64,000 nt of DNA from NCBI GenBank assembly GCA_016192995.1, contig JACPTB010000007.1, positions 1-64,000 of the forward strand, read 5' to 3'. Positions 1-64,000 of this stretch are shown here, piece after piece (position 1 is the first letter of the stretch; each line of letters starts with the position of its first letter). Under the pieces are notes generated by a model. That model saw only the letters and a program-made list of their open reading frames with translations. It was not told the origin of the DNA and did no database searches. Source of the stretch: Candidatus Woesearchaeota archaeon. GTDB taxonomy: Archaea; Nanobdellota; Nanobdellia; Woesearchaeales; DSVV01. Position numbers and translations under genes: made by a program.

Positions 1-93
1 CTGAGAAATCTGTTTCTCATAACAAACTTTTTTAACTAGGCGTTGTACTTGTTCTACTGTATACTGGATTGTTGAATTATTGTGTTTCATCAT
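1..93 (-). CDS. Start of an unidentified gene running off the left edge
   Basis: An open frame on the minus strand begins with two consecutive ATG codons at 93 and 90 and stays open to the window edge, giving 31 residues (M-M-K-H-N-N-S-T-I-Q-Y-T-V...). The sequence is polar and lysine-rich with no recognisable motif. In-frame ATGs also occur upstream at 105 and 117, so the start is uncertain. It would be divergent from the ZIP transporter gene. Too little is visible to name a function. Confidence 0.35.
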   Translation of the reverse strand, partial: MMKHNNSTIQYTVEQVQRLVKKVCYEKQISQ

Positions 94-185
94 ACAATTT
101 TTCATGCCAGTATACATATTTATGACTTTCGGGACAACGCCAAACTATCACAACTATTATATACCTCCTTTCCTAGAAAACAACC

Positions 186-982
186 ATGAACGAAGCATTC
201 CTCACATTTCTCAGCAATTATCCTATTTGGATCATTGGCACAGTCTTCAGTTTATTAGCAGGACTTGCTACAGGTTTAGGTGGAATCCCAATTTTATTTA
301 CAAAAAAAATTTCAATCAAACTTCAAGACGTCTGCATGGGTTTTGGCGCAGGAGTCATGCTTGCAGCTACAAGTTTTTCACTTATTATCCCTGGTTTAGA
401 AGCTGCAGGCAATGGTGTTAAAGCTGCAATAGTGATGGTTGTAGGAATATTATTAGGTGGATGGTTTTTACAGTTTACTTCTAGAAATATTCCACACGAA
501 CATTTCTTTATTAAACACGGCATTGATTTTACAAGAAAGAAAATAGCAATGTTGTGGATGTTTATTTTTGCTATAACAATCCATAATTTTCCTGAAGGCA
601 TGGCTGTAGGTGTCGGCTTTGGAAGCGGAGATCTATTAAATGGTATTTCTTTAGCAATTGGCATTGGACTTCAGAACATTCCAGAAGGATTGGTGGTTGC
701 TTTGGCTTTAATCGCTCATCGTTATAGTGTTAAAAAAGCATTTTGGATAGCATTACTAACTGGATTAGTAGAACCAATTGGCGGATTGCTTGGCGCAGGA
801 GCAGTCTCAATATTCAGGCCACTATTACCTTGGGGTTTAGGTTTTGCTGCTGGCGCAATGCTCTTGTTATCAGTGCGGAAATTATCCCTGAATCACATAG
901 AAAAGGGTTTGTAGCTGAGCCAACGATTGGACTAATGATTGGGTTTGTGTTGATGCTATTTCTAGATGTGGCATTAGGGTAA
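186..982 (+). CDS. ZIP-family metal transporter, interrupted by a one-base frameshift
   Basis: Membrane transporter of the ZIP (ZupT-like) family, expected to import zinc or other divalent metals. The ATG at 186 opens a frame of hydrophobic segments with both ZIP metal-site signatures, HNFPEG (residues 133-138) and QNIPEG (163-168). That frame ends early at 914. The expected C-terminus (VISAEIIPESH..., GLMIGFVLMLFLDVALG) continues in another frame to 982. Restoring one T in the run near 861-868 would read GAML-F-VISAEIIPESH, the usual family sequence. The break is therefore a single-base deletion, either real or a sequencing error. The family call is secure; the metal is not known. Confidence 0.85.
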
Positions 983-1048
983 TAATAGAATAAGATATAG
1001 GAAATACATACTATTCAAATATAATATTAAATAGTAAATTAAAAGAAA

Positions 1049-1834
1049 TTGAACAAAAGATACAATCCCCAGAAAAACGTGATGGAAGTCAGAACGATGA
1101 ATAAAAATAATGTTTCTTCAACTACAAAAATAGGAATTTTATTTTCAGGAGGTAAAGATTCAACTTTTACAGTCTATTACTACACGATCCAAGGATGGGA
1201 TGTGAAATGCTTAATTACTTTAAAATCCAAAAATAAAGCATCGTATATGTTTCATACTCCTAATATTGACATTACAAAACTACAAGCTCAAGCAATGGAA
1301 CTTCCCTTAATTGAGCAAACAACAAAAGGTGAAAAAGAAACAGAATTGCAGGATTTGAAAAAGGCATTTGAAAAAGCAAAAAAACAATATAAGATTGAAG
1401 GTATTGCTGTAGGCGCAGTAGCTTCAGACTATCAAGCTGAACGCGTTAATAGAATCTGCGAGGAATTGCAACTCAAGTGTTTTGCTCCTTTATGGCATAA
1501 AAATCAAGAACTTTTATTGAAAGACATGATTGACAATGGATTTTGTATTATTATCCAAAGCATTGCAGCGTATGGATTAACAAAACAATGGTTAGGAAGG
1601 CAAATAACAAAAGATGCTTTGAATGAATTAATGACATTGCATACTAAGTTTGGTTTGCACCCAGCAGGTGAAGGTGGAGAATACGAATCATTAGTTCTTG
1701 ATGCTCCAATCTTTAAGAAAAAATTAGTAATAAAAAAAGCAACACCAATAATAGAAGATGAAAATACAGGAATTTTGCTTATTGAAAAAATAGCACTCAA
1801 GAAAAAACAAACATTATTTAAACAACATAAATAA
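1049..1834 (+). CDS. dph6: Diphthine--ammonia ligase (Dph6-type ATP-binding protein)
   Basis: ATP-dependent amidation of diphthine to diphthamide on elongation factor 2, the last step of diphthamide synthesis, cytosolic. The protein has the PP-loop SGGKDS at residues 33-38 from this start. It also has the family features IAVGAVASDYQAERV, a central catalytic-domain stretch, and the conserved GEGGEYESLVLDAP near the C-terminus. The length (261 aa) is normal for the archaeal family. A TATA-like stretch lies at about 1018-1034, which favours the ATG at 1049, but in-frame ATGs at 1082 and 1097 give a more typical N-terminus. The gene is followed after 28 nt by a tiny lysine-rich gene. Confidence 0.88.
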   Translation: MNKRYNPQKNVMEVRTMNKNNVSSTTKIGILFSGGKDSTFTVYYYTIQGWDVKCLITLKSKNKASYMFHTPNIDITKLQAQAMELPLIEQTTKGEKETELQDLKKAFEKAKKQYKIEGIAVGAVASDYQAERVNRICEELQLKCFAPLWHKNQELLLKDMIDNGFCIIIQSIAAYGLTKQWLGRQITKDALNELMTLHTKFGLHPAGEGGEYESLVLDAPIFKKKLVIKKATPIIEDENTGILLIEKIALKKKQTLFKQHK

Positions 1835-1862
1835 TAAAAATCATAAAGAGGAGGTAATGAAT

Positions 1863-1934
1863 ATGCCGGCAAAAAAATCAAAAGCTAAAAAAACAACAAA
1901 ATCAAAAAAGAAAAATGTTTGCAAAATGTGTTAA
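1863..1934 (+). CDS. Tiny lysine-rich protein (23 aa) ending in C-K-M-C
   Basis: A 23-codon gene with a very strong Shine-Dalgarno sequence (GAGGAGGT at 1849-1856) placed 6 nt before its ATG, unusual in this largely leaderless genome. The product begins MPAKKSKAKK, has about eleven lysines, and ends with a C-x-x-C pair (CKMC). It is followed by a T-rich stretch. The basic body suggests nucleic-acid contact and the cysteine pair metal or redox binding; both are inferences. No family is recognised. Confidence 0.5.
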   Translation: MPAKKSKAKKTTKSKKKNVCKMC

Positions 1935-1953
1935 ATATATTTTTATTTATTTT
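1935..1953 (+). terminator. T-rich termination region between convergent genes
   Basis: Runs of T separated by single A residues lie between the stop of the 23-aa gene and the stop of the convergent receiver-domain gene. Oligo-T stretches act as archaeal terminators. Assignment is by position and composition only. Confidence 0.4.
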
Positions 1954-2355
1954 TTATTTTAAATACTTCTGTACTACTTCTAGTAATTCTTGTTGGTATT
2001 TCATAGCTTTAACAAAACTATCATTGAGCGGATCAGCCTTCGGCTTGCATTCTGTAAAAAGTGATTCTAATCCTTTAGGTATTTCACTGCCACCAATATA
2101 AATCATCGTACCATTAAACCGATATTTTGCTCTAATATCACGCGCTAGCTGCCACGTATACTCACTGCCTAATTTACCATCAAGAAAAACTGCGTTTACA
2201 TCAGATAGTCTTTCATCTAAAATAGTTTGAGCAGATGCTACTGTTGTTGCATAACGCCATTCATATCGCCTAAAAGCTGGTTCAAGAGTTCTTTGAATAG
2301 TTTTGATAAATCCGTCACTATCTTCAACGACTAATACTAAAGGTAAACTGACCAT
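1954..2355 (-). CDS. Stand-alone response-regulator receiver domain
   Basis: A single CheY-like receiver domain (133 aa) with no output domain. Acidic residues after beta-1 (E11, D12, in VVEDSDG), a phospho-acceptor aspartate (D59, in AVFLDG), a switch Ser (S90, in YIGGS) and a C-terminal Lys (K104 or K106) match the fold. Such proteins relay phosphate from a histidine kinase by protein contact. No kinase gene is visible in this window. The start ATG follows a plausible promoter region. Family assignment is good; the partner is unknown. Confidence 0.75.
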   Translation of the reverse strand: MVSLPLVLVVEDSDGFIKTIQRTLEPAFRRYEWRYATTVASAQTILDERLSDVNAVFLDGKLGSEYTWQLARDIRAKYRFNGTMIYIGGSEIPKGLESLFTECKPKADPLNDSFVKAMKYQQELLEVVQKYLK

Positions 2356-2413
2356 GTGGGTAATATTAAATTATTTTTTAGGTAAATAAGTTGCAACTAC
2401 TTCTGTAAGTTCA

Positions 2414-3646
2414 TCACTTCCTATTCGTTTCTACAAATTCTCTATCTCGCAAAACCGCTTTTCCATCAACTAGAACATCAGTAATATCATATCCTGATGC
2501 TGCATAAACAAGGTGAGAAAGAACATTTTCTTTATAAATTGGGTGTAAATGAAGTCCTATCTCTAGCATAATAATATCTGCTTTTTTGCCAACCTCAATA
2601 CTACCAATTTCCTTATCTAAACTAAGTGCCTTGGCGCCATTAATAGTAGCCATATCAATAATTTGCTGGTTGGTAATACAGCTTGGTTGCCAGCGATGGT
2701 ATTTATGCAATAAACCTGTAACTTTCATTTCTTCAAACAGATTCATATTATTATTAGATGCAACACTGTCAGTGCCTAAGCCAACAACAACGTTGTTTTC
2801 AAACATTTCCATCAAAGGCATGGTTCCTCCTGAAGCTAATTTCATATTTGAAATTGGGCAATGGCTTACTTTACTTCTGCATTTTCCAATAACACGAACT
2901 TCATTTTTAGTCAGCCAAATAGCATGCACTAACAAGGTGTTCTCATCTAAAAAATCAAAACTTTCCAAATAATCAACTGGTAATCGTTGATATTTATCTT
3001 GAACTTCAAACCGTTCTTTTCTTGTTTCTGCAATGTGAATAGGTGTGAGTAAATTATGTTTTCTTGCAAATTGTTTTGCTTCAATCATCATTTTTTGATT
3101 GCATGCATATATAGAATGAATTCCCAAACCCATAGTAATAAGAGGACTATGTTTTTTTAGAATTAATCTCTTTGCAGTTTCAAATTGTTGATCAATAGTT
3201 CCTAAGAAGTCATAAAGCACAGGACACAACACTGACCTTATTGGATATTTTTTAACACCTGCTAAAACTGGTTCTATAGGGTGATACATTTCGCAAAATG
3301 TTGTTGTTCCAAAACGCAGCATTTCTTTGCAAGCAGATTCAGCGTTTTGTTGAATCTGCTTTGCTGTGAACTTTTTTTCAGCTGAAATAACTTTATCCAA
3401 CCAAGCAGGCAGTTCTTCATCATCGCAGATGCCACGCAATGAATGCATTCCTATATGAGTGTGAGTGTTAACTAAGCCAGGCATAACCATTTTATTTTTA
3501 CCAGAGATAACGACATCATTTTTTTTAGAATTAAGATTTTTACCAATCTTGATAATAGTAGTTCCTTGAATAAGAATATCAATATTTTCAAGAATCTCAC
3601 GATCATTATTTTGTGTCACCACATAGCTGCAATTTTTGATAAGCAT
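2414..3646 (-). CDS. mtaD: Amidohydrolase, likely 5'-methylthioadenosine/S-adenosylhomocysteine deaminase
   Basis: Metal-dependent deaminase of the cytosine deaminase-like amidohydrolase superfamily; the close relatives deaminate methylthioadenosine and S-adenosylhomocysteine. Visible metal-site residues are the NTHTH motif (H62, H64), the later His in IHIAET and LVHAIW, and the Asp in GLGTDSVASNN. The PGLVNTHTHxGMxxLRG signature and the 410-aa length fit the MTA/SAH deaminases. It could instead be a related deaminase such as an 8-oxoguanine-type enzyme. An SAH hydrolase gene lies at 58.7 kb, so two SAH-consuming routes may coexist. Confidence 0.8.
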   Translation of the reverse strand: MLIKNCSYVVTQNNDREILENIDILIQGTTIIKIGKNLNSKKNDVVISGKNKMVMPGLVNTHTHIGMHSLRGICDDEELPAWLDKVISAEKKFTAKQIQQNAESACKEMLRFGTTTFCEMYHPIEPVLAGVKKYPIRSVLCPVLYDFLGTIDQQFETAKRLILKKHSPLITMGLGIHSIYACNQKMMIEAKQFARKHNLLTPIHIAETRKERFEVQDKYQRLPVDYLESFDFLDENTLLVHAIWLTKNEVRVIGKCRSKVSHCPISNMKLASGGTMPLMEMFENNVVVGLGTDSVASNNNMNLFEEMKVTGLLHKYHRWQPSCITNQQIIDMATINGAKALSLDKEIGSIEVGKKADIIMLEIGLHLHPIYKENVLSHLVYAASGYDITDVLVDGKAVLRDREFVETNRK

Positions 3647-3740
3647 ACCAATAAAAACTGAAGTTAATTTATAAACAATTCGATTTCCACTTGTCTATTA
3701 ACCCAAAACTATATAAGAAAGAGTATTCTTTCTTATAATT

Positions 3741-4343
3741 ATGAAAATATTAGCAACGGGAGATTTTCACGGAGATGCAAGTTTAGCGCAGCGGCTTGCA
3801 CAAAAAGCAGAAAAAGAGAATGTTGACTTAGTTATTATCACGGGCGATATTACGCATATGGATAAAAGTTTTGATGGGTGCATTGGTCCTTTTAAAAAAG
3901 CAAAGAAAAAGGTTCTTTTTGTCCCTGGCAATCATGATAGTTTTGCAACTGCTGATTTTATCACTGAGTTTTATGGTGTTAAAAACATCCATGGGTATTC
4001 AGTCAAATACGAAGATGTGGGCATTTTTGGCTGCGGTTTTGCAAATGTAGGTTTAAACCAATTAAAAGAAGATGAATTCCAGAAAATTCTAAAAGATGCT
4101 TTTCAGGGTGTTAAAGAAACACCTAAAAAAATTATGGTTACGCATGTCCATCCTTCAGGTACCAAGATGGAGAAATTCTCGCATTTTGTTCCTGGCAGTT
4201 CTGGCGTGAGAAAAGCAGTTGAAGAATTAAAACCAGACATTTTATTCTGCAGCCATGTCCATGAAGCTCAGGGCATTGAAGAAAAGATTGGCAAAACAAA
4301 AGTAATCAATGTTGGGAGAGAAGGAACGATCATTGATATTTGA
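3741..4343 (+). CDS. Calcineurin-like metallophosphoesterase
   Basis: Small cytosolic phosphoesterase (200 aa) with all metal-ligand blocks of the calcineurin-like fold in order. These are GDFHGD (residues 7-12), GDITHMD, GNHD, THVHPSG and CSHVHEAQG. The substrate cannot be told from sequence; archaeal relatives include cyclic-nucleotide and general phosphodiesterases. It ends 52 nt upstream of the antitoxin-like gene, which has its own TATA box, so it is probably transcribed alone. Confidence 0.85.
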   Translation: MKILATGDFHGDASLAQRLAQKAEKENVDLVIITGDITHMDKSFDGCIGPFKKAKKKVLFVPGNHDSFATADFITEFYGVKNIHGYSVKYEDVGIFGCGFANVGLNQLKEDEFQKILKDAFQGVKETPKKIMVTHVHPSGTKMEKFSHFVPGSSGVRKAVEELKPDILFCSHVHEAQGIEEKIGKTKVINVGREGTIIDI

Positions 4344-4367
4344 TAAAAACATTTATAAATAAGCTTG

Positions 4368-4394
4368 ACTTAGTAATACTTAGGTGAACTAAGT
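4368..4394 (+). promoter_or_regulatory. Inverted repeat abutting the antitoxin start codon
   Basis: ACTTAGT (4368-4374) is repeated inverted as ACTAAGT (4388-4394), directly before the ATG at 4395. A second partial copy, ACTTAG, lies at 4378-4383. A TATA box (TTTATAAAT) lies just upstream at about 4352-4360. The placement over the expected transcription start fits autorepression by the ribbon-helix-helix-like antitoxin. That role is inferred. Confidence 0.55.
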
Positions 4395-4634
4395 ATGGTA
4401 CAAGCATTAATTGAAATAGACGATAACACCAACAGGGTATTAAATATGGTTAAAGCAAAGCATGGACTAAAAGACAAAGCTCAAGCTATAAAATATGTAG
4501 TAAGTGAATACGTTGAAATAGAAAATGAACCAGAATTAAGGCCTGAATTTATTAAAAAAATGGAAGAAATAAAGAAGCAAAAGAGTATAAAAGTTGATGA
4601 TTTTGCTAGACGTTATGGTTTGAAAAATAGTTAA
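4395..4634 (+). CDS. Antitoxin-like DNA-binding protein (DUF2683-type)
   Basis: A 79-aa protein beginning with a short beta strand (ALIEIDDNTNRVL) followed by helices (KDKAQAIKYVVSEYV), the layout of ribbon-helix-helix antitoxins. An acidic linker and a lysine-rich C-terminal helix follow. It precedes a RelE/ParE-type toxin gene by 10 nt, the usual antitoxin-toxin order. It is expected to bind and neutralise the toxin and to repress the shared promoter, where an inverted repeat abuts the start codon. Confidence 0.7.
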   Translation: MVQALIEIDDNTNRVLNMVKAKHGLKDKAQAIKYVVSEYVEIENEPELRPEFIKKMEEIKKQKSIKVDDFARRYGLKNS

Positions 4635-4644
4635 GAGGTAAATA

Positions 4645-4926
4645 ATGTATCATTTAGAAGTAAAACCAGAAGCAGATAAAATATTCTCGAAACTTGCAAG
4701 GAAGAGTCGAAAACAACTTGAAATAATTCATAAGAAAATCCTTGAAATCAGAGAACGACCATTTGGATATAAATTTTTAAGGGCACCATTACAGATGTTT
4801 AATCGAGTGCATATTGATAGTAGTTTTGTTATGATCTTCAAAGTTGATCATATAAAGAGGATAGTAAATATTTATTACTATGACCATCATGATGAAATAT
4901 ACAAATGGCGACCTAAAATAGACTAA
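4645..4926 (+). CDS. RelE/ParE-family toxin
   Basis: A 93-aa basic protein with the RelE/ParE layout. It has a beta strand MYHLEVKPEA, two helices rich in Lys/Arg (KIFSKLARKSRKQLEIIHKKI), the P-F-G-Y-K-F-L-R turn, and C-terminal strands ending RIVNIYYYDHHDEIYKW. RelE members cut mRNA on the ribosome and ParE members poison gyrase; sequence alone does not separate them here. An upstream SD-like AAGAGGT lies before the ATG. Confidence 0.8.
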   Translation: MYHLEVKPEADKIFSKLARKSRKQLEIIHKKILEIRERPFGYKFLRAPLQMFNRVHIDSSFVMIFKVDHIKRIVNIYYYDHHDEIYKWRPKID

Positions 4927-4944
4927 TTTGTAAACAATGTAAGA

Positions 4945-5250
4945 TCATCCACCATAGGTATCTAAATCATCAAAAGTAAATTCCTCTTTTTTTGGCTCTT
5001 GTTTTTTATCAGAGCTTGATGAACTGCTTGAAGAAGATTCTGAACCAGAAGATGAAGAGTTTTGCGAACTAGCATTTCCAAATACATTAAACAGATTAGG
5101 GCTTGGCAAATCAATATCGCCTTGTTTATTCTCAGTATTTAATGATACTTGCTCGCCATAACCTTGATCTGCAAGTACCGTATTAAGAAAATTGACCATT
5201 TTTCTGATTTCTTCTGGAGAATCATGTTTAGTGTCAATGGTTATACGCAT
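4945..5250 (-). CDS. Conserved-looking small protein with poly-Ser linker
   Basis: A 101-aa protein of unknown function. It has a compact N-terminal part (MRITIDTKHDSPEEIRKMVNF..., predicted strand and helix), then a long Ser-rich low-complexity linker (residues about 60-80). The tail is charged (KKQEPKKEEFTFDDLDTYGG). The ordered N-terminus with an acidic, aromatic C-terminal tail suggests an interaction peptide. No named family is claimed. It is convergent with the toxin gene, 18 nt apart. Confidence 0.6.
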   Translation of the reverse strand: MRITIDTKHDSPEEIRKMVNFLNTVLADQGYGEQVSLNTENKQGDIDLPSPNLFNVFGNASSQNSSSSGSESSSSSSSSSDKKQEPKKEEFTFDDLDTYGG

Positions 5251-5322
5251 ACCTACTCATGAGTATGCTAGTATATAAATTTTTATATGATACACAAATT
5301 TCAAACATGTTTAGCTCATTTG

Positions 5323-5658
5323 TTAAGGTGAGGGTAATTTTCTTGGAGCTACTACTTCCACAGGAACAACAGATTCTGGCAAATGAGGAATGTAATAAGG
5401 TCCAGAAACATAATAAGGTATTCCTAATCTTTGAACAGCAGCATAAAAATCTCCTTTAAAATCTTTAGATCCAAATACGCCTCCCAATAATATTGAAACG
5501 GGCAAACCACGGTATGTGTCACCTGGTTCTAATACAGCATATCCCCTCTCTGCAAGGTGATCTAACAATCTAGTTCCAGCATGAGGCTCAGTGCGCAATG
5601 GTTGATCTAAGATTCGATCTAAATCCAAATGAAATTCTTGAAATACAATTGATGCCAT
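5323..5658 (-). CDS. Hypothetical protein, 111 aa
   Basis: An unrecognised cytosolic protein with a proline-rich C-terminal end. It has no signal peptide or membrane segment. Predicted features are an amphipathic N-terminal helix and a central region with many glycines (GGVFGSKDFKGD). The ATG at 5658 is followed by normal coding composition. It precedes the TatD gene on the other side by 47 nt, both on the minus strand, but no operon link is evident. Confidence 0.55.
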   Translation of the reverse strand: MASIVFQEFHLDLDRILDQPLRTEPHAGTRLLDHLAERGYAVLEPGDTYRGLPVSILLGGVFGSKDFKGDFYAAVQRLGIPYYVSGPYYIPHLPESVVPVEVVAPRKLPSP

Positions 5659-5705
5659 TTTGTAGAAGAGATGTTATATTGTTTATAAAATTTGTTGCAA
5701 ATAAC

Positions 5706-6485
5706 TTATCCAAACAACTTCTGATAATTGCTGTAAATAACATTCGCTACTTCTTTTGGATCCATCTTTTTAATTTCAGCAATTTTGTTAATGGTATGCA
5801 TAACATTGCATGATTCATTTCTATCATCACGATTCATGCCTAAATAGGGCGCATCTGTTTCAGTTAATAGTTTTGACAAAGGAGCTTCTTTCACCCATTG
5901 CTGAAACTGACCACTTCTCACAATATTGACAGGAATAGAAAAATAAAATCCATGCTTTAAGCCTTCTAACAATAATTTTTTACTCCCAGAAAAACAATGC
6001 ATTAATACCTTTGCTTTGCTTTTACTAAGCATTTCAATAACTTCAGCCTCTGCTTTTCGAGAATGCACAATTAAGGGCTTATTAATGCTGATGCTAAGAT
6101 CAATAACTTGCTGAAAATGCTCTCGTTGTGTTTCACGATCTTCTGCCATGGCAAAATCCATGCCAACTTCGCCGATAGCCACAATATCGTTTTTATGTTT
6201 TTTAATTTCAGCTAAACAATCTCCAACAGTAAATGGTTTTTGCAGCCAAGGAGCTTCGCCAGTTTCTGCTTCTTTTTGCAGAGCATCAATAGGATACATT
6301 CCTAAAGCAGCTTTGACAATATCATACTTTTTTGCAAGCTCAAGAACACGTTTATTAGAATCAGGATTAACACCATTAGTAATAATAGCTTTAACACCAA
6401 TTTTTTTAGCGCGGTCTATAACTTCATCTAAATCTTTCTCAAAAAACGGATGATCTAAATGTGCATGTACATCAACTAATAACAT
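5706..6485 (-). CDS. tatD: TatD-family metal-dependent hydrolase/deoxyribonuclease
   Basis: A TIM-barrel nuclease-like hydrolase (259 aa). Its metal ligands appear in order: HAH (H7, H9), the Glu in AIGEVGMDF, the His in VHSRKAEAEV, the His in LMHCFSGS, and the Asp in TETDAPYLG. TatD proteins have 3'-5' exonuclease activity on DNA and RNA and roles in repair or quality control. Length is typical. The gene lies upstream of tRNA-His on the opposite strand. Confidence 0.88.
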   Translation of the reverse strand: MLLVDVHAHLDHPFFEKDLDEVIDRAKKIGVKAIITNGVNPDSNKRVLELAKKYDIVKAALGMYPIDALQKEAETGEAPWLQKPFTVGDCLAEIKKHKNDIVAIGEVGMDFAMAEDRETQREHFQQVIDLSISINKPLIVHSRKAEAEVIEMLSKSKAKVLMHCFSGSKKLLLEGLKHGFYFSIPVNIVRSGQFQQWVKEAPLSKLLTETDAPYLGMNRDDRNESCNVMHTINKIAEIKKMDPKEVANVIYSNYQKLFG

Positions 6486-6558
6486 GATAAGGCTAGAATG
6501 GTGGTAATATTTATAGTTAACTTTAAAAGTACTAGAACTTTCTTCATAAACTAAGATG

Positions 6559-6630
6559 GCGGTAGTGGTCTAACGGCTATGATCGGGGACTGTGGATCCC
6601 TGGGCGGGAGTTCGACTCTCCCCTATCGCT
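6559..6630 (+). tRNA. tRNA-His (anticodon GTG)
   Basis: A full cloverleaf can be folded. Acceptor pairs are GCGGTAG with CTATCGC, the anticodon stem is GGGGA with TCCCT around GTG (6592-6594), and the T arm is GGGAG-TTCGACT-CTCCC. The D arm has one U-U mismatch. A G precedes position 1 (6558), the extra G-1 typical of tRNA-His. The base at 73 reads T rather than the usual archaeal C73. CCA is not encoded. No intron is seen. Confidence 0.93.
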
Positions 6631-6702
6631 CCTTTATTCTTTTATCGAAGAAATTTGGGATACCTGAAAATATACTTCAATTTAGAACTATGGGAGATCA
6701 AA

Positions 6703-6879
6703 ATGGTTTTAAACCAGCTAAGAAATTTTGAATTTTCTACTCAGGTAGAGGAAAAAGTAATTACTATTCAGCTTAAATTTACTTGTACCATAAGAAATAG
6801 AACTGTAGAAATAGGACATAACTTTGTTAGAGAAGCCAGTAATCCAATGATTAAAGATTCTCAGGTAGTTTGCACATAA
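6703..6879 (+). CDS. Hypothetical small protein, 58 aa
   Basis: A short frame starting at the ATG at 6703, preceded by a GGGAGATC Shine-Dalgarno-like sequence 5 nt upstream. The frame is also open upstream into the tRNA, but the SD supports this start. The product alternates hydrophobic and polar residues (KVITIQLKFTCTIRNRTVEIGHNF), suggesting two or three beta strands. No family is recognised. It may be a real small gene between tRNA-His and the kinase. Confidence 0.4.
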   Translation: MVLNQLRNFEFSTQVEEKVITIQLKFTCTIRNRTVEIGHNFVREASNPMIKDSQVVCT

Positions 6880-6939
6880 CAAAGAAATTTTACTACTTCA
6901 AAGTGAATATTTATAAAGTAAAGTCAATTTCTTAATATC

Positions 6940-8265
6940 ATGGTTAATCTGAAAGAGATTGTAGACAGGGAGTTCCATCAACTTAGGAGGCAAGACGGTA
7001 CTGCCCTTGAATATGTTGATTATGTTTCTCAAGGTGGGCAAGGCCATAGTCTACTTTTCAAAGATGCTGCAGGAAATGAATATATTGGTAAACTTACTTT
7101 AAAAGATGAAATTGAAGCTGCAAGGCAAGGATTAGATGCAATTCATGGAAGAATAACAAGAGAAGTTGCAGTTTTAAAAAGATTAAATCATCCTGGAATT
7201 GCAAATGGTCTGGAAGAAGATATTTCTGAAAGATATATCTTAGTCACACGACCAAAAGTAAAAGGAAAGACATTACGAGAATATCTAACAGAAAAAGTGC
7301 AATTATCTGAATCCGAAACTGCAAAAATAATGTATGATGTTGCTACGGTATTAGATTATTTACATCATCCAGAAAAATACCATGAAGATCGGAACCCTGT
7401 TATTCATCGTGATCTTAAACCTGAAAACATTGTCATAAGAGATGCTGGAAGTATTTGCTTGATTGATTTTGGCGTAGCAAGTATGCGAGAAAGTACCTTT
7501 ACACAATTTTCACGAGATGCTGGAACACTAGGATATTTAGCACCAGAATTAGGAAAAGGTGTTCCTGCCGATGAGAGGGCAGACATTTATGCATTAGGTG
7601 TTATTGGAAGAGAACTATTAACAGGAGCAAAACCTGATATTACGTGGTTTGTTGAACCATTAACATTTAAGATGGGAAAATCAAGAAAAATACGAAGAAT
7701 AATTAATAGAATGATTACAGGTTATAATGAAAGATATGTTTCTGTTGCTGATATAAAACAAGAACTGATTAAAAAAGGATTATGTAAAGAAATTACTACT
7801 CAACTTCTTACACCTGGAATTGAAACAGCAGATCCTCTAGTGAATGACGTCGGTTATGAAACAGGATTTGGTTTTGCAATGAATATAATCGAACCGAGTA
7901 TGCCTCCGCATCAATATGCTCATATAGTTAGAGCAAAAAGAATAGCTAAGTCTACTCCTGATGGGCCACGCTATGTCAGAGTTGAAATAGAAAGATATGG
8001 TCCTATAGATGATTTCTCAAGTGGTTGGGAATTAAGTAATAATGTAAAAACTAAAATAGATTGGAAAGTAGTTTATGATGCGAGTACTGATAAGCCCATA
8101 GATCTAAAAAAGATAGAATCTGAATTAAAAGCTCAAGCAAGACGTCAAGGACACGAAATACCAAATTACGTAACAAATGACATAGGATATGCAATTGAGT
8201 TAAGTAATTCGAGCATGATATCAAATGATGGTAAACCATCTCTAACAAAAAGACCAGCTTACTGA
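6940..8265 (+). CDS. Eukaryotic-like (Hanks-type) Ser/Thr protein kinase
   Basis: A cytosolic protein kinase (441 aa). The kinase domain spans roughly residues 20-290 and all catalytic elements are present. These are the glycine loop SQGGQG (30-35), Lys51, the alpha-C Glu75, HRDLKPEN (156-163), DFG (176-178), APE (201-203) and Asp215. The closest style is the bacterial PknB group, rather than the archaeal RIO/Bud32 kinases. Residues 290-441 form an unrecognised C-terminal domain without a membrane helix. A TATA box at about 6910 precedes a near-leaderless ATG. Substrates are unknown. Confidence 0.9.
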   Translation: MVNLKEIVDREFHQLRRQDGTALEYVDYVSQGGQGHSLLFKDAAGNEYIGKLTLKDEIEAARQGLDAIHGRITREVAVLKRLNHPGIANGLEEDISERYILVTRPKVKGKTLREYLTEKVQLSESETAKIMYDVATVLDYLHHPEKYHEDRNPVIHRDLKPENIVIRDAGSICLIDFGVASMRESTFTQFSRDAGTLGYLAPELGKGVPADERADIYALGVIGRELLTGAKPDITWFVEPLTFKMGKSRKIRRIINRMITGYNERYVSVADIKQELIKKGLCKEITTQLLTPGIETADPLVNDVGYETGFGFAMNIIEPSMPPHQYAHIVRAKRIAKSTPDGPRYVRVEIERYGPIDDFSSGWELSNNVKTKIDWKVVYDASTDKPIDLKKIESELKAQARRQGHEIPNYVTNDIGYAIELSNSSMISNDGKPSLTKRPAY

Positions 8266-8292
8266 TTCTCTACAATAAATTCGACCCAAAAC

Positions 8293-8302
8293 CTTTATAA
8301 AC
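8293..8302 (+). promoter_or_regulatory. TATA box of the ribosomal operon
   Basis: CTTTATAAAC at this position would place transcription start near 8320-8328. That is just upstream of a 28-codon frame at 8334 and about 120 nt before rpsM. Confidence 0.5.
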
Positions 8303-8333
8303 AATCACTTAATCCAAGATACTACCCGAGTCA

Positions 8334-8420
8334 ATGGCAGGATTATTAAGAATGATCCACAAGTCCAGTACAAGGCGCAAGGGTGTAACCTACACTTTCG
8401 TTCTTGGGATAAAAGCCTAA
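8334..8420 (+). CDS. Candidate 28-aa basic leader peptide ahead of rpsM
   Basis: A 28-codon frame starts at ATG 8334, close to the transcription start predicted from the TATA box at 8293, and ends at TAA 8418-8420, 27 nt before rpsM. The peptide (MAGLLRMIHKSSTRRKGVTY...) is basic and ends in a hydrophobic stretch FVLGIKA. It could be a leader peptide, a very small ribosome-associated protein, or chance. No family is recognised. Confidence 0.4.
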   Translation: MAGLLRMIHKSSTRRKGVTYTFVLGIKA

Positions 8421-8447
8421 CTCTAAAACTAATATAAACTGATATAT

Positions 8448-8945
8448 ATGGCAGATACCTTCAAACACATCATAAGAATTGTTAATACAGATTTAGATGG
8501 TAAGAAATCCATTTACATGGCACTGCAAAAAATCCGCGGTATTGGATTTATGTATGCTCATGCTATCTGTAAAGTAACTAATATTGACAAAGCTGCTAAA
8601 GCAGGAAATCTTTCTGATCAACAAATTGCGAAGCTTGAGCAAGTACTTAAGACGCCGTTTCAATTTGAAATTCCTTTATGGATGGTTAATCGAAGGCATG
8701 ATTATGAAGAAGGCTATGATAGGCATTTAGTAACAGGCGATTTAAAGTTTGTTCAGGAAAATGATAAGCGACGATTGCAAAAGATAAGATCATACCGTGG
8801 AGCGCGACACGCTGCCGGCTTACCAGTGCGAGGTCAACGCACCAAATCAAACTTCAGAAAGAACAAAGGTAAAGTACAGGGAGTTATAAAGAAAGCAGTA
8901 AAAGCGCCTGCAGCTGAAGAAGGTAAAAAGAAAGGCAAGGACTAA
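8448..8945 (+). CDS. rpsM: 30S ribosomal protein uS13
   Basis: Small-subunit head protein. The N-terminus (FKHIIRIVNTDLDGKKSIYMALQKIRGIG) and the basic motif RGQRTKSNFRKNKG are diagnostic of archaeal S13. At 165 aa it carries a Lys/Ala-rich tail of about 20 residues (VKAPAAEEGKKKGKD). It is the first long gene of a compact operon running to rpoN with gaps or overlaps of a few bases. Confidence 0.97.
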   Translation: MADTFKHIIRIVNTDLDGKKSIYMALQKIRGIGFMYAHAICKVTNIDKAAKAGNLSDQQIAKLEQVLKTPFQFEIPLWMVNRRHDYEEGYDRHLVTGDLKFVQENDKRRLQKIRSYRGARHAAGLPVRGQRTKSNFRKNKGKVQGVIKKAVKAPAAEEGKKKGKD

Positions 8946-8948
8946 ACA

Positions 8949-9521
8949 ATGGGAGATCCTAAAAAACCAAGGAAAAAGTACCAAGGCCCTTCTCATCCAT
9001 GGCAAAAACAAAGAATTATTGATGAGAAGGAATTAGTCATAGCTTATGGCTTAAAAAATAAACAAGAGCTTTGGAAAATGGGAACCCTTGTTAAACAAAT
9101 TGCTGCTAAAGCCAAGAGAGTTATCGCAAGGACCGGTGAACAAGCAACTAAAGAAGAAAAACAGCTTATTGAAAAATTAGTCCGACTTGGATTGCTGCAG
9201 AGTACTGCTAAAATTGATGATGTTCTTGGACTCACTTTGAAGAATATTCTCGAGAGAAGATTACAAACATTAGTGTTCAAAAAAAATATGGCGCGTTCAA
9301 TAAAACAAGCCAGGCAATTTATCACGCATAGGCATGTAAAAGTAAGCGGAAAGAAGATTACTTCTCCTAGTTATCTTGTTCCTCTCGACCAGGAACAGGG
9401 AATTATATTTTCAGAAACATCAACATTGCAAAGCGAGGAGCATCCTGAAAGAACACCAATCTCCAAAGCTCCCGTTGAAAAAACAGAAGTAAAGGTAAAC
9501 AACCATGAAACCAGAACATAG
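8949..9521 (+). CDS. rpsD: 30S ribosomal protein uS4
   Basis: Primary 16S rRNA binding protein. It has the archaeal N-terminus ([23 protein letters not shown]) and an S4 RNA-binding domain around residues 105-160 ([35 protein letters not shown]). The C-terminal 30 residues are an acidic, low-complexity extension. The ATG lies 3 nt after the rpsM stop. Confidence 0.96.
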
Positions 9522-9579
9522 GCAAGAAAGAACTCCTGAACAAGCTGACAACAGAGAACAGCGAGGAGATAGAGACAAC

Positions 9580-9981
9580 ATGAGACCTCGAAGGCAATTA
9601 TGTTGGGGAATTGCACATGTTTATTCATCGTATAATAATACTATTATTCATGTTACTGATATTACTGGCACAGAATCATTGGCGTTAAGCAGCGGCGGTC
9701 AAGTTGTAAAATCACATCGTATGGAGTCATCTCCTACTGCTGCAATGATTGCTGCTAAAAGAGTAGCAGAAAAAGCTATGGAAAAAGGCGTCAATGCTAT
9801 TCATGTTAAAATTAAAGCACCGGGGGGTCATAACGGCCCTAATAATCCTGGGCCTGGAGCGCAGGCTGCAATTAGAGCATTATCACGTATGGGTTTGAAA
9901 ATAGGTATTATTGAAGATGTAACTCCTTTGCCGCATGATGGATGCAGAAAAAAAGGCGGAAAACGAGGAAGAAGGGTATGA
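9580..9981 (+). CDS. rpsK: 30S ribosomal protein uS11
   Basis: Platform protein contacting 16S rRNA near the mRNA exit. The core [22 protein letters not shown], the [20 protein letters not shown] stretch and the basic end [12 protein letters not shown] are typical. I chose the ATG at 9580 because GAGGAGAT (9563-9570) lies 9 nt upstream and the protein then has the family length. An ATG at 9505 would add a polar 25-residue extension overlapping rpsD. The stop overlaps the rpo3 start (ATGA). Confidence 0.95.
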
Positions 9982-10769
9982 GCATGGAAATTACTGACGT
10001 AAATTATGCAAAAGATAAAACTCAAGTGTCCTTTGTCATAAAAGGTACAACACCGAATTATGTTAATACTATCCGAAGGCTTATTATTAATAATGTTCCG
10101 ACGATGGCAATCCATGAAGTTGAATTGAGAAAAAATAGTTCATCGTTGTATGATGAAGTGATAGGCCATCGTTTAGGATTAGTTCCTTTAAAGACAGATT
10201 TGGGATCATATGAAGTTCCAAAATCGCCTGAAGATCTAGAAAAAGCACAATGCCATGTTAAATTAACCTTAAAAACAAAAGGACCTTGCCTTGTGTATGC
10301 TTCAGACCTTAAATCAAAAGATCCTAAAATAGTTCCTGTGTATCCAAAAATGGTACTAGCAAAGTTGCTTGATGGTCAGGAACTAGAATTAGAAGCTACC
10401 GCAGTTTTAGGTTATGGCAAAGATCATATTAAATGGTCTCCAGGAATAGCATGGTATACTTTCGAACCATTAATCAAAGTCAATAATGGAAGCAAGCATT
10501 TTGATGAATTCAAAAATAAATATCCTCCTCAGGCATTTGATAAATCTGGAAAACTAGATAAGCAATTAATAATTGAAAATAATGTTGTTGATGCATGTGT
10601 TGGGGTTTGTGATGATGTCGTTGCTATTGAATACAACAAAGACAACTTTCTCTTTCATATTGAATCATTTGGGCAGTTACCTTGCAAAGAGATCTTAACT
10701 GCTGCTGTTGAATCGTATAACCAAATGGTAGATGAATTAAACAATACGATTAAGGGACTGGAAAAATGA
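9978..10769 (+). CDS. rpo3: DNA-directed RNA polymerase subunit D (Rpo3)
   Basis: Archaeal homologue of bacterial alpha and eukaryotic Rpb3, an assembly platform of RNA polymerase. Diagnostic stretches are [25 protein letters not shown] and [11 protein letters not shown]. The insert domain lacks the four-cysteine Fe-S cluster motif found in some archaea: the region [16 protein letters not shown] has only scattered cysteines. The ATG at 9978 overlaps the rpsK stop; an ATG two codons later is an alternative. The stop overlaps the eL18 start. Confidence 0.95.
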
Positions 10770-11116
10770 AAACAAATCCTTATTTACAGAAATTAATTCC
10801 AGAATTGAAAAAGCTTTCAAACATGCAGAAAGTAAATATCTGGAAGCGAATAGCTCATGAGTTAGAAAGCTCAACTAGTAAACAACGAGAAGTTAATCTT
10901 GGTCATCTAGACAAACACACAAAAAATAATGAAACAGTGATAGTTCCTGGAAAAGTGCTTGGCGCAGGCGAGCTGCAGCATCCTGTAACCATTGCTGCAT
11001 TCAAATATTCAGCAGCTGCTAAAGAAAAGCTGTTAAAAACTAAATGCACGGTCTATTCCATTGAAGAATTATTGCAAAAAAATCCGAAAGGAAGTAATGT
11101 GAGGATACTAGGATAA
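10766..11116 (+). CDS. rpl18e: 50S ribosomal protein eL18
   Basis: Archaeal/eukaryotic large-subunit protein absent from bacteria. The family signature NPYLQKLIPELKKLS...IWKRIAHEL and VPGKVLGAGELQHPVTIAAFKYS are clear. At 116 aa it has the usual archaeal size. Start and stop overlap both neighbours by four bases or one, consistent with translational coupling. Confidence 0.95.
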   Translation: MKTNPYLQKLIPELKKLSNMQKVNIWKRIAHELESSTSKQREVNLGHLDKHTKNNETVIVPGKVLGAGELQHPVTIAAFKYSAAAKEKLLKTKCTVYSIEELLQKNPKGSNVRILG

Positions 11117-11538
11117 TGAAAACGGTTATAGACGCTCAGGATTTAATTTTAGGAAGAATGGCAACAAAGATTGCCAAAAGAGCACTGCTCGGGGAAGAGG
11201 TAATTGTAGTCAACTGTGAACTAGCAGTTATTAGCGGGAAAAAAGCTGATATTATTGCACATTACAAAAAAAAATTTGCGCGCGGAGTGCATACAAAAGG
11301 TCCTTTTTTTCCGCGGCAGCCTGAACGAATGGTACGAAGGATTATTAGGGGTATGCTGCCATGGAAAAGAGCAAAAGGAAGAGAAGCTTTTAAGCGTGTT
11401 ATGTGTTATATGGGTATACCTGAAGAATTTAGAACCATGGAAATTGAAACTATAAAAGAAGCGCATATCAATCGATTAAAAACGATGGGAATGATGCGAA
11501 TAAAAGAAGTATGCTCATTAATGGGTGCTAAACTATGA
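11116..11538 (+). CDS. rplM: 50S ribosomal protein uL13
   Basis: Large-subunit protein of 140 aa. The N-terminus (VIDAQDLILGRMATKIAKRALLGEEVIVVNCE) and the central GPFFPRQPERMVRRIIRGMLPWKRAKGREAF are diagnostic. The ATG shares its A with the eL18 stop and the 3' end overlaps rpsI by four bases. Confidence 0.96.
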   Translation: MKTVIDAQDLILGRMATKIAKRALLGEEVIVVNCELAVISGKKADIIAHYKKKFARGVHTKGPFFPRQPERMVRRIIRGMLPWKRAKGREAFKRVMCYMGIPEEFRTMEIETIKEAHINRLKTMGMMRIKEVCSLMGAKL

Positions 11539-11936
11539 GTAAATCAGTTCATACATCGGGAAAAAGAAAACGCGCTATTGCACGTGCAACCTTATGTGAA
11601 GGAAAATGCCGCATAAAAGTAAACAATTTACAGCTTGATCATTATGGAACAAGTTTAATCAGAATGAAAATCACCGAGCCATTAGTCTTAGCAGAAAAAT
11701 TAGGTGAAAATCTTGATATTCACGTCAGAGTGCAGGGAGGCGGCGTAATGGCGCAAGCTGAAGCTAGCCGTCTTGCTATTGCGCGGGCATTAGTTGAATA
11801 TACAAAAAGCAGTGCTTTAAAACAAACATTTTTGGATTATGATCGGCATTTGCTTGTGGCAGATATACGAAGAAAAGAAGCTTGCAAACCTAACGATTCT
11901 AAAGCTCGAGCAAAGAGACAGAAAAGCTATCGATAA
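11535..11936 (+). CDS. rpsI: 30S ribosomal protein uS9
   Basis: Small-subunit head protein of 133 aa. It begins KSVHTSGKRKRAIARAT and ends with the conserved basic tail RRKEACKPNDSKARAKRQKSYR, whose terminal Arg reaches the decoding centre. Its length fits the archaeal family. A 20-nt gap with an AGAGGA sequence precedes rpo10. Confidence 0.96.
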   Translation: MSKSVHTSGKRKRAIARATLCEGKCRIKVNNLQLDHYGTSLIRMKITEPLVLAEKLGENLDIHVRVQGGGVMAQAEASRLAIARALVEYTKSSALKQTFLDYDRHLLVADIRRKEACKPNDSKARAKRQKSYR

Positions 11937-11956
11937 ACAAATACAGAGGAAAAAAC

Positions 11957-12154
11957 ATGATCATACCTATACGTTGTTTGAGTTGCGGCAAACCTGTTGC
12001 ACATTTATGGGAAGAATACACTGAACGCACTGAATCAGGTGAAGACCGAAAAAAGATATTAGATTCATTAGGGTTAAAAAGATATTGCTGCAGAGCATTG
12101 TTCCTTGGTCATATTGATTTAATCGATACTACGGGGCAATTTAAGAAGTTTTAA
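11957..12154 (+). CDS. rpo10: DNA-directed RNA polymerase subunit N (Rpo10)
   Basis: Zinc-bound small RNA polymerase subunit, homologue of Rpb10, 65 aa. Zinc ligands C7, C10 (CLSC) and the C44-C45 pair (RYCC) are present. An SD-like AGAGGA lies 6 nt upstream. In many archaea rpoK and rps2 follow here; in this window the operon appears to end, and guaB begins after 127 nt with its own AT-rich promoter. Confidence 0.95.
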   Translation: MIIPIRCLSCGKPVAHLWEEYTERTESGEDRKKILDSLGLKRYCCRALFLGHIDLIDTTGQFKKF

Positions 12155-12281
12155 TTTATTATATTCTCTTAAACTTATATATTCTCCATCATAATAAACT
12201 TTTTATATTATCTATCGCACTATATTCTGGAAAGTCTGATTCTTTCCTTATATTGATAAATTAATAAAGAGGAAACTTATT

Positions 12282-13727
12282 ATGAACCAAATTTCAGAAG
12301 CGCTTTCCTATGACGATGTTTTGATTAAGCCGAAATTCTCCACTATATACTCTCGCGGAGATGTAGACACATCGTCATTTCTTACTAAAAAAATTAAATT
12401 AAACATGCCGATTGTCAGCGCAAATATGGATAAAGTGACTGAAGCTAAAATGGCTATTGCCATGGCAAGAAAAGGAGGCATTGGCATTATTCATCGTTTT
12501 CTTACCAAAGAACAGCAAGTAAAAGAAGTTGAAATAGTAAAACGCTCGATGGGATTTATCATAGAAAAGCCATACACTATTACCGCAGACAAGACATTGC
12601 AAGAAGTTTATACCTTAGTCCAAGGAGAGGTTGGCAAAGGTGTTGTTGTTGTAGATGAACAGCAGAAGGTTCAAGGGATTGTTTCAGCGCGAGATATGAT
12701 TTTCCAAGATTATCCGCAGGTAAAAGTATATGAAGTTATGACAAGAAAAGATGATTTAGTAACAGCAAGAGAAGGCATTAGCCTAGAAGAAGCGCAGCAA
12801 ATTATGTATAAACATCGTATAGAAAAATTGCCGTTGGTTGATAGTGAGGGCAAATTAAAAGGATTAGTCACTAGCAAAGACTTGGTCAAGAGAATTAAAT
12901 ATCCTGAATCTGCAAAAGATGATAAAGGAAGGCTTTTAGTAGGAGCTGCAATTGGTGTACGAGGAGATTACAAAGAAAGAACAGAAGCATTATTAGAAGC
13001 AAATTGCGATGTGATGGTCATAGACATTGCTCATGGTCATTCAGATAATGTAATCTCAGTTATTCAAGAATTAAGGAAAAACTTTGGCGATATTCAAATA
13101 GTTGCTGGAAATGTTGCATCAGCTCAAGGTGCAGAAGATTTGATAGCAGCAGGCGTTGACTGTGTAAAGGTTGGTGTTGGTCCAGGAGCTGCATGTACCA
13201 CAAGGCTAGTTACTGGCTGTGGTGTACCACAATTAACCGCTGTTCTCGAGTGTGGAGAAATCGCGAAAAAATATGGCGTTCCTATCATAGCAGATGGCGG
13301 GATTAAACAATCCGGTGATATGGTCAAAGCAATTGGCGCTGGCGCTGAAACAGTCATGATAGGGAGCATGTTAGCGGGAACTTCGCAAAGTCCTGGTGAA
13401 ATTTTATTAAGAAACGGCCAAAGGATTAAATTATACAGGGGCATGGCATCAGTTGATGCTACGTTAGCTCGGCAAACAAAGGAATCTGGGTTTAATCTGG
13501 CAAAAAGAACGGCAAAGGAGATTGTCGCTGAAGGTGTTGAAGCAGTTGTTTTGTTCAAAGGAGATGTTGATGATATATTAAACCAATTGATGGGTGGCTT
13601 ACGTTCAGGGATGAGTTATGTCGGTGCAAAAACAATTAAAGAACTCCAAGAAAAAGCAGAATTTGTTAAAATCACATCAGCAGGCATGCGTGAATCAAAA
13701 CCACATGATATTCAAGTGCATGATTGA
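12282..13727 (+). CDS. guaB: Inosine-5'-monophosphate dehydrogenase
   Basis: NAD-dependent oxidation of IMP to XMP, the committed step of guanine nucleotide synthesis. It is a TIM barrel with the N-terminal YDDVLIKP motif, two CBS domains (about residues 95-205), and the catalytic Cys305 in GPGAACTTR. A mobile flap region follows (SGFNLAKRTAKEIVAEGVEA). The length of 481 aa is standard. An SD (AAAGAGGAAA) lies upstream of the ATG. Confidence 0.96.
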   Translation: MNQISEALSYDDVLIKPKFSTIYSRGDVDTSSFLTKKIKLNMPIVSANMDKVTEAKMAIAMARKGGIGIIHRFLTKEQQVKEVEIVKRSMGFIIEKPYTITADKTLQEVYTLVQGEVGKGVVVVDEQQKVQGIVSARDMIFQDYPQVKVYEVMTRKDDLVTAREGISLEEAQQIMYKHRIEKLPLVDSEGKLKGLVTSKDLVKRIKYPESAKDDKGRLLVGAAIGVRGDYKERTEALLEANCDVMVIDIAHGHSDNVISVIQELRKNFGDIQIVAGNVASAQGAEDLIAAGVDCVKVGVGPGAACTTRLVTGCGVPQLTAVLECGEIAKKYGVPIIADGGIKQSGDMVKAIGAGAETVMIGSMLAGTSQSPGEILLRNGQRIKLYRGMASVDATLARQTKESGFNLAKRTAKEIVAEGVEAVVLFKGDVDDILNQLMGGLRSGMSYVGAKTIKELQEKAEFVKITSAGMRESKPHDIQVHD

Positions 13728-13753
13728 AATATACACTATATGAGGATGATACT

Positions 13754-14335
13754 ATGAAAACAAATAAAAGATTGCAACAAATAATCATTATTGTGATAGT
13801 ATGTATTCCATTTATTTTTTTAATAAGTTGCAGCCAAAAACAAGTTCCACTAAGTGAAGCTGTAACACCAATACCAACTATTGAACAGCCAATAGAAAAA
13901 ATTGAAACAAAAACAGTAGAAAATACTAGTAACAGCGAAATAATAACAGAAATAAAACAATCTGAACCAATAATACAAAAACCTAAACAAACTCCACTGG
14001 TAGTTACCATTAAAAAACAAAACAGCGAAAAAACAATGGTAAATGAATCAACAAACAAAGAGTTTGTCATCAGTGCAGATGAAAAACAATTCAATCCAGA
14101 TAGTATTACCGTAAAAAAAGGCAGCAAAGTTAAAATTAATTTTAATTTTAATGATGATCATATTTATTTTGGTGGTTTAGATATTAAAAGCGAGTATTTC
14201 AACCTAAAATACAAAAAATCAGACAAGATCAAAACAAAAACAGTAGAGTTTACCGCTGAAAAAACATTCAGCTATAGTGGCTATTGGCCGGCAACAAATG
14301 CAAAGAAAGCATCGGGTAAAATAGTAGTAGAATAA
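13754..14335 (+). CDS. Secreted lipoprotein with cupredoxin-like domain
   Basis: A 193-aa exported protein. Residues 1-27 form a signal peptide ending in the lipobox L-I-S-C, predicting a lipid anchor outside the cell. A Pro/Thr/Glu/Lys-rich linker (about 30-100) leads to a beta-rich C-terminal domain (EFVISADEKQFNPDSITVKKGSKV...). That domain resembles the cupredoxin-like fold used in copper binding or iron uptake. Only one of the usual copper ligands is evident (His in DDHIYFGG), so metal binding is uncertain. The SD GAGGATGAT at 13742-13750 fixes the start. Confidence 0.7.
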   Translation: MKTNKRLQQIIIIVIVCIPFIFLISCSQKQVPLSEAVTPIPTIEQPIEKIETKTVENTSNSEIITEIKQSEPIIQKPKQTPLVVTIKKQNSEKTMVNESTNKEFVISADEKQFNPDSITVKKGSKVKINFNFNDDHIYFGGLDIKSEYFNLKYKKSDKIKTKTVEFTAEKTFSYSGYWPATNAKKASGKIVVE

Positions 14336-14389
14336 TTACCTACGATCAAGATATATAGATTCTTTTATATTTCTATACTTAGTTGTCTA

Positions 14390-14538
14390 GGCTTCATCCA
14401 AAAAATGGCTGCCGCCAGGTTAGCGCCTTCGAAACTTCGCTTATTTCAATCGCATAATCGGTCACGCTCCGAAGGAGCTAAATATAATCCCGACTAAAGA
14501 TCGGGATTATAAGACTTGCGTAAAGCAAGATGAAGCCC
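14390..14538. repeat. Palindromic mobile-element-like repeat with 8-bp flanking duplication
   Basis: A 149-bp element has ends GGCTTCATC (14390-14398) and GATGAAGCC (14529-14537), which are perfect inverted repeats. The sequence GTTGTCTA flanks it on both sides (14382-14389 and 14539-14546), consistent with a target-site duplication. It contains a perfect 10-bp hairpin (ATAATCCCGA and TCGGGATTAT, 14484-14510) and a CTTGCG/GCAAG hairpin. There is no coding frame. It behaves like a small non-autonomous element between the lipoprotein gene and leuS. Confidence 0.65.
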
Positions 14539-14582
14539 GTTGTCTAATAAACTTTATAAACCATATATTTCTACACAAAACA

Positions 14583-17432
14583 ATGGCTTTGAATACCAGG
14601 GAACTAGAAAAAAAGTGGATTAAAAAATGGGAAGAAGCTAAGATCTTTGAAGCAGACCCTGATAAAAGAAAAAAGTTCTTTGTTAATGCTCCCTATCCTT
14701 ATGTTAATTCTTATCCTCATATAGGGCATCTTTACACTTATATGCGGACAGAAGCTTTTGCACGGTATAAACGTCATCAGGGATTTAACGTATTATTTCC
14801 ACAAGGATTTCATGCAACTGGAAGTCCTATTGTCAGCGCTGCTCAACGTGTCAGAGAAAAAGAACCAAAGCAATTACAATTATTAAAAGATGTTGGTATT
14901 CAGGAAAGAGATTTTTCAAAATTTGAAAAATCTGAATACTGGGTAGAATTTTTTGAGCCTGAATTTGTTAAAGACTTCAAAAACATGGGATTTTCCATAG
15001 ACTGGCGAAGAACATTTCATACAACCTCATTAAATCCACATTATGATAAATTCATTAGATGGCAATTCTTGAAACTATTGGAAAAAGGCTATGTTGTTAA
15101 AGAGCCATTCCCTGTTGTGTGGGATCCCATAGATAATTGTCCTGTTGGTGATCATGATAGATGTGAAGGAGAGGGAGAAACACCTCAAGAATTTCTCCTA
15201 GTGAAACATAAACTTGAAGATAACAAGTTTATTATCTCTGCAACATTACGGCCAGATACTATTCTTGGTATTACTAATTTATATGTTAATCCAAATGTAA
15301 TTTATCAGCTTATTCAAGTAACAATAAATGAAAAAGATGTACAATGGATACTAGGAAAAGCAGCTTTGCACAGATTAGAACAACAGGGTTGGAAAGTTAA
15401 AAAAATAGGAGAAATTAATGGTAAAGATTTAATAGGTAAAGAAACAGAAGAATTTGGAGGATATAAAGTTCCTATCCTACCAGCGGCGTTTCTCAATCAA
15501 GATTTTGGTACTGGTTTAGTGCATTCAGTTCCTTCTGATTCTGCTGATGATTTAATTGCATTGTATGATTTGCAAAAGAACGAAGAACTTTGTAAAAAAT
15601 ACGGATTAAACTATGGACAAGTAAAAGAGATTAAAGTCATTGAATGTGTCGAAACACCTGGAATTGGCGGAAATCCAGCAGATTATTTCTTGAAAAAATA
15701 CAACGTAACTTCACAGCAACAAAGAGATAAACTTGAAAATATAAAAAAGGAAATGTACAAACTCAGCTTTTACACAGCAAAGCTCGGCAAAAAATATACT
15801 AAAAAATATTTCTCCAAAAGCTATGTTGGATTAAAAGTTGAAGATCATAAAGCAGAAATACAGGAAGAAATCATAAAAAAAGGATGGGCGCATACGTATT
15901 ACCAACTTAGCAACAAAGTCATCTCAAGAACTTTGCACGAATGCGTGGTCAAAATAGTTGACGATCAATGGTTTATCGCCTACGGCAATGAAAAGTGGAA
16001 GAGACAAGTCCACAAGGCATTCAAGAAAATGAAATTGTATCCAGAAAAAGTCCGTCCGCAGTTTGACTATGTTATTGATTGGCTCAAAAATTGGGCATGT
16101 ACACGAGAGCATGGTTTAGGAACAAGATTGCCTTGGGATGATAAATGGCTCATTGAATCATTATCAGATTCAACCATTTACATGGCGTATTATACCATTG
16201 TTTATCATTTAGAAAAGATGCCCATTGAAGAAGTGAATGATGAGTTATTTGATTATGTTTTTCTTGGAGAAGGCAAATCTAAATCATTTGCATGGGATGA
16301 AATGAGGGATGAATTCAATTATTGGTATCCTTTTGACTTCAGGAATTCAGGGAAAGATTTAATTCAAAATCATCTGGCATTCTGCGTGTTTAATCACACT
16401 GCTATATTCCCAGAACAATACTGGCCGAAGGGTTTTGGCTGCAATGGCTGGGTTACTGTTGACGGAGAAAAAATGTCAAAATCAAAAGGCAATATTATTG
16501 CCTTGAGAGACATGCCAGAAAAGTTCAGTGTTGACAGTGCAAGATTCACTATTTTATCTGGTGGTGAATCATTAGATGATCCTAATTGGGACAGTAATTT
16601 TGCACGGAGTATTATTGGAAAACTAGAACAATTTCATAATTTTTGCATAACTAATTACAACAAAGGGCGAAAGGAATTTAATGATGCTGATACCTGGATG
16701 GAATCGCAGTTGAATGAAATTATTGATGATACAGCAAAAGCAATGGAAGAAACATTATTTAGAACTGCAACACAACGATGTTTTTTTGACCTGCAAAAAA
16801 AGCTACGATGGTATTTAAGACGAACAAATAATCATCCGAATAAAGAATTGTTGAATAAGATTATAGAATCACAGTTGCTTATGTTAGCTCCATTCACCCC
16901 TTTTATTTGTGAAGAAACATGGGAAAAACTTGGCAAAAAAGAATATATCAGTTTAACCCTATGGCCAAAAGTTGATAGAACAAAAATTGATAAAAAACTT
17001 GATAATTATGAAGAAGCTGTAGAGAAAGTTATTGATGATATTGCTTCAGTAATGAAAATTGCAAGAATAGAAAAACCAAAGAAAATAACCTTATTTGTAG
17101 CTGATCCTTGGAAATATATATTATTTGATTACCTAAACGTGATAATCAAAAAAACACGAAATCCAGGAGAAGTTCTCAAAGAAGTTCTTGCTTTGCCTGA
17201 ACTTAAAAAATATCATGATCAAATAAAAAAATTAGTCCCAAAACTCGTTATGAGTGGAAAAATAAGCTTTTTCATGGAAAAACCAGAAGATGAATTAAAA
17301 CTATTGAAGAAAAATAAAGAATTCTTTGAAAAGGAATTTGGATGTGCATTTGAATTCATGCTTGCAGAGAAATCAGAGCATATCAAAGCATTAAATGCCT
17401 TGCCTGAAAAGCCAGCTATACTGATTGAATAG
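14583..17432 (+). CDS. leuS: Leucyl-tRNA synthetase
   Basis: Class I synthetase charging tRNA-Leu (949 aa, archaeal/eukaryotic type). The HIGH motif is at 46-49 (SYPHIGHLY) and the KMSKS motif is intact (GEKMSKSKGN). The CP1 editing domain is present (LRPDTILGITNLYVNP). An anticodon-binding helical domain and archaeal C-terminal extension complete the protein. A TATA-like ACTTTATAAACC lies about 30 nt upstream of the ATG. Confidence 0.96.
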   Translation: MALNTRELEKKWIKKWEEAKIFEADPDKRKKFFVNAPYPYVNSYPHIGHLYTYMRTEAFARYKRHQGFNVLFPQGFHATGSPIVSAAQRVREKEPKQLQLLKDVGIQERDFSKFEKSEYWVEFFEPEFVKDFKNMGFSIDWRRTFHTTSLNPHYDKFIRWQFLKLLEKGYVVKEPFPVVWDPIDNCPVGDHDRCEGEGETPQEFLLVKHKLEDNKFIISATLRPDTILGITNLYVNPNVIYQLIQVTINEKDVQWILGKAALHRLEQQGWKVKKIGEINGKDLIGKETEEFGGYKVPILPAAFLNQDFGTGLVHSVPSDSADDLIALYDLQKNEELCKKYGLNYGQVKEIKVIECVETPGIGGNPADYFLKKYNVTSQQQRDKLENIKKEMYKLSFYTAKLGKKYTKKYFSKSYVGLKVEDHKAEIQEEIIKKGWAHTYYQLSNKVISRTLHECVVKIVDDQWFIAYGNEKWKRQVHKAFKKMKLYPEKVRPQFDYVIDWLKNWACTREHGLGTRLPWDDKWLIESLSDSTIYMAYYTIVYHLEKMPIEEVNDELFDYVFLGEGKSKSFAWDEMRDEFNYWYPFDFRNSGKDLIQNHLAFCVFNHTAIFPEQYWPKGFGCNGWVTVDGEKMSKSKGNIIALRDMPEKFSVDSARFTILSGGESLDDPNWDSNFARSIIGKLEQFHNFCITNYNKGRKEFNDADTWMESQLNEIIDDTAKAMEETLFRTATQRCFFDLQKKLRWYLRRTNNHPNKELLNKIIESQLLMLAPFTPFICEETWEKLGKKEYISLTLWPKVDRTKIDKKLDNYEEAVEKVIDDIASVMKIARIEKPKKITLFVADPWKYILFDYLNVIIKKTRNPGEVLKEVLALPELKKYHDQIKKLVPKLVMSGKISFFMEKPEDELKLLKKNKEFFEKEFGCAFEFMLAEKSEHIKALNALPEKPAILIE

Positions 17433-17436
17433 AAAT

Positions 17437-18102
17437 TCAGATTAGTTTTTCATCAGAAAATAACAGCAAATGCCCTAACTTATGTTTTTTAGCTGAATAT
17501 TCTTCTTTGAGGTTATCATGTATCGGCTCTTCTATATTTTCTAAGATAACAATAAAACCATGTTCTTCAAAAAATTTCTTTCGTTGAGGACTATTACTCA
17601 ATAATCGTATATTTTTAATGTTATAATGATGCAAAATAGAAATAACATCAGTATAATCACGATAATCTTCTTTAAAACCTAATGAAGTATAGGCGTCAAC
17701 AACAAGCTCACACCCTCTTTTTTGCCCTTCAGTATAAACTTTCCAATGATTTTCTATCCCTACTCCTTTTCCATGATGGTCATGACAAAAAATAATAATG
17801 CCTTTTCCTTCTTGAACAATTTTCAATTTAGCCATTTCAAGTTGCCAACGGCAATCACAATATTGATTATCGAAGTAAAACGACCACTGGCAATTTGATG
17901 AAATTCTGACAAGAATATCGGATGAACTAAAAGAATTACTATCGCCATAAAGTAATACACCATAATGTTGGTCGTTAAAACGAAAACCATAATGCATGAA
18001 ATGAACGATAGTTCCATTTAGTAACTTCAAGGGTAATTGTACTGAACCAATTACAGAATAATGACCCTCATCTTTAACAACATCCATTAATATCACATCC
18101 AA
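17437..18102 (-). CDS. Divergent GTP cyclohydrolase II (RibA-like) protein
   Basis: A 221-aa protein clearly in the GTP cyclohydrolase II family. It has LLYGD (51-54 region), zinc ligands C71, C82 and C84 (C-x10-C-x-C), LGFKEDYRDY, IRLLSNSPQR (165-174) and the C-terminal KHKLGHLL. GCH II opens the imidazole ring of GTP to start riboflavin synthesis. Here the active-site loop normally reading RQEGRGIGL is CHDHHGKGVGI, with substitutions and one extra residue, so the reaction may differ. No other riboflavin gene is present. It is the last gene of a TrmB-linked operon and overlaps the upstream gene by 10 nt. Confidence 0.8.
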   Translation of the reverse strand: MDVILMDVVKDEGHYSVIGSVQLPLKLLNGTIVHFMHYGFRFNDQHYGVLLYGDSNSFSSSDILVRISSNCQWSFYFDNQYCDCRWQLEMAKLKIVQEGKGIIIFCHDHHGKGVGIENHWKVYTEGQKRGCELVVDAYTSLGFKEDYRDYTDVISILHHYNIKNIRLLSNSPQRKKFFEEHGFIVILENIEEPIHDNLKEEYSAKKHKLGHLLLFSDEKLI

Positions 18103-20098
18103 GGTTTAAACTGATTAAACGGATTATACAATTCCAGCAAATATTCTTTTTTCTTTTGCTCGTCAATGGGTATATGCCAAAAACTATTGTCTTTCAAAGC
18201 CTTTTCTTTAACTGAATTTTTTAAGACATCAGAAGGTTTCCAATCCATCCCTGCAAGTTCAAATAGTTTTTTATGGCCATAGCATCTGATCTCAAGAGCT
18301 TTTTGCTTCAACGTTTCAAAATCAAGTGATTTCAAATACTGCCATGACTCAACAGCTGCATCAGCATAAACAGAACAAGCAGATTGAATTTCATCAACTG
18401 TGAGAAATTTGCCATCAGCTTCAACAGCATAATAAGCTAATCCGTTGGTAACATCACCTTCATAATGACTGTGACATGAAATTAAATCATTAGTATATTT
18501 GACGTCTTTGTAAACACAATACATAGTTATGTTATGATAAGGATATTTTTCAGTATGAGGAAATAGTTCTATTGGTTTCAGATTCCAGAATTTCTTAATA
18601 ACAAGAATACGGCCATCTCCGAACTGTTCTGAAACATCATAAAGTCCTTCATTTTCTGTAACAAAATCTAAATAATAATCCATAGTCATGGCTGGTCCAT
18701 AATTATAAAGCGCGTTATAGAGTTTTCCTAATAATTTTGCATCTTGAGGAATTCCCTTAGTTAATGACAACGATGACAATAGAGAAGTAACCTCAGTTTT
18801 TGCTCTAACTATATTGGATTTGAACCCAAAAATATCCTCTTTTGCTTTTTGTTTGCAAATATGCCATCTGAAATCCAATATTTTTCTGGTATCATGATCC
18901 GACAAAGCAGCCAACTTTAGATCTAATAACTCAAAACCTAAATGAACACGATTGCAGCCAAGAAAATCAACAGCGTCAGCTATTTGTTCCTTACTAATAT
19001 TGTTTTTTTCAAGATTGCTAATCAACTCCAATAACAACCCTGTCCATTCCTTTGCGCATAAAGGATGAAACTGATACCAATCAAATGGCTGCAACGTGCC
19101 AATATCCATATTTTTACCGAAGGAAACATAGAGTGATTGAATAAATTGCCCTAAATGAATTTTTTGAAATATCTGATGAATACTTTCAATAGTTAACTGT
19201 TCAATTACCTTTTTATCAGCAATATAATTATGTTTTAAAAACAAGCTACCGACACTATCCAAGACAATAGTCATCAACGGGCAGCACATTTTATTTTCAA
19301 AATATTGCGCTTCCTCGCTTAATTGGATGCTGATGGGAACAATCAATCGCAAACCAAGAAATTCATTAAGCAATTCAGGTCTTTGCTGATAAAGCGATGA
19401 ACCATATAATTTCTCAAGAACTTCATTATCCAGAGGAGAACTGAAAAATAACTTTGGTTCCCGATAAAAAATAATTGGTTTAATTTTAGAATAAGTAATA
19501 CTCCTATCTAAAATCCCTGCTTCACCTAACGCATTGTGCTTAATGGCTTCCTTAGTAATTTCTGCTTGTAAAAATTCACAAAAATACGTATTTGCCAATG
19601 ATTTGTGAAAAAATGATACTGATAAAAATCAATAAAAATATTAATAATAGTTTCAAAATTTTGTTCTATTTGAATTTGGTCTTCAGAGTAAGCTGTTGCT
19701 TCAAGCTGTTTAAGCAAGCAAATCAATGCTTTCATCGTTTGCGCTTTATGAGACGCCAAAACAAGATATTTTTCAGGATGTGTTATGAAAAAATCCATCA
19801 ATTTTTGACTGCTAAGATCTTCATGCATCCAATACCTTCCTTTCTGATCAAAGAAAAAAGGAAGTTCTTTGCCATAAATCAATAAAGATTCTTGTTTAAA
19901 ACATCGCGTGTAAATATCAAGATTCAATCGAGGAAAGAAATATTTTGGACGTTCGCAAATATAATTAACATGATCAATAGTAAGATGATAAACTTCATTG
20001 CTTTTTGAAGCTGGACGCGCTTGAGTATAAGTAATAGTGATAATAGATTCATCAACCTCTTTTCGAGGAATAGCAATAACATCATAAAATGCCTTCAT
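18093..20098 (-). CDS. Large unknown protein of the swivel-domain operon, split by a frameshift
   Basis: Two frames, 20098 to about 19610 and about 19610 to 18093, appear to be one gene of about 668 codons. The second frame has no ATG near its beginning. The reading shifts at an A6 run (19608-19613 on the plus strand), where one inserted or deleted base would join ...FYQYHF to ...ANTYFCEFLQAEITKEAIK. The N-terminal 80 residues look beta-rich (VIAIPRKEVDESIITITY) and the rest mostly helical, with no membrane segment. I recognise no domain. Its place between two phosphohistidine-domain genes and the RibA-like gene suggests it binds the substrate of the pathway. That is inference. Confidence 0.6.
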
Positions 20099-20403
20099 AA
20101 CGATCTAACCTCTTCATTGGCTGCATCAAGTTCAACAAGTTGACTTTCAGGCACATCATCTAAACCATGAACACTAACTAAACAAGGAATATTAAACTCA
20201 CGTGATAAAATAGAAGCATGACAAGTTAAGCCGCCATGTGTAGAAAGCAAACCACCGGCGTTGCGCAATAGAAAAACACCTTGAGTTAACCATTGGTTTA
20301 GAACAACAATATCATCCTTAGTATAAGTTACTCCTTCTCGATAAAATTTAATCCTGCCTTTAACAAGACCAGGGCAAACACAAAGACCAGTAAGTATGTT
20401 CAT
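20095..20403 (-). CDS. Stand-alone phosphohistidine swivel domain (PEP-utiliser mobile domain), copy 2
   Basis: A 102-aa protein made only of the mobile domain that carries phospho-His in PEP synthase and pyruvate phosphate dikinase. The signature GGLTCHASILSREFNIPCLV places the phospho-acceptor at His62. The ATG at 20403 follows GGTGGTT; upstream in-frame ATGs exist. It shares an ATGA overlap with the next gene. No ATP-grasp or PEP-binding TIM-barrel domain is fused to it, so the phosphoryl donor and acceptor enzymes must be separate proteins. Confidence 0.8.
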   Translation of the reverse strand: MNILTGLCVCPGLVKGRIKFYREGVTYTKDDIVVLNQWLTQGVFLLRNAGGLLSTHGGLTCHASILSREFNIPCLVSVHGLDDVPESQLVELDAANEEVRSL

Positions 20404-20432
20404 AGCAACCACCATAATAAAATAAATAATAA

Positions 20433-20780
20433 TCAACGTTCTAACAAATGTATTTCTCCTTTTTCTCCACAAATCTGGATAAGATCATTGTGTTGGATAA
20501 TCTCTGTTACTTGTTTGCCAGTCTCAACACATTTTGCTGAAACAATACATGGTATCCCCATTTCACGACTAACAATTGAAGGATGTGATGTTAGTCCGCC
20601 AATATTGCAGACAATACCAGCAGCTTTGTTCATTAAAGGAACCATGGTTGGATCAGTAAGATGCGTAACTAAAATCATCCCTTCGACAAATTTTGAAAAA
20701 TCAGAAGGTTGCTGAATAACGCAGGCTCTACCTTGAACCCTGCCTTTACTAACACCTAACCCTAAACCTATTTGTTTCAT
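20433..20780 (-). CDS. Stand-alone phosphohistidine swivel domain, copy 1
   Basis: A 115-aa protein closely matching the PEP synthase mobile domain. It has LTDPTMVPLMNKAAGIVCN followed by GGLTSHPSIVSREMGIPCIV with His66 as the phospho-acceptor. It differs enough from the neighbouring copy (20095-20403) that they are old paralogues and not a recent duplication. The 5' end overlaps the HD-domain gene by 32 nt, indicating coupled expression. Confidence 0.83.
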   Translation of the reverse strand: MKQIGLGLGVSKGRVQGRACVIQQPSDFSKFVEGMILVTHLTDPTMVPLMNKAAGIVCNIGGLTSHPSIVSREMGIPCIVSAKCVETGKQVTEIIQHNDLIQICGEKGEIHLLER

Positions 20781-21891
20781 TATGATAATCTCCCTGATTG
20801 ATCGCGTCTCTCAACGATTGATGTCTTTGATAAAGTTCATCAAGTTTTGAAGATAATCTTTGTTTTAGTTCTTGTCTTTGTTCTACTAATCCTAAAACAT
20901 TAGGAAAATTAACAAACGGTATCATAAAGCTTGGACTCTGTAAACTTCGTTCTCCTCGTTGCCTGCATGCTAAATCTTCAACCATAAAATCATACACAGG
21001 CGTTCCTTTAACAGAAGCTATAAAACCTGGAGCTTTTTTCTCAACCATTTTTTCCATATAAAGAATATCAGTTTTAGCTCCTCGTTGCTTCCAACCTTCT
21101 TCTGGTTCAGTATACGTTAATAATTTTTTAACACCTTGTGCAACAACTTGAGCATTTATTTTACCAGCATCATAAAGTGGTAATCTATCGCCAACTAACA
21201 TACAAGCTTCTGCAAACCCTCTCACAGGATTATTGCCATCATGATACCATAAACCATCAAGAACTTTATGCAACATTGGTATTGAAACTGCGGAAACTGC
21301 TAATTGTCGTTGTTCTTCAAGTGGTAATGCTGAAACAACAGCAATACCTAAATCTCTTCTATCACTTAATCCAACTTTTCCTAAAAGCGCTCTGCCGAAA
21401 ACATCGTCTTCAACAGCTCCTTTATTATAAAGAACTCCATCTAAAAATGCTGTTTTTTGCGCTTCAGATTTAACAAGCTCAGCCAATCCAACTCTCAGAG
21501 CTTGATCTTCAAAAACAGTTGGCTTAAACGCTAAAGCTATATCATGAAAAACTCCAGCGAGAAATGCATCTTCTGGATCCAAAGGAAAATAGTTATTTGC
21601 TTGTCTTATAGGTGTATTAAACTCCTGTAATTTTTCTGCCAATTCAGCAGCACTTTTTCCAACATCAAAACAATGTAACACTTCATGCATACTATAAGGA
21701 TTACCATGTTGTTGAAGTAAATCCAAAAGACCGTACAAAACACGCGGATCAGAATATTTTCTTGTCATTGCTTCTAATTCAGAAGGTGAATAAAACTCAC
21801 CTCGATCCCATCCTAATTCATGTGCTAAACCTAACCTTCGTAATTGTTGAATAAAACCGTCATTAACTTTTGCTTTCGTAACTTCATCCAT
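20749..21891 (-). CDS. HD-domain protein, probable phosphohydrolase
   Basis: First gene of the operon, 380 aa, cytosolic. An HD-type metal site is suggested by VLHCFDVGKSA (His73) and GVFHDIALAF (His116-Asp117) in a helical region. HD proteins hydrolyse phosphate bonds of nucleotides and similar compounds. The C-terminal half has no recognised domain and ends in a coiled, charged segment (LVEQRQELKQRLSSKLDELYQRHQSL). Its ATG lies downstream of a TATA-like sequence and a palindrome shared with the divergent regulator gene. Confidence 0.65.
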   Translation of the reverse strand: MDEVTKAKVNDGFIQQLRRLGLAHELGWDRGEFYSPSELEAMTRKYSDPRVLYGLLDLLQQHGNPYSMHEVLHCFDVGKSAAELAEKLQEFNTPIRQANNYFPLDPEDAFLAGVFHDIALAFKPTVFEDQALRVGLAELVKSEAQKTAFLDGVLYNKGAVEDDVFGRALLGKVGLSDRRDLGIAVVSALPLEEQRQLAVSAVSIPMLHKVLDGLWYHDGNNPVRGFAEACMLVGDRLPLYDAGKINAQVVAQGVKKLLTYTEPEEGWKQRGAKTDILYMEKMVEKKAPGFIASVKGTPVYDFMVEDLACRQRGERSLQSPSFMIPFVNFPNVLGLVEQRQELKQRLSSKLDELYQRHQSLRDAINQGDYHNETNRFRVRC

Positions 21892-21955
21892 GTTAATCCC
21901 CCATAATAACGTAACACCTTATGCAAGTGATAACACCAACTGTTATTTAAATATA

Positions 21956-21977
21956 AGTTGTCGAAAAAACGACAACT
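21956..21977. promoter_or_regulatory. Palindromic operator between divergent promoters
   Basis: AGTTGTCG-AAAAAA-CGACAACT forms perfect 8-bp arms around an A6 spacer. It lies between two TATA-like sequences, TTATTTAAATA (about 21944-21954, serving the minus-strand operon) and TAATATTTAAATA (about 21983-21995, serving the regulator gene). The position fits binding by the TrmB-family regulator encoded at 22019. Confidence 0.6.
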
Positions 21978-22018
21978 ATACCATAATATTTAAATATCCT
22001 TGATCTTCTTATGAAAAG

Positions 22019-23143
22019 ATGAATAAAGAATTAGTGCTGCAGGAGCTTGGTTTATCAGAAGGTGAAATTAAAACCTACCTTAGTTTATTAAAGCGAGGAT
22101 TTTCTACCGTCGCCAAAATCAAGGAAGACTCCGGCCTTCATAGGACAACAGTCTACGATTTCTTAGAAAAACTGATGCAAAAAGGGTTAGTCAGTTATGT
22201 AGTCCAAGGTGGAGTAAATTATTACAAGGCAAGTCCTCCTGAACGATTAAAACAACTGCTCAAAGAAAAAGAAGACAAATTAAAAACAATCATGCCTGAG
22301 CTTGAAAGTCTTGCAAAATTGCCGAAAGATGAGATCAAAGTAGAGGTCTACAAAGGAAAGCAGGGTTTTAACACAGTCTTAAACAAAATTATTGCCGTTA
22401 GAAAAGACATGTATGGTTTCGGTTTTGAAGAAGAAAAATATGAGCAGATGGATAAAATAATGATGGAGCAATATTTTAGAAAATGCAATGAAAATAATAT
22501 TAAAGAAAACGTTTTCGTTAAAAGAAGCACCTCATTCCTCTACAAACACCCTCATATTAGATATCATTTCCTACCAGATGATTATTTTAACCCAAATCCT
22601 TCTATGACCTTCGGCAATTACGTTGCTATTCAAGTGTGGGAGCCGCTGACAACTATTTTGATTGAAAACAAAGCATTAGCTGATTCCTATAAGAAATATT
22701 TCAATTTCTTAAAAGACCAATCGTCAATGATTTTTCGCGGCTGGAATGAAGTAAAGAAGATATTTGATGAAAGTTTGGAACTGATGAAAGCAGGAGATGA
22801 AATTCTTACTTACGGAACATCGCAAGATGCAGACAATTACGTTGATTATTTTAGAGAGCATAACATCATAGGAATTAAGAAGAACATTAAAGCACGAATT
22901 ATGATTGATCAACGTGCAAAGAAAAACATTGCGATGTGCAAAGCAACAGGGTGGCAGGTATGCAGTTTAAAGCCTGGCCAAGGAACAGCAATGGAAGTAG
23001 ATATTTATGGCAAATGCGCATTTATGGTGATTTGGAAGAAAGATCCAAGGCAAGTAACAGCAATCCTCTTTAATGACCCTGAGATTGTAAAAAGCTTAAA
23101 GCAATACGGTGAAATGCTCTGGAAATCAGCAAAACCCATGTAG
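22019..23143 (+). CDS. TrmB-family transcriptional regulator
   Basis: A 374-aa regulator with an N-terminal winged helix-turn-helix of the TrmB type (LGLSEGEIKTYLSLLKRG...HRTTVYDFLEKLMQKGLV, residues 10-62). A coiled linker follows, then a sensor region with two similar halves (MYGFGFEEEKYEQM and EILTYGTSQDADNYV) as in TrmB-like C-terminal domains. TrmB proteins sense sugars or other small molecules. It is divergent from the HD/swivel/RibA-like operon and probably controls it through the palindrome at 21956. The start is near-leaderless. Confidence 0.85.
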   Translation: MNKELVLQELGLSEGEIKTYLSLLKRGFSTVAKIKEDSGLHRTTVYDFLEKLMQKGLVSYVVQGGVNYYKASPPERLKQLLKEKEDKLKTIMPELESLAKLPKDEIKVEVYKGKQGFNTVLNKIIAVRKDMYGFGFEEEKYEQMDKIMMEQYFRKCNENNIKENVFVKRSTSFLYKHPHIRYHFLPDDYFNPNPSMTFGNYVAIQVWEPLTTILIENKALADSYKKYFNFLKDQSSMIFRGWNEVKKIFDESLELMKAGDEILTYGTSQDADNYVDYFREHNIIGIKKNIKARIMIDQRAKKNIAMCKATGWQVCSLKPGQGTAMEVDIYGKCAFMVIWKKDPRQVTAILFNDPEIVKSLKQYGEMLWKSAKPM

Positions 23144-23278
23144 TGATAAACTTAAGATACTTGCACAATACAAGATGCCTCAACACGAAAAAAGCATACT
23201 GCCTATTATGACATCACTGGCGTCAAAAGTTTTATAAAGTTAAAACAGTATACATAGATTAATAACCTAGTGAGTATA

Positions 23279-23476
23279 ATGGAAAGAAAAACTTGCCAAG
23301 AATGTAAAGGAAAAATTGTAAATAAAAATATAGATTATTTTTTCTTAGGAGAAAATTTAGGTGAATTCCCTGCAGAAGTATGTGAAAAATGTGGAGAAAA
23401 AGTATTTGAAGAAGAAATAACTAAAAAAATATCTATAATTACAAAACAAAAAGGCTTATGGGGATTGATACCCTAA
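23279..23476 (+). CDS. YgiT/MqsA-type zinc-finger protein
   Basis: A 65-aa protein with two CxxC knuckles (CQEC near the N-terminus and CEKC at about 35-38) and the YgiT-type layout. That layout is a short strand after the first knuckle, then FPAEVCEKCGEKVFEEE and a helix. In toxin-antitoxin systems this domain is the zinc-binding part of MqsA-like antitoxins. No toxin gene is adjacent. The ATG at 23279 is preferred to the GTG at 23270. Confidence 0.7.
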   Translation: MERKTCQECKGKIVNKNIDYFFLGENLGEFPAEVCEKCGEKVFEEEITKKISIITKQKGLWGLIP

Positions 23477-23492
23477 TAAAAAGAGAATAAAT

Positions 23493-24296
23493 ATGAACCT
23501 CAACAAAGTCATCGTCATATACATGAAACCAAAGTTTCCCATAGAAAAGGAGACCATTGAACTAGTCTGCAGAGTATTAAAACAGCATAATATTCAATTT
23601 ACTAAAATAGAACGCACCAAAGATTATAAAAATATTCTCAAGGATCACGACCTTATCATTATTATTGGCGGAGATGGTACGTTCTTATTAACATCGCAGT
23701 TTGTCAAAGACACACCTATGTTAGGTGTTAACTCAAATCCTGATATGAAAGAAGGATTTTTAATGCAGACAGCAAAATATGATTTCAAACAGAAATTCAT
23801 GGATCTGTTACAAGATAAACATAAAATAGTATTTCTCACGAGATTGCAGCCAGTATTGAATGGTAAAATACTGCGCCCGGCATTAAATGAAATTTTCATT
23901 GGCCATAAAAAACCGTATAAAATGACAAGATATACTTTGATCATTAACAACAAGGGCGAATTCCAGCGCTCTTCAGGCATTATTTTTGCTACAGCTATTG
24001 GCAGCCATGCGTGGGCAGCTTCTGCAGGCGGTAAAAAAATGCTCTTATTAAGTAAAAACTATCAATTTGTTGTCCGTGAACCTTATCAAGGCACCTTGCA
24101 CACTCACCATTTGCTGAAAGGAATATTAACAAAAAAAGACAAGGTTGAGATTGTGGCAAAAATGGGTAATGGGATTATAAGCATCGATGCATTAAGTGAA
24201 GATTTCCCTTTCAAAAAAGGTTCAACATTAAAAGTAGAGATTGCTAAAACGCCGCTTCCGTATATTGTGTTTAGTGATTTTGATTACGAATGTTAG
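23493..24296 (+). CDS. nadK: NAD kinase
   Basis: Phosphorylates NAD to NADP. The GGDGT motif is at 59-63 and the conserved Asn-Glu follows in RPALNEIFIGH. The glycine-rich region normally holding the third motif reads ATAIGSHAWAASAGG. Length (267 aa) is typical for archaea. It lies 16 nt downstream of the zinc-finger gene and may be cotranscribed. Confidence 0.88.
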   Translation: MNLNKVIVIYMKPKFPIEKETIELVCRVLKQHNIQFTKIERTKDYKNILKDHDLIIIIGGDGTFLLTSQFVKDTPMLGVNSNPDMKEGFLMQTAKYDFKQKFMDLLQDKHKIVFLTRLQPVLNGKILRPALNEIFIGHKKPYKMTRYTLIINNKGEFQRSSGIIFATAIGSHAWAASAGGKKMLLLSKNYQFVVREPYQGTLHTHHLLKGILTKKDKVEIVAKMGNGIISIDALSEDFPFKKGSTLKVEIAKTPLPYIVFSDFDYEC

Positions 24297-24329
24297 AAAA
24301 ATATATAGAGCAAATAATGGAAATCTATT

Positions 24330-24490
24330 AACGACGTAATTGAATATAATCCCTGTTCAGTTCTTCGAGAATGTGTAAGCGAAGCTAAAGATGTGAACAA
24401 AAACACCTCAACATTCGAGAACGAGGGATAGCCTGCAAAACAGTTTTGCGAAGCAAAAATTCCGAAGAGTAAGCGCAGGAACCAGTATAT
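24330..24490. repeat. Structured intergenic region rich in inverted repeats
   Basis: This stretch holds imperfect inverted repeats (TCCCT...GTTCT...CGA.AATGT against ACATTCGAGAACGAGGGA). It also holds a perfect GCAAAAC-A-GTTTTGC hairpin and CCTGC/GCAGG arms. It has no convincing coding frame. It may be a further degenerate palindromic element or a shared terminator between the convergent nadK and TIR-like genes. Confidence 0.4.
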
Positions 24491-24503
24491 CAAGCAACAG
24501 TAT

Positions 24504-25481
24504 TCATTTTAAAATATTTGTTTCTATAAATTTAATAATATTCTCCTTTAACTCTTTCATACTTTTATCTAGTTCAATTTGTCTTATTGGCAATTTATAT
24601 TTAAAAATTCTATCCATCCTAATATCAAATGGAATATCTGTTTCTATTTTTTTAGTTCCATCTTCCAAAATAAAGAGTATTGCTTTTTTTAACGCATAGG
24701 AATACCCAATTTCATAATACACATTAAGATTATCTTCACTTATTTCTGCAATAATAAAATCGGATTCTTCTATTCTTTCTATTAATTCAATTGGAATTTT
24801 ACCCAATCTATAACTTTTATCTAGTCTGAATGGTTTTTCAAAACCACCTATCTCTACAAGTGCTTTTTCAATAGAATTAATATACATATAATCTCTCCTA
24901 TCATTGAATGGCATAATCACAAAACACTTTCTTGAAGGTATTTTACCAAAATTAATACCACCAAATTTTACATCAGCAAGACAAGTACCAAATCCTACAT
25001 GACCATTGAATTCTTTTAAAATAGGAATTTCTTTAAATACAACAAAACCATCTACTTTTAGAGAAAGTTTCATCATTTTTGATGTTGAAGAAGAACCTTT
25101 CTCTGATTTTACAGATCTTAAAGTAAATTCTACATCAAACCCTTCGGTTTTAGCAATATCTAAAGGAAAATGTTGCTGAAATCCAAGAAAAGATAATCTA
25201 CAAGACTTTAATTCGCCAACATGCATGAAATCTAATCTGAATTCTTCATTTATATCAGCATCGCTATACAATATTTTTGCTTCTCCCCAAGGAGCGCCGT
25301 TATTGGCAACTCCTCTCTCCTCTATCTTAATTTTGCACTTCAGTTGATAACTATCTAAATCAATCTTAGTATATCTATGAAAAACAGATTCATTATCAAT
25401 ATCATTCTTTATTATCTTTTGGATAAATGAATTTTCATCAATATCCTGCCAATGTCCATGATATCTAGTTAGCCAATTCAT
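24504..25481 (-). CDS. Two-domain protein: LamG-like beta domain plus TIR/deoxyribosyltransferase-like domain
   Basis: A 325-aa protein. Residues about 15-180 look like a beta-sandwich (YQLKCKIKIEERG, GHVGFGT), possibly a LamG/concanavalin-like binding domain. The C-terminal domain (about 184-325) begins KCFVIMPFND and contains RLGKIPIELIERIEESDFIIAEIS and NVYYEIGYSYALKKA. This is the pattern of TIR-like and nucleoside deoxyribosyltransferase-like nucleotide-cleaving domains; the Glu in YYEIG is the likely catalytic residue. Such domains occur in prokaryotic immune effectors. The ATG at 25481 fits the TATA box at about 25508; a GTG at 25499 is an alternative. Confidence 0.7.
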   Translation of the reverse strand: MNWLTRYHGHWQDIDENSFIQKIIKNDIDNESVFHRYTKIDLDSYQLKCKIKIEERGVANNGAPWGEAKILYSDADINEEFRLDFMHVGELKSCRLSFLGFQQHFPLDIAKTEGFDVEFTLRSVKSEKGSSSTSKMMKLSLKVDGFVVFKEIPILKEFNGHVGFGTCLADVKFGGINFGKIPSRKCFVIMPFNDRRDYMYINSIEKALVEIGGFEKPFRLDKSYRLGKIPIELIERIEESDFIIAEISEDNLNVYYEIGYSYALKKAILFILEDGTKKIETDIPFDIRMDRIFKYKLPIRQIELDKSMKELKENIIKFIETNILK

Positions 25482-25499
25482 AATTTGTATTAAAAACAC

Positions 25500-25857
25500 C
25501 TAAACTTATAAATTTATATGCAATTTGTCTGTATATTACAAAATAGTACGTTACGTGTTGCTTTCTTCAACTGGTTCCGAGCATTATTGAACTTAACTCT
25601 CCATATACACATTACTAACTAAAATGTACCTATGGAGTCATTACTGCTGTTTTTAGTGCCTCATTAGATTCATTTTTATTCTAATTTATTAGTCGTATTT
25701 TGAAAACGAGATTCAAAACCGTAATCTTTCCGAATGTCCAGTGTGAATTTTCGAATTGAGTTATAAATGATGAATTCTCAACTTTAAAGCCAGTGGACAC
25801 TTTTCCACTGGACATGGTGACGTAGGGTATATAAATAAGAGAATCCATCTCCTTGAT
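25500..25857. promoter_or_regulatory. Divergent intergenic region with operator palindrome and TATA boxes
   Basis: A 358-bp gap. Its left end holds the TATA box of the minus-strand gene (about 25505-25518). Its right end holds an inverted repeat CCAGTGGA-CACTTT-TCCACTGG (25790-25811) and then TATATAAAT (25828-25836), about 25 bp before the leaderless ATG at 25858. Another partial site, TCCAGTG, lies at about 25738. The stretch from about 25520 to 25730 shows no supported feature. Confidence 0.6.
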
Positions 25858-26718
25858 ATGGATGAAAAAACCAATAATCTCATTGTTTTTCAAGATAAAA
25901 AGATAAGAAGGACATGGCATAATAATGAATGGTGGTTTTCAGTCGTTGATGTAGTTGGTATTTTATCTGAAAGTAGTGAACCAAGAAACTATTGGAAGGT
26001 ATTAAAACATAGACTTAATCAAGAAGGAAGTGAGGTGGTTACAAATTGTAACCAACTGAAATTACAAGCTTCTGATGGAAAGTATTATGATACTGACTGC
26101 GCTAACACTAAAAATATTTTTAGATTAATTCAATCAATTCCCTCACCTAAAGCTGAACCATTCAAACTATGGTTGGCAAAAGTAGGCTATGAGCGTGTAC
26201 AGGAAATAGAAAATCCAGAATTAGCGCAAGAACGTATGAAAGAGCTTTATGAGCAAAAAGGTTATTCTAAGTCATGGATAGATAAAAGATTAAGAGGTAT
26301 AGCAATAAGACAAGACTTAACTGATGAATGGAGAACGCGAGGAATAGAAAACAAAGAAGACTTTTCAATACTTACAGCAGAGATATCGAAAGCTGCATTT
26401 GGCATGACTCCTTTAGAATACAAAAAATTAAAAGGGCTTACGAAAGAAAACTTAAGAGATCACATGAATGATTTGGAGTTAATATTTACCATGTTAGGAG
26501 AAGCATCAACTGCAGAACTTGAGAGAGTTAAAAACCCAAAGACATTTATACAGCACAAAAAAACTTCAAAAGAAGGTGGAAGCGTAGCAAAAAAAGCAAG
26601 ATTAGATTTAGAGAATAAAACAAAAAAACAAGTAATAAGTAAAGAAAATTATCTTAATATTCCTGAAAAAGAAAAACGAAAAAGACTAGCTGAAGCTGAT
26701 TTTGATGAAAAGAAATAG
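25858..26718 (+). CDS. Bro-N domain protein (DinD/antirepressor-like)
   Basis: A 286-aa DNA-binding-type protein. Residues about 8-110 match the Bro-N domain found in viral BRO proteins and phage antirepressors (KKIRRTWHNNEWWFSVVDVVGILSES, FRLIQSIPSPKAEPFKLWLAKVG). The middle resembles the DinD/Bro-C type extension seen in chromosomal homologues (DEWRTRGIENKEDFSILTAEISKAAFGMTPLEYK). The C-terminus is lysine-rich. It is leaderless, driven by a promoter with a CCAGTGGA palindrome. Bro-N proteins commonly travel on viruses and plasmids. Confidence 0.82.
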   Translation: MDEKTNNLIVFQDKKIRRTWHNNEWWFSVVDVVGILSESSEPRNYWKVLKHRLNQEGSEVVTNCNQLKLQASDGKYYDTDCANTKNIFRLIQSIPSPKAEPFKLWLAKVGYERVQEIENPELAQERMKELYEQKGYSKSWIDKRLRGIAIRQDLTDEWRTRGIENKEDFSILTAEISKAAFGMTPLEYKKLKGLTKENLRDHMNDLELIFTMLGEASTAELERVKNPKTFIQHKKTSKEGGSVAKKARLDLENKTKKQVISKENYLNIPEKEKRKRLAEADFDEKK

Positions 26719-27328
26719 TATTTTGCAAAAATGGGAAGAAAAATGGAAAATTCCTGAGAAAAAATCAGTAAACATATTTGCTAAACGCTGCAATAAACTT
26801 ATTAAAGTAAAAAATTGCAAAACACTGATTGATATTGGATGTGGATTAGGTCAAGATGCTCTTTATTTTTCAAGGCAAGGACTTGATGTTACTGCAGTTG
26901 ATTTTTCAGAACAAGCAATTAAAAAACTAAAAGAAAAAGCAAACAAAAAACATAACATCACTTTTCTTTGTCAAGATATTAAGAAATTGTCTTTTCCTGA
27001 AAACAGTTTTGATTGTATTTATGCACATCTTAGTTTACATTATTTTGACGATGCAACAACAACAAAAGTATTTAATAATTTATACAAACTTCTCAAAAAA
27101 GAAGGCATATTATTTATTAAATGTAAATCCACTGATGATGTGTTGTATGGAAAAGGAGAAGAATTAGATCAAGATATGTTCAATTATAATGGTAAAATAA
27201 GACATTTTTTTAGCAAAGATTACATGAAAGAAAAACTAAAGAAATTTAAAAATATACAGATAAGAAAAACAAGCTCAGCCTATCATAAATATAAATCATC
27301 ATTTATAGAAGCAGTAGCAGAAAAATAA
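26705..27328 (+). CDS. Class I SAM-dependent methyltransferase
   Basis: A Rossmann-fold methyltransferase of 207 aa with motif I LIDIGCGLGQDALYF, the acidic end of beta-2 (VTAVDFSEQAI) and motif IV-like FDCIYAHLSLHYF. TehB-like or UbiE-like relatives act on small molecules; the substrate is unknown. Its ATG lies inside the end of the Bro-N gene (14-nt overlap), so the two are probably cotranscribed. Confidence 0.82.
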   Translation: MKRNSILQKWEEKWKIPEKKSVNIFAKRCNKLIKVKNCKTLIDIGCGLGQDALYFSRQGLDVTAVDFSEQAIKKLKEKANKKHNITFLCQDIKKLSFPENSFDCIYAHLSLHYFDDATTTKVFNNLYKLLKKEGILFIKCKSTDDVLYGKGEELDQDMFNYNGKIRHFFSKDYMKEKLKKFKNIQIRKTSSAYHKYKSSFIEAVAEK

Positions 27329-27339
27329 GAAGATAAAAC

Positions 27340-27981
27340 ATGAACAAAAAACATATTCTAAACGACATGGATCTTTATTTCATTACCCATCGTCCTTATT
27401 ATGATGTTATTCAATCTGTAAAAATTGCGTTGAAAGCAGGAGTAAAAATTATACAATACCGTGAAAAAGAAAGAGACTATCCCCAACTAATTGAAACTGC
27501 ACAAGAGATAAGAAAATTAACAAAACAAGCAAATGCTTTATTCATAGTTAATGACTACCTTGATCTCGCAGTAAAAGTTGATGCTGATGGCGTGCATCTT
27601 GGTCAGGAAGATGGAACTATAAAACAAGCAAGGATCCAGTTTCCTGATATGATCATAGGACGATCAACGCATAATTTAAAACAGGCAATTGAAGCAGAAC
27701 ATCAAGGTGCAGATTACATTGGTATTGGTCCAATTTATGCAACAGTTACCCATCAAAATCCAGAACCTGTTGTTGGTATTCCATTGTTAAAACAAATAAG
27801 AGCAAACGTGAAAATACCTATTGTTGCTATTGGTGGCATCACTAAAGAAAGAGTATCTGAAATACTTTCAACAGGAACAACAAGCATGGCAATATTGCAG
27901 GGAATTTTAACAAAACAAGATATTGGAAAAGAGATACGTGAAATCAGAACTCTGATACAACAAGGAAAAGTATTAGCATAA
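27340..27981 (+). CDS. thiE: Thiamine-phosphate synthase
   Basis: Couples hydroxymethylpyrimidine diphosphate with thiazole phosphate to give thiamine monophosphate. Family signatures visible are IIQYREK, FIVNDYLDLAVKVDADGVHLGQED, GRSTHNLKQAIEAEHQGADYIGIGPIYAT and PIVAIGGI. The 213-aa TIM barrel is full length. It is convergent with the HAD gene, overlapping by 9 nt, and near thiG, thiS, thiO and thiL. Confidence 0.94.
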   Translation: MNKKHILNDMDLYFITHRPYYDVIQSVKIALKAGVKIIQYREKERDYPQLIETAQEIRKLTKQANALFIVNDYLDLAVKVDADGVHLGQEDGTIKQARIQFPDMIIGRSTHNLKQAIEAEHQGADYIGIGPIYATVTHQNPEPVVGIPLLKQIRANVKIPIVAIGGITKERVSEILSTGTTSMAILQGILTKQDIGKEIREIRTLIQQGKVLA

Positions 27982-28752
27982 AGGAAAACGAGATGCTACA
28001 TCAGATTGTGCAAGTACAGGAATATCTTCTCGTTTTGCAGTTGCTAAAGAGTTATCATTGACATATCCCCAACCAGCTACATAAACAGATATTCCTCCTA
28101 ATCGTGGATCATTTTTAACTCGAATTAAAGCTGGGACATGATCATCAACAAAATGGGCTTGTGAAAAATCTAGTCCTGCCTCCAAAACAATACCACAAAT
28201 TTGATCTGTTTTTGAACCAGAATGACTTCCATTGATGATTTTGTCTTGAGAAACAGGATAAGAATAAGCCCTTAAAGCAGTAGCAACATGTTCTGCCATC
28301 TTGTTTGTAGCAATATACACTTCATAATCAGAAGAACAAACTAATTGTGCATAATGATCTGCAGCTTCTTCGTACACTCGCATAACTTTAAGATATTTAT
28401 CTCTATTAGCAGCTAGTTCTACCCGTCTAAAATTGTCTACATTATCTTTGAATTGTTGAGTATTTATTCCTTCTAAAGAAACAACCCCCTCTAAACTATC
28501 TATTTCCGCCGAACTCAAATCCTGTTGAGTAACAATAGCATGAAGTATTCTAAGATTATCTAAAAAAGTGCACGCTAATGGTCTATATAATCTCATGCCA
28601 TCAACAATATTACTAGGAACATCTTCTAAATCAAGAATTGCTTTTTGAGATCCATTAAACCTGTTATAACCATTCCAACAGCTTAAAATAGTTTCATCAA
28701 CACTGTCGAGGAGTACACCATCAGCATCTAAAAATACTATTTGCTTCTTCAT
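27973..28752 (-). CDS. HAD-superfamily hydrolase in the thiamine cluster
   Basis: A 259-aa phosphatase-like protein with HAD motif [12 protein letters not shown] (D9, D11), a helical cap, motif II-like IATNK and motif [15 protein letters not shown]. It overlaps the thiG start by 4 nt, so it is translationally coupled to a thiazole gene. A role in dephosphorylating a thiamine intermediate is possible by context only. A general nucleotide or sugar phosphatase is equally compatible. Confidence 0.75.
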
Positions 28753-29522
28753 TTAATATGTACAACTCCATCAACAGGCGAACTCGCTGTCGCATACAAT
28801 TTCTTCGCTATTCTTCCTGCTTCAAATGCTAATCTCCCCGCTTCAACAGCATATTTCATAGCTGTTGCCATTTTAACAGGATCAGAAGCTGATGCAATGG
28901 CAGTATTCATCAACAAACCATCGCATCCTAATTCCAATGCAATAGCTGCATCTGACGCTGTTCCAACACCAGCATCAATGATAATAGGAACACTGCCAGA
29001 AAATTGTTCAACAATAATTTTAAGATTGATGGGATTAGTTATCCCTAAACCAGAACCGATTGGAGCAGCTAGCGGCATAACTGCGCTGCAGCCAACTTTA
29101 ATAAGCTTCTCGCAAACAATAGGATCATCATTAGTATACGGCAACACCGTAAATCCTTCATCAACAAGTATTTTCGCAGCAGCCAATAATTGTTCTGTAT
29201 CAGGAAATAAGGTTTTTTCATTCCCAATAACTTCTAATTTAATTAAATCTGTTTGCAATGCTTCACGAGCAAGATGTGAAGTAAGCAAGGCGTCTTCTGC
29301 ATTGTAGCAGCCTGCGGTGTTAGGTAATAATTTCATTTCTTTTGGAATAAAATTAAATATATTTTGATTGCCTTGAGCATGAAGATCAATTCTCCGCAAG
29401 GCAACCGTAACCATCTTAGTACCACTAGCAACAAGAGCATCATGCATCATCTGATAATTAGGATATTTTCCAGTTCCTAAAATCAACCTTGAATCAAGAG
29501 TATACTTGCCAATTTTCAACAT
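28749..29522 (-). CDS. thiG: Thiazole synthase
   Basis: Builds the thiamine thiazole ring from deoxyxylulose phosphate, dehydroglycine and ThiS thiocarboxylate. Signatures include [22 protein letters not shown], the Schiff-base Lys region [28 protein letters not shown] and [29 protein letters not shown]. At 257 aa it is complete. It begins where thiS ends, sharing one base. This is the bacterial route; most archaea use Thi4. Confidence 0.95.
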
Positions 29523-29716
29523 TATCCACCACCTACGACTTCAACAATATCAACTTTGTCATTATTATGAAGAACAATTTTTTCAAAATCTTCTTTATGA
29601 ATAATTGCGTTATTCACTGCAACTGCGCCTGAGGAAAAATTAAGTTTTTTAAAAAGATCAACAAGTTTTTTTTCAGATGTTAATGAGTACAGTTTTCCAT
29701 TTAATAAAATCTCCAT
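29522..29716 (-). CDS. thiS: Sulfur carrier protein ThiS
   Basis: A 64-aa ubiquitin-fold protein ending in the di-glycine tail (VVGGG), which is adenylated and thiocarboxylated to donate sulfur to ThiG. The N-terminus [12 protein letters not shown] and [12 protein letters not shown] are typical. It is coupled to thiG. No thiF or thiI is seen in this window. Confidence 0.92.
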
Positions 29717-29766
29717 GCAGCCACCTCAAAATGGAATATGATATGAAATTATAAATATTCTGTGCT

Positions 29767-29927
29767 GAGAACTTTGCAAAATACTCGCAAAGCTCGGGTT
29801 ACTGCCGGTTCGCATTGAGCTATATGTTTGACAAAGCAATTTTCTCTCTGGAACCTCGAAAATTGCCCGATAAGTCTTTCGAAAATGCTCACAAAATAGG
29901 CAGTAACCATAATTTTGCAAAGTTCTC
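29767..29927. repeat. Palindromic element, family copy between thiO and thiS
   Basis: A 161-bp nested palindrome with perfect 16-bp terminal inverted repeats (GAGAACTTTGCAAAAT at 29767-29782, inverted at 29912-29927). Inner arms are CGGGTTACTGCC/GGCAGTAACC. The central part (TTTTCTCTCTGGAACCTCGAAAATTGCCCGATAA) matches the core of the copies at 56.9 and 62.2 kb. On the plus strand it encodes FSLEPRKLPDKSFENAHKIG, similar to the peptide the 62-kb copy adds to its host protein. It splits the thiO-thiS-thiG gene line. Confidence 0.75.
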
Positions 29928-29979
29928 TGGTAGTATGAGCATACTGAATCAAATCAGGGATATGTTAGTTATTTATATC

Positions 29980-31092
29980 TTAAACCATAAACCTTCCCAA
30001 ACTAAACTCTTTTAATAAAGGATGCTCTTTATTGTCAACAATAAGATCAGTTATTATCTTTGCAGTTATTGGTGACAATAAAATCCCATTTCTAAAATGC
30101 CCTGTTGCAAATAAACAACCAGGCAGCTGCGTTGTTCCTAAAATAGGGAGTCCATCTTTTGTACCTGGCCTAAAGCCAATCCATGAAAACACGATCTTTC
30201 CTTGCTTCAAAACAGGCAGGACAAAACAGGCTTTTTTATACAACTCCTGAAGTGCTCCATCATCAATACTTCTATCAAAACCAACATCTTCCATGGTTGA
30301 TCCTATGATCACAGAATTATCAGTTCCTGGAACTAAGTATAAATGTCCGTAATTAATACTATGAGTAATAACTTGTTTTGGCAACTGAACTGCCAAGCAA
30401 TGCCCTTTGACAGGATAGACAATTTTTTGATCAGGAATAAAATATTTATTGATAAAATAATTGCTCCATGCACCTGCTGCAATAACAACATAATCACCAA
30501 AAATCTGCTCTCCATCAATAACAACTCCAAGAACTTTTCCATCGTTAAGTATAAGTTCGGAAACAGAGATATGTTCATAAATCGTAATGATATGAGTATC
30601 TTTAACTGCTTTTACTAACGCCTCAACATAATAAGGAGTGCATAAGAAATGGTCATCGGGAAACAGAACTCCATAATGAAAAAGAGCATTGAGCGAGGAC
30701 TCTAATCTTTGAATTTTATAATAATCAAGTTCATTGCTTGGTAAACTAAGTTTCTTTTGCCACGATACTAGATTATGCAAGCGAGCTTTTTCTTCATAAG
30801 AGTCGCTTACTAATAATGTTCCTGTAGTTGTATATTCAATACCAACACCTGTTTTTTGATATAGTTCTTTCTCTAACAAAGCAAAAAGCTTTTTGCTTTG
30901 TAAACAAAGCCTGAAAAAAAAAGTATCATTTTCTGCTTCTGACTGCGGACGCAACATGCCAGCAGCAGCAGAACTAGCTTCTTGACCAAGCTTGCCTTTA
31001 TCAATAAGTACAACCTTTTGCCCGGAATTTGCCAATCGATAAGCAGTAAGCATACCTATGGCGCCGCCGCCAATAATAATAACTTTGTTCAT
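29980..31092 (-). CDS. thiO: Glycine oxidase-type FAD enzyme
   Basis: FAD-dependent oxidation of glycine to dehydroglycine for thiazole synthesis. The ATG at 31092 gives the canonical dinucleotide-binding start MNKVIIIGGGAIGMLTAYRLANSG. A DAO-family body follows, ending GLPILGTTQLPGCLFATGHFRNGILLSPITA. At 370 aa it fits ThiO. Context with thiG and thiS supports the assignment over other D-amino-acid oxidase relatives. Confidence 0.9.
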   Translation of the reverse strand: MNKVIIIGGGAIGMLTAYRLANSGQKVVLIDKGKLGQEASSAAAGMLRPQSEAENDTFFFRLCLQSKKLFALLEKELYQKTGVGIEYTTTGTLLVSDSYEEKARLHNLVSWQKKLSLPSNELDYYKIQRLESSLNALFHYGVLFPDDHFLCTPYYVEALVKAVKDTHIITIYEHISVSELILNDGKVLGVVIDGEQIFGDYVVIAAGAWSNYFINKYFIPDQKIVYPVKGHCLAVQLPKQVITHSINYGHLYLVPGTDNSVIIGSTMEDVGFDRSIDDGALQELYKKACFVLPVLKQGKIVFSWIGFRPGTKDGLPILGTTQLPGCLFATGHFRNGILLSPITAKIITDLIVDNKEHPLLKEFSLGRFMV

Positions 31093-31180
31093 AGAAGCAA
31101 GGAAGAAAGAAGAGTTATATATAGTTATAGGAAAAAGATACCGTAACATTTAAATAACACTTGTCATTCTATAATAACAT

Positions 31181-31765
31181 ATGTTACATAAAAAAGACAC
31201 TAAACAAAAGTTCATATTTGGAACTGAATGCACCTTTAAAATAATAGAATATATTTTCAATGAACCCCATAGAGCTTTTCATCTAAGAGAATTAGCAAGA
31301 CTAATCAATTTCTCAACAACTGCTATTGCGCAAAGTATTGAAGAATTAAACAAATATAAAATAATTAAAGTTATTGAAACAAATATAAGTAAAAATATAC
31401 AAGCAGACATAGAATCACAAGCATACAAGGATTATAAATTAATGTTTAATATATATAGGTTAATGAGGTATGATATAATCAAATATCTCAGTGTAGAATT
31501 TCATAACCCTGAGTGTATTAGTGTATTTGGCAGTTTCGCAAAAGGAGAAGATACTGAACAAAGTGATATTGATATATTGATTATAACACCACACACAAAA
31601 CCAACACATGAACAAGAATTCAGAGAATTTGTTAAGATTATCGAAAAACTATGCTATCGAAAAACAAATTTCCATATATTGTCATCACTAGATAAATCAT
31701 CAAATGAATTCAAAAATGCTGCAGCAAATGGGATAGTATTGCATGGATATCTTAAGGTGATGTAA
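31181..31765 (+). CDS. MNT-type nucleotidyltransferase with N-terminal winged helix
   Basis: A 194-aa protein. Residues about 10-75 form a winged helix (AFHLRELARLINFSTTAIAQSIEELNKYKII). The C-terminal part has the minimal nucleotidyltransferase signature GSFAKGEDTEQSDIDILI. It is followed after 3 nt by a HEPN-domain gene, the arrangement of MNT/HEPN toxin-antitoxin modules. In characterised pairs the MNT antitoxin AMPylates the HEPN RNase. The helix-turn-helix suggests autoregulation. Confidence 0.85.
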   Translation: MLHKKDTKQKFIFGTECTFKIIEYIFNEPHRAFHLRELARLINFSTTAIAQSIEELNKYKIIKVIETNISKNIQADIESQAYKDYKLMFNIYRLMRYDIIKYLSVEFHNPECISVFGSFAKGEDTEQSDIDILIITPHTKPTHEQEFREFVKIIEKLCYRKTNFHILSSLDKSSNEFKNAAANGIVLHGYLKVM

Positions 31766-31768
31766 AAG

Positions 31769-32197
31769 ATGATAGACGACTTTGAAAGGTACATCAAATC
31801 AGGAAAAGCAAAAAGAAAAACACCCGATAAAGAAGAGGCTAAAGCATTGCTGTCAAAAGCAGAAAAAAGAATGAAATATTTAAGAGAATTAAACGATGAG
31901 ACAACAAACCTAGTGTTAGAAGACGCCTATGAAGCAGCAAGAGAAGCTACACAATCATTAATGTCACTACAAGGATTTAAACCCTATTCTCATGAAGCTA
32001 CCATTAGCTTTCTGAAAAAATATTATATAACTGAATTTAATGAATATCAAATAAACCAATTTGATAGATTCAGAGAATTAAGAAATAATTCAGTATACAA
32101 AGCTGAACTAATAGTAATAGAAGATGCTAAAAAATGCATAGATTTTTCTAAAGAGATCATTAATAAAATTAAAACAATTACCCATGGGAAAAAATAA
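31769..32197 (+). CDS. HEPN-domain protein, partner of the MNT protein
   Basis: A 142-aa all-helical protein with the HEPN layout. The helices carry EDAYEAAREATQSLMSLQGFKPYSHEATISFL and the catalytic-loop region is RELRNNSVYKAE. HEPN RNases usually have R-x4-6-H; here the position of His appears to be Tyr, so RNase activity is questionable or uses a variant site. The stop lies 14 nt inside the start of thiL. Confidence 0.78.
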   Translation: MIDDFERYIKSGKAKRKTPDKEEAKALLSKAEKRMKYLRELNDETTNLVLEDAYEAAREATQSLMSLQGFKPYSHEATISFLKKYYITEFNEYQINQFDRFRELRNNSVYKAELIVIEDAKKCIDFSKEIINKIKTITHGKK

Positions 32198-33164
32198 AAA
32201 ATTAACAATAAAAGAATTTGGCGAGTTCAATCTTATCAACAAAATAACTAAGATGGTCAAACATCCAAAATTGATCAAGGGCATTGGTGATGATTGTGCT
32301 GTTATTGATTATACTAACGATACATATCTTCTCATAACAACAGATATGTTTGTTAATAACAATCATTTCAAAACAGCGTGGTTTACCCCAGAGCAAATAG
32401 GAAGAAAGATTATGGAATGCAATGTAAGTGATATTGCTGCATGTGGTGGAAAGCCTTTATACACAGTGATTTCTTTTTCCTTGCCAAAAACAATTAAGGT
32501 TGAGTTTATCAAAGACGTTTATAAAGCCATGTATGCTGTTGCAAAAAAATACGATTTTTTAATCATAGGCGGAGATACAACGTCAGGAACAGAAATAAAT
32601 TTCTCAGTAACAATGCTGGGTGAAGTTAAAAAACAAAATCTTTGCCTCCGCAGCTTTGCAAAACAAGGAGATCTAATCGGAGCAACAGGAACCCTTGGAA
32701 AATCAATGGCAGGATTGCAGTTATTTCTTAATAAGAGAGAAGGTGAAGAAGGCAAACAAGGGTATCTTGAACCGAAGGCAAGATTAGATATAAGCAAAAA
32801 GATAGCGCCTTTTGTCAATGCTATGATTGATATTTCAGATGGTTTAAGCAGTGAAATAAAACATATTTGTGATGAAAGCAAGGTCGGAGCAGTAATCGAA
32901 GAAGATAAAATACCGATCAACCATAAAACGAGACAAACGGCTAAATTTCTTAAACAAAATCCAATCGAATGGGCATTATATGGTGGAGAAGATTTTGAAC
33001 TATTATTTACTATCTCAGAAAAAGATTACAACGATAAAAAACATTTGTTCAAAGACTGCACCATTATTGGTAAAATTCTGGATAAAAAGCAAGGTTGTTA
33101 TATGATTGATAAACAAGGAAATAAAACTATTCTTGGTGGGGGATATGATCATTTTAAGGATTAA
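32184..33164 (+). CDS. thiL: Thiamine-monophosphate kinase
   Basis: ATP-dependent phosphorylation of thiamine monophosphate to thiamine diphosphate. It has the AIR-synthase-like fold with IKGIGDDCAVID, ITTDMFVNNNHF, MECNVSDIAACGGKP, IIGGDTTSG, DISDGLSSEIKHI and YGGEDFELLFT. At 326 aa it is complete. The start ATG overlaps the HEPN gene, tying this essential gene to a toxin-antitoxin transcript. Confidence 0.94.
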   Translation: MGKNKKLTIKEFGEFNLINKITKMVKHPKLIKGIGDDCAVIDYTNDTYLLITTDMFVNNNHFKTAWFTPEQIGRKIMECNVSDIAACGGKPLYTVISFSLPKTIKVEFIKDVYKAMYAVAKKYDFLIIGGDTTSGTEINFSVTMLGEVKKQNLCLRSFAKQGDLIGATGTLGKSMAGLQLFLNKREGEEGKQGYLEPKARLDISKKIAPFVNAMIDISDGLSSEIKHICDESKVGAVIEEDKIPINHKTRQTAKFLKQNPIEWALYGGEDFELLFTISEKDYNDKKHLFKDCTIIGKILDKKQGCYMIDKQGNKTILGGGYDHFKD

Positions 33165-33817
33165 TTCTTTTTAATAATAAAAAACAAACTCTTTCGTAAA
33201 TATTGCTGACCATGCATCATACCTAACTTGTTTTTTTGCCGAACTTCCACAACAGTAAACGCATTAAACTCACGCTTAATATCTGTTTCAGTGAATAACA
33301 CAGAAGAAATACCTGTTTTAGGATCAACAATAATATTCTGTTGGTTTGGCTTTTGTTTAAGTAATTCGCCATAATAACCATCATCAGGGGTGGCTAATGA
33401 TAGTAGATAATATCCTGTTGGTTTTAAAACCCTAGATAAATTATCCCTATACCGCAGCCTGGCAAGGGAATCAGTAATATGTTTATAACAGAATACATCA
33501 ATTACTGCATCAAAATGATTGCTTGGAAACTGCCATTTATCAGCAACATCTTGACAGTATGTTTCAAAATTATACTGTTTTTTGATAAAGTCAATATTGC
33601 TTTGAAGAAAATCCATACACGCAACGGTAAAACCATGCTTAGCTAAATGCACAGAATTTCTTCCTTTGCCAGAGCCGAGATCAAGAGCCTTGCCTGCAAC
33701 CTTTTGTTTTTTAAGAAATTCAGTAAAATACACTACTTCACGAGAAGGTTCTGTTTTATACGAAGAAGGTATTCCCTTCATTTTATACTCTTTTTCCCAC
33801 GCAACTTTTTGATCCAT
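33161..33817 (-). CDS. Class I SAM-dependent methyltransferase
   Basis: A 218-aa methyltransferase with motif I ALDLGSGKGRNSVHLAKHGF, VACMDFLQSNIDF at beta-2 and FDAVIDVFCYKHI at beta-4. The style is that of small-molecule (TehB/UbiE-like) enzymes. It is convergent with thiL, overlapping 4 nt. Substrate unknown. Confidence 0.82.
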   Translation of the reverse strand: MDQKVAWEKEYKMKGIPSSYKTEPSREVVYFTEFLKKQKVAGKALDLGSGKGRNSVHLAKHGFTVACMDFLQSNIDFIKKQYNFETYCQDVADKWQFPSNHFDAVIDVFCYKHITDSLARLRYRDNLSRVLKPTGYYLLSLATPDDGYYGELLKQKPNQQNIIVDPKTGISSVLFTETDIKREFNAFTVVEVRQKNKLGMMHGQQYLRKSLFFIIKKN

Positions 33818-33871
33818 AACTACGTTTCTATAATAGAAATATTTAAATATTTAGATACTAAGCAGGATAGT

Positions 33872-34135
33872 ATGCGAGCAACATACGTTGTTATAGGAGA
33901 AGGGAAAACTAAAGAAACAGCAATGGCTGATTTCTATAAAAAAGCTGCAATCAGAGCAGGTAAGCCTACATTAAAATCTGATCAGATTCATATTGTTGAA
34001 GGAAGATACAGGGATGATGGAACTTATAAAGCAAGTTTCTATATAGGAACAAATGGAACACCTCAACCAACAGCAGCTCCAGGCGCAGATTACACCAGAT
34101 TAGAAAAACAAGCAATGGATAATCCATTCAGATGA
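33872..34135 (+). CDS. Hypothetical protein, 87 aa
   Basis: An unrecognised small protein starting at ATG 33872, which lies about 25 nt after an ATTTAAATATTT TATA-like element. It begins with a strand-turn-helix pattern (RATYVVIGEGKTKETAMADFYKKAAIRAG) and has a second strand pair (IHIVEGRYRDDGTYKASFYI). This is reminiscent of dodecin-sized alpha/beta domains, without a secure match. The upstream extension of the frame to 33647 is a shadow of the opposite methyltransferase. Confidence 0.6.
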   Translation: MRATYVVIGEGKTKETAMADFYKKAAIRAGKPTLKSDQIHIVEGRYRDDGTYKASFYIGTNGTPQPTAAPGADYTRLEKQAMDNPFR

Positions 34136-34171
34136 ATAATACTTTTAAAACAAACAATATTCCCTTCTTGG

Positions 34172-35542
34172 ATGATATTACTAACACCTGACTCAATACC
34201 ATTTCTTGATGATATAATTGATAGATTAACAAAAGATTATACTAAAAGATATCCTCTTGACGTTGAAACATGGGGAGAATTAGATCCTCCCACAATATTA
34301 AGAGAAGCGCAAAAAGGCTTTGAAAAATGGAACCATGGTGTGTGGGGCGCTGTAGAACTAGATGTAGGATATCGTCTTCCCCATGAAACAAAACAAGGAG
34401 ATGGTTATCAAGCTAATTGTGGTGAAAAAGCAGGGATATTATATGGATTAGCAAAACGTTTAGATGTTGATAATCTGCAATTTTATCTAAGAAGAACCTC
34501 ACCAGATAGACCTGAAATAACGCATGCATTTATTACTTTTGAAGCTGAAGGAACAACATGGATAGCAGATCCTGTAGAGGATGTAACTGATGATTTTGAA
34601 ATCAAAAAAGATGCTATCATCATGGATGGAGAAAGATACGCTCATTATGGTCTTACAAGATTATCTGAAGAAAAACTTAACAGATTTATCAGAAGACTTC
34701 GTAAACCAGGGTCAATAATAGAACTTTTTGAAGGCAAGCAATTATTAGTTGATGCAAAAGATGAAAACGAAGAAGATATCTATGCAGTTCTTTATACAGA
34801 AGGACACCAACAACTTAAAGGTTATCATGGTCCTGTATTAGATGTAACAATAGTATATGATGAACCGTTTCATACTAATTCTGTTATTCAATTACTTTAT
34901 CCTGTCTTCTCAAGCCATGAACAACCAGCAGTAATCAATTTATTTGATAGCAATAAGAGTGACTGGTTTAATTTTAATGGAATACATGTTGGAGCAATAG
35001 TTCATCCAGAATCTCATGATGAAATAAGGGTGTTTAGGAGCATAGAAGATAGTTTTGATGATAAAGCTGTTCAAGGAATATTAGCGTATAATGAATATAT
35101 GAGGTTATTCCAACAAAAACAAGCGAGATTGAAGAGAGAAAAAGATCCTGAAGAGATATATGTTGCTCGTAGTGGTAGGCGAGAAATTGTAGTAAGATTG
35201 CAAAAAAGAAGAGAAGAATTATCAAGAAGAGGGGATTCTAGAAAAAGAGTTCCAAAATTAGCAGAAGAAGAACAAAAATGGCTGTCCTACATGCAAAAAC
35301 ACACAAGACAATATGTGGATAGATACTTAGATTTTTGTGTAGCGAGCTATTGGCGATATCAACGAAAACCACGTGATGCATTACTTCAACCATTAAAAAC
35401 AACACCATGGTGGGATACAAGAATTATGGAAGAATACGCTGAACAAAAACATCTGCGAAGATTAGCACAAACTATCGAACGCCATGGAGATAAGATACGA
35501 ATGGTATTAGATAAAATAAGATCTGCGTATTTGAGAAGATAA
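34172..35542 (+). CDS. Transglutaminase-like protein (predicted Cys-His-Asp triad)
   Basis: A 456-aa cytosolic protein. Residues about 75-140 match the transglutaminase/papain-like core: NCGEKAGILYGLAKRL (Cys83), THAFITF (His118) and WIADP (Asp133), in the right order and spacing. The middle part (200-310) is of mixed structure and the C-terminal third is strongly basic and helical. The function is unknown; the triad suggests an amidase, peptidase or cross-linking enzyme. No signal peptide is seen. Confidence 0.6.
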   Translation: MILLTPDSIPFLDDIIDRLTKDYTKRYPLDVETWGELDPPTILREAQKGFEKWNHGVWGAVELDVGYRLPHETKQGDGYQANCGEKAGILYGLAKRLDVDNLQFYLRRTSPDRPEITHAFITFEAEGTTWIADPVEDVTDDFEIKKDAIIMDGERYAHYGLTRLSEEKLNRFIRRLRKPGSIIELFEGKQLLVDAKDENEEDIYAVLYTEGHQQLKGYHGPVLDVTIVYDEPFHTNSVIQLLYPVFSSHEQPAVINLFDSNKSDWFNFNGIHVGAIVHPESHDEIRVFRSIEDSFDDKAVQGILAYNEYMRLFQQKQARLKREKDPEEIYVARSGRREIVVRLQKRREELSRRGDSRKRVPKLAEEEQKWLSYMQKHTRQYVDRYLDFCVASYWRYQRKPRDALLQPLKTTPWWDTRIMEEYAEQKHLRRLAQTIERHGDKIRMVLDKIRSAYLRR

Positions 35543-35684
35543 ACGGAGAAAATCCCTAATCAAAATCATAAAAAATACTCTTGATTTGAAACATGGAGTT
35601 TACGTAATAATATTTACAAACTAGCCTCTGATAAAATGTTTTAGAAGTTATAATGTTCAAATCCAATGTATTCTAGAAAAAAAG

Positions 35685-35954
35685 TGCAGGCCGCAAGGAA
35701 TGGACAGAGCAATCCAAGACAAGTTTGTCTTGAACTTTTCTCGACCCTGCTACCTTGCAAGCACCATTACTCCTGCTTAATGCTGCTTCCGTCAGGACCT
35801 GACATGGTTCACAAGAATAACAATCCTCCAAGACAAGATGTCATAGTACAGCTCAAGGCTTATCTTGAATAAACTTGCCGCTTCCTTGCTTCAGTTGACC
35901 CTAAAGCTCGTTTGGCCTAACAGGTGAGAGCTAACCACCCAACCTAGCCTGCAA
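35685..35954 (-). ncRNA. ffs: SRP RNA (7S RNA)
   Basis: The reverse complement carries the conserved S-domain sequence GUGAACC...GUCAGG...CUGACGGAAGCAGC (around 35790-35815) and the archaeal 5' domain GGCUAGG...GGGUGG...CACCUGU (around 35905-35947). The 5' end (TGCAGGC, 35947-35953) pairs with the 3' end (GCCTGCA, 35685-35691) as helix 1. The RNA is followed by a U7 run. A TATA box (TTTATAAA, about 35974-35983) lies about 25 bp upstream. The length of about 270 nt is slightly short for archaea. It forms the signal recognition particle with SRP19 and SRP54. Confidence 0.93.
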
Positions 35955-35995
35955 CTACTAAAAAAGGAAGGTATTTTATAAATATTGTGCGCTAG

Positions 35996-36155
35996 GCTCT
36001 GTCCCGAATCTCGGCATAGCCTCGGTTTTGGTGCCGTGATTATCCCACTTGTGTATAAGAAGGAAAAAATTCCTATTGGAATTTCCTTTTTTCTCACTTA
36101 TTAGTTGGAAAGATAATCACCAGCATGGCACCAAAAACTTCATTCGGGACAGAGC
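35996..36155. repeat. Palindromic element upstream of the SRP RNA promoter
   Basis: A 160-bp nested palindrome with perfect 14-bp ends (GCTCTGTCCCGAAT at 35996-36009, inverted at 36142-36155). Inner arms are TTTTGGTGCC...GTGATTATC and GATAATCAC...GGCACCAAAA, and the central hairpin is GGAAAAAATTCC...GGAATTTCC. It shares CTCGGCATAGCCTCGGTTTT with the copy at 56.9 kb (inverted there) but not the core of the 29.8- and 62.2-kb copies, so the family is mosaic. The remaining intergenic stretch 35543-35684 shows no supported feature. Confidence 0.65.
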
Positions 36156-36201
36156 TTGTAAGCTAGAAAGATTTAAAAAGATAGTTTCCTGAAAATAATC
36201 T

Positions 36202-37392
36202 ATGAGAAGATTTATCGCCAATGCCTTGCCCTTCCTTATTCTAGCAATATTATTGCTCTCGCTTATTTCAATAACAGAAGATAATCAATTAGCAGGCAAT
36301 GTGATTAAAAAGATAGAAAAAGAGCCAGCAATAGACCCAACCATAGTACAGCCCTATCTTGATCTTCTCAACATGCCGCACATAAAACAACAGGTAAAAC
36401 TTACACCTTATGAAACAAATATATTTTTGGAAGAAGTAATGGACTTAGAATCAGGCACTACAAGAACTTGGGACAAATTCAAAGGAAAAACAACATTAAG
36501 CTACAATAATGTGAGAGAAATATGGATAAGCAGAATAGCTTTAATATTCTACCATGAGATACATAACACCTTTAACTGGAAAATAATAACTTACCGTGAT
36601 GAAGATCTTAAAGCATTGCTTGGATTCTGTGCATTCGAACAATTAGAATATAGCTGCAGCCAAGGATTTAAAAAAAATCAAAATGGCTACGGATTTCAAT
36701 TTGTGAACAATGATAATCCCCTTGAACCAGAGGAATTAGTTAAGGAAATATTCAAAACTTATAATCAACCTATTGACGAGATACAAACACCTGAACAAGC
36801 TCTCGAAGTAATTACACAATGGATGAAAGATAACCATTGGCAGCATGCTCCTCAAGGAACATTAACAACTGCTTTAAACTATAATCATATCGGCAAAACA
36901 AAAAAAACAACAAGCCATTCAAATAGAGAATTCCTGCAGGCGACATTCCGAGCATTAAATATACCAACTGAAAATTTGTTTATCACTGATAAACAAGGTG
37001 CTGTACATGGAGGGATTATCTTTCCAAGCATAAATAAAGGATTATTTAGCACTGATGATATTATGGCTTTTCCCAATGTGTTTCTTCCACTAAAAAGTAC
37101 TTTAATTGAAAAACAGATATTAAGAACAATAGAAGAAGGAAGTATAGAGCAACAGTGCAGCAGCTATGGTAGCATAAGAAAAAAACTATACCTTGAATTT
37201 TTACAGAAGGCAATTGCAGATCAAGAACTCCAGGAAAAATATCTCTGTACCTTTTATCCTCACAAAGAAAAAGGGGATTTCTTTTTTGAAAAGATAAATA
37301 AATTTTATAGTGAATGCTCAGGAAGCACCAGAAATCTGTTTGAAGATGAAGAAATTGGATTTTGGCAGGAGCAAATAGACTGTTACTTTTAG
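36202..37392 (+). CDS. Membrane-anchored or exported protein with transglutaminase-like core lacking Cys
   Basis: A 396-aa protein with an N-terminal membrane segment (residues 6-24). Residues about 200-290 resemble a transglutaminase-like fold: helix after SHSNREFLQATFRALNIP, then VHGGIIFP (His269) and STDD (Asp285/286). The expected nucleophile Cys is replaced by Ser (238/240). Several cysteines elsewhere (143, 152, and others near the end) could form disulfides outside the cell. Its last three codons and stop lie within a 70-bp perfect palindrome. Function unknown. Confidence 0.6.
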   Translation: MRRFIANALPFLILAILLLSLISITEDNQLAGNVIKKIEKEPAIDPTIVQPYLDLLNMPHIKQQVKLTPYETNIFLEEVMDLESGTTRTWDKFKGKTTLSYNNVREIWISRIALIFYHEIHNTFNWKIITYRDEDLKALLGFCAFEQLEYSCSQGFKKNQNGYGFQFVNNDNPLEPEELVKEIFKTYNQPIDEIQTPEQALEVITQWMKDNHWQHAPQGTLTTALNYNHIGKTKKTTSHSNREFLQATFRALNIPTENLFITDKQGAVHGGIIFPSINKGLFSTDDIMAFPNVFLPLKSTLIEKQILRTIEEGSIEQQCSSYGSIRKKLYLEFLQKAIADQELQEKYLCTFYPHKEKGDFFFEKINKFYSECSGSTRNLFEDEEIGFWQEQIDCYF

Positions 37393-37450
37393 TTACTTAA
37401 TGGTTGTAGAAAATGCATTTTCTACAACCATTAAGTAACTAAAAGTAACA
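37381..37450. repeat. Perfect 70-bp palindrome
   Basis: Positions 37381-37415 are the exact reverse complement of 37416-37450 with no spacer, centred on AAAATGCATTTT. The left arm includes the last codons and TAG stop of the preceding gene. It could form a strong terminator hairpin or a cruciform, or could reflect a fold-back artefact in assembly. Confidence 0.9.
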
Positions 37451-37501
37451 ATACATAACGAAATTTTTATTAACGGTTCAAGCATCCCATCCTTGAACCG
37501 T

Positions 37502-38311
37502 ATGGAAAAAATAGTATTTCTTGGCACAGGTGGAGACGCCATTGCAGTAGCTAAACAGCTCCTTGGAAGTGGGGGTGTTATCATTCAAGTAGATGATACC
37601 CAGCTTCATCTTGATCCAGGTCCTGGAGCATTAGTCAAAGCAAGTGAATACAACATTAATGCAAGAAACACTACTGCTGTTTTGGTAAGTCATGCTCATT
37701 TAAATCACGCTCATGATACGAATGCAATAATAAGCGCTATGAGCTTAGCTGGTATGGACATTCATGGAGTTGTTGTTGCTAATAAAACTGTTATTGATGG
37801 AGATGAAAAACACAGCAAGGTCATTTCTGATTTTCATAAGAGCTGCGTTGAAAAAATTATTCCCCTTGAAGCTGGACAGAAAATTGGCATAAATAATATA
37901 GAGATAAGGGGAACCAATACAAAGCATAATGAAACGTATGCATTAGGATTCAGAATCACAACACAAACATTTGATCTTGGTTATACTGGCGATACTGGTT
38001 ACACAACAAAGCTTGGAGAAGATTTCAGAGGTGTTGATATTCTTATTCTTAATGTGCAATACCCAGGAGATCAGAAAAGAGATTTTCAATTATGTTCTGC
38101 TGAAGCCATGAAGATCATCAACGAAGTCAATCCGCGCTTGGCTATTATTACTCATTTTGGCATAAAAATGATACAATCAGATCCTATCAATGAAGCTCGT
38201 AACATTCAGAGAACTACTGGCGTTCAAACTATTGCAGCTAAAGATGGTATGGTGATTAATCCTGTATCTTATATGGTCAATCTTCGTCAGAAACCAGTAA
38301 AAATGTTTTAG
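37502..38311 (+). CDS. Metallo-beta-lactamase fold hydrolase
   Basis: A 269-aa hydrolase with the metal-binding motif SHAHLNHAHD (His64, 66, 69, 71, Asp72), a later His in TKHNETYALGF, the Asp in YTGDTGY and a terminal His in IITHFG. The style resembles the UlaG/RNase-Z-like branch acting on phosphodiesters or lactones. The ATG at 37502 is preferred over an upstream TTG. Substrate unknown. Confidence 0.83.
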   Translation: MEKIVFLGTGGDAIAVAKQLLGSGGVIIQVDDTQLHLDPGPGALVKASEYNINARNTTAVLVSHAHLNHAHDTNAIISAMSLAGMDIHGVVVANKTVIDGDEKHSKVISDFHKSCVEKIIPLEAGQKIGINNIEIRGTNTKHNETYALGFRITTQTFDLGYTGDTGYTTKLGEDFRGVDILILNVQYPGDQKRDFQLCSAEAMKIINEVNPRLAIITHFGIKMIQSDPINEARNIQRTTGVQTIAAKDGMVINPVSYMVNLRQKPVKMF

Positions 38312-38318
38312 AATTGAT

Positions 38319-39269
38319 TTATACTAATCCAAACAACCAAGTAACTGAATACCCTAAAAAGCATCCTAACGAAAGAAAAGGCATTGCTGGATAATATTTA
38401 TTCTTTTCTGCAAATACATACAATAAAAGCAATGCAAGGGAAGTAAAAATAGTTATAATCAAAGGAACAATAACCTGATTAGTTGCAGCATAGATAGTAG
38501 CGCTAAATAATAGAGGAAACGCAATATCTCCTCCTCCAAGAATTGCGGTCCTGATCTTTTTTTCTCCAATAACTGGTTTAGATGTAGGGTTTGATATTAC
38601 TTTTTTGTTCGCAAACAAAGAAGTATCACGATAAGGTATTAACAATCCTGCAAATAACATAGTTTGTTTTTGAAAAGTTGCCATAGTTATCATATGTTTG
38701 CTTTTCCAAACTGCGTACATGTCGTAGAGTGATATTACTATCAGAAGAATAACAACAGAAAACACATTCAATATAGGAACAAGAATAGTAGCTAATCCTC
38801 CGTAAACAAATAATTCAGTGAAATTATGGATATATAAATTTGGTTTATAAACTTTGAAATAGGCTAAACTAAGAGCAAGAATCATAGTCACGCCAAAAGC
38901 ATACATCCCAAAACCAAATTTTGAAAGGAACTTATTAATAAAAGGAGAAAATGCCATAAGCAGTGTTAACACAACACTGAGGAAAAACCACAATTTCCAA
39001 ATCATTGTCTGGTGGAACTTAATCACCAGCAAAACAAGAATCGTTCCTAACAAAACAGCGCCAAGAATATAAAGAAACGAATAAGATTTTTGTTCTATCG
39101 GTGGCGGTGTAACACCTGTTTGAAGATAGGTTGCTTCCTGGATAACAGGCTCACCTTGTTGAGCTGAAGCAGAAAGATTAATATACTGACTAACTATAGC
39201 TAATCCTAATAGTTGGGCAAAGAAAAAAATAAACACTAGTATCAGTGTAACAGAAAAACTATGCTTCAT
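38319..39269 (-). CDS. Presenilin-like intramembrane aspartyl protease
   Basis: A multi-pass membrane protein of 316 aa. It carries the catalytic pair of presenilin/signal peptide peptidase-type proteases: YD at 182-183 (SLYDMYAVWKS) and GGGD at 245-248 (AILGGGDIAFP). The PAL-like motif PAMPF (294-298) follows. About eight hydrophobic segments surround them. Archaeal presenilin homologues cleave membrane peptides. The start ATG abuts the MinD-like gene stop, indicating cotranscription. Confidence 0.83.
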   Translation of the reverse strand: MKHSFSVTLILVFIFFFAQLLGLAIVSQYINLSASAQQGEPVIQEATYLQTGVTPPPIEQKSYSFLYILGAVLLGTILVLLVIKFHQTMIWKLWFFLSVVLTLLMAFSPFINKFLSKFGFGMYAFGVTMILALSLAYFKVYKPNLYIHNFTELFVYGGLATILVPILNVFSVVILLIVISLYDMYAVWKSKHMITMATFQKQTMLFAGLLIPYRDTSLFANKKVISNPTSKPVIGEKKIRTAILGGGDIAFPLLFSATIYAATNQVIVPLIITIFTSLALLLLYVFAEKNKYYPAMPFLSLGCFLGYSVTWLFGLV

Positions 39270-39270
39270 G

Positions 39271-40068
39271 TTATAAACCTTTAATCTGAGCAATCCTGTT
39301 AATTTCCTGTGGAGCTGGTTTGCTGAACATATTTTTCAGTTTAGAAAAAATTCGTGGATCTTGGTATTCTTGATTAATCAAAGCACCTGCTAACTTTTTA
39401 TATTCAATAGAAAAATCATTTCGTGGCTTATAGACTGCTGCAGTCGTTGTTTTGGAAAGAGCTTCAAGTACTGCATCATCATCAGGTAGAACAGCTAATA
39501 CCGGAATGCCTGCTGCTTGTTCAAGTTGTTCTAAGCTCACTTCAAAAGCTTTATGTTTAACTTTATTAAGAATAATCCCTTTCAGAGGAACCTTTTTCTT
39601 TTGCGCAGCTTTGACCGCATTGACGGTGCATTTCAAAGTGGGCAGATCAGGGCTTGAAACAACATATAATTCATCTGACGCAACCATAGTTGCTACTATT
39701 TCATCAGTCAAGCTTGGAGAAGAATCAAGGAGAATGACATCATACTTGTCTTTAAGGTGGCTTATTTTTTTCTTTAAGTCAAAAACATTGACTGAGCTTG
39801 CTTTCATAGCTGAAGGAAGAACATCAAAACCTTCATGGTGAGTAACAATAGCTTCAGATGCAGGAATTTTATCAGTAAGAACATCATGAATGCTAAAATG
39901 AACATCTTCAATCCCTAGGTGATACGCAATATTTGGAGCGCTGAAATTTGCATCTATCACCAGCACTTTTTGCTGAAAATCATGAGCAAGCACTGCAGCA
40001 AGATTAGCAACCGTCGTTGTCTTCCCAACGCCTCCTTTGATAGAAATGATTCCTACAATTTTGCCCAT
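39271..40068 (-). CDS. MinD/ParA-family ATPase
   Basis: A 265-aa P-loop ATPase with the deviant Walker A motif KGGVGKTT, the A' motif VLVIDANFSAPN and Walker B-like VILLDSSPSL. It lacks a recognisable partner gene for division or plasmid partitioning nearby. The C-terminal extension (about 25 residues) is basic and could bind membrane. It forms a two-gene unit with the presenilin-like protease. An ATG three codons upstream is an alternative start. Confidence 0.85.
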   Translation of the reverse strand: MGKIVGIISIKGGVGKTTTVANLAAVLAHDFQQKVLVIDANFSAPNIAYHLGIEDVHFSIHDVLTDKIPASEAIVTHHEGFDVLPSAMKASSVNVFDLKKKISHLKDKYDVILLDSSPSLTDEIVATMVASDELYVVSSPDLPTLKCTVNAVKAAQKKKVPLKGIILNKVKHKAFEVSLEQLEQAAGIPVLAVLPDDDAVLEALSKTTTAAVYKPRNDFSIEYKKLAGALINQEYQDPRIFSKLKNMFSKPAPQEINRIAQIKGL

Positions 40069-40152
40069 ACAACTCATTTAAAATTAGAGGTATATAAATA
40101 TTTTCTATTTCAATCAATATATTTTAAAATAACAACTGTTAAACAAGTTGTT

Positions 40153-40857
40153 ATGGCAGGAACATGCATTATCAAATTAGATAAAGTCTGGAAAAGCTAT
40201 GCTATGGGTGATATAGAGGTTCATGCACTGCAGGGATTAAATTTTGAAGTTAAAAAAGGCGAATTTGTAGCTCTTATGGGTCCTTCAGGAAGCGGAAAGT
40301 CAACTGCAGTAAATATGATTGGGTGCTTAGATATTCCATCAAAGGGGGATATTTACTTGAACAGTGTTAACATTGCTGATCTTGAAGAATCAGAACTTGC
40401 CCAAATTCGAGGAAGAAAAATAGGATTTATTTTCCAGCAGTTTAATTTAATTCCTACATTAACTGCTGAAGAAAACGTCATGCTTCCTATGCTTTTCCAA
40501 GGCAAAGAGGAAGAAACTCGGCAAAAGACAGCTCGTTCTTTATTAGCAACCGTTGGTTTGCATGAACGGTTGCATCATAAGCCTAATCAGTTAAGTGGCG
40601 GGCAGCAGCAGCGCGTAGCAATTGCGCGGGCATTAGCCAATGATCCGGAACTAATTCTTGCAGATGAACCAACAGGCAATCTTGATTCAAAAACAGGAAC
40701 TGAAATTATAGCGTTATTGCAAAAACTTCATAAACAAGGTAAAACTATTGTTATTGTAACGCATGATCAGCATGTTGCAAAAGCAGCTCAAAGAATAGCT
40801 TCTTTAAAGGACGGCGCTCTTGAAATCCCCATGAAAAGAAGAGGTGTTGTGTTGTGA
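40153..40857 (+). CDS. ABC transporter ATP-binding protein, MacB/LolD type
   Basis: A 234-aa nucleotide-binding subunit with Walker A GPSGSGKS, the signature [15 protein letters not shown], Walker [13 protein letters not shown] and the H-loop VTHD. The LolD/MacB style is consistent with the two FtsX-like permeases encoded just downstream. The ATG at 40153 gives the family N-terminus; the longer upstream frame is non-coding. The stop overlaps the next gene by 4 nt. Confidence 0.92.
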
Positions 40858-42092
40858 AAAAAATCTTATTAATCTTAATGTTTGTATTTTCAACTATTTC
40901 TCTTGTTTTAGGTGCAGGAGATACTTATACTCTTACTAATCTTAATGTTGTTTTACAAAATCAAGATCCTAATCCTGCTGAGCCTGGAGATGTCGTTGAA
41001 CTTCGCTGGCTGGTGGAAAATATTGGCGTCAGTAAAGTTCCTGGTTTAGAATTTATGATAGAGCCTGAATATCCCTTTAGCTTGGTTTCAGGAAGTCAAA
41101 CACAATACATTGGAACATTAAATGCCAAAGAACAAGGAAAAGATTTTGCCGTTATTTATTATAAACTTCGCATTGACAAAGGCGCTATTCCTGGTGATTA
41201 TAATGTTAAATTACGTTATCAAACTTCTGGAGCAGATGGTTGGCAAAAGCCTTTAAGCTTCAAAGTCTCTGTTAAAACAGAACGTTCACTTTTAAACATT
41301 AAAAATATCCGCACTGAACCTGAACGTTTAAAGCCAGGCAGCTCTGGCAAACTATACCTTACCTTAGCTAATGAAGGTAAAAGCAATCTGCAAGACTTAT
41401 TTTTGCGTCTTACGTTAGATAATACTCATTTTTCAACAATAGGTTCAACTGATGAACAATTAATTAATAGTTTGGATGCTGGTATGGAGCAGGAAATGAT
41501 GTACACTATTCTTGTTTCAGCTCATGCAGATGCTAAAGAATATAAAATTCCTCTCGTCCTTGATTATAGCGATCAGTCAGGAAAGAAATCAACAAAGCAA
41601 AACACGATCACTATTGTTCTTGATAGCACCCCTGATTATATTCTTACCTTAGAAGATACTTCAGTTTTTACTAAACGGCAAAAAGGCAAGGTTGTTTTCA
41701 GCCTTTCGAACACAGGATCAAGCAATATCAATTTTGCCACTATTAGTCTCGAAGAGACCAATGATTATAAAGTAATCTCAAAATCAAGTGAATATCTTGG
41801 CAATTTAGAAAGTGATGATTTTGAAACAGCGGAATTTACTATTTACACCGATGATGTTAAAAATGAGATTCCCCTTAAAGTTGTTTTCACCTATAAAGAT
41901 AATTATAATCAAGCGTATACGGAGAAATTCACTATTCCCCTTAAAATTTATTCGCCTTATACTGCAAAAAAGCTTGGGTTAGTTGCATCAAAAAGCAGCA
42001 TTGGATTATTTGTTGTAATTTTGATAGTAATTGCCGTTGGAATTTATTATTATCGCAAGCGTTCTGCCCTGCAAACCCGTAGACTAGGATAA
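40854..42092 (+). CDS. Exported membrane-anchored protein with CARDB/COG1361-like domains
   Basis: A 412-aa protein with a signal peptide (residues 1-20), several beta-sandwich repeats each resembling archaeal CARDB-type domains (VELRWLVENIGVSKVPG, KLYLTLANEGKSNLQDL, VVFSLSNTGSSNINF), and a C-terminal transmembrane helix (about 378-400) with a basic end. Such proteins accompany archaeal MacB-like transporters and probably act as the extracellular adaptor or substrate-binding part. Confidence 0.82.
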   Translation: MKKILLILMFVFSTISLVLGAGDTYTLTNLNVVLQNQDPNPAEPGDVVELRWLVENIGVSKVPGLEFMIEPEYPFSLVSGSQTQYIGTLNAKEQGKDFAVIYYKLRIDKGAIPGDYNVKLRYQTSGADGWQKPLSFKVSVKTERSLLNIKNIRTEPERLKPGSSGKLYLTLANEGKSNLQDLFLRLTLDNTHFSTIGSTDEQLINSLDAGMEQEMMYTILVSAHADAKEYKIPLVLDYSDQSGKKSTKQNTITIVLDSTPDYILTLEDTSVFTKRQKGKVVFSLSNTGSSNINFATISLEETNDYKVISKSSEYLGNLESDDFETAEFTIYTDDVKNEIPLKVVFTYKDNYNQAYTEKFTIPLKIYSPYTAKKLGLVASKSSIGLFVVILIVIAVGIYYYRKRSALQTRRLG

Positions 42093-42094
42093 TT

Positions 42095-43276
42095 ATGCCA
42101 ATTCCTTATCTCAAATTAGCATTGAAGAATCTTGTTGCAAGAAAACTTCGTTCTTTGCTTACCATAGTCGGTATAGTTATTGGAATAACTGCATTAGTTG
42201 CTTTGTTGACTATAGGACAAGGATTGGATCATGCAATAACCAAACAATTTGAGAAAATTGGCAGCAACAAACTTTTTGTTTATCCTGAAGGAGCTGGTGA
42301 TCCTACCTCACGAACAGGGCTAGAAAAAAAAGATGTTGATGTGCTTGAAAACATGCCGGGGTTTGTTTATGTAACGCCGTATCTTATGGGAAAAGTGCCT
42401 GTAACTTATGCCAATGATCAATATTCAGTAACGATTATGGGTTTTCCTGATAAAGATACCGAGAAACGGTTTGTTTCTCATGATATGGTGCTTAAACAAG
42501 GCCGCTATTTTAAAGAAGGAGAGCGAAACGTCGTCATGATTGGTGCTGCAGTTGCTAAAACGATGTTTGATAAAGAAGTTCGGTTGAATAATAATTTTGA
42601 AATTAAGGGCATTAAATATCGTGTTATAGGTATTTTTGATTCTTTTGGAAATCCTGAAGATGATAATTCTTTGTTTGTTCCCTTGGATGATGCTCGCATC
42701 TTATTAAATAAGCCAATGCAAGTAACTATGGTTGAGTTAACTGTTGAAGAAGGTATTGATCTTCAAAAAACTGTTTCAGAAATTAAAAAAAATCTTCGAA
42801 GAAAACGCGGCAATGATCATTTTGAGGTTGTTACTCCTGATCAAATTCTTAAACAATTTGGTACTGTTATAACTATCATCAATGTTGTACTTATTGGGAT
42901 TGCATTTATTTCTCTGATTGTTGGAGCAGTTGGCATTATGAATACGATGTATACTTCTGTCCTTGAGAGAACGCGTGAAATTGGCATTATGAAAGCAATA
43001 GGTGCAAGCAACGCCACTATTATGGTGGTTTTTTTGTTTGAATCAGGTATTCTTGGACTTGTTGGCGGGATTTTAGGGGTAACTCTGGGAAGTTTAATTG
43101 CATTGGGCATTGGTGCTGTTGCAGTTCAAGCAGGGTTTGGGTTATTAGTTATAACCATTGAATGGCCGGTTGTTTTTGGCGGAATACTATTTTCAGTTAT
43201 TGTTGGGGCGTTGTCAGGAATTTTGCCTTCGCGCCAAGCATCACAATTAAAACCAATCGACGCACTGAGGCACTGA
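42095..43276 (+). CDS. MacB/FtsX-family permease, copy 1
   Basis: A 393-aa permease with one N-terminal membrane helix, a large extracellular MacB periplasmic-core-like domain (about 45-240), and three C-terminal helices. The FtsX motif region GAVGIMNTMYTSVLERTREIGIMKAIGA lies between helices. It starts 2 nt after the adaptor gene. With the paralogous permease downstream it would form a heterodimeric transporter powered by the ATPase at 40153. Confidence 0.9.
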   Translation: MPIPYLKLALKNLVARKLRSLLTIVGIVIGITALVALLTIGQGLDHAITKQFEKIGSNKLFVYPEGAGDPTSRTGLEKKDVDVLENMPGFVYVTPYLMGKVPVTYANDQYSVTIMGFPDKDTEKRFVSHDMVLKQGRYFKEGERNVVMIGAAVAKTMFDKEVRLNNNFEIKGIKYRVIGIFDSFGNPEDDNSLFVPLDDARILLNKPMQVTMVELTVEEGIDLQKTVSEIKKNLRRKRGNDHFEVVTPDQILKQFGTVITIINVVLIGIAFISLIVGAVGIMNTMYTSVLERTREIGIMKAIGASNATIMVVFLFESGILGLVGGILGVTLGSLIALGIGAVAVQAGFGLLVITIEWPVVFGGILFSVIVGALSGILPSRQASQLKPIDALRH

Positions 43277-43278
43277 CT

Positions 43279-44463
43279 ATGTTTAAAGACTGTACCTTAT
43301 TGGCGTTAAAAAATATTCGAAGGAGAAAATTACGTTCATGGCTGACGGTTATTGGTATTGTTATAGGCATTGCAACGATTGTTGCATTGCTGATGTTAGG
43401 AGAAGGAATGCAACAAGCATTACAAGATCAATTTGATAAGATGGGCGTTTCAAGCATACGTGTTGTGCCTGAAGGTTTGCGTGGACCTCCTTCAGGCGAT
43501 AAGGGATTTAATGAAACTGATGCGCAGCTTGTTGAAGGTATTGTTGGTGTTGATTATGTTGATAGAATTCTTCTTAATTTTGCTCCGGTTATATTCAGCA
43601 ATGAAGAGGAATATCTTATGGTGCTTGCCTATGATACCAATCTCGGACAAAAAGGTTTAGTTGATACTGATTTAAAGCCGATTGCAGGAAGGTTTTTTGA
43701 GAAGAAAGACCACGATGTTGCTCTTATTGGTTATGATGTTGCGTATGAATTATTTGATAAAGACGTTCGCGTGAAAAATAAAATTTCCATCAACAATAAG
43801 CCCTTTGAGGTGATTGGTATTATTGAACCTACAGGAATAGATTTAGACAAACAAGTGTACATTCCTTTAGAAAATGCTCGAGAATTGTTTAATAAACCTG
43901 ATTTTGTCAATGTTATCAGAGTTCAAGTTCAACCTGGTATTGACAAAGAAAAATTAGTTGAAAAAATCAAGCAAAAACTTGAGCGCAAACGAGGTTCAGA
44001 AGATTTTGATGTTTTTACTCCTGATCAAATTCTCCGACAATTTCTTTCCATACTTGATGTTGTGAAAGCAGTTTTGGCAGGAATTGCATTTATTTCTCTT
44101 ATTGTAGGGGCAGTTGGCATTATGAATACGATGTATACTTCTGTTCTTGAAAGAACCCGTGAAATTGGCATTATGAAAGCAATAGGCGCTCGTAATAGTT
44201 TAGTGTTATTATTGTTTGTGCTGGAATCAGGGATTATTGGATTAGTGGGTGGATTACTGGGTGTTATTCTTGGGATTGTTATTGCCTTTGGCATTGGTTT
44301 TGGCGCAGCTGCAGCAGGGTTTCCTTTTTTACATATCACTATTAATAGTGGGCTAATTATATTTGCCTTGGTTTTTTCTTCAGTTCTAGGTATTATTTCA
44401 GGTATGATGCCTGCGTTGAGGGCAGCAAAATTACAACCGGTTAATGCTTTGAGGTATGAGTGA
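43279..44463 (+). CDS. MacB/FtsX-family permease, copy 2
   Basis: A 394-aa paralogue of the preceding permease with identical topology. The segment around GIAFISLIVGAVGIMNT...REIGIMKAIGA is almost identical to copy 1 at both protein and DNA level (44083-44190 compared with 42895-43005), while the rest has diverged, suggesting strong constraint or gene conversion. The ATG lies 2 nt after the copy 1 stop. Confidence 0.9.
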   Translation: MFKDCTLLALKNIRRRKLRSWLTVIGIVIGIATIVALLMLGEGMQQALQDQFDKMGVSSIRVVPEGLRGPPSGDKGFNETDAQLVEGIVGVDYVDRILLNFAPVIFSNEEEYLMVLAYDTNLGQKGLVDTDLKPIAGRFFEKKDHDVALIGYDVAYELFDKDVRVKNKISINNKPFEVIGIIEPTGIDLDKQVYIPLENARELFNKPDFVNVIRVQVQPGIDKEKLVEKIKQKLERKRGSEDFDVFTPDQILRQFLSILDVVKAVLAGIAFISLIVGAVGIMNTMYTSVLERTREIGIMKAIGARNSLVLLLFVLESGIIGLVGGLLGVILGIVIAFGIGFGAAAAGFPFLHITINSGLIIFALVFSSVLGIISGMMPALRAAKLQPVNALRYE

Positions 44464-44535
44464 TTACGAGTTTCATTATAAATAATACGGATATTTGAGA
44501 TATATTTATATATTATTTCGTTAATCGCATAATAT

Positions 44536-44916
44536 ATGGTTGAAGCAACATTAACAATTGGTTGGGGAGAAGCACGGAAAGTTATTTCTTTACCGGGTTA
44601 TGATCCAAGATCTATTGGTGTACTTGGCATTGGAGCTTCTAATGGAGAGTTATTTTTATTAAATCCTCAAATACCTCAGCGTGATGGTAGATATATATCG
44701 GGCAATCCATTTGCTGGCGTGATTTATGGTTTAGAAGATCAACTTGGTAGACATGAATTAGGAGCAGGAAGCTTAATTGTTTCAGGGTCAAGAGAAACAG
44801 TTCCAGTCCATTATCTTAAATTATCTCAAGCCTCTTATCGATCAGCGAATGGTAGTTTATCAACTCGATTAGAAGAGTTAGGACAACCTTATCAAACTAA
44901 ACCAACTCAACAGTAA
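44536..44916 (+). CDS. Hypothetical protein, 126 aa
   Basis: An unrecognised cytosolic protein. It starts with a beta-rich stretch (VEATLTIGWGEARKVISLPGY) and has several Gly-rich turns and a Ser/Gln-rich tail. An AT-rich TATA-like sequence (ATATATTTATATATT) ends about 20 nt before the ATG. No signal peptide or known motif. Confidence 0.55.
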   Translation: MVEATLTIGWGEARKVISLPGYDPRSIGVLGIGASNGELFLLNPQIPQRDGRYISGNPFAGVIYGLEDQLGRHELGAGSLIVSGSRETVPVHYLKLSQASYRSANGSLSTRLEELGQPYQTKPTQQ

Positions 44917-44944
44917 TTTTCTTAATTAGATTATGTGATTTACT

Positions 44945-45086
44945 ATGTTAGTTGACTATCTTACTCTCAGAGATGAAACAAGGGAGATTCCTATTGAAAA
45001 TATGGAGTCGTTTATCGCAGTCAAATCCTTCTGATCATCATCAGTCTGCCGGAGAATTAGCTGAAGATTTGAGAAGGGCGGCTTGA
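44945..45086 (+). CDS. Possible small frameshifted gene
   Basis: A 29-codon frame from ATG 44945 (MLVDYLTLRDETREIPIENM...) ends at 45034. A frame from ATG 44973 continues with coding-like sequence (SNPSDHHQSAGELAEDLRRAA) to 45086. Joining the two near 45012-45025 by a one-base change would give one protein of about 47 aa. This may be a broken small gene or coincidence. Confidence 0.25.
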
Positions 45087-45103
45087 ATTAGTTATTACTA
45101 TTT

Positions 45104-46327
45104 TTATCTTGTGCTGACTAATCTTTGATGAACTTGATAGAGTTTTGCAGCCAATAAATCTGCGCTTGCTTTCATATATTCAACATTTAATTCAGGACTT
45201 TGAGGAACGGTATCTAAACATACAATTTTATCTATTGCAGTAAGATTATTTGCATTCTTATATTGTTTGGGCATTGTTACAGCATGGCTTGTCCAAACTT
45301 CAACTCTTTTAGCACCGCAATTTTTTAATATTTTTGCGGCTTTATTGCTTGTACCCCCACTTGCAAACATATCATCAATGATAATATATACTCCTTCACG
45401 ATCTATATTCTCTTGTGTAATTTTACTAAATGGTTTAAATGCAGTTTTTGAGTCACCATAAGCGACTCTATCTTTTTCAAAATATGCTATTCTTGCATAA
45501 TATTCATGCGGTCTTAATTCTGCAAATGCCCGTTCTACGAAATTTTCACAACGATGTTCAGTTCCATCATCAACAGAAACAACATACATATGACCTTTGT
45601 ATTGTTCTTTAAGTTCGGCAAATCTTTCTTGAAATGGACGTAGTTTTCTCATGATTTCTTCCGCTCTTCCATCTTCTAAGCCTAATTTGAAAGGATTTAT
45701 ACCTCTTCCGGATTGGAACGGATTAGCTATATAAACATCAATACCTAATTCTTCTGAAATTTGCGCAGCCTTTTCTGAGTGTGGATCTATAGTTACTACT
45801 GCATTTAATCCTCCCCTCCGAAGATCATCCAGCATTAATCTTAATGAATCAAATTGAAAAAATCCTCGCTTTCTATATTTCTCTACGCTATGAGAACGCA
45901 CATACGCTTCATAAGGAGTTACTAATGTTGCTTGTAATGTTTCAACATTTCGAATGAGGTCAAGAAAACCTCTTATTGTCATCAAATGATCATTAACGGT
46001 GGTTATTTGAGGATCATCCATATATACTCTTCTTGCTGGAGTTAACATATGCTCAACTAAAACAACATGTCGTCCTTGAAATATATCTTTTAATAGATTT
46101 CTTCCAGCATCAATTTGTGCTTCTAAGTCTGCGAAATAGCCTGCAACTAAAGGGGAGCGGTGATTTTTTTCACCACCTTTTGCTTCCTCTGGCGATTTGC
46201 TTAATAATAATTCTACTTGATGTTCCAACCCATAATCATCTTGAAGAGTTCTTTGTAAATTTCCAGCTAATTCAGCAGTTTCATCTCCAGAACAAGCTAC
46301 TAACAACATCTTTGGTTGTGATGACAT
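45104..46327 (-). CDS. prs: Ribose-phosphate pyrophosphokinase-like protein (extended)
   Basis: A 407-aa protein of the PRPP synthetase family: tandem phosphoribosyltransferase-like folds with VTIDPHSEKAAQIS, MYVVSVDDGTEHR and the PRPP-binding loop YIIIDDMFASGGTSNKAAKIL. It is about 90 residues longer than classic PRPP synthases and lacks some of their usual flexible-loop residues, so activity should be regarded as probable. PRPP feeds purine, pyrimidine and histidine synthesis. An inverted repeat surrounds its promoter. Confidence 0.78.
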   Translation of the reverse strand: MSSQPKMLLVACSGDETAELAGNLQRTLQDDYGLEHQVELLLSKSPEEAKGGEKNHRSPLVAGYFADLEAQIDAGRNLLKDIFQGRHVVLVEHMLTPARRVYMDDPQITTVNDHLMTIRGFLDLIRNVETLQATLVTPYEAYVRSHSVEKYRKRGFFQFDSLRLMLDDLRRGGLNAVVTIDPHSEKAAQISEELGIDVYIANPFQSGRGINPFKLGLEDGRAEEIMRKLRPFQERFAELKEQYKGHMYVVSVDDGTEHRCENFVERAFAELRPHEYYARIAYFEKDRVAYGDSKTAFKPFSKITQENIDREGVYIIIDDMFASGGTSNKAAKILKNCGAKRVEVWTSHAVTMPKQYKNANNLTAIDKIVCLDTVPQSPELNVEYMKASADLLAAKLYQVHQRLVSTR

Positions 46328-46330
46328 ACT

Positions 46331-46372
46331 TAGAGGAATGAATTACTGTTTATATTGATTATCATTCCTCTA
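46331..46372. promoter_or_regulatory. Inverted repeat surrounding the prs promoter
   Basis: TAGAGGAATGA (46331-46341) and its exact inverse TCATTCCTCTA (46362-46372) flank a TATA-like AATCAATATAAAC on the minus strand. The arms sit immediately upstream of the prs start, a typical place for an operator. It lies between prs and the next gene on the same strand, so a terminator role for that gene is also possible. Confidence 0.5.
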
Positions 46373-46374
46373 TT

Positions 46375-47160
46375 TTATGATTTGAATTGTTTTAGGATTT
46401 TAATATGCTCTTTTGTTAACCCGCCTAAACGATAGATAACGATATCTTTAATGCCTTCTTTTTGCAATATGTTTAAATCTCTTGCAAGATGTTTTGGAGA
46501 TAATTGCGGTTCATCACCACCCATGCCAACGCCAACACATCCAATCCCAACTTTGAAATGCTCATGTTTGGTTCTGGTTTTTTCAAGTTGTTTAAGGAAA
46601 TAATTTTCAATGCTTTTATTTTTAATAAATGAAGTATACAACATCCCTATTCGTGTATGAGGGATTTGATAAGGATTAAAAGATAAACATAATTGTTGAA
46701 ACAAGGTATCAACAAAATAGTTCTCTACTTCATACTCTGCAATTTCAATAGCGAGATTATACTCTTTAGCGTTTGTCAAAAAATTAAGTATTAATCGTTT
46801 ATTTTTAAAATAGTTTAGTGCGTTTCTTAAGATCAGTATTTTATTCAATATCGGTAGTTCTGCATCCCAAAGTATAGTTAAAGCTTTTTTATTTGTTGTA
46901 AGCTCCCTCATGACTCTCTCCATTCCATTAAAATCAGAAAAAACAGAAAACCAATATCCTTCTTCTTTTTTCAAGATTGGCCAATAAATACATTTTCGAA
47001 CATTTTTATATTTTTTAAGAATTACTTTCTCTAGAGTTCTGAACTTGTTTAATGAGTGTGCAGCGATATACAATTCAGTTTTAAAAGAAATCTTTTTCAA
47101 AACATCAAGATTTTTTTGCGTAGGATATTCTTCAAAGAAACTAATCTTCATTTTCTTCAT
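46375..47160 (-). CDS. Hypothetical protein of the gatCAB unit, 261 aa
   Basis: An unrecognised protein. Alternating strands and helices (MKISFFEEYPTQKNLDVLKKI...KTELYIAAHSLNKF, KKALTILWDAELP, KRLILNFLTNA, GIKDIVIYRLGGL) suggest an alpha/beta barrel. It starts 4 nt before the gatB stop, so it is translationally coupled to the amidotransferase operon. No catalytic motif is evident. Confidence 0.65.
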   Translation of the reverse strand: MKKMKISFFEEYPTQKNLDVLKKISFKTELYIAAHSLNKFRTLEKVILKKYKNVRKCIYWPILKKEEGYWFSVFSDFNGMERVMRELTTNKKALTILWDAELPILNKILILRNALNYFKNKRLILNFLTNAKEYNLAIEIAEYEVENYFVDTLFQQLCLSFNPYQIPHTRIGMLYTSFIKNKSIENYFLKQLEKTRTKHEHFKVGIGCVGVGMGGDEPQLSPKHLARDLNILQKEGIKDIVIYRLGGLTKEHIKILKQFKS

Positions 47161-48602
47161 CTGAGCATCTTTTTCAACATATCTTTTACTTTGGCAGCAT
47201 CGGCAGTGCCTTTGGTGTACTTCATTACTTTGCCGACAACATTATTCAATGCTATCTCCTTGCCAGCTTTGTAATCATCAATAGCTGGCTGTGATTCAGC
47301 AATTGCCTTTTTGCAAAGCTCTTCAAGCTCTTTAGTATCTGAAACTATAGTTAGTTTATGTTCTTTTACATATTGTCTTGGAGAAAAGCCTTTTTCTGTT
47401 AATAAACTTAATATTTGCTGGGCGGTTCTATCGCTTATTTCTTTTTTCTCAACCATGGACAGCAACTCCACGATTTCTAATTCTTCTATTCTTAATTGAT
47501 CTAATGCTAATTTATGATAGTTTGCAACTTTTACTAATTCATGTCGTAACCATTGCGCTGCCAGAATAGGATCAATCTCTTCTGCCACTTTCTCAAACAA
47601 TTCTGCCAATACTCGTTCCATAGCTAGTACCTGTGCATCAATAGGAGAAAGCTTGTGTTTTGTTATAAAACGCTTAATCTTTTCGTCAGGCAGTTCAGGC
47701 AATCCTCTTTTTGTTTTTTCAATCATCTCTTGAGTTATATCAATAGGTACAAGATCAGGATCAATAATGTAACCGTAATCAGCTTCTGTTTCTTTTGTTC
47801 GTAATCGTGTTGTTTTTCCTGTCAAAGCATTCCATCCTCTCGTGTCCATGACTAATTTTTCATTATTTTGCATTGCTTGTTTTTGACGTTCGACTTCATA
47901 GAGCAAAGCTCGTTCGATTTCCTTAAAACCAGTAATATTCTTTACTTCGCTTCGTACATATCCTGATTCTTTTATTGATATATTAGCGTCTGCTTTGATA
48001 ACGCCGGTTTGCTCGTCGAATATTTCCAAGTATTGCAATATTGTTCTTAATTTTTTCAAAAATTCTCTTGCTTCTTCAGGTGATCTCATTTCCGGTTTTG
48101 TAACCAATTCAATCAAGCAAATGCCGCTTCTGTTGTAGTCAATCAATGTGTAAGCAGAATCATGGATAGTGTTCGGATGCACTAATGATGCAGGATCTTC
48201 TTCTAAATGTATTCTCTCTATTCCGATTTTTTTTCCACTGCTTAAAACAATTTCGCCATTCTTTCCCAAAGGCAATTCAAATTGGCTGATTTGATAATTT
48301 TTTGCCAAGTCAGGATAAAAATATGATTTTCTTGAGAATATTAATTCAAGTGCTATGCTGCAATTCAAAGCAAGCCCTAACTTTAAGCCATAGTCAAGCG
48401 CTTTTTTATTGAGCATTGGCTTTGATCCAGGCATACCTAAACAAATAACACAAGTTCTTGTGTTTGGTTCGTCTTTGCTGTTCTCATTTTTTTTTGTTTC
48501 TGCTTTAGTTGCACAGCTGCAAAATAATTTTGATTTTAAATTAGGCTGGAAATGTATTTCTAAGCCAATTACAACGTCTGAGTTAAATTTTCCATTAACC
48601 AT
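47157..48602 (-). CDS. gatB: Asp/Glu-tRNA amidotransferase subunit B
   Basis: tRNA-binding and kinase-like subunit of the GatCAB transamidase that makes Asn-tRNA(Asn) and possibly Gln-tRNA(Gln). It begins VVIGLEIHFQPNLKSKLFCSC, contains the zinc-site cysteines (CSC...CVICLGMPG), GICLIELVTKPEMRSPEEA and a C-terminal YqeY-like helical domain ending GKVMKYTKGTADAAKVKDML. Full length (481 aa). Overlaps gatA by 8 nt. Confidence 0.95.
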   Translation of the reverse strand: MVNGKFNSDVVIGLEIHFQPNLKSKLFCSCATKAETKKNENSKDEPNTRTCVICLGMPGSKPMLNKKALDYGLKLGLALNCSIALELIFSRKSYFYPDLAKNYQISQFELPLGKNGEIVLSSGKKIGIERIHLEEDPASLVHPNTIHDSAYTLIDYNRSGICLIELVTKPEMRSPEEAREFLKKLRTILQYLEIFDEQTGVIKADANISIKESGYVRSEVKNITGFKEIERALLYEVERQKQAMQNNEKLVMDTRGWNALTGKTTRLRTKETEADYGYIIDPDLVPIDITQEMIEKTKRGLPELPDEKIKRFITKHKLSPIDAQVLAMERVLAELFEKVAEEIDPILAAQWLRHELVKVANYHKLALDQLRIEELEIVELLSMVEKKEISDRTAQQILSLLTEKGFSPRQYVKEHKLTIVSDTKELEELCKKAIAESQPAIDDYKAGKEIALNNVVGKVMKYTKGTADAAKVKDMLKKMLR

Positions 48603-49944
48603 GGTTTAATTCCTCTATGCTGCTTGCAATCTGCAATAATTTTTCTTCTTGAAAATGATCAGCTATGAACATTGTTCCTATTGGCATGTTATCCTTAAAT
48701 CCTGTCGGACAGCTGATGTGGGGCAAGCCGGCAAGACTTGGACCAACAGTCATTAAATCAACCATGTAATGCTGCAACGGTGTTAATCTTTTAATCTCGT
48801 CAAATGTTGGCGCAACCATCGGCATGGTTGGTGAAATTAAGATATCGTATTTTTCGAATGCTTTTTTGTATTCTTGGATGATCAGCGTTCGCACTTTGGC
48901 AGCTTTTATGTAATAAGCATCTCTGTAGCCAGACATTCTTGCAAATGTTCCCAACAAGATTCTTCGTTTTTCTTCTTTGTTAAATCCATGACTTCTTACT
49001 TTTGAAAAATATTGGTTGAAATTACCTTCTAACTTTTCATGCCTTCCATAACGTATGCCGCAGTATTTTGCCAAGTTTGTTGATGCTTCGCACATCGCCA
49101 GAATGTAATATGCTTCTAATGCATATTCGGTTGTTGTTGGTAAACTAATTTCTTCGATAGTTGCGCCTTGTTTTTTTAATGTTTCAATTGTTTCGAGAAT
49201 ATTTTGTTTAATTGCAGGATCAATGCCTTTTCCAAAGCATTCTTTAATCACAGCAATTTTCATACCTTTTATTGGTTTACTTAAACCTTTTTCATAATCA
49301 GGTATGCTTGTTTTAGATGAGGTTGCATCTTTTTCATCATGACCAGCGATAATTGAAAGGCACATTGCAAGTTCTTTTACTGATGCTGCTATTGGGCCGA
49401 TTTTATCAAGACTGTTAGCATAGTCTAATAAACCATAACGTGAGACTAAACTATAAGTTGGTGTTAAACCGTAGACTCCGCAAAAAGATGCTGGAGCAGC
49501 GATGCTGCCACCCGTAGATTCACCTAATGCAATATGTTTTATTCCCTTTTTTTTTGCAAGCTGGGTAAAACCTGCAGCTCCTCCAGAACTTCCACCTGTC
49601 GAATGATTTTTATCAAAGGGATTTAGAGGAATTTGCATGTTGTTGCCAACATTGGTAGAAAAAGTTCCAAAGCCAAATGCATCTTGGGAAGTTTTCCCTA
49701 TAATTGTTGCTCCTTCAGCGAGCAGTTTTTCTATCACTGTTGCATTAAACAACGGTTTATAACCTTCAAGAATTGCACTACCTCCTTTTGTTTCAACGTC
49801 TTTAACACAAAGAGCATCTTTTACTGATATAACATAATCCTTTAATTTCCCTGTTTTCTTAGTTTGTACATTGCAAAGCTTGTTAAAATAGTGATACTCT
49901 TCATTAATTTTTTCTAGTTGTTGTTGCGTAGTATTAATGTTCAT
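48595..49944 (-). CDS. gatA: Asp/Glu-tRNA amidotransferase subunit A
   Basis: Glutaminase subunit of GatCAB, an amidase-signature enzyme. The catalytic Lys (in YVISVKDALCV) and the serines of GGSSGGAAG and GESTGGSIAAPASFCG are present. The ATG at 49944 directly follows the gatC stop and gives a typical N-terminus. The length of 449 aa is standard. Confidence 0.94.
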   Translation of the reverse strand: MNINTTQQQLEKINEEYHYFNKLCNVQTKKTGKLKDYVISVKDALCVKDVETKGGSAILEGYKPLFNATVIEKLLAEGATIIGKTSQDAFGFGTFSTNVGNNMQIPLNPFDKNHSTGGSSGGAAGFTQLAKKKGIKHIALGESTGGSIAAPASFCGVYGLTPTYSLVSRYGLLDYANSLDKIGPIAASVKELAMCLSIIAGHDEKDATSSKTSIPDYEKGLSKPIKGMKIAVIKECFGKGIDPAIKQNILETIETLKKQGATIEEISLPTTTEYALEAYYILAMCEASTNLAKYCGIRYGRHEKLEGNFNQYFSKVRSHGFNKEEKRRILLGTFARMSGYRDAYYIKAAKVRTLIIQEYKKAFEKYDILISPTMPMVAPTFDEIKRLTPLQHYMVDLMTVGPSLAGLPHISCPTGFKDNMPIGTMFIADHFQEEKLLQIASSIEELNHG

Positions 49945-49945
49945 G

Positions 49946-50230
49946 TTAAACAACTTTTGGTCCTTTAAAATAACCATCTTTTTTATGCTCAGTTAATGAT
50001 AATGCCTGCTCTTGAGAAAGTGAAGAATGGATAGTATCATCTCGCATCCTATTTTTTAATGGCACTGGATGAAATGATGGTAGAACATTTTTTGTATCAG
50101 CTTTTGCCAATTTACTGAATGTTTTGAGGATTTCTTCAAATTGAGGAATAAATTCTTCTAATTCCTGTTCAGTCAGTTCTAATTTTGCTGTTGCAGCAAC
50201 TTTTTTGATTAGTTCTTTATTTACTATCAT
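49946..50230 (-). CDS. gatC: Asp/Glu-tRNA amidotransferase subunit C
   Basis: Small assembly subunit (94 aa) that braces GatA and GatB. The helix KELIKKVAATAKLELTEQELEEFIPQFEEILKTFSKL and the extended end (LPSFHPVPLKNRMRDD...) are typical. It is the first gene of gatC-gatA-gatB-(261-aa unknown). Its start codon lies inside an inverted repeat. Confidence 0.92.
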   Translation of the reverse strand: MIVNKELIKKVAATAKLELTEQELEEFIPQFEEILKTFSKLAKADTKNVLPSFHPVPLKNRMRDDTIHSSLSQEQALSLTEHKKDGYFKGPKVV

Positions 50231-50259
50231 GTACTCTCAATTATTTTGAGAGTACATGA
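50227..50259. promoter_or_regulatory. Inverted repeat overlapping the gatC start
   Basis: TCATGTACTCTCAA (50227-50240) is repeated inverted at 50246-50259 around a 5-base spacer. The gatC ATG (50230-50228) lies in one arm and a TATA-like CTATTTAAAC lies just outside the other. It could be an operator over the transcription start or, if transcribed, a hairpin hiding the start codon. Confidence 0.55.
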
Positions 50260-50391
50260 CGTTTAAATAGTTTTCTTAATTCAAAAATCATACATTTTAA
50301 ATAGTAGTTTTACTTAACAAGCTGATTAAACTTATTTTTGGAGAGTGTATTTTTATTTTTTGAAGCAACAAATTAAGGAGTAGTGATAGCT

Positions 50392-51405
50392 ATGGGCAGA
50401 GTCAGGAATGCAGTCGCTGGATTACTAGCATTAATTGCTGGTTTTTTGCCATCAGGTTATAGCTTTGCAAATCCTCCTCCTGTGCAAGTTGACTCTAAAC
50501 CTATTTCAACTTCTTCACCTACAGAACCGTCTTCTTCACATGAAGTATTGGAAGATAGGCTTCCTGTCTGTGCGGAGCCTGAAGCACTAATTCTTGTTTT
50601 CCCAAGTTATTCGGGTGTTTTCTCAGATGATTCTTCCAGCATTCAAGGAGATAAATCTCTCCCTGAAACAAAACATACTATTGAACAACAGCTTTTGATC
50701 TATCAACTTAGATTAGAACAATATCATCAATGTCTTGCATTTATTACAATGAATAAAAGCCACGTCGAAGCTGAAAAAAAACTTCAACAACAAGTCCATG
50801 ACCTCACTGCCCAAACTCAAAAATATGTTTTCTTTGGTTATAGTTTTCTTTCAGATTTTCCTGGTCTTAATTATCACGGTTTTGAAATAAGTTATAGAGG
50901 AAAAACATCCACCATCTATATTTCAGGCGGTGTTTATTTTTCTCATGTTGATTTAGGGGGAGAGGATCGTGCTGCACGTATTACTTTGGTTGATGTTATG
51001 GGCGGAGCAGAACCTGACGAGAAAAATCTTACTGCACTTTTAATCAATCTTAATTTAACGTATACACCTGATTTTTTTCGTGCAGAGCCGGTACCGTGGT
51101 TTTCTGCAGAATTGGGATTAAGCTCCGGTGTTTCATTAGGAATAATTTATGATGCCAATACGTATAAACTTGTCATTACTAATAATAAAAAACAATCAAG
51201 AAATCAGGATCTTGATACGCCGAATGATTTTGCTTTAACTCCTCGTTTTGATATAGGGCTCACCGGCAGAATGACTTTTGAATTATCAAGATATCTAGCG
51301 TTAGCATTAGGCCTAAGAACAGCATATTCTTTTGAACGCATTGATGAAACTACAAAACATCATTTTACTTTAGGTACCTTTGCAGAATTAGGTTTACGCA
51401 ACTAA
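50392..51405 (+). CDS. Exported beta-rich protein with outer-membrane-like C-terminus
   Basis: A 337-aa secreted protein. It has an N-terminal signal sequence (about 1-28, ending SGYSFA), a Pro/Ser-rich linker and a short coiled segment around 110-130. A long region of alternating strands follows (NYHGFEISYRGKTSTIYISGGVYF, LALALGLRTAYSF, HFTLGTFAELGLRN). The ending resembles bacterial beta-barrel proteins, which is strange in a cell expected to lack an outer membrane. The SD AAGGAG at 50375-50380 supports ATG 50392 over the upstream GTG. No family is recognised. Confidence 0.65.
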   Translation: MGRVRNAVAGLLALIAGFLPSGYSFANPPPVQVDSKPISTSSPTEPSSSHEVLEDRLPVCAEPEALILVFPSYSGVFSDDSSSIQGDKSLPETKHTIEQQLLIYQLRLEQYHQCLAFITMNKSHVEAEKKLQQQVHDLTAQTQKYVFFGYSFLSDFPGLNYHGFEISYRGKTSTIYISGGVYFSHVDLGGEDRAARITLVDVMGGAEPDEKNLTALLINLNLTYTPDFFRAEPVPWFSAELGLSSGVSLGIIYDANTYKLVITNNKKQSRNQDLDTPNDFALTPRFDIGLTGRMTFELSRYLALALGLRTAYSFERIDETTKHHFTLGTFAELGLRN

Positions 51406-51459
51406 TCTCAGTAGATTCGACCAGTAACTTTTATAAATTACCATTTTATTACCTTGTTT

Positions 51460-52938
51460 ATGACCTTATCTATTGAAGATATGGCAATATTTTGCAAACA
51501 AAAAGGCTTTATCTATCGAAGCTCTGAGATTTATGGCGGTCTAGCAGGATTCTGGGATTTTGGACCGAGAGGAGTTGAGCTTCTTAATGCATTAAAAGCT
51601 TCATGGTGGAAATTCTTTGTTCAAACAAGAGAAGATATTGTTGGCATTGATGCCAGCATTATTTCGCATCCTAAAACATGGGAAGCTTCAGGACATGTAG
51701 CTCATTTTGGAGATCTGCTTCTTGTTTGTTCAAAATGCAAATACAGAGTCAGGGCAGATCATTTTGTTGGTGAACAATTAGGAATAGCAGCTGATGGTAT
51801 GATTGCTGATGAAATTAATAAAACCATTAAAGAAAAAAAGCTTGTTTGCCCTCAATGCAAAGGCGCGTTTAAAGAAGCAAATTCATTTAATCTTCTTTTT
51901 GAAACTAAAGTTGGTGCAAGCACTGAAACACATAATGTTGCTTATCTTCGCGGAGAAACAGCTCAAGCAATGTTTATGAATTTCAAATTAATTGCCGATA
52001 CCTGCAGAATGCAGCTTCCTTTTGGCATTGCGCAACTAGGAAGATGCTTTAGAAATGAAATTGCACCGCGTGATTTTTTATTTAGGTCACGAGAGTTTCA
52101 TATAGCGGAAATTGAATATTTTTTGCATCCCGATAACAAACACTGTTTGTTATTGGGTAAACGACAATTGCAGCTTCCAGTACAAGTTCTTGATACTTCA
52201 ACCCAAGCAAAAGGACAAGAAACTCTTAAAAAAATGACCATCCAGGATATGATTAAAAAAAACATGCTTGAAGAATGGCATGGTTATTTTCTAGCTGAAC
52301 AGTATCTATGGTTATTGAGCTTAGGGTTAAGTCCGGGGAAATTAAAAATACGCCAGCATGTCAAAACAGAGTTATCACATTATTCTTCAGCAACATTTGA
52401 TATTGATTATGCATTTCCCTTTGGAAGCAAAGAGATTGCAGGAAACGCTAATCGAGGACAATACGACCTTGGTCAGCATATGAAATTTAGCAGAGAGAAG
52501 CTCGAATTATTTGATGAAGCTTCTAAACAAAAGGTTGTTCCCTGTGTTATAGAACCAACATTTGGATTAGAAAGGGTATTCTTAGCAATACTTTTTGAAT
52601 CCTATCATGATGATAAAGAACGTGGGAACATTATACTGGCTTTAAAACCTTCTCTTGCTCCTATCAAAATCGGCGTCTTTCCTTTAGTAAATAAGCTGCA
52701 AGAAAAAGCTCGTGCTGTGCATGCATTGTTGAAAGATGATTTTCCTAGTCAATACGATAGTTCAGGGAGTATTGGACGGCGATATGCGCGGGCTGATGAG
52801 TTAGGAATTCCTTATTGCATTACCATTGATTTTGAAAGCTTAGAAGATGATTCAGTAACCATTCGTGATAGAAATACTACTCAGCAAAAACGCGTTAAAA
52901 TAGTTGATGTAAAAAAAGAATTATATAACTTAATCTAA
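51460..52938 (+). CDS. glyS: Glycyl-tRNA synthetase (archaeal/eukaryotic type)
   Basis: Class II synthetase charging tRNA-Gly, homodimeric type, 492 aa. Family features are GFIYRSSEIYGGLAGFWDFGPRG, HPKTWEASGHVAHFGDLL, a zinc-binding insert with CSKC and CPQC, YLRGETAQAMFMNF, FRNEIAPRDFLFRSREF and the C-terminal anticodon-binding domain (SGSIGRRYARADELGIPYCITID). The ATG at 51460 is preferred to the TTG two codons upstream, with a TATA-like TTTATAAATT about 30 nt before it. Confidence 0.95.
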   Translation: MTLSIEDMAIFCKQKGFIYRSSEIYGGLAGFWDFGPRGVELLNALKASWWKFFVQTREDIVGIDASIISHPKTWEASGHVAHFGDLLLVCSKCKYRVRADHFVGEQLGIAADGMIADEINKTIKEKKLVCPQCKGAFKEANSFNLLFETKVGASTETHNVAYLRGETAQAMFMNFKLIADTCRMQLPFGIAQLGRCFRNEIAPRDFLFRSREFHIAEIEYFLHPDNKHCLLLGKRQLQLPVQVLDTSTQAKGQETLKKMTIQDMIKKNMLEEWHGYFLAEQYLWLLSLGLSPGKLKIRQHVKTELSHYSSATFDIDYAFPFGSKEIAGNANRGQYDLGQHMKFSREKLELFDEASKQKVVPCVIEPTFGLERVFLAILFESYHDDKERGNIILALKPSLAPIKIGVFPLVNKLQEKARAVHALLKDDFPSQYDSSGSIGRRYARADELGIPYCITIDFESLEDDSVTIRDRNTTQQKRVKIVDVKKELYNLI

Positions 52939-53112
52939 TATTCCACATTCAAAATACTCAATCGGCTGCAATGAAATTTCGATTTTTGAACCGTCACTTC
53001 TTGTAAATACTACTTTTGTTTTGTTCTGCAATTGAGCTTGTTTGATAGTTTCGAGTATTTCAGTATCGTCCAAATCAACATCATCGAGTCCTAATAACAT
53101 TTTCATAGTCAT
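52930..53112 (-). CDS. Hypothetical small acidic protein, 60 aa
   Basis: A short unrecognised protein (MLLGLDDVDLDDTEILETIKQAQLQNKTKVVFTRSDGSKIEISL...) with a helix followed by a beta hairpin. It is convergent with glyS, overlapping 9 nt, and divergent from the membrane protein pair, with a 42-bp palindrome between. Confidence 0.55.
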   Translation of the reverse strand: MTMKMLLGLDDVDLDDTEILETIKQAQLQNKTKVVFTRSDGSKIEISLQPIEYFECGILD

Positions 53113-53201
53113 ACTATCATTCCTATCCCAGATCCTATAAATTAGACAGAGGTATCTCTACATAATATAGGACTTTAATAGTTTTTAGTCTTCTTTACTT
53201 A

Positions 53202-53243
53202 TAAATTTTCTGTTTAAGTAATATTACTTAAACAGAAAATTTA
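53202..53243. promoter_or_regulatory. Perfect 42-bp palindrome in a divergent promoter region
   Basis: Positions 53202-53222 are exactly complementary to 53223-53243, centred on GTAATATTAC, with arms containing CTGTTTAAG and CTTAAACAG. It lies directly upstream of the TATA-like AAATTTAAAAATT that would serve the gene at 53269. An operator or a cruciform-forming site is likely. Confidence 0.7.
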
Positions 53244-53268
53244 AAAATTACTTGAAATCTTGCTTAGT

Positions 53269-53883
53269 ATGGCTATATTTGGGAAAAACACTATTCAACA
53301 AAAGCAATCAAAAATATTCAATAAGAGAAATTTCATAGGTGGTTTCATTGTTCTTTTGATGATAACTAGCATTCTTGGGGTATTCCAAGGGAATACTCTA
53401 ACCACTAAATATAATAAATTTAAAATTAAACAAGACTTAACCACCAATAAATACACGGTAAAAGTAGATGGTAAAAAATATAGCTTTGATTTTCACCCGA
53501 CTAGTGTTGAATCAATTATTGTTGCACCTGAAATATTTCAAAGAATAAAACAAAGCAATATGCAATATCTTACCTTTAATCCAAGTGATCCTTTAATCAA
53601 TGAAATAGAATATACACGATTTTCTATGCAAAATTCTTTCCGAGATGCATTTTCAATATATTTAATTCCTGGAGTTACTAACCAAACAGAACCTTATACC
53701 ATGCTTCCTTTAATTACCTGTGTCAACGCAACTGATCTTATTAATGTTGTCGAGATGAAGCAAGGCAATGAAACAAAAGTCTATCAGCAAAATAATTGTA
53801 TTATCTGGGAAGCCCAAGACGGCTTTAGTTTACGGGAAATTAAAGAAAAAATCATGTATCAAATGCTTGGAGTTATGACCTAA
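53269..53883 (+). CDS. Membrane-anchored protein of a tandem paralogous pair, member 1
   Basis: A 204-aa protein with a cytoplasmic N-terminus, one membrane helix (about 24-42, FIGGFIVLLMITSILGVF) and an extracellular beta-rich domain. That domain contains MQYLTFNPSDP, LITCVNATDLI and a C-terminal NNCIIWEAQDGFS...IMYQMLGVM. The same landmarks recur in the next gene, so the two are diverged duplicates. Two cysteines may form a disulfide. Unknown function. The ATG at 53269 is near-leaderless. Confidence 0.65.
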   Translation: MAIFGKNTIQQKQSKIFNKRNFIGGFIVLLMITSILGVFQGNTLTTKYNKFKIKQDLTTNKYTVKVDGKKYSFDFHPTSVESIIVAPEIFQRIKQSNMQYLTFNPSDPLINEIEYTRFSMQNSFRDAFSIYLIPGVTNQTEPYTMLPLITCVNATDLINVVEMKQGNETKVYQQNNCIIWEAQDGFSLREIKEKIMYQMLGVMT

Positions 53884-54647
53884 TGGACAAAGAAGAACAT
53901 AAAAGAGTAGAGCATGCTCTACCTGAAAATTCTCAAGAGCAAAAGCCTACTGAACATGATATTAAGAAATATACGAGAAATTTTCTCATTGTAGCAGGTG
54001 TTATTATCATATTGTTTGGTGTGATTCTTGCTTTTGTAAAATTCTACAAACCACAAGATACTACCTTACCAAATCTCCATAAAGAGAATCTTAAAGGAAA
54101 AACATTGGCTACTGGAGAAAAAGGGTATGTGTACAATGGATTCAGCTTTGTACATCATAAAGGGAGTTGGTATACGCAAATCTTTTCACCAAGTAAGAAA
54201 ACAAAATACGATATTCCTCTCCATTATGGGCCGACGGACTTAGAAAATGTGTCTATTGATGGCAACTTCAAAGCGTTTTTTGATGCTATAATGGATAATA
54301 ACATCAGCAAATACCAAAACCAAGCATATCTTACCTTTAATCCGAACGAAGAAAACCTAACCTATGTCAATTTGGCAATTGGAGAGTTGAATATTAATTT
54401 CAGAAAAGTACTCAACACTCATCTTGAATTTGCCTGCACTGAAGAAGCTCCTGCCTGCGATTTGTATAATGCAACCATTGTTACTTGCTCCAATGCTTCC
54501 CAACAAACACCAGTATTTTATTTCAAATCAGATCCTGAAACAAAAGTACTTGAAAATAACTATTGTGTAACTATCCAAGGAACTAATGAAGAATTATTAC
54601 GGTCAGTCGATAGATTATTATATAAAATGTACTTAGTTATGGATTAA
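53883..54647 (+). CDS. Membrane-anchored protein of a tandem paralogous pair, member 2
   Basis: A 254-aa protein overlapping the previous stop by one base. It has a charged cytoplasmic N-terminus, a membrane helix (about 34-56, FLIVAGVIIILFGVILAFV) and an extracellular domain with AYLTFNPNEENL, IVTCSNASQ, ENNYCVTIQGTNE and the end LYKMYLVMD. These parallel the first member in the same order. Four cysteines are in the outer domain. The function is unknown; the pair probably forms a complex. Confidence 0.65.
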   Translation: MDKEEHKRVEHALPENSQEQKPTEHDIKKYTRNFLIVAGVIIILFGVILAFVKFYKPQDTTLPNLHKENLKGKTLATGEKGYVYNGFSFVHHKGSWYTQIFSPSKKTKYDIPLHYGPTDLENVSIDGNFKAFFDAIMDNNISKYQNQAYLTFNPNEENLTYVNLAIGELNINFRKVLNTHLEFACTEEAPACDLYNATIVTCSNASQQTPVFYFKSDPETKVLENNYCVTIQGTNEELLRSVDRLLYKMYLVMD

Positions 54648-54649
54648 CC

Positions 54650-55255
54650 ATGACCAAACAGCAGCATTATTATTCTGAAAAACAACGCAGTTCGTTAAAG
54701 CCAAACAAAATAACCTACAATATATTAGGAAATGAGCTTTCGATAACAACAGGAAGCGGTGTTTTTTCTAGAAAAAAAATTGATAGAGGAACAGAAATAT
54801 TGATTGAAAATGCGATCATAAAAGACAACGATCAAGTGCTTGATATGGGATGCGGCTACGGCATCGTTAGCATAGCTTTAAGTAAAAAATACAAAATTAC
54901 CTGCACCTTAATTGATATCAACCAACGCGCTCTTGCATTTGCAGCAAAAAATCTTAAACAAAACAAAGTAGAAGGAGAGATTATACTAAGCAATTTATAT
55001 GAAAAACTGTCCAAAACAAAAATATTCGATGCTATTCTTACTAATCCGCCGCAGCATGCAGGAAAAAAAATCTGTTTTCAATTAATTGAACAAGCGCCGT
55101 TGCATTTGAACAAAGGCGGATTATTACAATTAGTAGCCCGTCATAATAAAGGCGGCAAGCATCTTTCAGAACACATGAAACAAGTCTTTGGCAATGTCAA
55201 AGAAATTGCCATTGAATCAGGATATAGGGTATATGTGAGCGAGAAAAATGAGTGA
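54650..55255 (+). CDS. RsmC-like class I methyltransferase
   Basis: A 201-aa methyltransferase of the RsmC/RlmG group. It has the N-terminal GNELSITTGSGVFSRKKIDRGTE, motif I LDMGCGYGIVSIALSK, the acidic beta-2 end LIDINQRAL and the base-methylation motif NPPQHAGK. That NPP motif indicates N-methylation of a nucleic-acid base, likely rRNA. It overlaps the Nudix gene by 8 nt. Confidence 0.87.
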   Translation: MTKQQHYYSEKQRSSLKPNKITYNILGNELSITTGSGVFSRKKIDRGTEILIENAIIKDNDQVLDMGCGYGIVSIALSKKYKITCTLIDINQRALAFAAKNLKQNKVEGEIILSNLYEKLSKTKIFDAILTNPPQHAGKKICFQLIEQAPLHLNKGGLLQLVARHNKGGKHLSEHMKQVFGNVKEIAIESGYRVYVSEKNE

Positions 55256-55673
55256 TACAAAACTACCAAAAGTAGCAACAGGGATTATTATATATAATGA
55301 TAATAATAATAAAATTCTCTTAGTGCAATCCCATAAATGGCCTGGCAAATGGCTTATCCCTGGCGGTGGAGTTGAATGGGGAGAAACTGCAGAAGCATGT
55401 GCAATAAGAGAAGTGAAAGAAGAAACAAATTTAGATATCACTGATATAACATTAGTTGATGTTCAAGAAAGCATTTTCCCCAAAGAATTCTATCAGGAAA
55501 GACATTTTATATTCTTTGATTACACGGCAAAAGTGATAAACAACGGCAACAAAATCATATTAAATGAAGAATTACAAGAATACCAATGGATTAAACCAGA
55601 AGAAGCATTAGCCTTGGATTTGAATAATGACACGAGAAAGTTTCTTGAAAAACTTCTTAAGAGAATTGATTAG
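55248..55673 (+). CDS. Nudix hydrolase
   Basis: A 141-aa Nudix protein with an intact Nudix box (GGGVEWGETAEACAIREVKEETNLDI). The region IFPKEFYQERHFIFFDYTAKV resembles GDP-mannose mannosyl hydrolase-like members. Substrate uncertain; members clean up oxidised or surplus nucleoside diphosphate derivatives. It overlaps the methyltransferase gene and ends a small operon starting at 53269 or 54650. Confidence 0.87.
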   Translation: MSDTKLPKVATGIIIYNDNNNKILLVQSHKWPGKWLIPGGGVEWGETAEACAIREVKEETNLDITDITLVDVQESIFPKEFYQERHFIFFDYTAKVINNGNKIILNEELQEYQWIKPEEALALDLNNDTRKFLEKLLKRID

Positions 55674-55789
55674 TCATAAATCGGAAATAAATTATTTTTA
55701 GCTCTTTTAGTACTCTCCATGCTTTTAAGTACAAATCTACAAATAATTTAGTCAATAGTCTTATATATTTTTCTTGCTGTTGAAAATAT

Positions 55790-56284
55790 ATGACTGCAAC
55801 ACATCTCTATTATATGACTAACTTGCTTCCTCAATCTGCACTTGGGGCTGAAGCACGATTTCCATCTCCTTATAACCTTCGTTCTTCAGGGAGAGATAGG
55901 AGAGTACAACGAGGAAATACCTCAGTTGTGTATGATAGGCTTAATGCTGCATATATTCGACGAATGAATACAACAACACCTACTTCACATTCTTCAGGGG
56001 CAAAAGCGTATGGATTAGCATTTCTCAGTACTGCTGGATTTTTTCTTGGGTATGTTCTTGGCAATGAATTATCTGCGTCAGGTGATATAACCTTAGAGCA
56101 AGCGCTTGTTATCGGTATTCCAACAGGTATTGCTTGTCTTATTCCAGGATTAAGTAAAACAGATGGTATTGCACATAAACCTTCACCAAAAGAATTGTTC
56201 ATGGATGCAATTGGTTATACTGGTTTAACTGCAGGTATAAGCCTGGCTGGTTTAGGGTATGGACTTGTGGATAAATTATCTTGA
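55790..56284 (+). CDS. Hypothetical membrane protein, 164 aa
   Basis: An unrecognised protein with a polar, Arg-rich N-terminal half and two or three hydrophobic segments in the C-terminal half (AFLSTAGFFLGYVLGNEL, ALVIGIPTGIACLIPGL, GYTGLTAGISLAGLGYGL). A TATA box (CTTATATATTTTT, about 55759-55771) places the transcript start at the ATG 55790. An ATG at 55817 is an alternative. Confidence 0.55.
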   Translation: MTATHLYYMTNLLPQSALGAEARFPSPYNLRSSGRDRRVQRGNTSVVYDRLNAAYIRRMNTTTPTSHSSGAKAYGLAFLSTAGFFLGYVLGNELSASGDITLEQALVIGIPTGIACLIPGLSKTDGIAHKPSPKELFMDAIGYTGLTAGISLAGLGYGLVDKLS

Positions 56285-56302
56285 GAGAACTTTGTGCCTT
56301 TT

Positions 56303-56770
56303 TTATAATCCCAAAACTCTTCGCCAAATAGGGAGCGCTTGTCGATAGGCGTCCTGATAATATGGATCAGAAAAGATAATCTCTGCAATCTTTTTTATAT
56401 CAGGAAAAGCTTTCCTATACCAATCCTGCATGCGAACAGATTCTTCAACATATATTCTTCCATCACGCAAAAATAACGCGCGAGGATGACTAATAAAATC
56501 TGCAGTATATTCTCCCTCAGTAGCTAAACCAACACCAAGTGAACCTAATGATTTTACTTCAAGTTCTAATGGACCTTCCCCATCATCAACAACCACAGAT
56601 ACCTTACTATGAGGAGAAAATCGATATGTATTAGATTTATACCTCTCACGAACAACTTTAACAGAAGTGGGAATATCTAAACAACCAATTCTCCAAAATG
56701 ATACCATCCAAGGATTAACATAACTACCTTCAACAACTGCATTGAAACTTTTAGATTTAGATAAATACAT
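56303..56770 (-). CDS. Hypothetical protein, 155 aa
   Basis: An unrecognised protein. The ATG at 56770 lies about 25 bp after a TATATATAAAT TATA box (56791-56801 region), so it is preferred over the upstream ATG. The N-terminal two thirds look beta-rich (YKSNTYRFSPHSKVSVVVDDGEGPLELEVKSLG) and the C-terminus helical. No signal peptide. Convergent with the membrane protein gene. Confidence 0.55.
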   Translation of the reverse strand: MYLSKSKSFNAVVEGSYVNPWMVSFWRIGCLDIPTSVKVVRERYKSNTYRFSPHSKVSVVVDDGEGPLELEVKSLGSLGVGLATEGEYTADFISHPRALFLRDGRIYVEESVRMQDWYRKAFPDIKKIAEIIFSDPYYQDAYRQALPIWRRVLGL

Positions 56771-56831
56771 TACCTGAAGAAATATACTTGTATATATAAA
56801 TAATTGCCTCACTTAGTACGTAATAAGTCTA

Positions 56832-56970
56832 GTATTTTAGCGCCTACTTCTGTGAAGCTCTTCTTACCTCTTTATCGGGGATTTTTCGGGGTGCCAGAGA
56901 GAAAAATCCAATGAAATCTAGTCATCAAAAGCCGAACTGATGCCAAAACCGAGGCTATGCCGAGATTTTC
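56832..56970. repeat. Palindromic element, family copy downstream of the PIN gene
   Basis: This intergenic element matches the 62.2-kb copy over about 75 bp (TTTTAGCGCCTA..., GTGAAGCTCTT, GGGGATTTTTCGG, GTGCCAGAGAGAAAAATCC). Its right part matches the 36.0-kb copy (AAAACCGAGGCTATGCCGAG, inverted). On the minus strand the core would encode FFSLAPRKIPDK as in the other copies, but an extra base then breaks the frame. It lacks clean terminal repeats and appears degraded. Confidence 0.7.
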
Positions 56971-56981
56971 TACAGTGCCTG

Positions 56982-57467
56982 TCAATAAGCTAAATGTTTA
57001 AGTTCGTTATACACACTTATTCCGTATTTATCAAGAAAGTTCTCTAACTCAACCGTAAACAAATGATGTTTATCACGGGTTAAAACATCTGACTTTGTTG
57101 CAATCGCTGCAGCAATCAGCACTGCGTCACTGGGATCATGCACATGCATCAATAATTGCCGATCAATATCGCCCACAAACGAAATTTCCTCAAGCCTGTT
57201 GCCAGGATGTACTGGCAGATCAACAAATTGAAATTTTGCTTGTTTTAAAAAACTCCGTAATGATTTATTGATGTTATGATGTAGATGATGGTGAATATGT
57301 AATAACTCTTCAGCATTAAAAGAAGTTAAAGCTAAATTAGGAATGCCTGTTAATTTTTTATTAAATCCTTTATCCATGCAATGCACTAAAAAGCAGGTAT
57401 CAATCAGTACTAGATTTTTTGCTTTAGCTAAATTGATCTTTGACAGGGCATCGAGAAGTTCTTTCAT
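56982..57467 (-). CDS. PIN-domain ribonuclease-like protein
   Basis: A 161-aa PIN protein with the acidic residues expected for metal-dependent RNA cleavage: Asp in LVLIDTCFLV, Glu in FNAEELLHI, Asp in DPSDAVLIAAAI and Asp in VLTRDKHHL. PIN proteins serve as VapC-type toxins or RNA processing nucleases. No antitoxin gene is adjacent. ATG 57467 is preferred; an ATG two codons upstream is possible. Confidence 0.8.
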   Translation of the reverse strand: MKELLDALSKINLAKAKNLVLIDTCFLVHCMDKGFNKKLTGIPNLALTSFNAEELLHIHHHLHHNINKSLRSFLKQAKFQFVDLPVHPGNRLEEISFVGDIDRQLLMHVHDPSDAVLIAAAIATKSDVLTRDKHHLFTVELENFLDKYGISVYNELKHLAY

Positions 57468-57527
57468 GCACAAATTTTGAAGTTAAGAGTTTAAATAATT
57501 TGCTGTTTTTAAAATAAAACGTTATTT

Positions 57528-57696
57528 TGTAGGTGCATTAGTATATTTTAAATAGATTAAGGTTGTCAAAAGGTAGTTTACCTATCACGTCGAATGTATA
57601 AGGAACTTTAAACAAAAAGCTTAAAATTCTGTCATTTTGTAGGTGCATTACGAAACATTTATATATAAGCTAAAATGTTAAAATGTAGGTGCATTA
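57528..57696. promoter_or_regulatory. Three direct repeats in the PIN-Fic intergenic region
   Basis: TGTAGGTGCATTA occurs exactly at 57528-57540, 57638-57650 and 57684-57696. The first two copies are preceded by ATTT. The third overlaps the Fic start codon (ATG 57696) and lies about 25 bp after the TATA box TTTATATATAA (about 57659-57669). The copies are on the same strand, spaced 110 and 46 bp apart. Operator sites repressing Fic, and perhaps PIN, are likely. Confidence 0.7.
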
Positions 57697-58688
57697 TGTT
57701 TGTCAATAAAAGAATAAGAAACCATCAGGAATTTAAATATCTTGAACATAGTTTTAGAATAGGTCACACTGTAAAGAAAATAAGTATCTATCTACCGCTT
57801 AAGAAAACAATAAGTTTAGAGGAATTTGAAAAAAGAAATGAACATGAAATTAAAAAAATTGCTCAGGAAAGGGTTAATTTCATTAAGAAAACATATGATT
57901 TAAACAAATTTTTTGTCTATACAAATATTCTTCAAAATATAGAGTCTATAAGAACAAGCTTCCAAGTGATGATGGATCTTTTAGATGAAGCAGGTAAAAA
58001 GAGAGTCTATGATGAATTTATAAGGACATTCATCGTTAATAGCTTAGAAATGGAAGGCGGAACAGTAACATACGAAACTGCAAAAAAAATAGATTTGAAA
58101 AGATTGATTAAAAAACCTGATGAAGTAAATGAAGTAGATATTACGCTCTATAAAAATGTTCAGGATACTTATAAGAAGATGTCAGAATTAAGATTAAGAA
58201 GCGCCCACGATATTGCAAATGTCCATAAGATGATGTATCAGAATATCTATACTTTTGCTGGAAAATTCAGAAAAATAGAAGTAACCTTTGGCGTGACTGA
58301 GAATGCTATAACCTCAGACAGCAGGGATATAAGAAAAAGGTTAGTACTGGCGATACATAATTTCAAAAAAGATAAGAAAAACAAGTATCTCTTTGAAAAT
58401 ATTTTAAGATTTCATACTACTTATGAAGCAATTCATCCTTTTAGAGATGGAAATAGTAGATTAGGGAGATTATTAGTGGCAATGGATTTCTTCAAAGAAG
58501 GCTATCCACCTCCTATACTAAAAAAAACAAATGCTCAGGCATACAGATCATCATTAGTAAAAGCAATTAATTATAATAATTATACGTCCTTGTTAAAATT
58601 ATATTATAAAGTATATAAAAAGACTTGGTTTAAATTCTTTAAGCCACTTATTTACGAAAGTATAAGAGGCAATTCCAAACATATATAA
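57696..58688 (+). CDS. Fic-family AMP-transferase
   Basis: A 330-aa Fic protein. The catalytic motif HPFRDGNSR (247-255) is intact, so nucleotidyl or phosphocholine transfer to hydroxyl side chains is expected. An inhibitory-helix motif S-x3-E-G (S116, E120, G121) precedes the Fic core, indicating the self-inhibited class. The N-terminal 100 residues are basic and helical and may bind DNA, since repeated sites surround the promoter. The start at 57696 is leaderless; an ATG at 57675 is in frame. Confidence 0.88.
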   Translation: MFVNKRIRNHQEFKYLEHSFRIGHTVKKISIYLPLKKTISLEEFEKRNEHEIKKIAQERVNFIKKTYDLNKFFVYTNILQNIESIRTSFQVMMDLLDEAGKKRVYDEFIRTFIVNSLEMEGGTVTYETAKKIDLKRLIKKPDEVNEVDITLYKNVQDTYKKMSELRLRSAHDIANVHKMMYQNIYTFAGKFRKIEVTFGVTENAITSDSRDIRKRLVLAIHNFKKDKKNKYLFENILRFHTTYEAIHPFRDGNSRLGRLLVAMDFFKEGYPPPILKKTNAQAYRSSLVKAINYNNYTSLLKLYYKVYKKTWFKFFKPLIYESIRGNSKHI

Positions 58689-58724
58689 ATCCTCCATTTT
58701 TCTATGTTTTTAGGTGGTATAAAC

Positions 58725-59987
58725 ATGGATTCATCCCAACATTACGAAGTTAAAGATCTTAAATTAGCAGATCAAGGTTTCAAAAATATCGAATTGGCAG
58801 AAATGGAAATGGGTGCTTTAATGCATATTAAAGCAAAATTCTCCAAAGAAAAACCATTCCATGGATTAAGGATTGGTATGGCATTGCACGTTACCAAAGA
58901 AACTGCTGTTTTAGTGAGAACATTACAAACTGGTGGAGCAGACGTTGCAATTACTGGTTGCAATCCATTATCAACACAAGACGACGTTGCTGCTGCCTTA
59001 GCAAAAGAAGGCGTTAAAGTGTGGGCTTACAAAGGAGAAACCAAAGAAGATTACTATCGCTACTTAAATCACGTCATCAGCCAGAAACCGCATATTACTA
59101 TTGACGATGGCTGCGATTTAGTGTCTGAAATTCATATGAAACATAAAGAATTAATTCCCAGCATCGTAGGAGGTTGTGAAGAAACAACAACCGGCATTAT
59201 CAGATTAAAATCCATGGTGAGAGACCAGGCATTAAAATATCCTGTTATTGCAGTCAACGACAACAAAACAAAACATCTTCTTGATAATTATTATGGTACT
59301 GCGCAATCAACTATCGATGGTATTTTGCGGGCGACTAACATTCTATTAGCAGGCAAAAATGTAGTTGTCGTTGGTTATGGAAGCTGCGGCAAAGGCGTTG
59401 CGAAATCTGCAGATGGTCAAGGAGCAAATGTTATTGTAACTGAAGTTGATAATTTCAGAGCATTGCAGGCAAGATATGATGGATTTTCTGTTATGAAAAT
59501 GCAGGATGCTGCAAAAGTAGGCGATATTTTTGTAACGGTAACAGGAAATAAGCATGTGATCAGAACAGAGCATATCAAAACTATGAAAAACAGCGCTATT
59601 CTTTGCAATTCAGGCCATTTTGATCATGAGATTGATGTTGCAGGATTAAAAACAATAGCTTCAGCAACGAGAAAAATTCGTCCCTCTATGGATGAATTTG
59701 TTATTGGAGGTAAAAAAATATTCCTGCTTGGCGAAGGAAGATTAGTCAATCTAGCTGCAGCAGAAGGTCATCCATCAGCAGTCATGGCAACTTCATTTTG
59801 CGGACAAGCATTAGCATGTGAATACCTTGCAAAAAATAGAGGGAAAATGCCAATCGATGTTATTGAATTGCCATCAGAAATTGATGATAGAATTGCAAAA
59901 CTTCAGTTGCAAACAATGAATATTGAAATTGACATCCTCACTGAAGAACAAAAGAAATATTTGACAAGCTGGCAGGAAGGAACATAA
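58725..59987 (+). CDS. ahcY: Adenosylhomocysteinase (SAH hydrolase)
   Basis: NAD-dependent cleavage of S-adenosylhomocysteine to adenosine and homocysteine, relieving product inhibition of methyltransferases. It has TGCNPLSTQDDVAAAL, the substrate-site DDGCDL, NDNKTKHLLDNYYGTAQS, the NAD motif VVVVGYGSCGKGVA and SGHFDHEID. At 420 aa it is the short archaeal form. The ATG at 58725 follows AGGTGG by 9 nt and is preferred over 58704. Confidence 0.95.
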   Translation: MDSSQHYEVKDLKLADQGFKNIELAEMEMGALMHIKAKFSKEKPFHGLRIGMALHVTKETAVLVRTLQTGGADVAITGCNPLSTQDDVAAALAKEGVKVWAYKGETKEDYYRYLNHVISQKPHITIDDGCDLVSEIHMKHKELIPSIVGGCEETTTGIIRLKSMVRDQALKYPVIAVNDNKTKHLLDNYYGTAQSTIDGILRATNILLAGKNVVVVGYGSCGKGVAKSADGQGANVIVTEVDNFRALQARYDGFSVMKMQDAAKVGDIFVTVTGNKHVIRTEHIKTMKNSAILCNSGHFDHEIDVAGLKTIASATRKIRPSMDEFVIGGKKIFLLGEGRLVNLAAAEGHPSAVMATSFCGQALACEYLAKNRGKMPIDVIELPSEIDDRIAKLQLQTMNIEIDILTEEQKKYLTSWQEGT

Positions 59988-60065
59988 TACTTTTTAACAT
60001 TATTCTATTTTCTATAAAGAAAAAAAGTAAAAACATTTTTAAGTTATAATAACACAATACATAAT

Positions 60066-60461
60066 ATGGCTCTCGAAATAATCATCATAACGCTTTGCAT
60101 CATAGGGATTGTAGATTCTCTCTACACTGCATTCCAACAGCAATTCTCACAATTATTTGCCTATTGCTTCACTAAAACATTCAAACGTGTTGGATGCAAC
60201 GAAATTCTCCATAGCAAATATGCAAGATTATTTATTGTTCCCAATTCATGGTTAGGAATAATTACCTACGTATTATTAACAATAATATATGCTAAAACAA
60301 ATTATTTTTTATTAGGCGCGTTAATTGCAACGATTAGTTTAATAGTAAGTTATTATTTACTTTATATACAAGAATTTATTCTTAAGAAATTCTGCATTTT
60401 TTGTTTAATTTCAACAACCATAATGACGATAATAACGATATTGGGATGGATGTTAATATAA
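60066..60461 (+). CDS. Vitamin K epoxide reductase (VKOR)-family membrane protein
   Basis: A 131-aa protein with four predicted membrane helices. It has the VKOR landmarks: a loop cysteine (VGCNEILHSKYARL), PNSWLGIITY, and the active-site C-x-x-C in the last loop (KKFCIFCLIS). VKOR homologues reoxidise disulfide-forming thioredoxin-like proteins outside the membrane. No partner is adjacent, but several exported Cys-containing proteins are encoded in the window. Confidence 0.85.
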   Translation: MALEIIIITLCIIGIVDSLYTAFQQQFSQLFAYCFTKTFKRVGCNEILHSKYARLFIVPNSWLGIITYVLLTIIYAKTNYFLLGALIATISLIVSYYLLYIQEFILKKFCIFCLISTTIMTIITILGWMLI

Positions 60462-60549
60462 TTTGTATTCGGAAATCTTACGAAATTCTCGAAAATAATG
60501 ATGTTTTTTCGACGATAAATTTATTAATGAGTTCTTATTAATAATATCT

Positions 60550-60684
60550 ATGAAATGTCAAAATACCTGCCAGTATCACGAAACAGAAATGGATAAAAAG
60601 TTAAGATTAGTTGATAATATCACTAGACTGATCGTATATTTATTACTGATATTTTTAATAATGAAAATATTTAAGATATTATAA
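60550..60684 (+). CDS. Small membrane protein, 44 aa
   Basis: A 44-codon gene whose product has a short Cys-containing head (MKCQNTCQYHETEM), a charged segment and one hydrophobic helix (LIVYLLLIFLIM) with a basic end. Its stop overlaps the start of the next gene (TAATG), which supports both as real. An AT-rich TATA-like sequence (GATAAATTTATTAAT) lies at about 60514-60528. Function unknown. Confidence 0.5.
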   Translation: MKCQNTCQYHETEMDKKLRLVDNITRLIVYLLLIFLIMKIFKIL

Positions 60685-60908
60685 TGATGATAGAATTAAT
60701 TATTACAAAAAGAGTTTTAGAAGGACTTTATTTTTTAATAATAACGGCAACAATATTTGACATCCTTACTAATGTAACCGTTAAAATAGGATTAGCAAAT
60801 CAAATATTAACAACATCTGAAATAGCGACTTTTGGAAGTTTAGCAATAATATTAGGTATAATTAATATAACATCCAAGAAATTTTTTGAATTAGACATTT
60901 TGCAATAA
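60684..60908 (+). CDS. Small two-helix membrane protein, 74 aa
   Basis: An unrecognised membrane protein with two hydrophobic segments (VLEGLYFLIITATIFDIL and IATFGSLAIILGIINI). It is coupled to the preceding 44-aa gene by a one-base stop-start overlap. It is convergent with the large repeat protein, directly abutting its stop. Confidence 0.55.
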   Translation: MMIELIITKRVLEGLYFLIITATIFDILTNVTVKIGLANQILTTSEIATFGSLAIILGIINITSKKFFELDILQ

Positions 60909-63182
60909 CTATCTCTTCACATACATCAAACTAACATCCTGTCCTGCCATAACTTTAGTATTTACAAGATCATCAACAACTTTACCATCAACAACTGCTT
61001 TAACATCATAATTCCCTAACTTTTGCTGTGCTGCTCCATTACGCTCAAACACACCACGAACATATACTTCTCCAGAATTAGAAAAACGAGCATCTAAATT
61101 CAAACCAATTTTATTTCTATACAACATTTGATCCATAACAGCAAGAACAGAATTGCCTGCAACAGTTACTTGTTGTGTTTTATCATTGACAATAACATTA
61201 ATCGCATAATTATTTTGCCGTGAAATAATATCTTGTTCTTGGGCAGCATAATGATTAACAACACTTAAAGCTTTTCTTCCGGCAACAACCATATCTTGTT
61301 CAGCAAACACCCTCTGCATTCCTAATACTGCTGCTCGTGTTGCAACCGTAGCTCCCAAACAAACAGATGACGATGTTGATTTGCCGTAACCTCCATTATA
61401 AACACCTTGATGAATATATGCCAAGGATAATGTATCTCCTTCTTTGACCGTAATCTCATCCAATGGCTTTGTTCCTAATTCTGGTTCTTCACCATTAATA
61501 AATCCAAGCATACCAATATAAGCATTGGTTTTAACTCCAAAATGCTGCAAAGCTTGATTGTCGTATTCAGAAATACCACGCAATTCAACTTGCTTGTACA
61601 CTTTGCCGCCTGCTGCAAATACTGTTATTTTGTATTGTGGATTAGCTCCTAATTGATGAAGTAATTTATCCATAATTGCTAATGCTGAGTTTGCATTAAT
61701 CTCTACGTCTTTTCTCGGACCTGTTTTAGAATCAACAAGTGCTGTAACAACATAAGGTTGGGAAGAAGACGAAATATCAGATTTTTTAACACTATAATTA
61801 TCAATCATCGTTAAAATACCTTCAAGAGTTTTACTCCCTTTATTGACTTCATGCAATCTAAAATGATTTTCAAAACCTTCTTCAATAACAACACTTTCAA
61901 GATTGATCAAATCGCAAGTAACAAGATCTTTTTCTCTTCCTAATAATGAATCTTTTGAAATGGTATAAACAACAACAGCTTCCCTTGCTTCTTTATCTTG
62001 TGCATCAGAATGATATGTTTTTGCACCCATCAACGATAATAACATTGTTGCTGTTGAAGTAGTATTAAGATTCGCTGTTTCTCTGGGCTCTGGTGAAAAT
62101 GTAGTTTTAGCGCCTATTTTGTGAAGCTCTTCCATGCTTACATTGGGGATTTTTCGGAGTGCCAGAGAGAAAAATCCAATCGAACTACTCTTCAAGAGCT
62201 GAACTGGCGCTAAAACCTGAAAAATTTTCACCAGAGCCGTTTCTCTGTGAGCTACTGTTACAGGAGATACTCCTCTCTGTTCGATCTGGACCTGGTATTC
62301 AATTCCCTGTATTAAAGAAGCTCCTTTTAGATTTTCTTTTGTTTCTTCAACAGCAACAAAACTTTCGTTTTTATAAATCAGCGGTGATGGAACTTCTACT
62401 TCTTTACCTTGGGCAAGAATAGGAATATCAACTGTGTAAGCTACTGCTGAAGCTACTTGAGGTTTTCTGTAATTTAATGAAACAGTACTGTCTAAAACAA
62501 CTGATGAAATAACTGGACTATGAGATGGTAATAAGGTAGGACCAACATAAGCTGGAAAAATTGTTGATACTGTGCTTGTTTGTTTTGATTGATATCTTCG
62601 AATATCAGTTATTTGAATTGTTCCTTCTTTTTCAATAGGTTGCACATATTGTATCTGAGGAGTCTTAACTGATACAGAAGCAGAAACATCTTCACTTAAA
62701 ACAGGCGCAATATGGTACGTCTGTTTATTATCATCTCGTTGGCAGCTTGGACTAACATTAGAATAATCATAACTAATCGTGTGATCAGGAGGAATACTAT
62801 AAAAAATACCTTGAACATGTTCATAAGCAAATAACTCTTGAGTACGAGATAACGAAGAATTAAAGTTACCTTCTGAACTTCCAATTATTACTTCATATCC
62901 TTGGTTGTTTTCATAAACAACAAAATTAGGAACTTGAAAATCATCGTTATCATTAAAAATAACTCTTTGTGCAATTCCTTTTACTGCTTCTGGTTTAGGT
63001 AAAAACAAATGATCAATAGTACGAAAATCTCCGCTATAATTAATGCCTACAATAATATCTTCTTTTCTTTGTGTTTCATCTAAAGAAAACCTAAGAATTT
63101 CAGGAACACCTTGGGTAAGGAATCTATCAAATAGTTCTAAAAAATGACTTTTTTCAACGGTTAAACTTCTAATTGCTATTAT
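60909..63182 (-). CDS. Large protein with two DUF4430-like repeats and an in-frame palindromic insertion
   Basis: The first conventional start in this frame is a TTG at 63008 (699 aa). The 58 codons upstream are clearly coding (SHFLELFDRFLTQGVPEILRF...), and AGGTGG (63189-63194) precedes an ATA codon at 63182, so translation may begin there. The C-terminal 260 residues hold two similar units (SALAIMDKLLHQLG... and SVLAVMDQMLYRNK...), each ending in a DUF4430-like strand region (KEGDTLSLAYI, MAGQDVSLMYV). A 162-nt in-frame insertion (element plus duplication) lies at 62077-62238. The function is unknown and no signal peptide is visible. Confidence 0.7.
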   Translation of the reverse strand: MIAIRSLTVEKSHFLELFDRFLTQGVPEILRFSLDETQRKEDIIVGINYSGDFRTIDHLFLPKPEAVKGIAQRVIFNDNDDFQVPNFVVYENNQGYEVIIGSSEGNFNSSLSRTQELFAYEHVQGIFYSIPPDHTISYDYSNVSPSCQRDDNKQTYHIAPVLSEDVSASVSVKTPQIQYVQPIEKEGTIQITDIRRYQSKQTSTVSTIFPAYVGPTLLPSHSPVISSVVLDSTVSLNYRKPQVASAVAYTVDIPILAQGKEVEVPSPLIYKNESFVAVEETKENLKGASLIQGIEYQVQIEQRGVSPVTVAHRETALVKIFQVLAPVQLLKSSSIGFFSLALRKIPNVSMEELHKIGAKTTFSPEPRETANLNTTSTATMLLSLMGAKTYHSDAQDKEAREAVVVYTISKDSLLGREKDLVTCDLINLESVVIEEGFENHFRLHEVNKGSKTLEGILTMIDNYSVKKSDISSSSQPYVVTALVDSKTGPRKDVEINANSALAIMDKLLHQLGANPQYKITVFAAGGKVYKQVELRGISEYDNQALQHFGVKTNAYIGMLGFINGEEPELGTKPLDEITVKEGDTLSLAYIHQGVYNGGYGKSTSSSVCLGATVATRAAVLGMQRVFAEQDMVVAGRKALSVVNHYAAQEQDIISRQNNYAINVIVNDKTQQVTVAGNSVLAVMDQMLYRNKIGLNLDARFSNSGEVYVRGVFERNGAAQQKLGNYDVKAVVDGKVVDDLVNTKVMAGQDVSLMYVKR
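62086..62238. mobile_element. Palindromic element inserted in frame inside a protein gene
   Basis: A 153-bp element has perfect 15-bp ends (GGCTCTGGTGAAAAT at 62086-62100, inverted at 62224-62238). Inner arms are GTTTTAGCGCC/GGCGCTAAAAC and GAAGCTCTTC/GAAGAGCT-like, and the central hairpin is GGATTTTTC/GAGAAAAATCC. GTTTCTCTG flanks both sides (62077-62085 and 62239-62247), a perfect 9-bp target duplication. Element plus duplication equals 162 nt, so the host frame is kept and 54 codons are added. The core is shared with the copies at 29.8 and 56.9 kb. Confidence 0.88.
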
Positions 63183-63231
63183 AGTAGACCACCTTAGTTG
63201 CTATAACTATCATTCTTTTAAATAACTTTCT

Positions 63232-63324
63232 GTCCACTGGCTTAAAACTTCCTAATCCCTTAATTTCTTTGTTTTAAGCCTTTTTTAGCGTTCTCACTGG
63301 ACATGGTATTGTGAAGTATATAAA
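63232..63324 (+). promoter_or_regulatory. Promoter module with CCACTGG sites and hairpin, shared with the Bro-N promoter
   Basis: It contains GTCCACTGG (63232-63240), a perfect 10-bp inverted repeat GGCTTAAAAC/GTTTTAAGCC (63239-63248 and 63271-63280) followed by T6, then CACTGGACATGGT (63295-63307) and TATATAAA (63317-63324). The last two blocks are repeated in the same order before the Bro-N gene at 25.8 kb. It should drive the two small genes at 63403 and 63503. Confidence 0.6.
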
Positions 63325-63402
63325 GCTGTGGATGCAAATAGTATACAGGTGGTGCAAGTAAATCAACATCGAAAACAGCATTGCCTAAAAGAGGTGAATA
63401 TC

Positions 63403-63501
63403 ATGTCAACATTTACGAGTATAGACTTAACCAATAAAACTATTCAACGGCTTTTTTTTAGCCAAATCAAACAAATTACTTTGAAAAATGGAGGTGTCTA
63501 A
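63403..63501 (+). CDS. Small protein, 32 aa
   Basis: A 32-codon frame with a strong SD (GAGGTGA at 63391-63397) five bases before its ATG. The product (MSTFTSIDLTNKTIQRLFFSQIKQIT...) is a probable short helix. Its end contains the SD (GGAGGTG) of the next gene, and the stop lies one base before that gene's ATG, so the two are coupled. Unknown function. Confidence 0.5.
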   Translation: MSTFTSIDLTNKTIQRLFFSQIKQITLKNGGV

Positions 63502-63502
63502 T

Positions 63503-63706
63503 ATGACCAACATAACCAGCATACCAACTATAAAACCAACTATATCTGATGAGGAAAAACTTTCAGCCTTATGGCATCATATGGTGTTTGAAGAAGAAGA
63601 GGAGCATGATTTTGTCCAAGATGTCTATGATGATGAATGGCTGGAAGAAACTGACGATCTTAATCTCCATGAACAAGGTTTTATGAGAGGCTATCTTGCA
63701 GTTTAA
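63503..63706 (+). CDS. Small acidic protein, 67 aa
   Basis: A 67-aa protein with a Thr/Pro-rich start (MTNITSIPTIKPTISDEEKL) and a very acidic middle (EEEEEHDFVQDVYDDEWLEETDD). The ATG at 63503 follows GGAGGTG by 6 nt. Strong acidity and coupling to a 32-aa partner under a shared-operator promoter suggest a regulatory or DNA-mimic role. That is speculative. No family recognised. Confidence 0.6.
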   Translation: MTNITSIPTIKPTISDEEKLSALWHHMVFEEEEEHDFVQDVYDDEWLEETDDLNLHEQGFMRGYLAV

Positions 63707-63752
63707 TTGTTTAAATTTTGGATTTGGCTGTGCCAAATCCATTTATTATCTT

Positions 63753-64000
63753 TTAAGAAAGTTCTGTTTCTTTGTAAGTATCGAGCTGTATTTTTACTTT
63801 ATTTATATATTGATATATTGTTTTGATCATCGTGCCAATAACCTCTTTACCCTCTTTTTCAGAAAGATTTTCTGTCATTATACAATAGAATATTCTTGAT
63901 TCTTTTACATACATTATGCCACAACTATGAAAATAACGTTTGTTGTTGAGGTATAACATTCCAAATTTTTGGGAAATAACAACCTCTTTTGGCAGGTCTG
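63753..64000 (-). CDS. C-terminal part of a serine beta-lactamase-like hydrolase, cut by the right edge
   Basis: The frame is open to the window end and gives DLPKEVVISQKFGMLYL...HSCGIMYVKESRIFYCIMTENL...VIGTMIKTIYQYI. The KFG triplet near the KTG position, followed by the strand with HSCGIMYV and the terminal helix, is the C-terminal pattern of class A beta-lactamase/PBP-like serine hydrolases. The N-terminal Ser-x-x-Lys lies outside the window, so activity cannot be judged. Confidence 0.6.
   Translation of the reverse strand, partial: DLPKEVVISQKFGMLYLNNKRYFHSCGIMYVKESRIFYCIMTENLSEKEGKEVIGTMIKTIYQYINKVKIQLDTYKETELS

Follow-up and report, generated by a model that had tools for sequence, protein, structure and literature searches.

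The two-component dikinases HpeHI, CreHI and PpsAB (phenylphosphate synthase) each combine a separate PPDK-type ATP-grasp protein with an acceptor component that bears the phosphohistidine swivel domain (PMC12167813). Only a few two-component dikinases, all of them catabolic enzymes, have been assigned a function. In the rifampin phosphotransferase RPH (5hv1, 5fbs), the ATP-grasp, the acceptor domain and the swivel are all contained in one polypeptide (PMC4844700). Our search of the literature yielded no description of the system analyzed here and nothing relevant beyond HpeHI and RPH.

The locus in question is an operon in a 64,000-nucleotide stretch (hereafter, the window) of the genome of a Candidatus Woesearchaeota archaeon (contig JACPTB010000007.1). 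Similarly to HpeHI, CreHI and PpsAB, the system includes a separate PPDK-type ATP-grasp, a free 312-aa PPDK_N protein, and a histidine phosphocarrier, but the swivels of the window are not fused to an acceptor (a fusion confined to relatives, for example, L026 and L028), there are three or more components, the putative acceptors BigN and BigC are not clearly related to the known ones, and a single ATP-grasp seems to be shared by many swivels. The ATP-grasp and swivel domains are homologous to those of PEP synthase and PPDK, whereas no PEP/pyruvate barrel is recognized here. The closest connection to RPH is through proteins encoded in swivel gene arrays, which match both the acceptor and the swivel domains of RPH, in contrast to BigC, for which no relationship with the RPH-like acceptor domain could be detected. 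There is also an analogy, and only an analogy, to the PTS, in that a hub would charge several carriers; the donor, however, would be an ATP-grasp here, as opposed to PEP and enzyme I in the PTS.

As originally predicted, the genes of the operon share one strand, where they overlap or are tightly spaced, and a gene for a TrmB-family regulator (22019..23143, forward strand; PF01978, E 6e-18) is oriented divergently from them. The first gene of the operon encodes an HD-domain protein and is followed by genes for two stand-alone swivels, a large gene and a RibA-like gene, all on the reverse strand. The prediction of two free swivels with an intact motif histidine holds as well. The first, SwA (20433..20780, reverse strand; 115 aa; PF00391, E 3e-21), contains His66 in the motif GGLTSHPSI, and the second, SwB (20095..20472, reverse strand; 125-aa ORF; PF00391, E 1.6e-13), contains His85 in GGLTCHASI, with the ATG at 20415 or 20403 being probably the real start. 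The motif histidine is kept in all matches checked, 13 for SwA and 13 for SwB (overlapping sets).

The large gene, previously described as a single 668-codon ORF, turned out to be two overlapping ORFs in different frames that align to consecutive stretches of intact relatives, in which the frame is open over 706 and 698 codons. The 5' part (19526..20098, reverse strand) is a 190-aa ORF that corresponds to the N-terminal half of the BigN module and shows 41-43% identity to residues 1-159 of the intact relatives; its final ~25 aa are frameshifted, the frame being lost at ~19600. The 3' part (18093..19598, reverse strand; 501 aa; 38-39% identity to the intact 698-706-codon frames) comprises the C-terminal half of BigN (residues 1-143) and the BigC module (residues ~149-499). 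Alignment to L017 and L018 indicates that the junction lacks ~22 residues (~61 nt net), a gap that may be due to a mutation or to an assembly fault. The large protein consists of two modules, BigN and BigC, of which BigC also recurs alone.

The ATP-grasp or PEP-binding fold that was to be looked for in the large protein was not recovered. No ATP-grasp domain was detected by Pfam in the window ORFs of the large gene, and an AlphaFold2 model of the intact large protein from L089 (mean pLDDT 90) had no match at E <= 0.001 in the PDB or viral fold libraries, with neither an ATP-grasp nor a PEP/pyruvate TIM barrel recognized in the fold search. Entries for RPH recur in the PDB fold list for this protein, at non-significant E values of 1.1-5.4. 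Among profile searches against the PDB, that with BigC produced nothing and that with BigN produced chance-level EVH1 matches only. Direct profile comparison with the RPH-like acceptor domain of the array proteins revealed a weak, partial similarity for BigN (hhalign probability 33-72, depending on the set-up) and no relation for BigC.

Of 145 related genomes searched, 12, one of them the genome of the window, encode the large protein or a part of it. The genes for the HD protein, SwA, SwB and the large protein occur in the same order, rather than dispersed, in other Woesearchaeota (L017/L090 and L018/L089), next to genes for TrmB, which is again divergent, and NAD kinase. Elsewhere, the architecture varies: L023 encodes BigN and BigC separately, and a swivel is fused to BigN in L026 and to BigC in L028 (a PNP_UDP_1 phosphorylase family gene, L028:7966-9060, lies downstream of the latter fusion). 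The partner of SwA is BigC: throughout the main BigC family, SwA adjoins BigC, is fused to it or is encoded in the same operon wherever the contig is long enough. SwB goes with BigN and the HD protein, as seen from their linkage in L023/L093, L026, L030, L068, L089 and L090. A scan of contigs detected BigC in records whose titles name Woesearchaeota, Nanoarchaeota, Micrarchaeota and Diapherotrites as well as in three Patescibacteria/CPR bacteria, and the SwA-BigC pair is also found in Micrarchaeota, in Diapherotrites and among CPR bacteria. In two Micrarchaeota genomes (L097, L099), a CLC chloride channel gene is located upstream of this pair. A divergent group of BigC (L058-L062) lacks SwA; in L058-L061, BigC is solitary, with no adjacent swivel, and L061 has an acceptor+swivel gene ~3 kb away. 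The operon is a real, conserved unit with its own regulator.

The statement in the original prediction that no ATP-grasp is encoded nearby is correct locally, for the operon genes tested, but is misleading with respect to the genome. The window genome yields 20 matches to PF00391 and two to PF01326 (PPDK_N). One of the latter is a complete 801-aa PEP synthase (L083, G000:C2), and the other is the free 312-aa ATP-grasp (G000:C5:65668-66558; PPDK_N, E 1e-102), which sits within an array of acceptor+swivel genes far from the operon. This array (L079, G000:C5:63870-75075) contains one free ATP-grasp and has HAD and hexapeptide-transferase genes alongside. In other genomes, the ATP-grasp is physically linked to BigC and a swivel: two copies of BigC, one of SwA and a free ATP-grasp are encoded consecutively in a Micrarchaeota MAG (L103), the only case in which a free ATP-grasp was seen to adjoin BigC or SwA, and BigC, ATP-grasp and swivel are combined in a single polypeptide in L063 (detected by Pfam) and L064 (by eye and HMM). 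Because of this linkage and the homology of the components, we tentatively connect the operon with the ATP-grasp on C5.

On balance, we favor the possibility that the operon encodes the acceptor side of a small-molecule dikinase with multiple components, a modular variant of the two-component design of HpeHI and PpsAB. This reading is supported by the linkage of the ATP-grasp to BigC and a swivel in L103 and L063/L064, by the acceptor+swivel arrays around a free ATP-grasp and their match to RPH (see below), by the two-component precedents, by the conserved TrmB and palindrome, and by the phosphatase genes found at these loci. Against it, BigC is not detectably related to the RPH-like acceptor domain and BigN only weakly and partially so, the large protein has no significant fold match, the ATP-grasp is distant in the window genome, the large gene of the window is interrupted, and the incomplete genomes G022 and G083 show no obvious free ATP-grasp hub. 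The precedents of RPH (PMC4844700) and HpeHI (PMC12167813) are the reason why we infer a path from ATP-grasp to swivel histidine to an acceptor-bound small molecule. The free ATP-grasp would phosphorylate the histidines of SwA and SwB, converting ATP to AMP, Pi and the swivel phosphohistidine; the charged swivels would dock on BigC and BigN, where a bound small molecule would receive the phosphoryl group. The passage of phosphate through the swivels, as originally proposed, is supported as a reading of the sequences. The HD protein would strip phosphate from the product or from a related phosphoester and so provide the reverse arm of a switchable on/off pair, and the divergent TrmB might repress transcription in both directions through a palindrome, with a ligand, perhaps a sugar by analogy, relieving the repression.

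The HD protein (20749..21891, reverse strand; 380 aa) matches PF01966 with an E value of 9e-5, which is weak but above the family cut-off. Residues E70, H73, H116-D117, D162 and D212 are invariant in six sequences, from the window and five other loci, and include the H...HD...D metal ligands of HD phosphohydrolases (H73, H116-D117, D212). This protein is likely to be a metal-dependent phosphohydrolase, as judged from its motifs; its structural model is poor (pLDDT 66), and a fold search with that model was uninformative. The role of phosphate remover previously assigned to it appears plausible, since phosphatases of other folds adjoin the same genes elsewhere. The HD gene adjoins SwA-BigC in the window (Pfam) and in L089, L090 and L093 (profile of the HD family described here); a HAD gene does so in L096 and L097 (Pfam) and, marginally, L092; and a histidine phosphatase in L104 and an LMW-PTP in L026 (both Pfam) are found in this position as well. 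Additional HAD-like (L019, L020, L100) and RHG-type (L098, L105) genes were identified from motifs by eye, with no Pfam match where tested. Altogether, phosphatases of four folds adjoin SwA-BigC or share the same palindrome. When 71 near and 93 far genes were compared, HAD was present in 3 near and 0 far among the 25 families listed, so that the enrichment of phosphatases near SwA-BigC is suggestive, given a small comparison and motifs partly recognized by eye.

A full-length counterpart of the TrmB-family regulator, 41-43% identical, is encoded beside the operon in relatives. The candidate operator is the palindrome TTGTCGAAAAAACGACAA (21958..21975), located between the start codons of the TrmB and HD genes. 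Its core, TGTCG-N6-CGACA, has a single exact match in the 1.6-Mb window genome, and nine other loci carry it next to the operon. In two further genomes, the same core lies between a TrmB homolog and a free SwA (L139) or between a TrmB homolog and an LMW-PTP-like gene that precedes a swivel gene (L137). Because a 10-base pattern is expected about once per genome by chance, the palindrome is informative only by its position beside TrmB; indeed, G058 contains an identical core with neither a TrmB nor a swivel neighbor, and the use of the palindrome as a genome-wide regulon signal was rejected in view of the same chance frequency. Regulators of the TrmB type often respond to sugars, hence our guess, by analogy, of a sugar-like substrate.

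The dedicated TrmB and the recurrence of phosphatases are also compatible with a signaling phosphorelay, in which the swivels would phosphorylate proteins rather than a small molecule and the phosphatase would reset the signal. In addition, a receiver domain adjoins the divergent BigC in L062 and a receiver-like gene, identified by eye, follows BigC in L092. Nevertheless, receiver genes are limited to these two loci, the one in L092 being without a Pfam match, and the related array proteins match an acceptor domain of small-molecule dikinases, so that we consider a phosphorelay unlikely.

The dikinase reading of the operon leads to a broader scheme, to which we subscribe more tentatively and at somewhat less than even chances, namely a genome-wide network that distributes phosphoryl groups in DPANN archaea. 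Within it, a single free ATP-grasp would charge many interchangeable swivels, either fused to acceptor domains or free, each of them paired with a dedicated acceptor and, in many cases, a dedicated phosphatase, in a functional, ATP-driven analog of the PTS, and the operon of the window would be a spoke with free swivels under local TrmB control. In related genomes, matches to the swivel greatly outnumber those to the ATP-grasp (37 versus 3 in G096, 27 versus 3 in G036 and 26 versus 5 in G003, where ATP-grasp matches can be split pieces), and tandem acceptor+swivel arrays surround one free ATP-grasp in G074, G117, G143 and G096. A match to RPH extending from the drug-binding domain through the swivel (5hv1, E 5e-33) was obtained with a profile built from 28 array proteins. 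Against a hub, G022 has 9 swivels and no PPDK_N, and G083 has 21 swivels and one PPDK_N, in a full-length frame, with no obvious free hub, although both genomes are incomplete. If the scheme is correct, and one hub charges 10-37 swivel domains per genome of 1-2 Mb, these poorly understood, probably host-dependent archaea would devote a large share of their coding capacity to uncharacterized phosphotransfer chemistry, and the free swivels would offer a simple test of phosphohistidine carriers shared in trans.

The swivel arrays are also found near genes for Pta, hexapeptide transferase, methyltransferase and PLP proteins; phosphate acetyl/butyryltransferase-like genes, in particular, lie inside the arrays in L106, L109 and L112, with PTA_PTB confirmed by Pfam for L106. 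In the prodigiosin ligase PigC, phosphoryl transfer activates a substrate for condensation, and such neighbors, together with the resemblance of SwA to the PigC/RedH swivel, would fit a PigC-like ligase or biosynthetic pathway. We assign this alternative a slightly lower, small probability considering that neither the window operon nor its direct relatives showed these partner genes and that similarity to the PigC/RedH swivel is common to the whole superfamily.

The last gene of the operon (17437..18102, reverse strand; PF00925, E 1.6e-27) encodes a RibA-like protein of the GTP cyclohydrolase II family. In an alignment with 2bz0 and 4i14, the protein retains the zinc cysteines, as described earlier, together with the RDY arginine, and its substrate loop, correctly described as altered, reads HHGKG where EGRG is conserved. 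Its score of 104.9 bits is far under the TIGR00505 equivalog cut-off of 205.85. The retained cysteines and the overlap of this gene with the large gene speak for the original proposal of a RibA-like enzyme that opens or binds a guanine-type nucleotide, with phosphate moving via the swivels. The gene, however, is missing from the equivalent place in L017, L018 and other BigC loci and is a local addition outside the conserved unit; it was the sole basis for guanine-nucleotide chemistry, and there is another RibA-like copy elsewhere in the window genome (G000:C1:305130-305657). The relatives suggest that the operon can function without the RibA-like gene. A guanine-nucleotide pathway is not supported, and we regard this chemistry as highly improbable. 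Just as improbable is a dead locus or a decayed PEP synthase, for which the interrupted large gene could be adduced, since the other genes are intact, the palindrome is conserved, the relatives are intact, and a PEP synthase remnant was rejected, there being no recognized PEP-synthase fold in the large protein and a complete PEP synthase elsewhere in the genome.

An anti-phage defense system was also considered and rejected, as none of the operon proteins had a match among the PADLOC models. Outside the operon, the window encodes an archaeal SRP RNA at 35684-35954.
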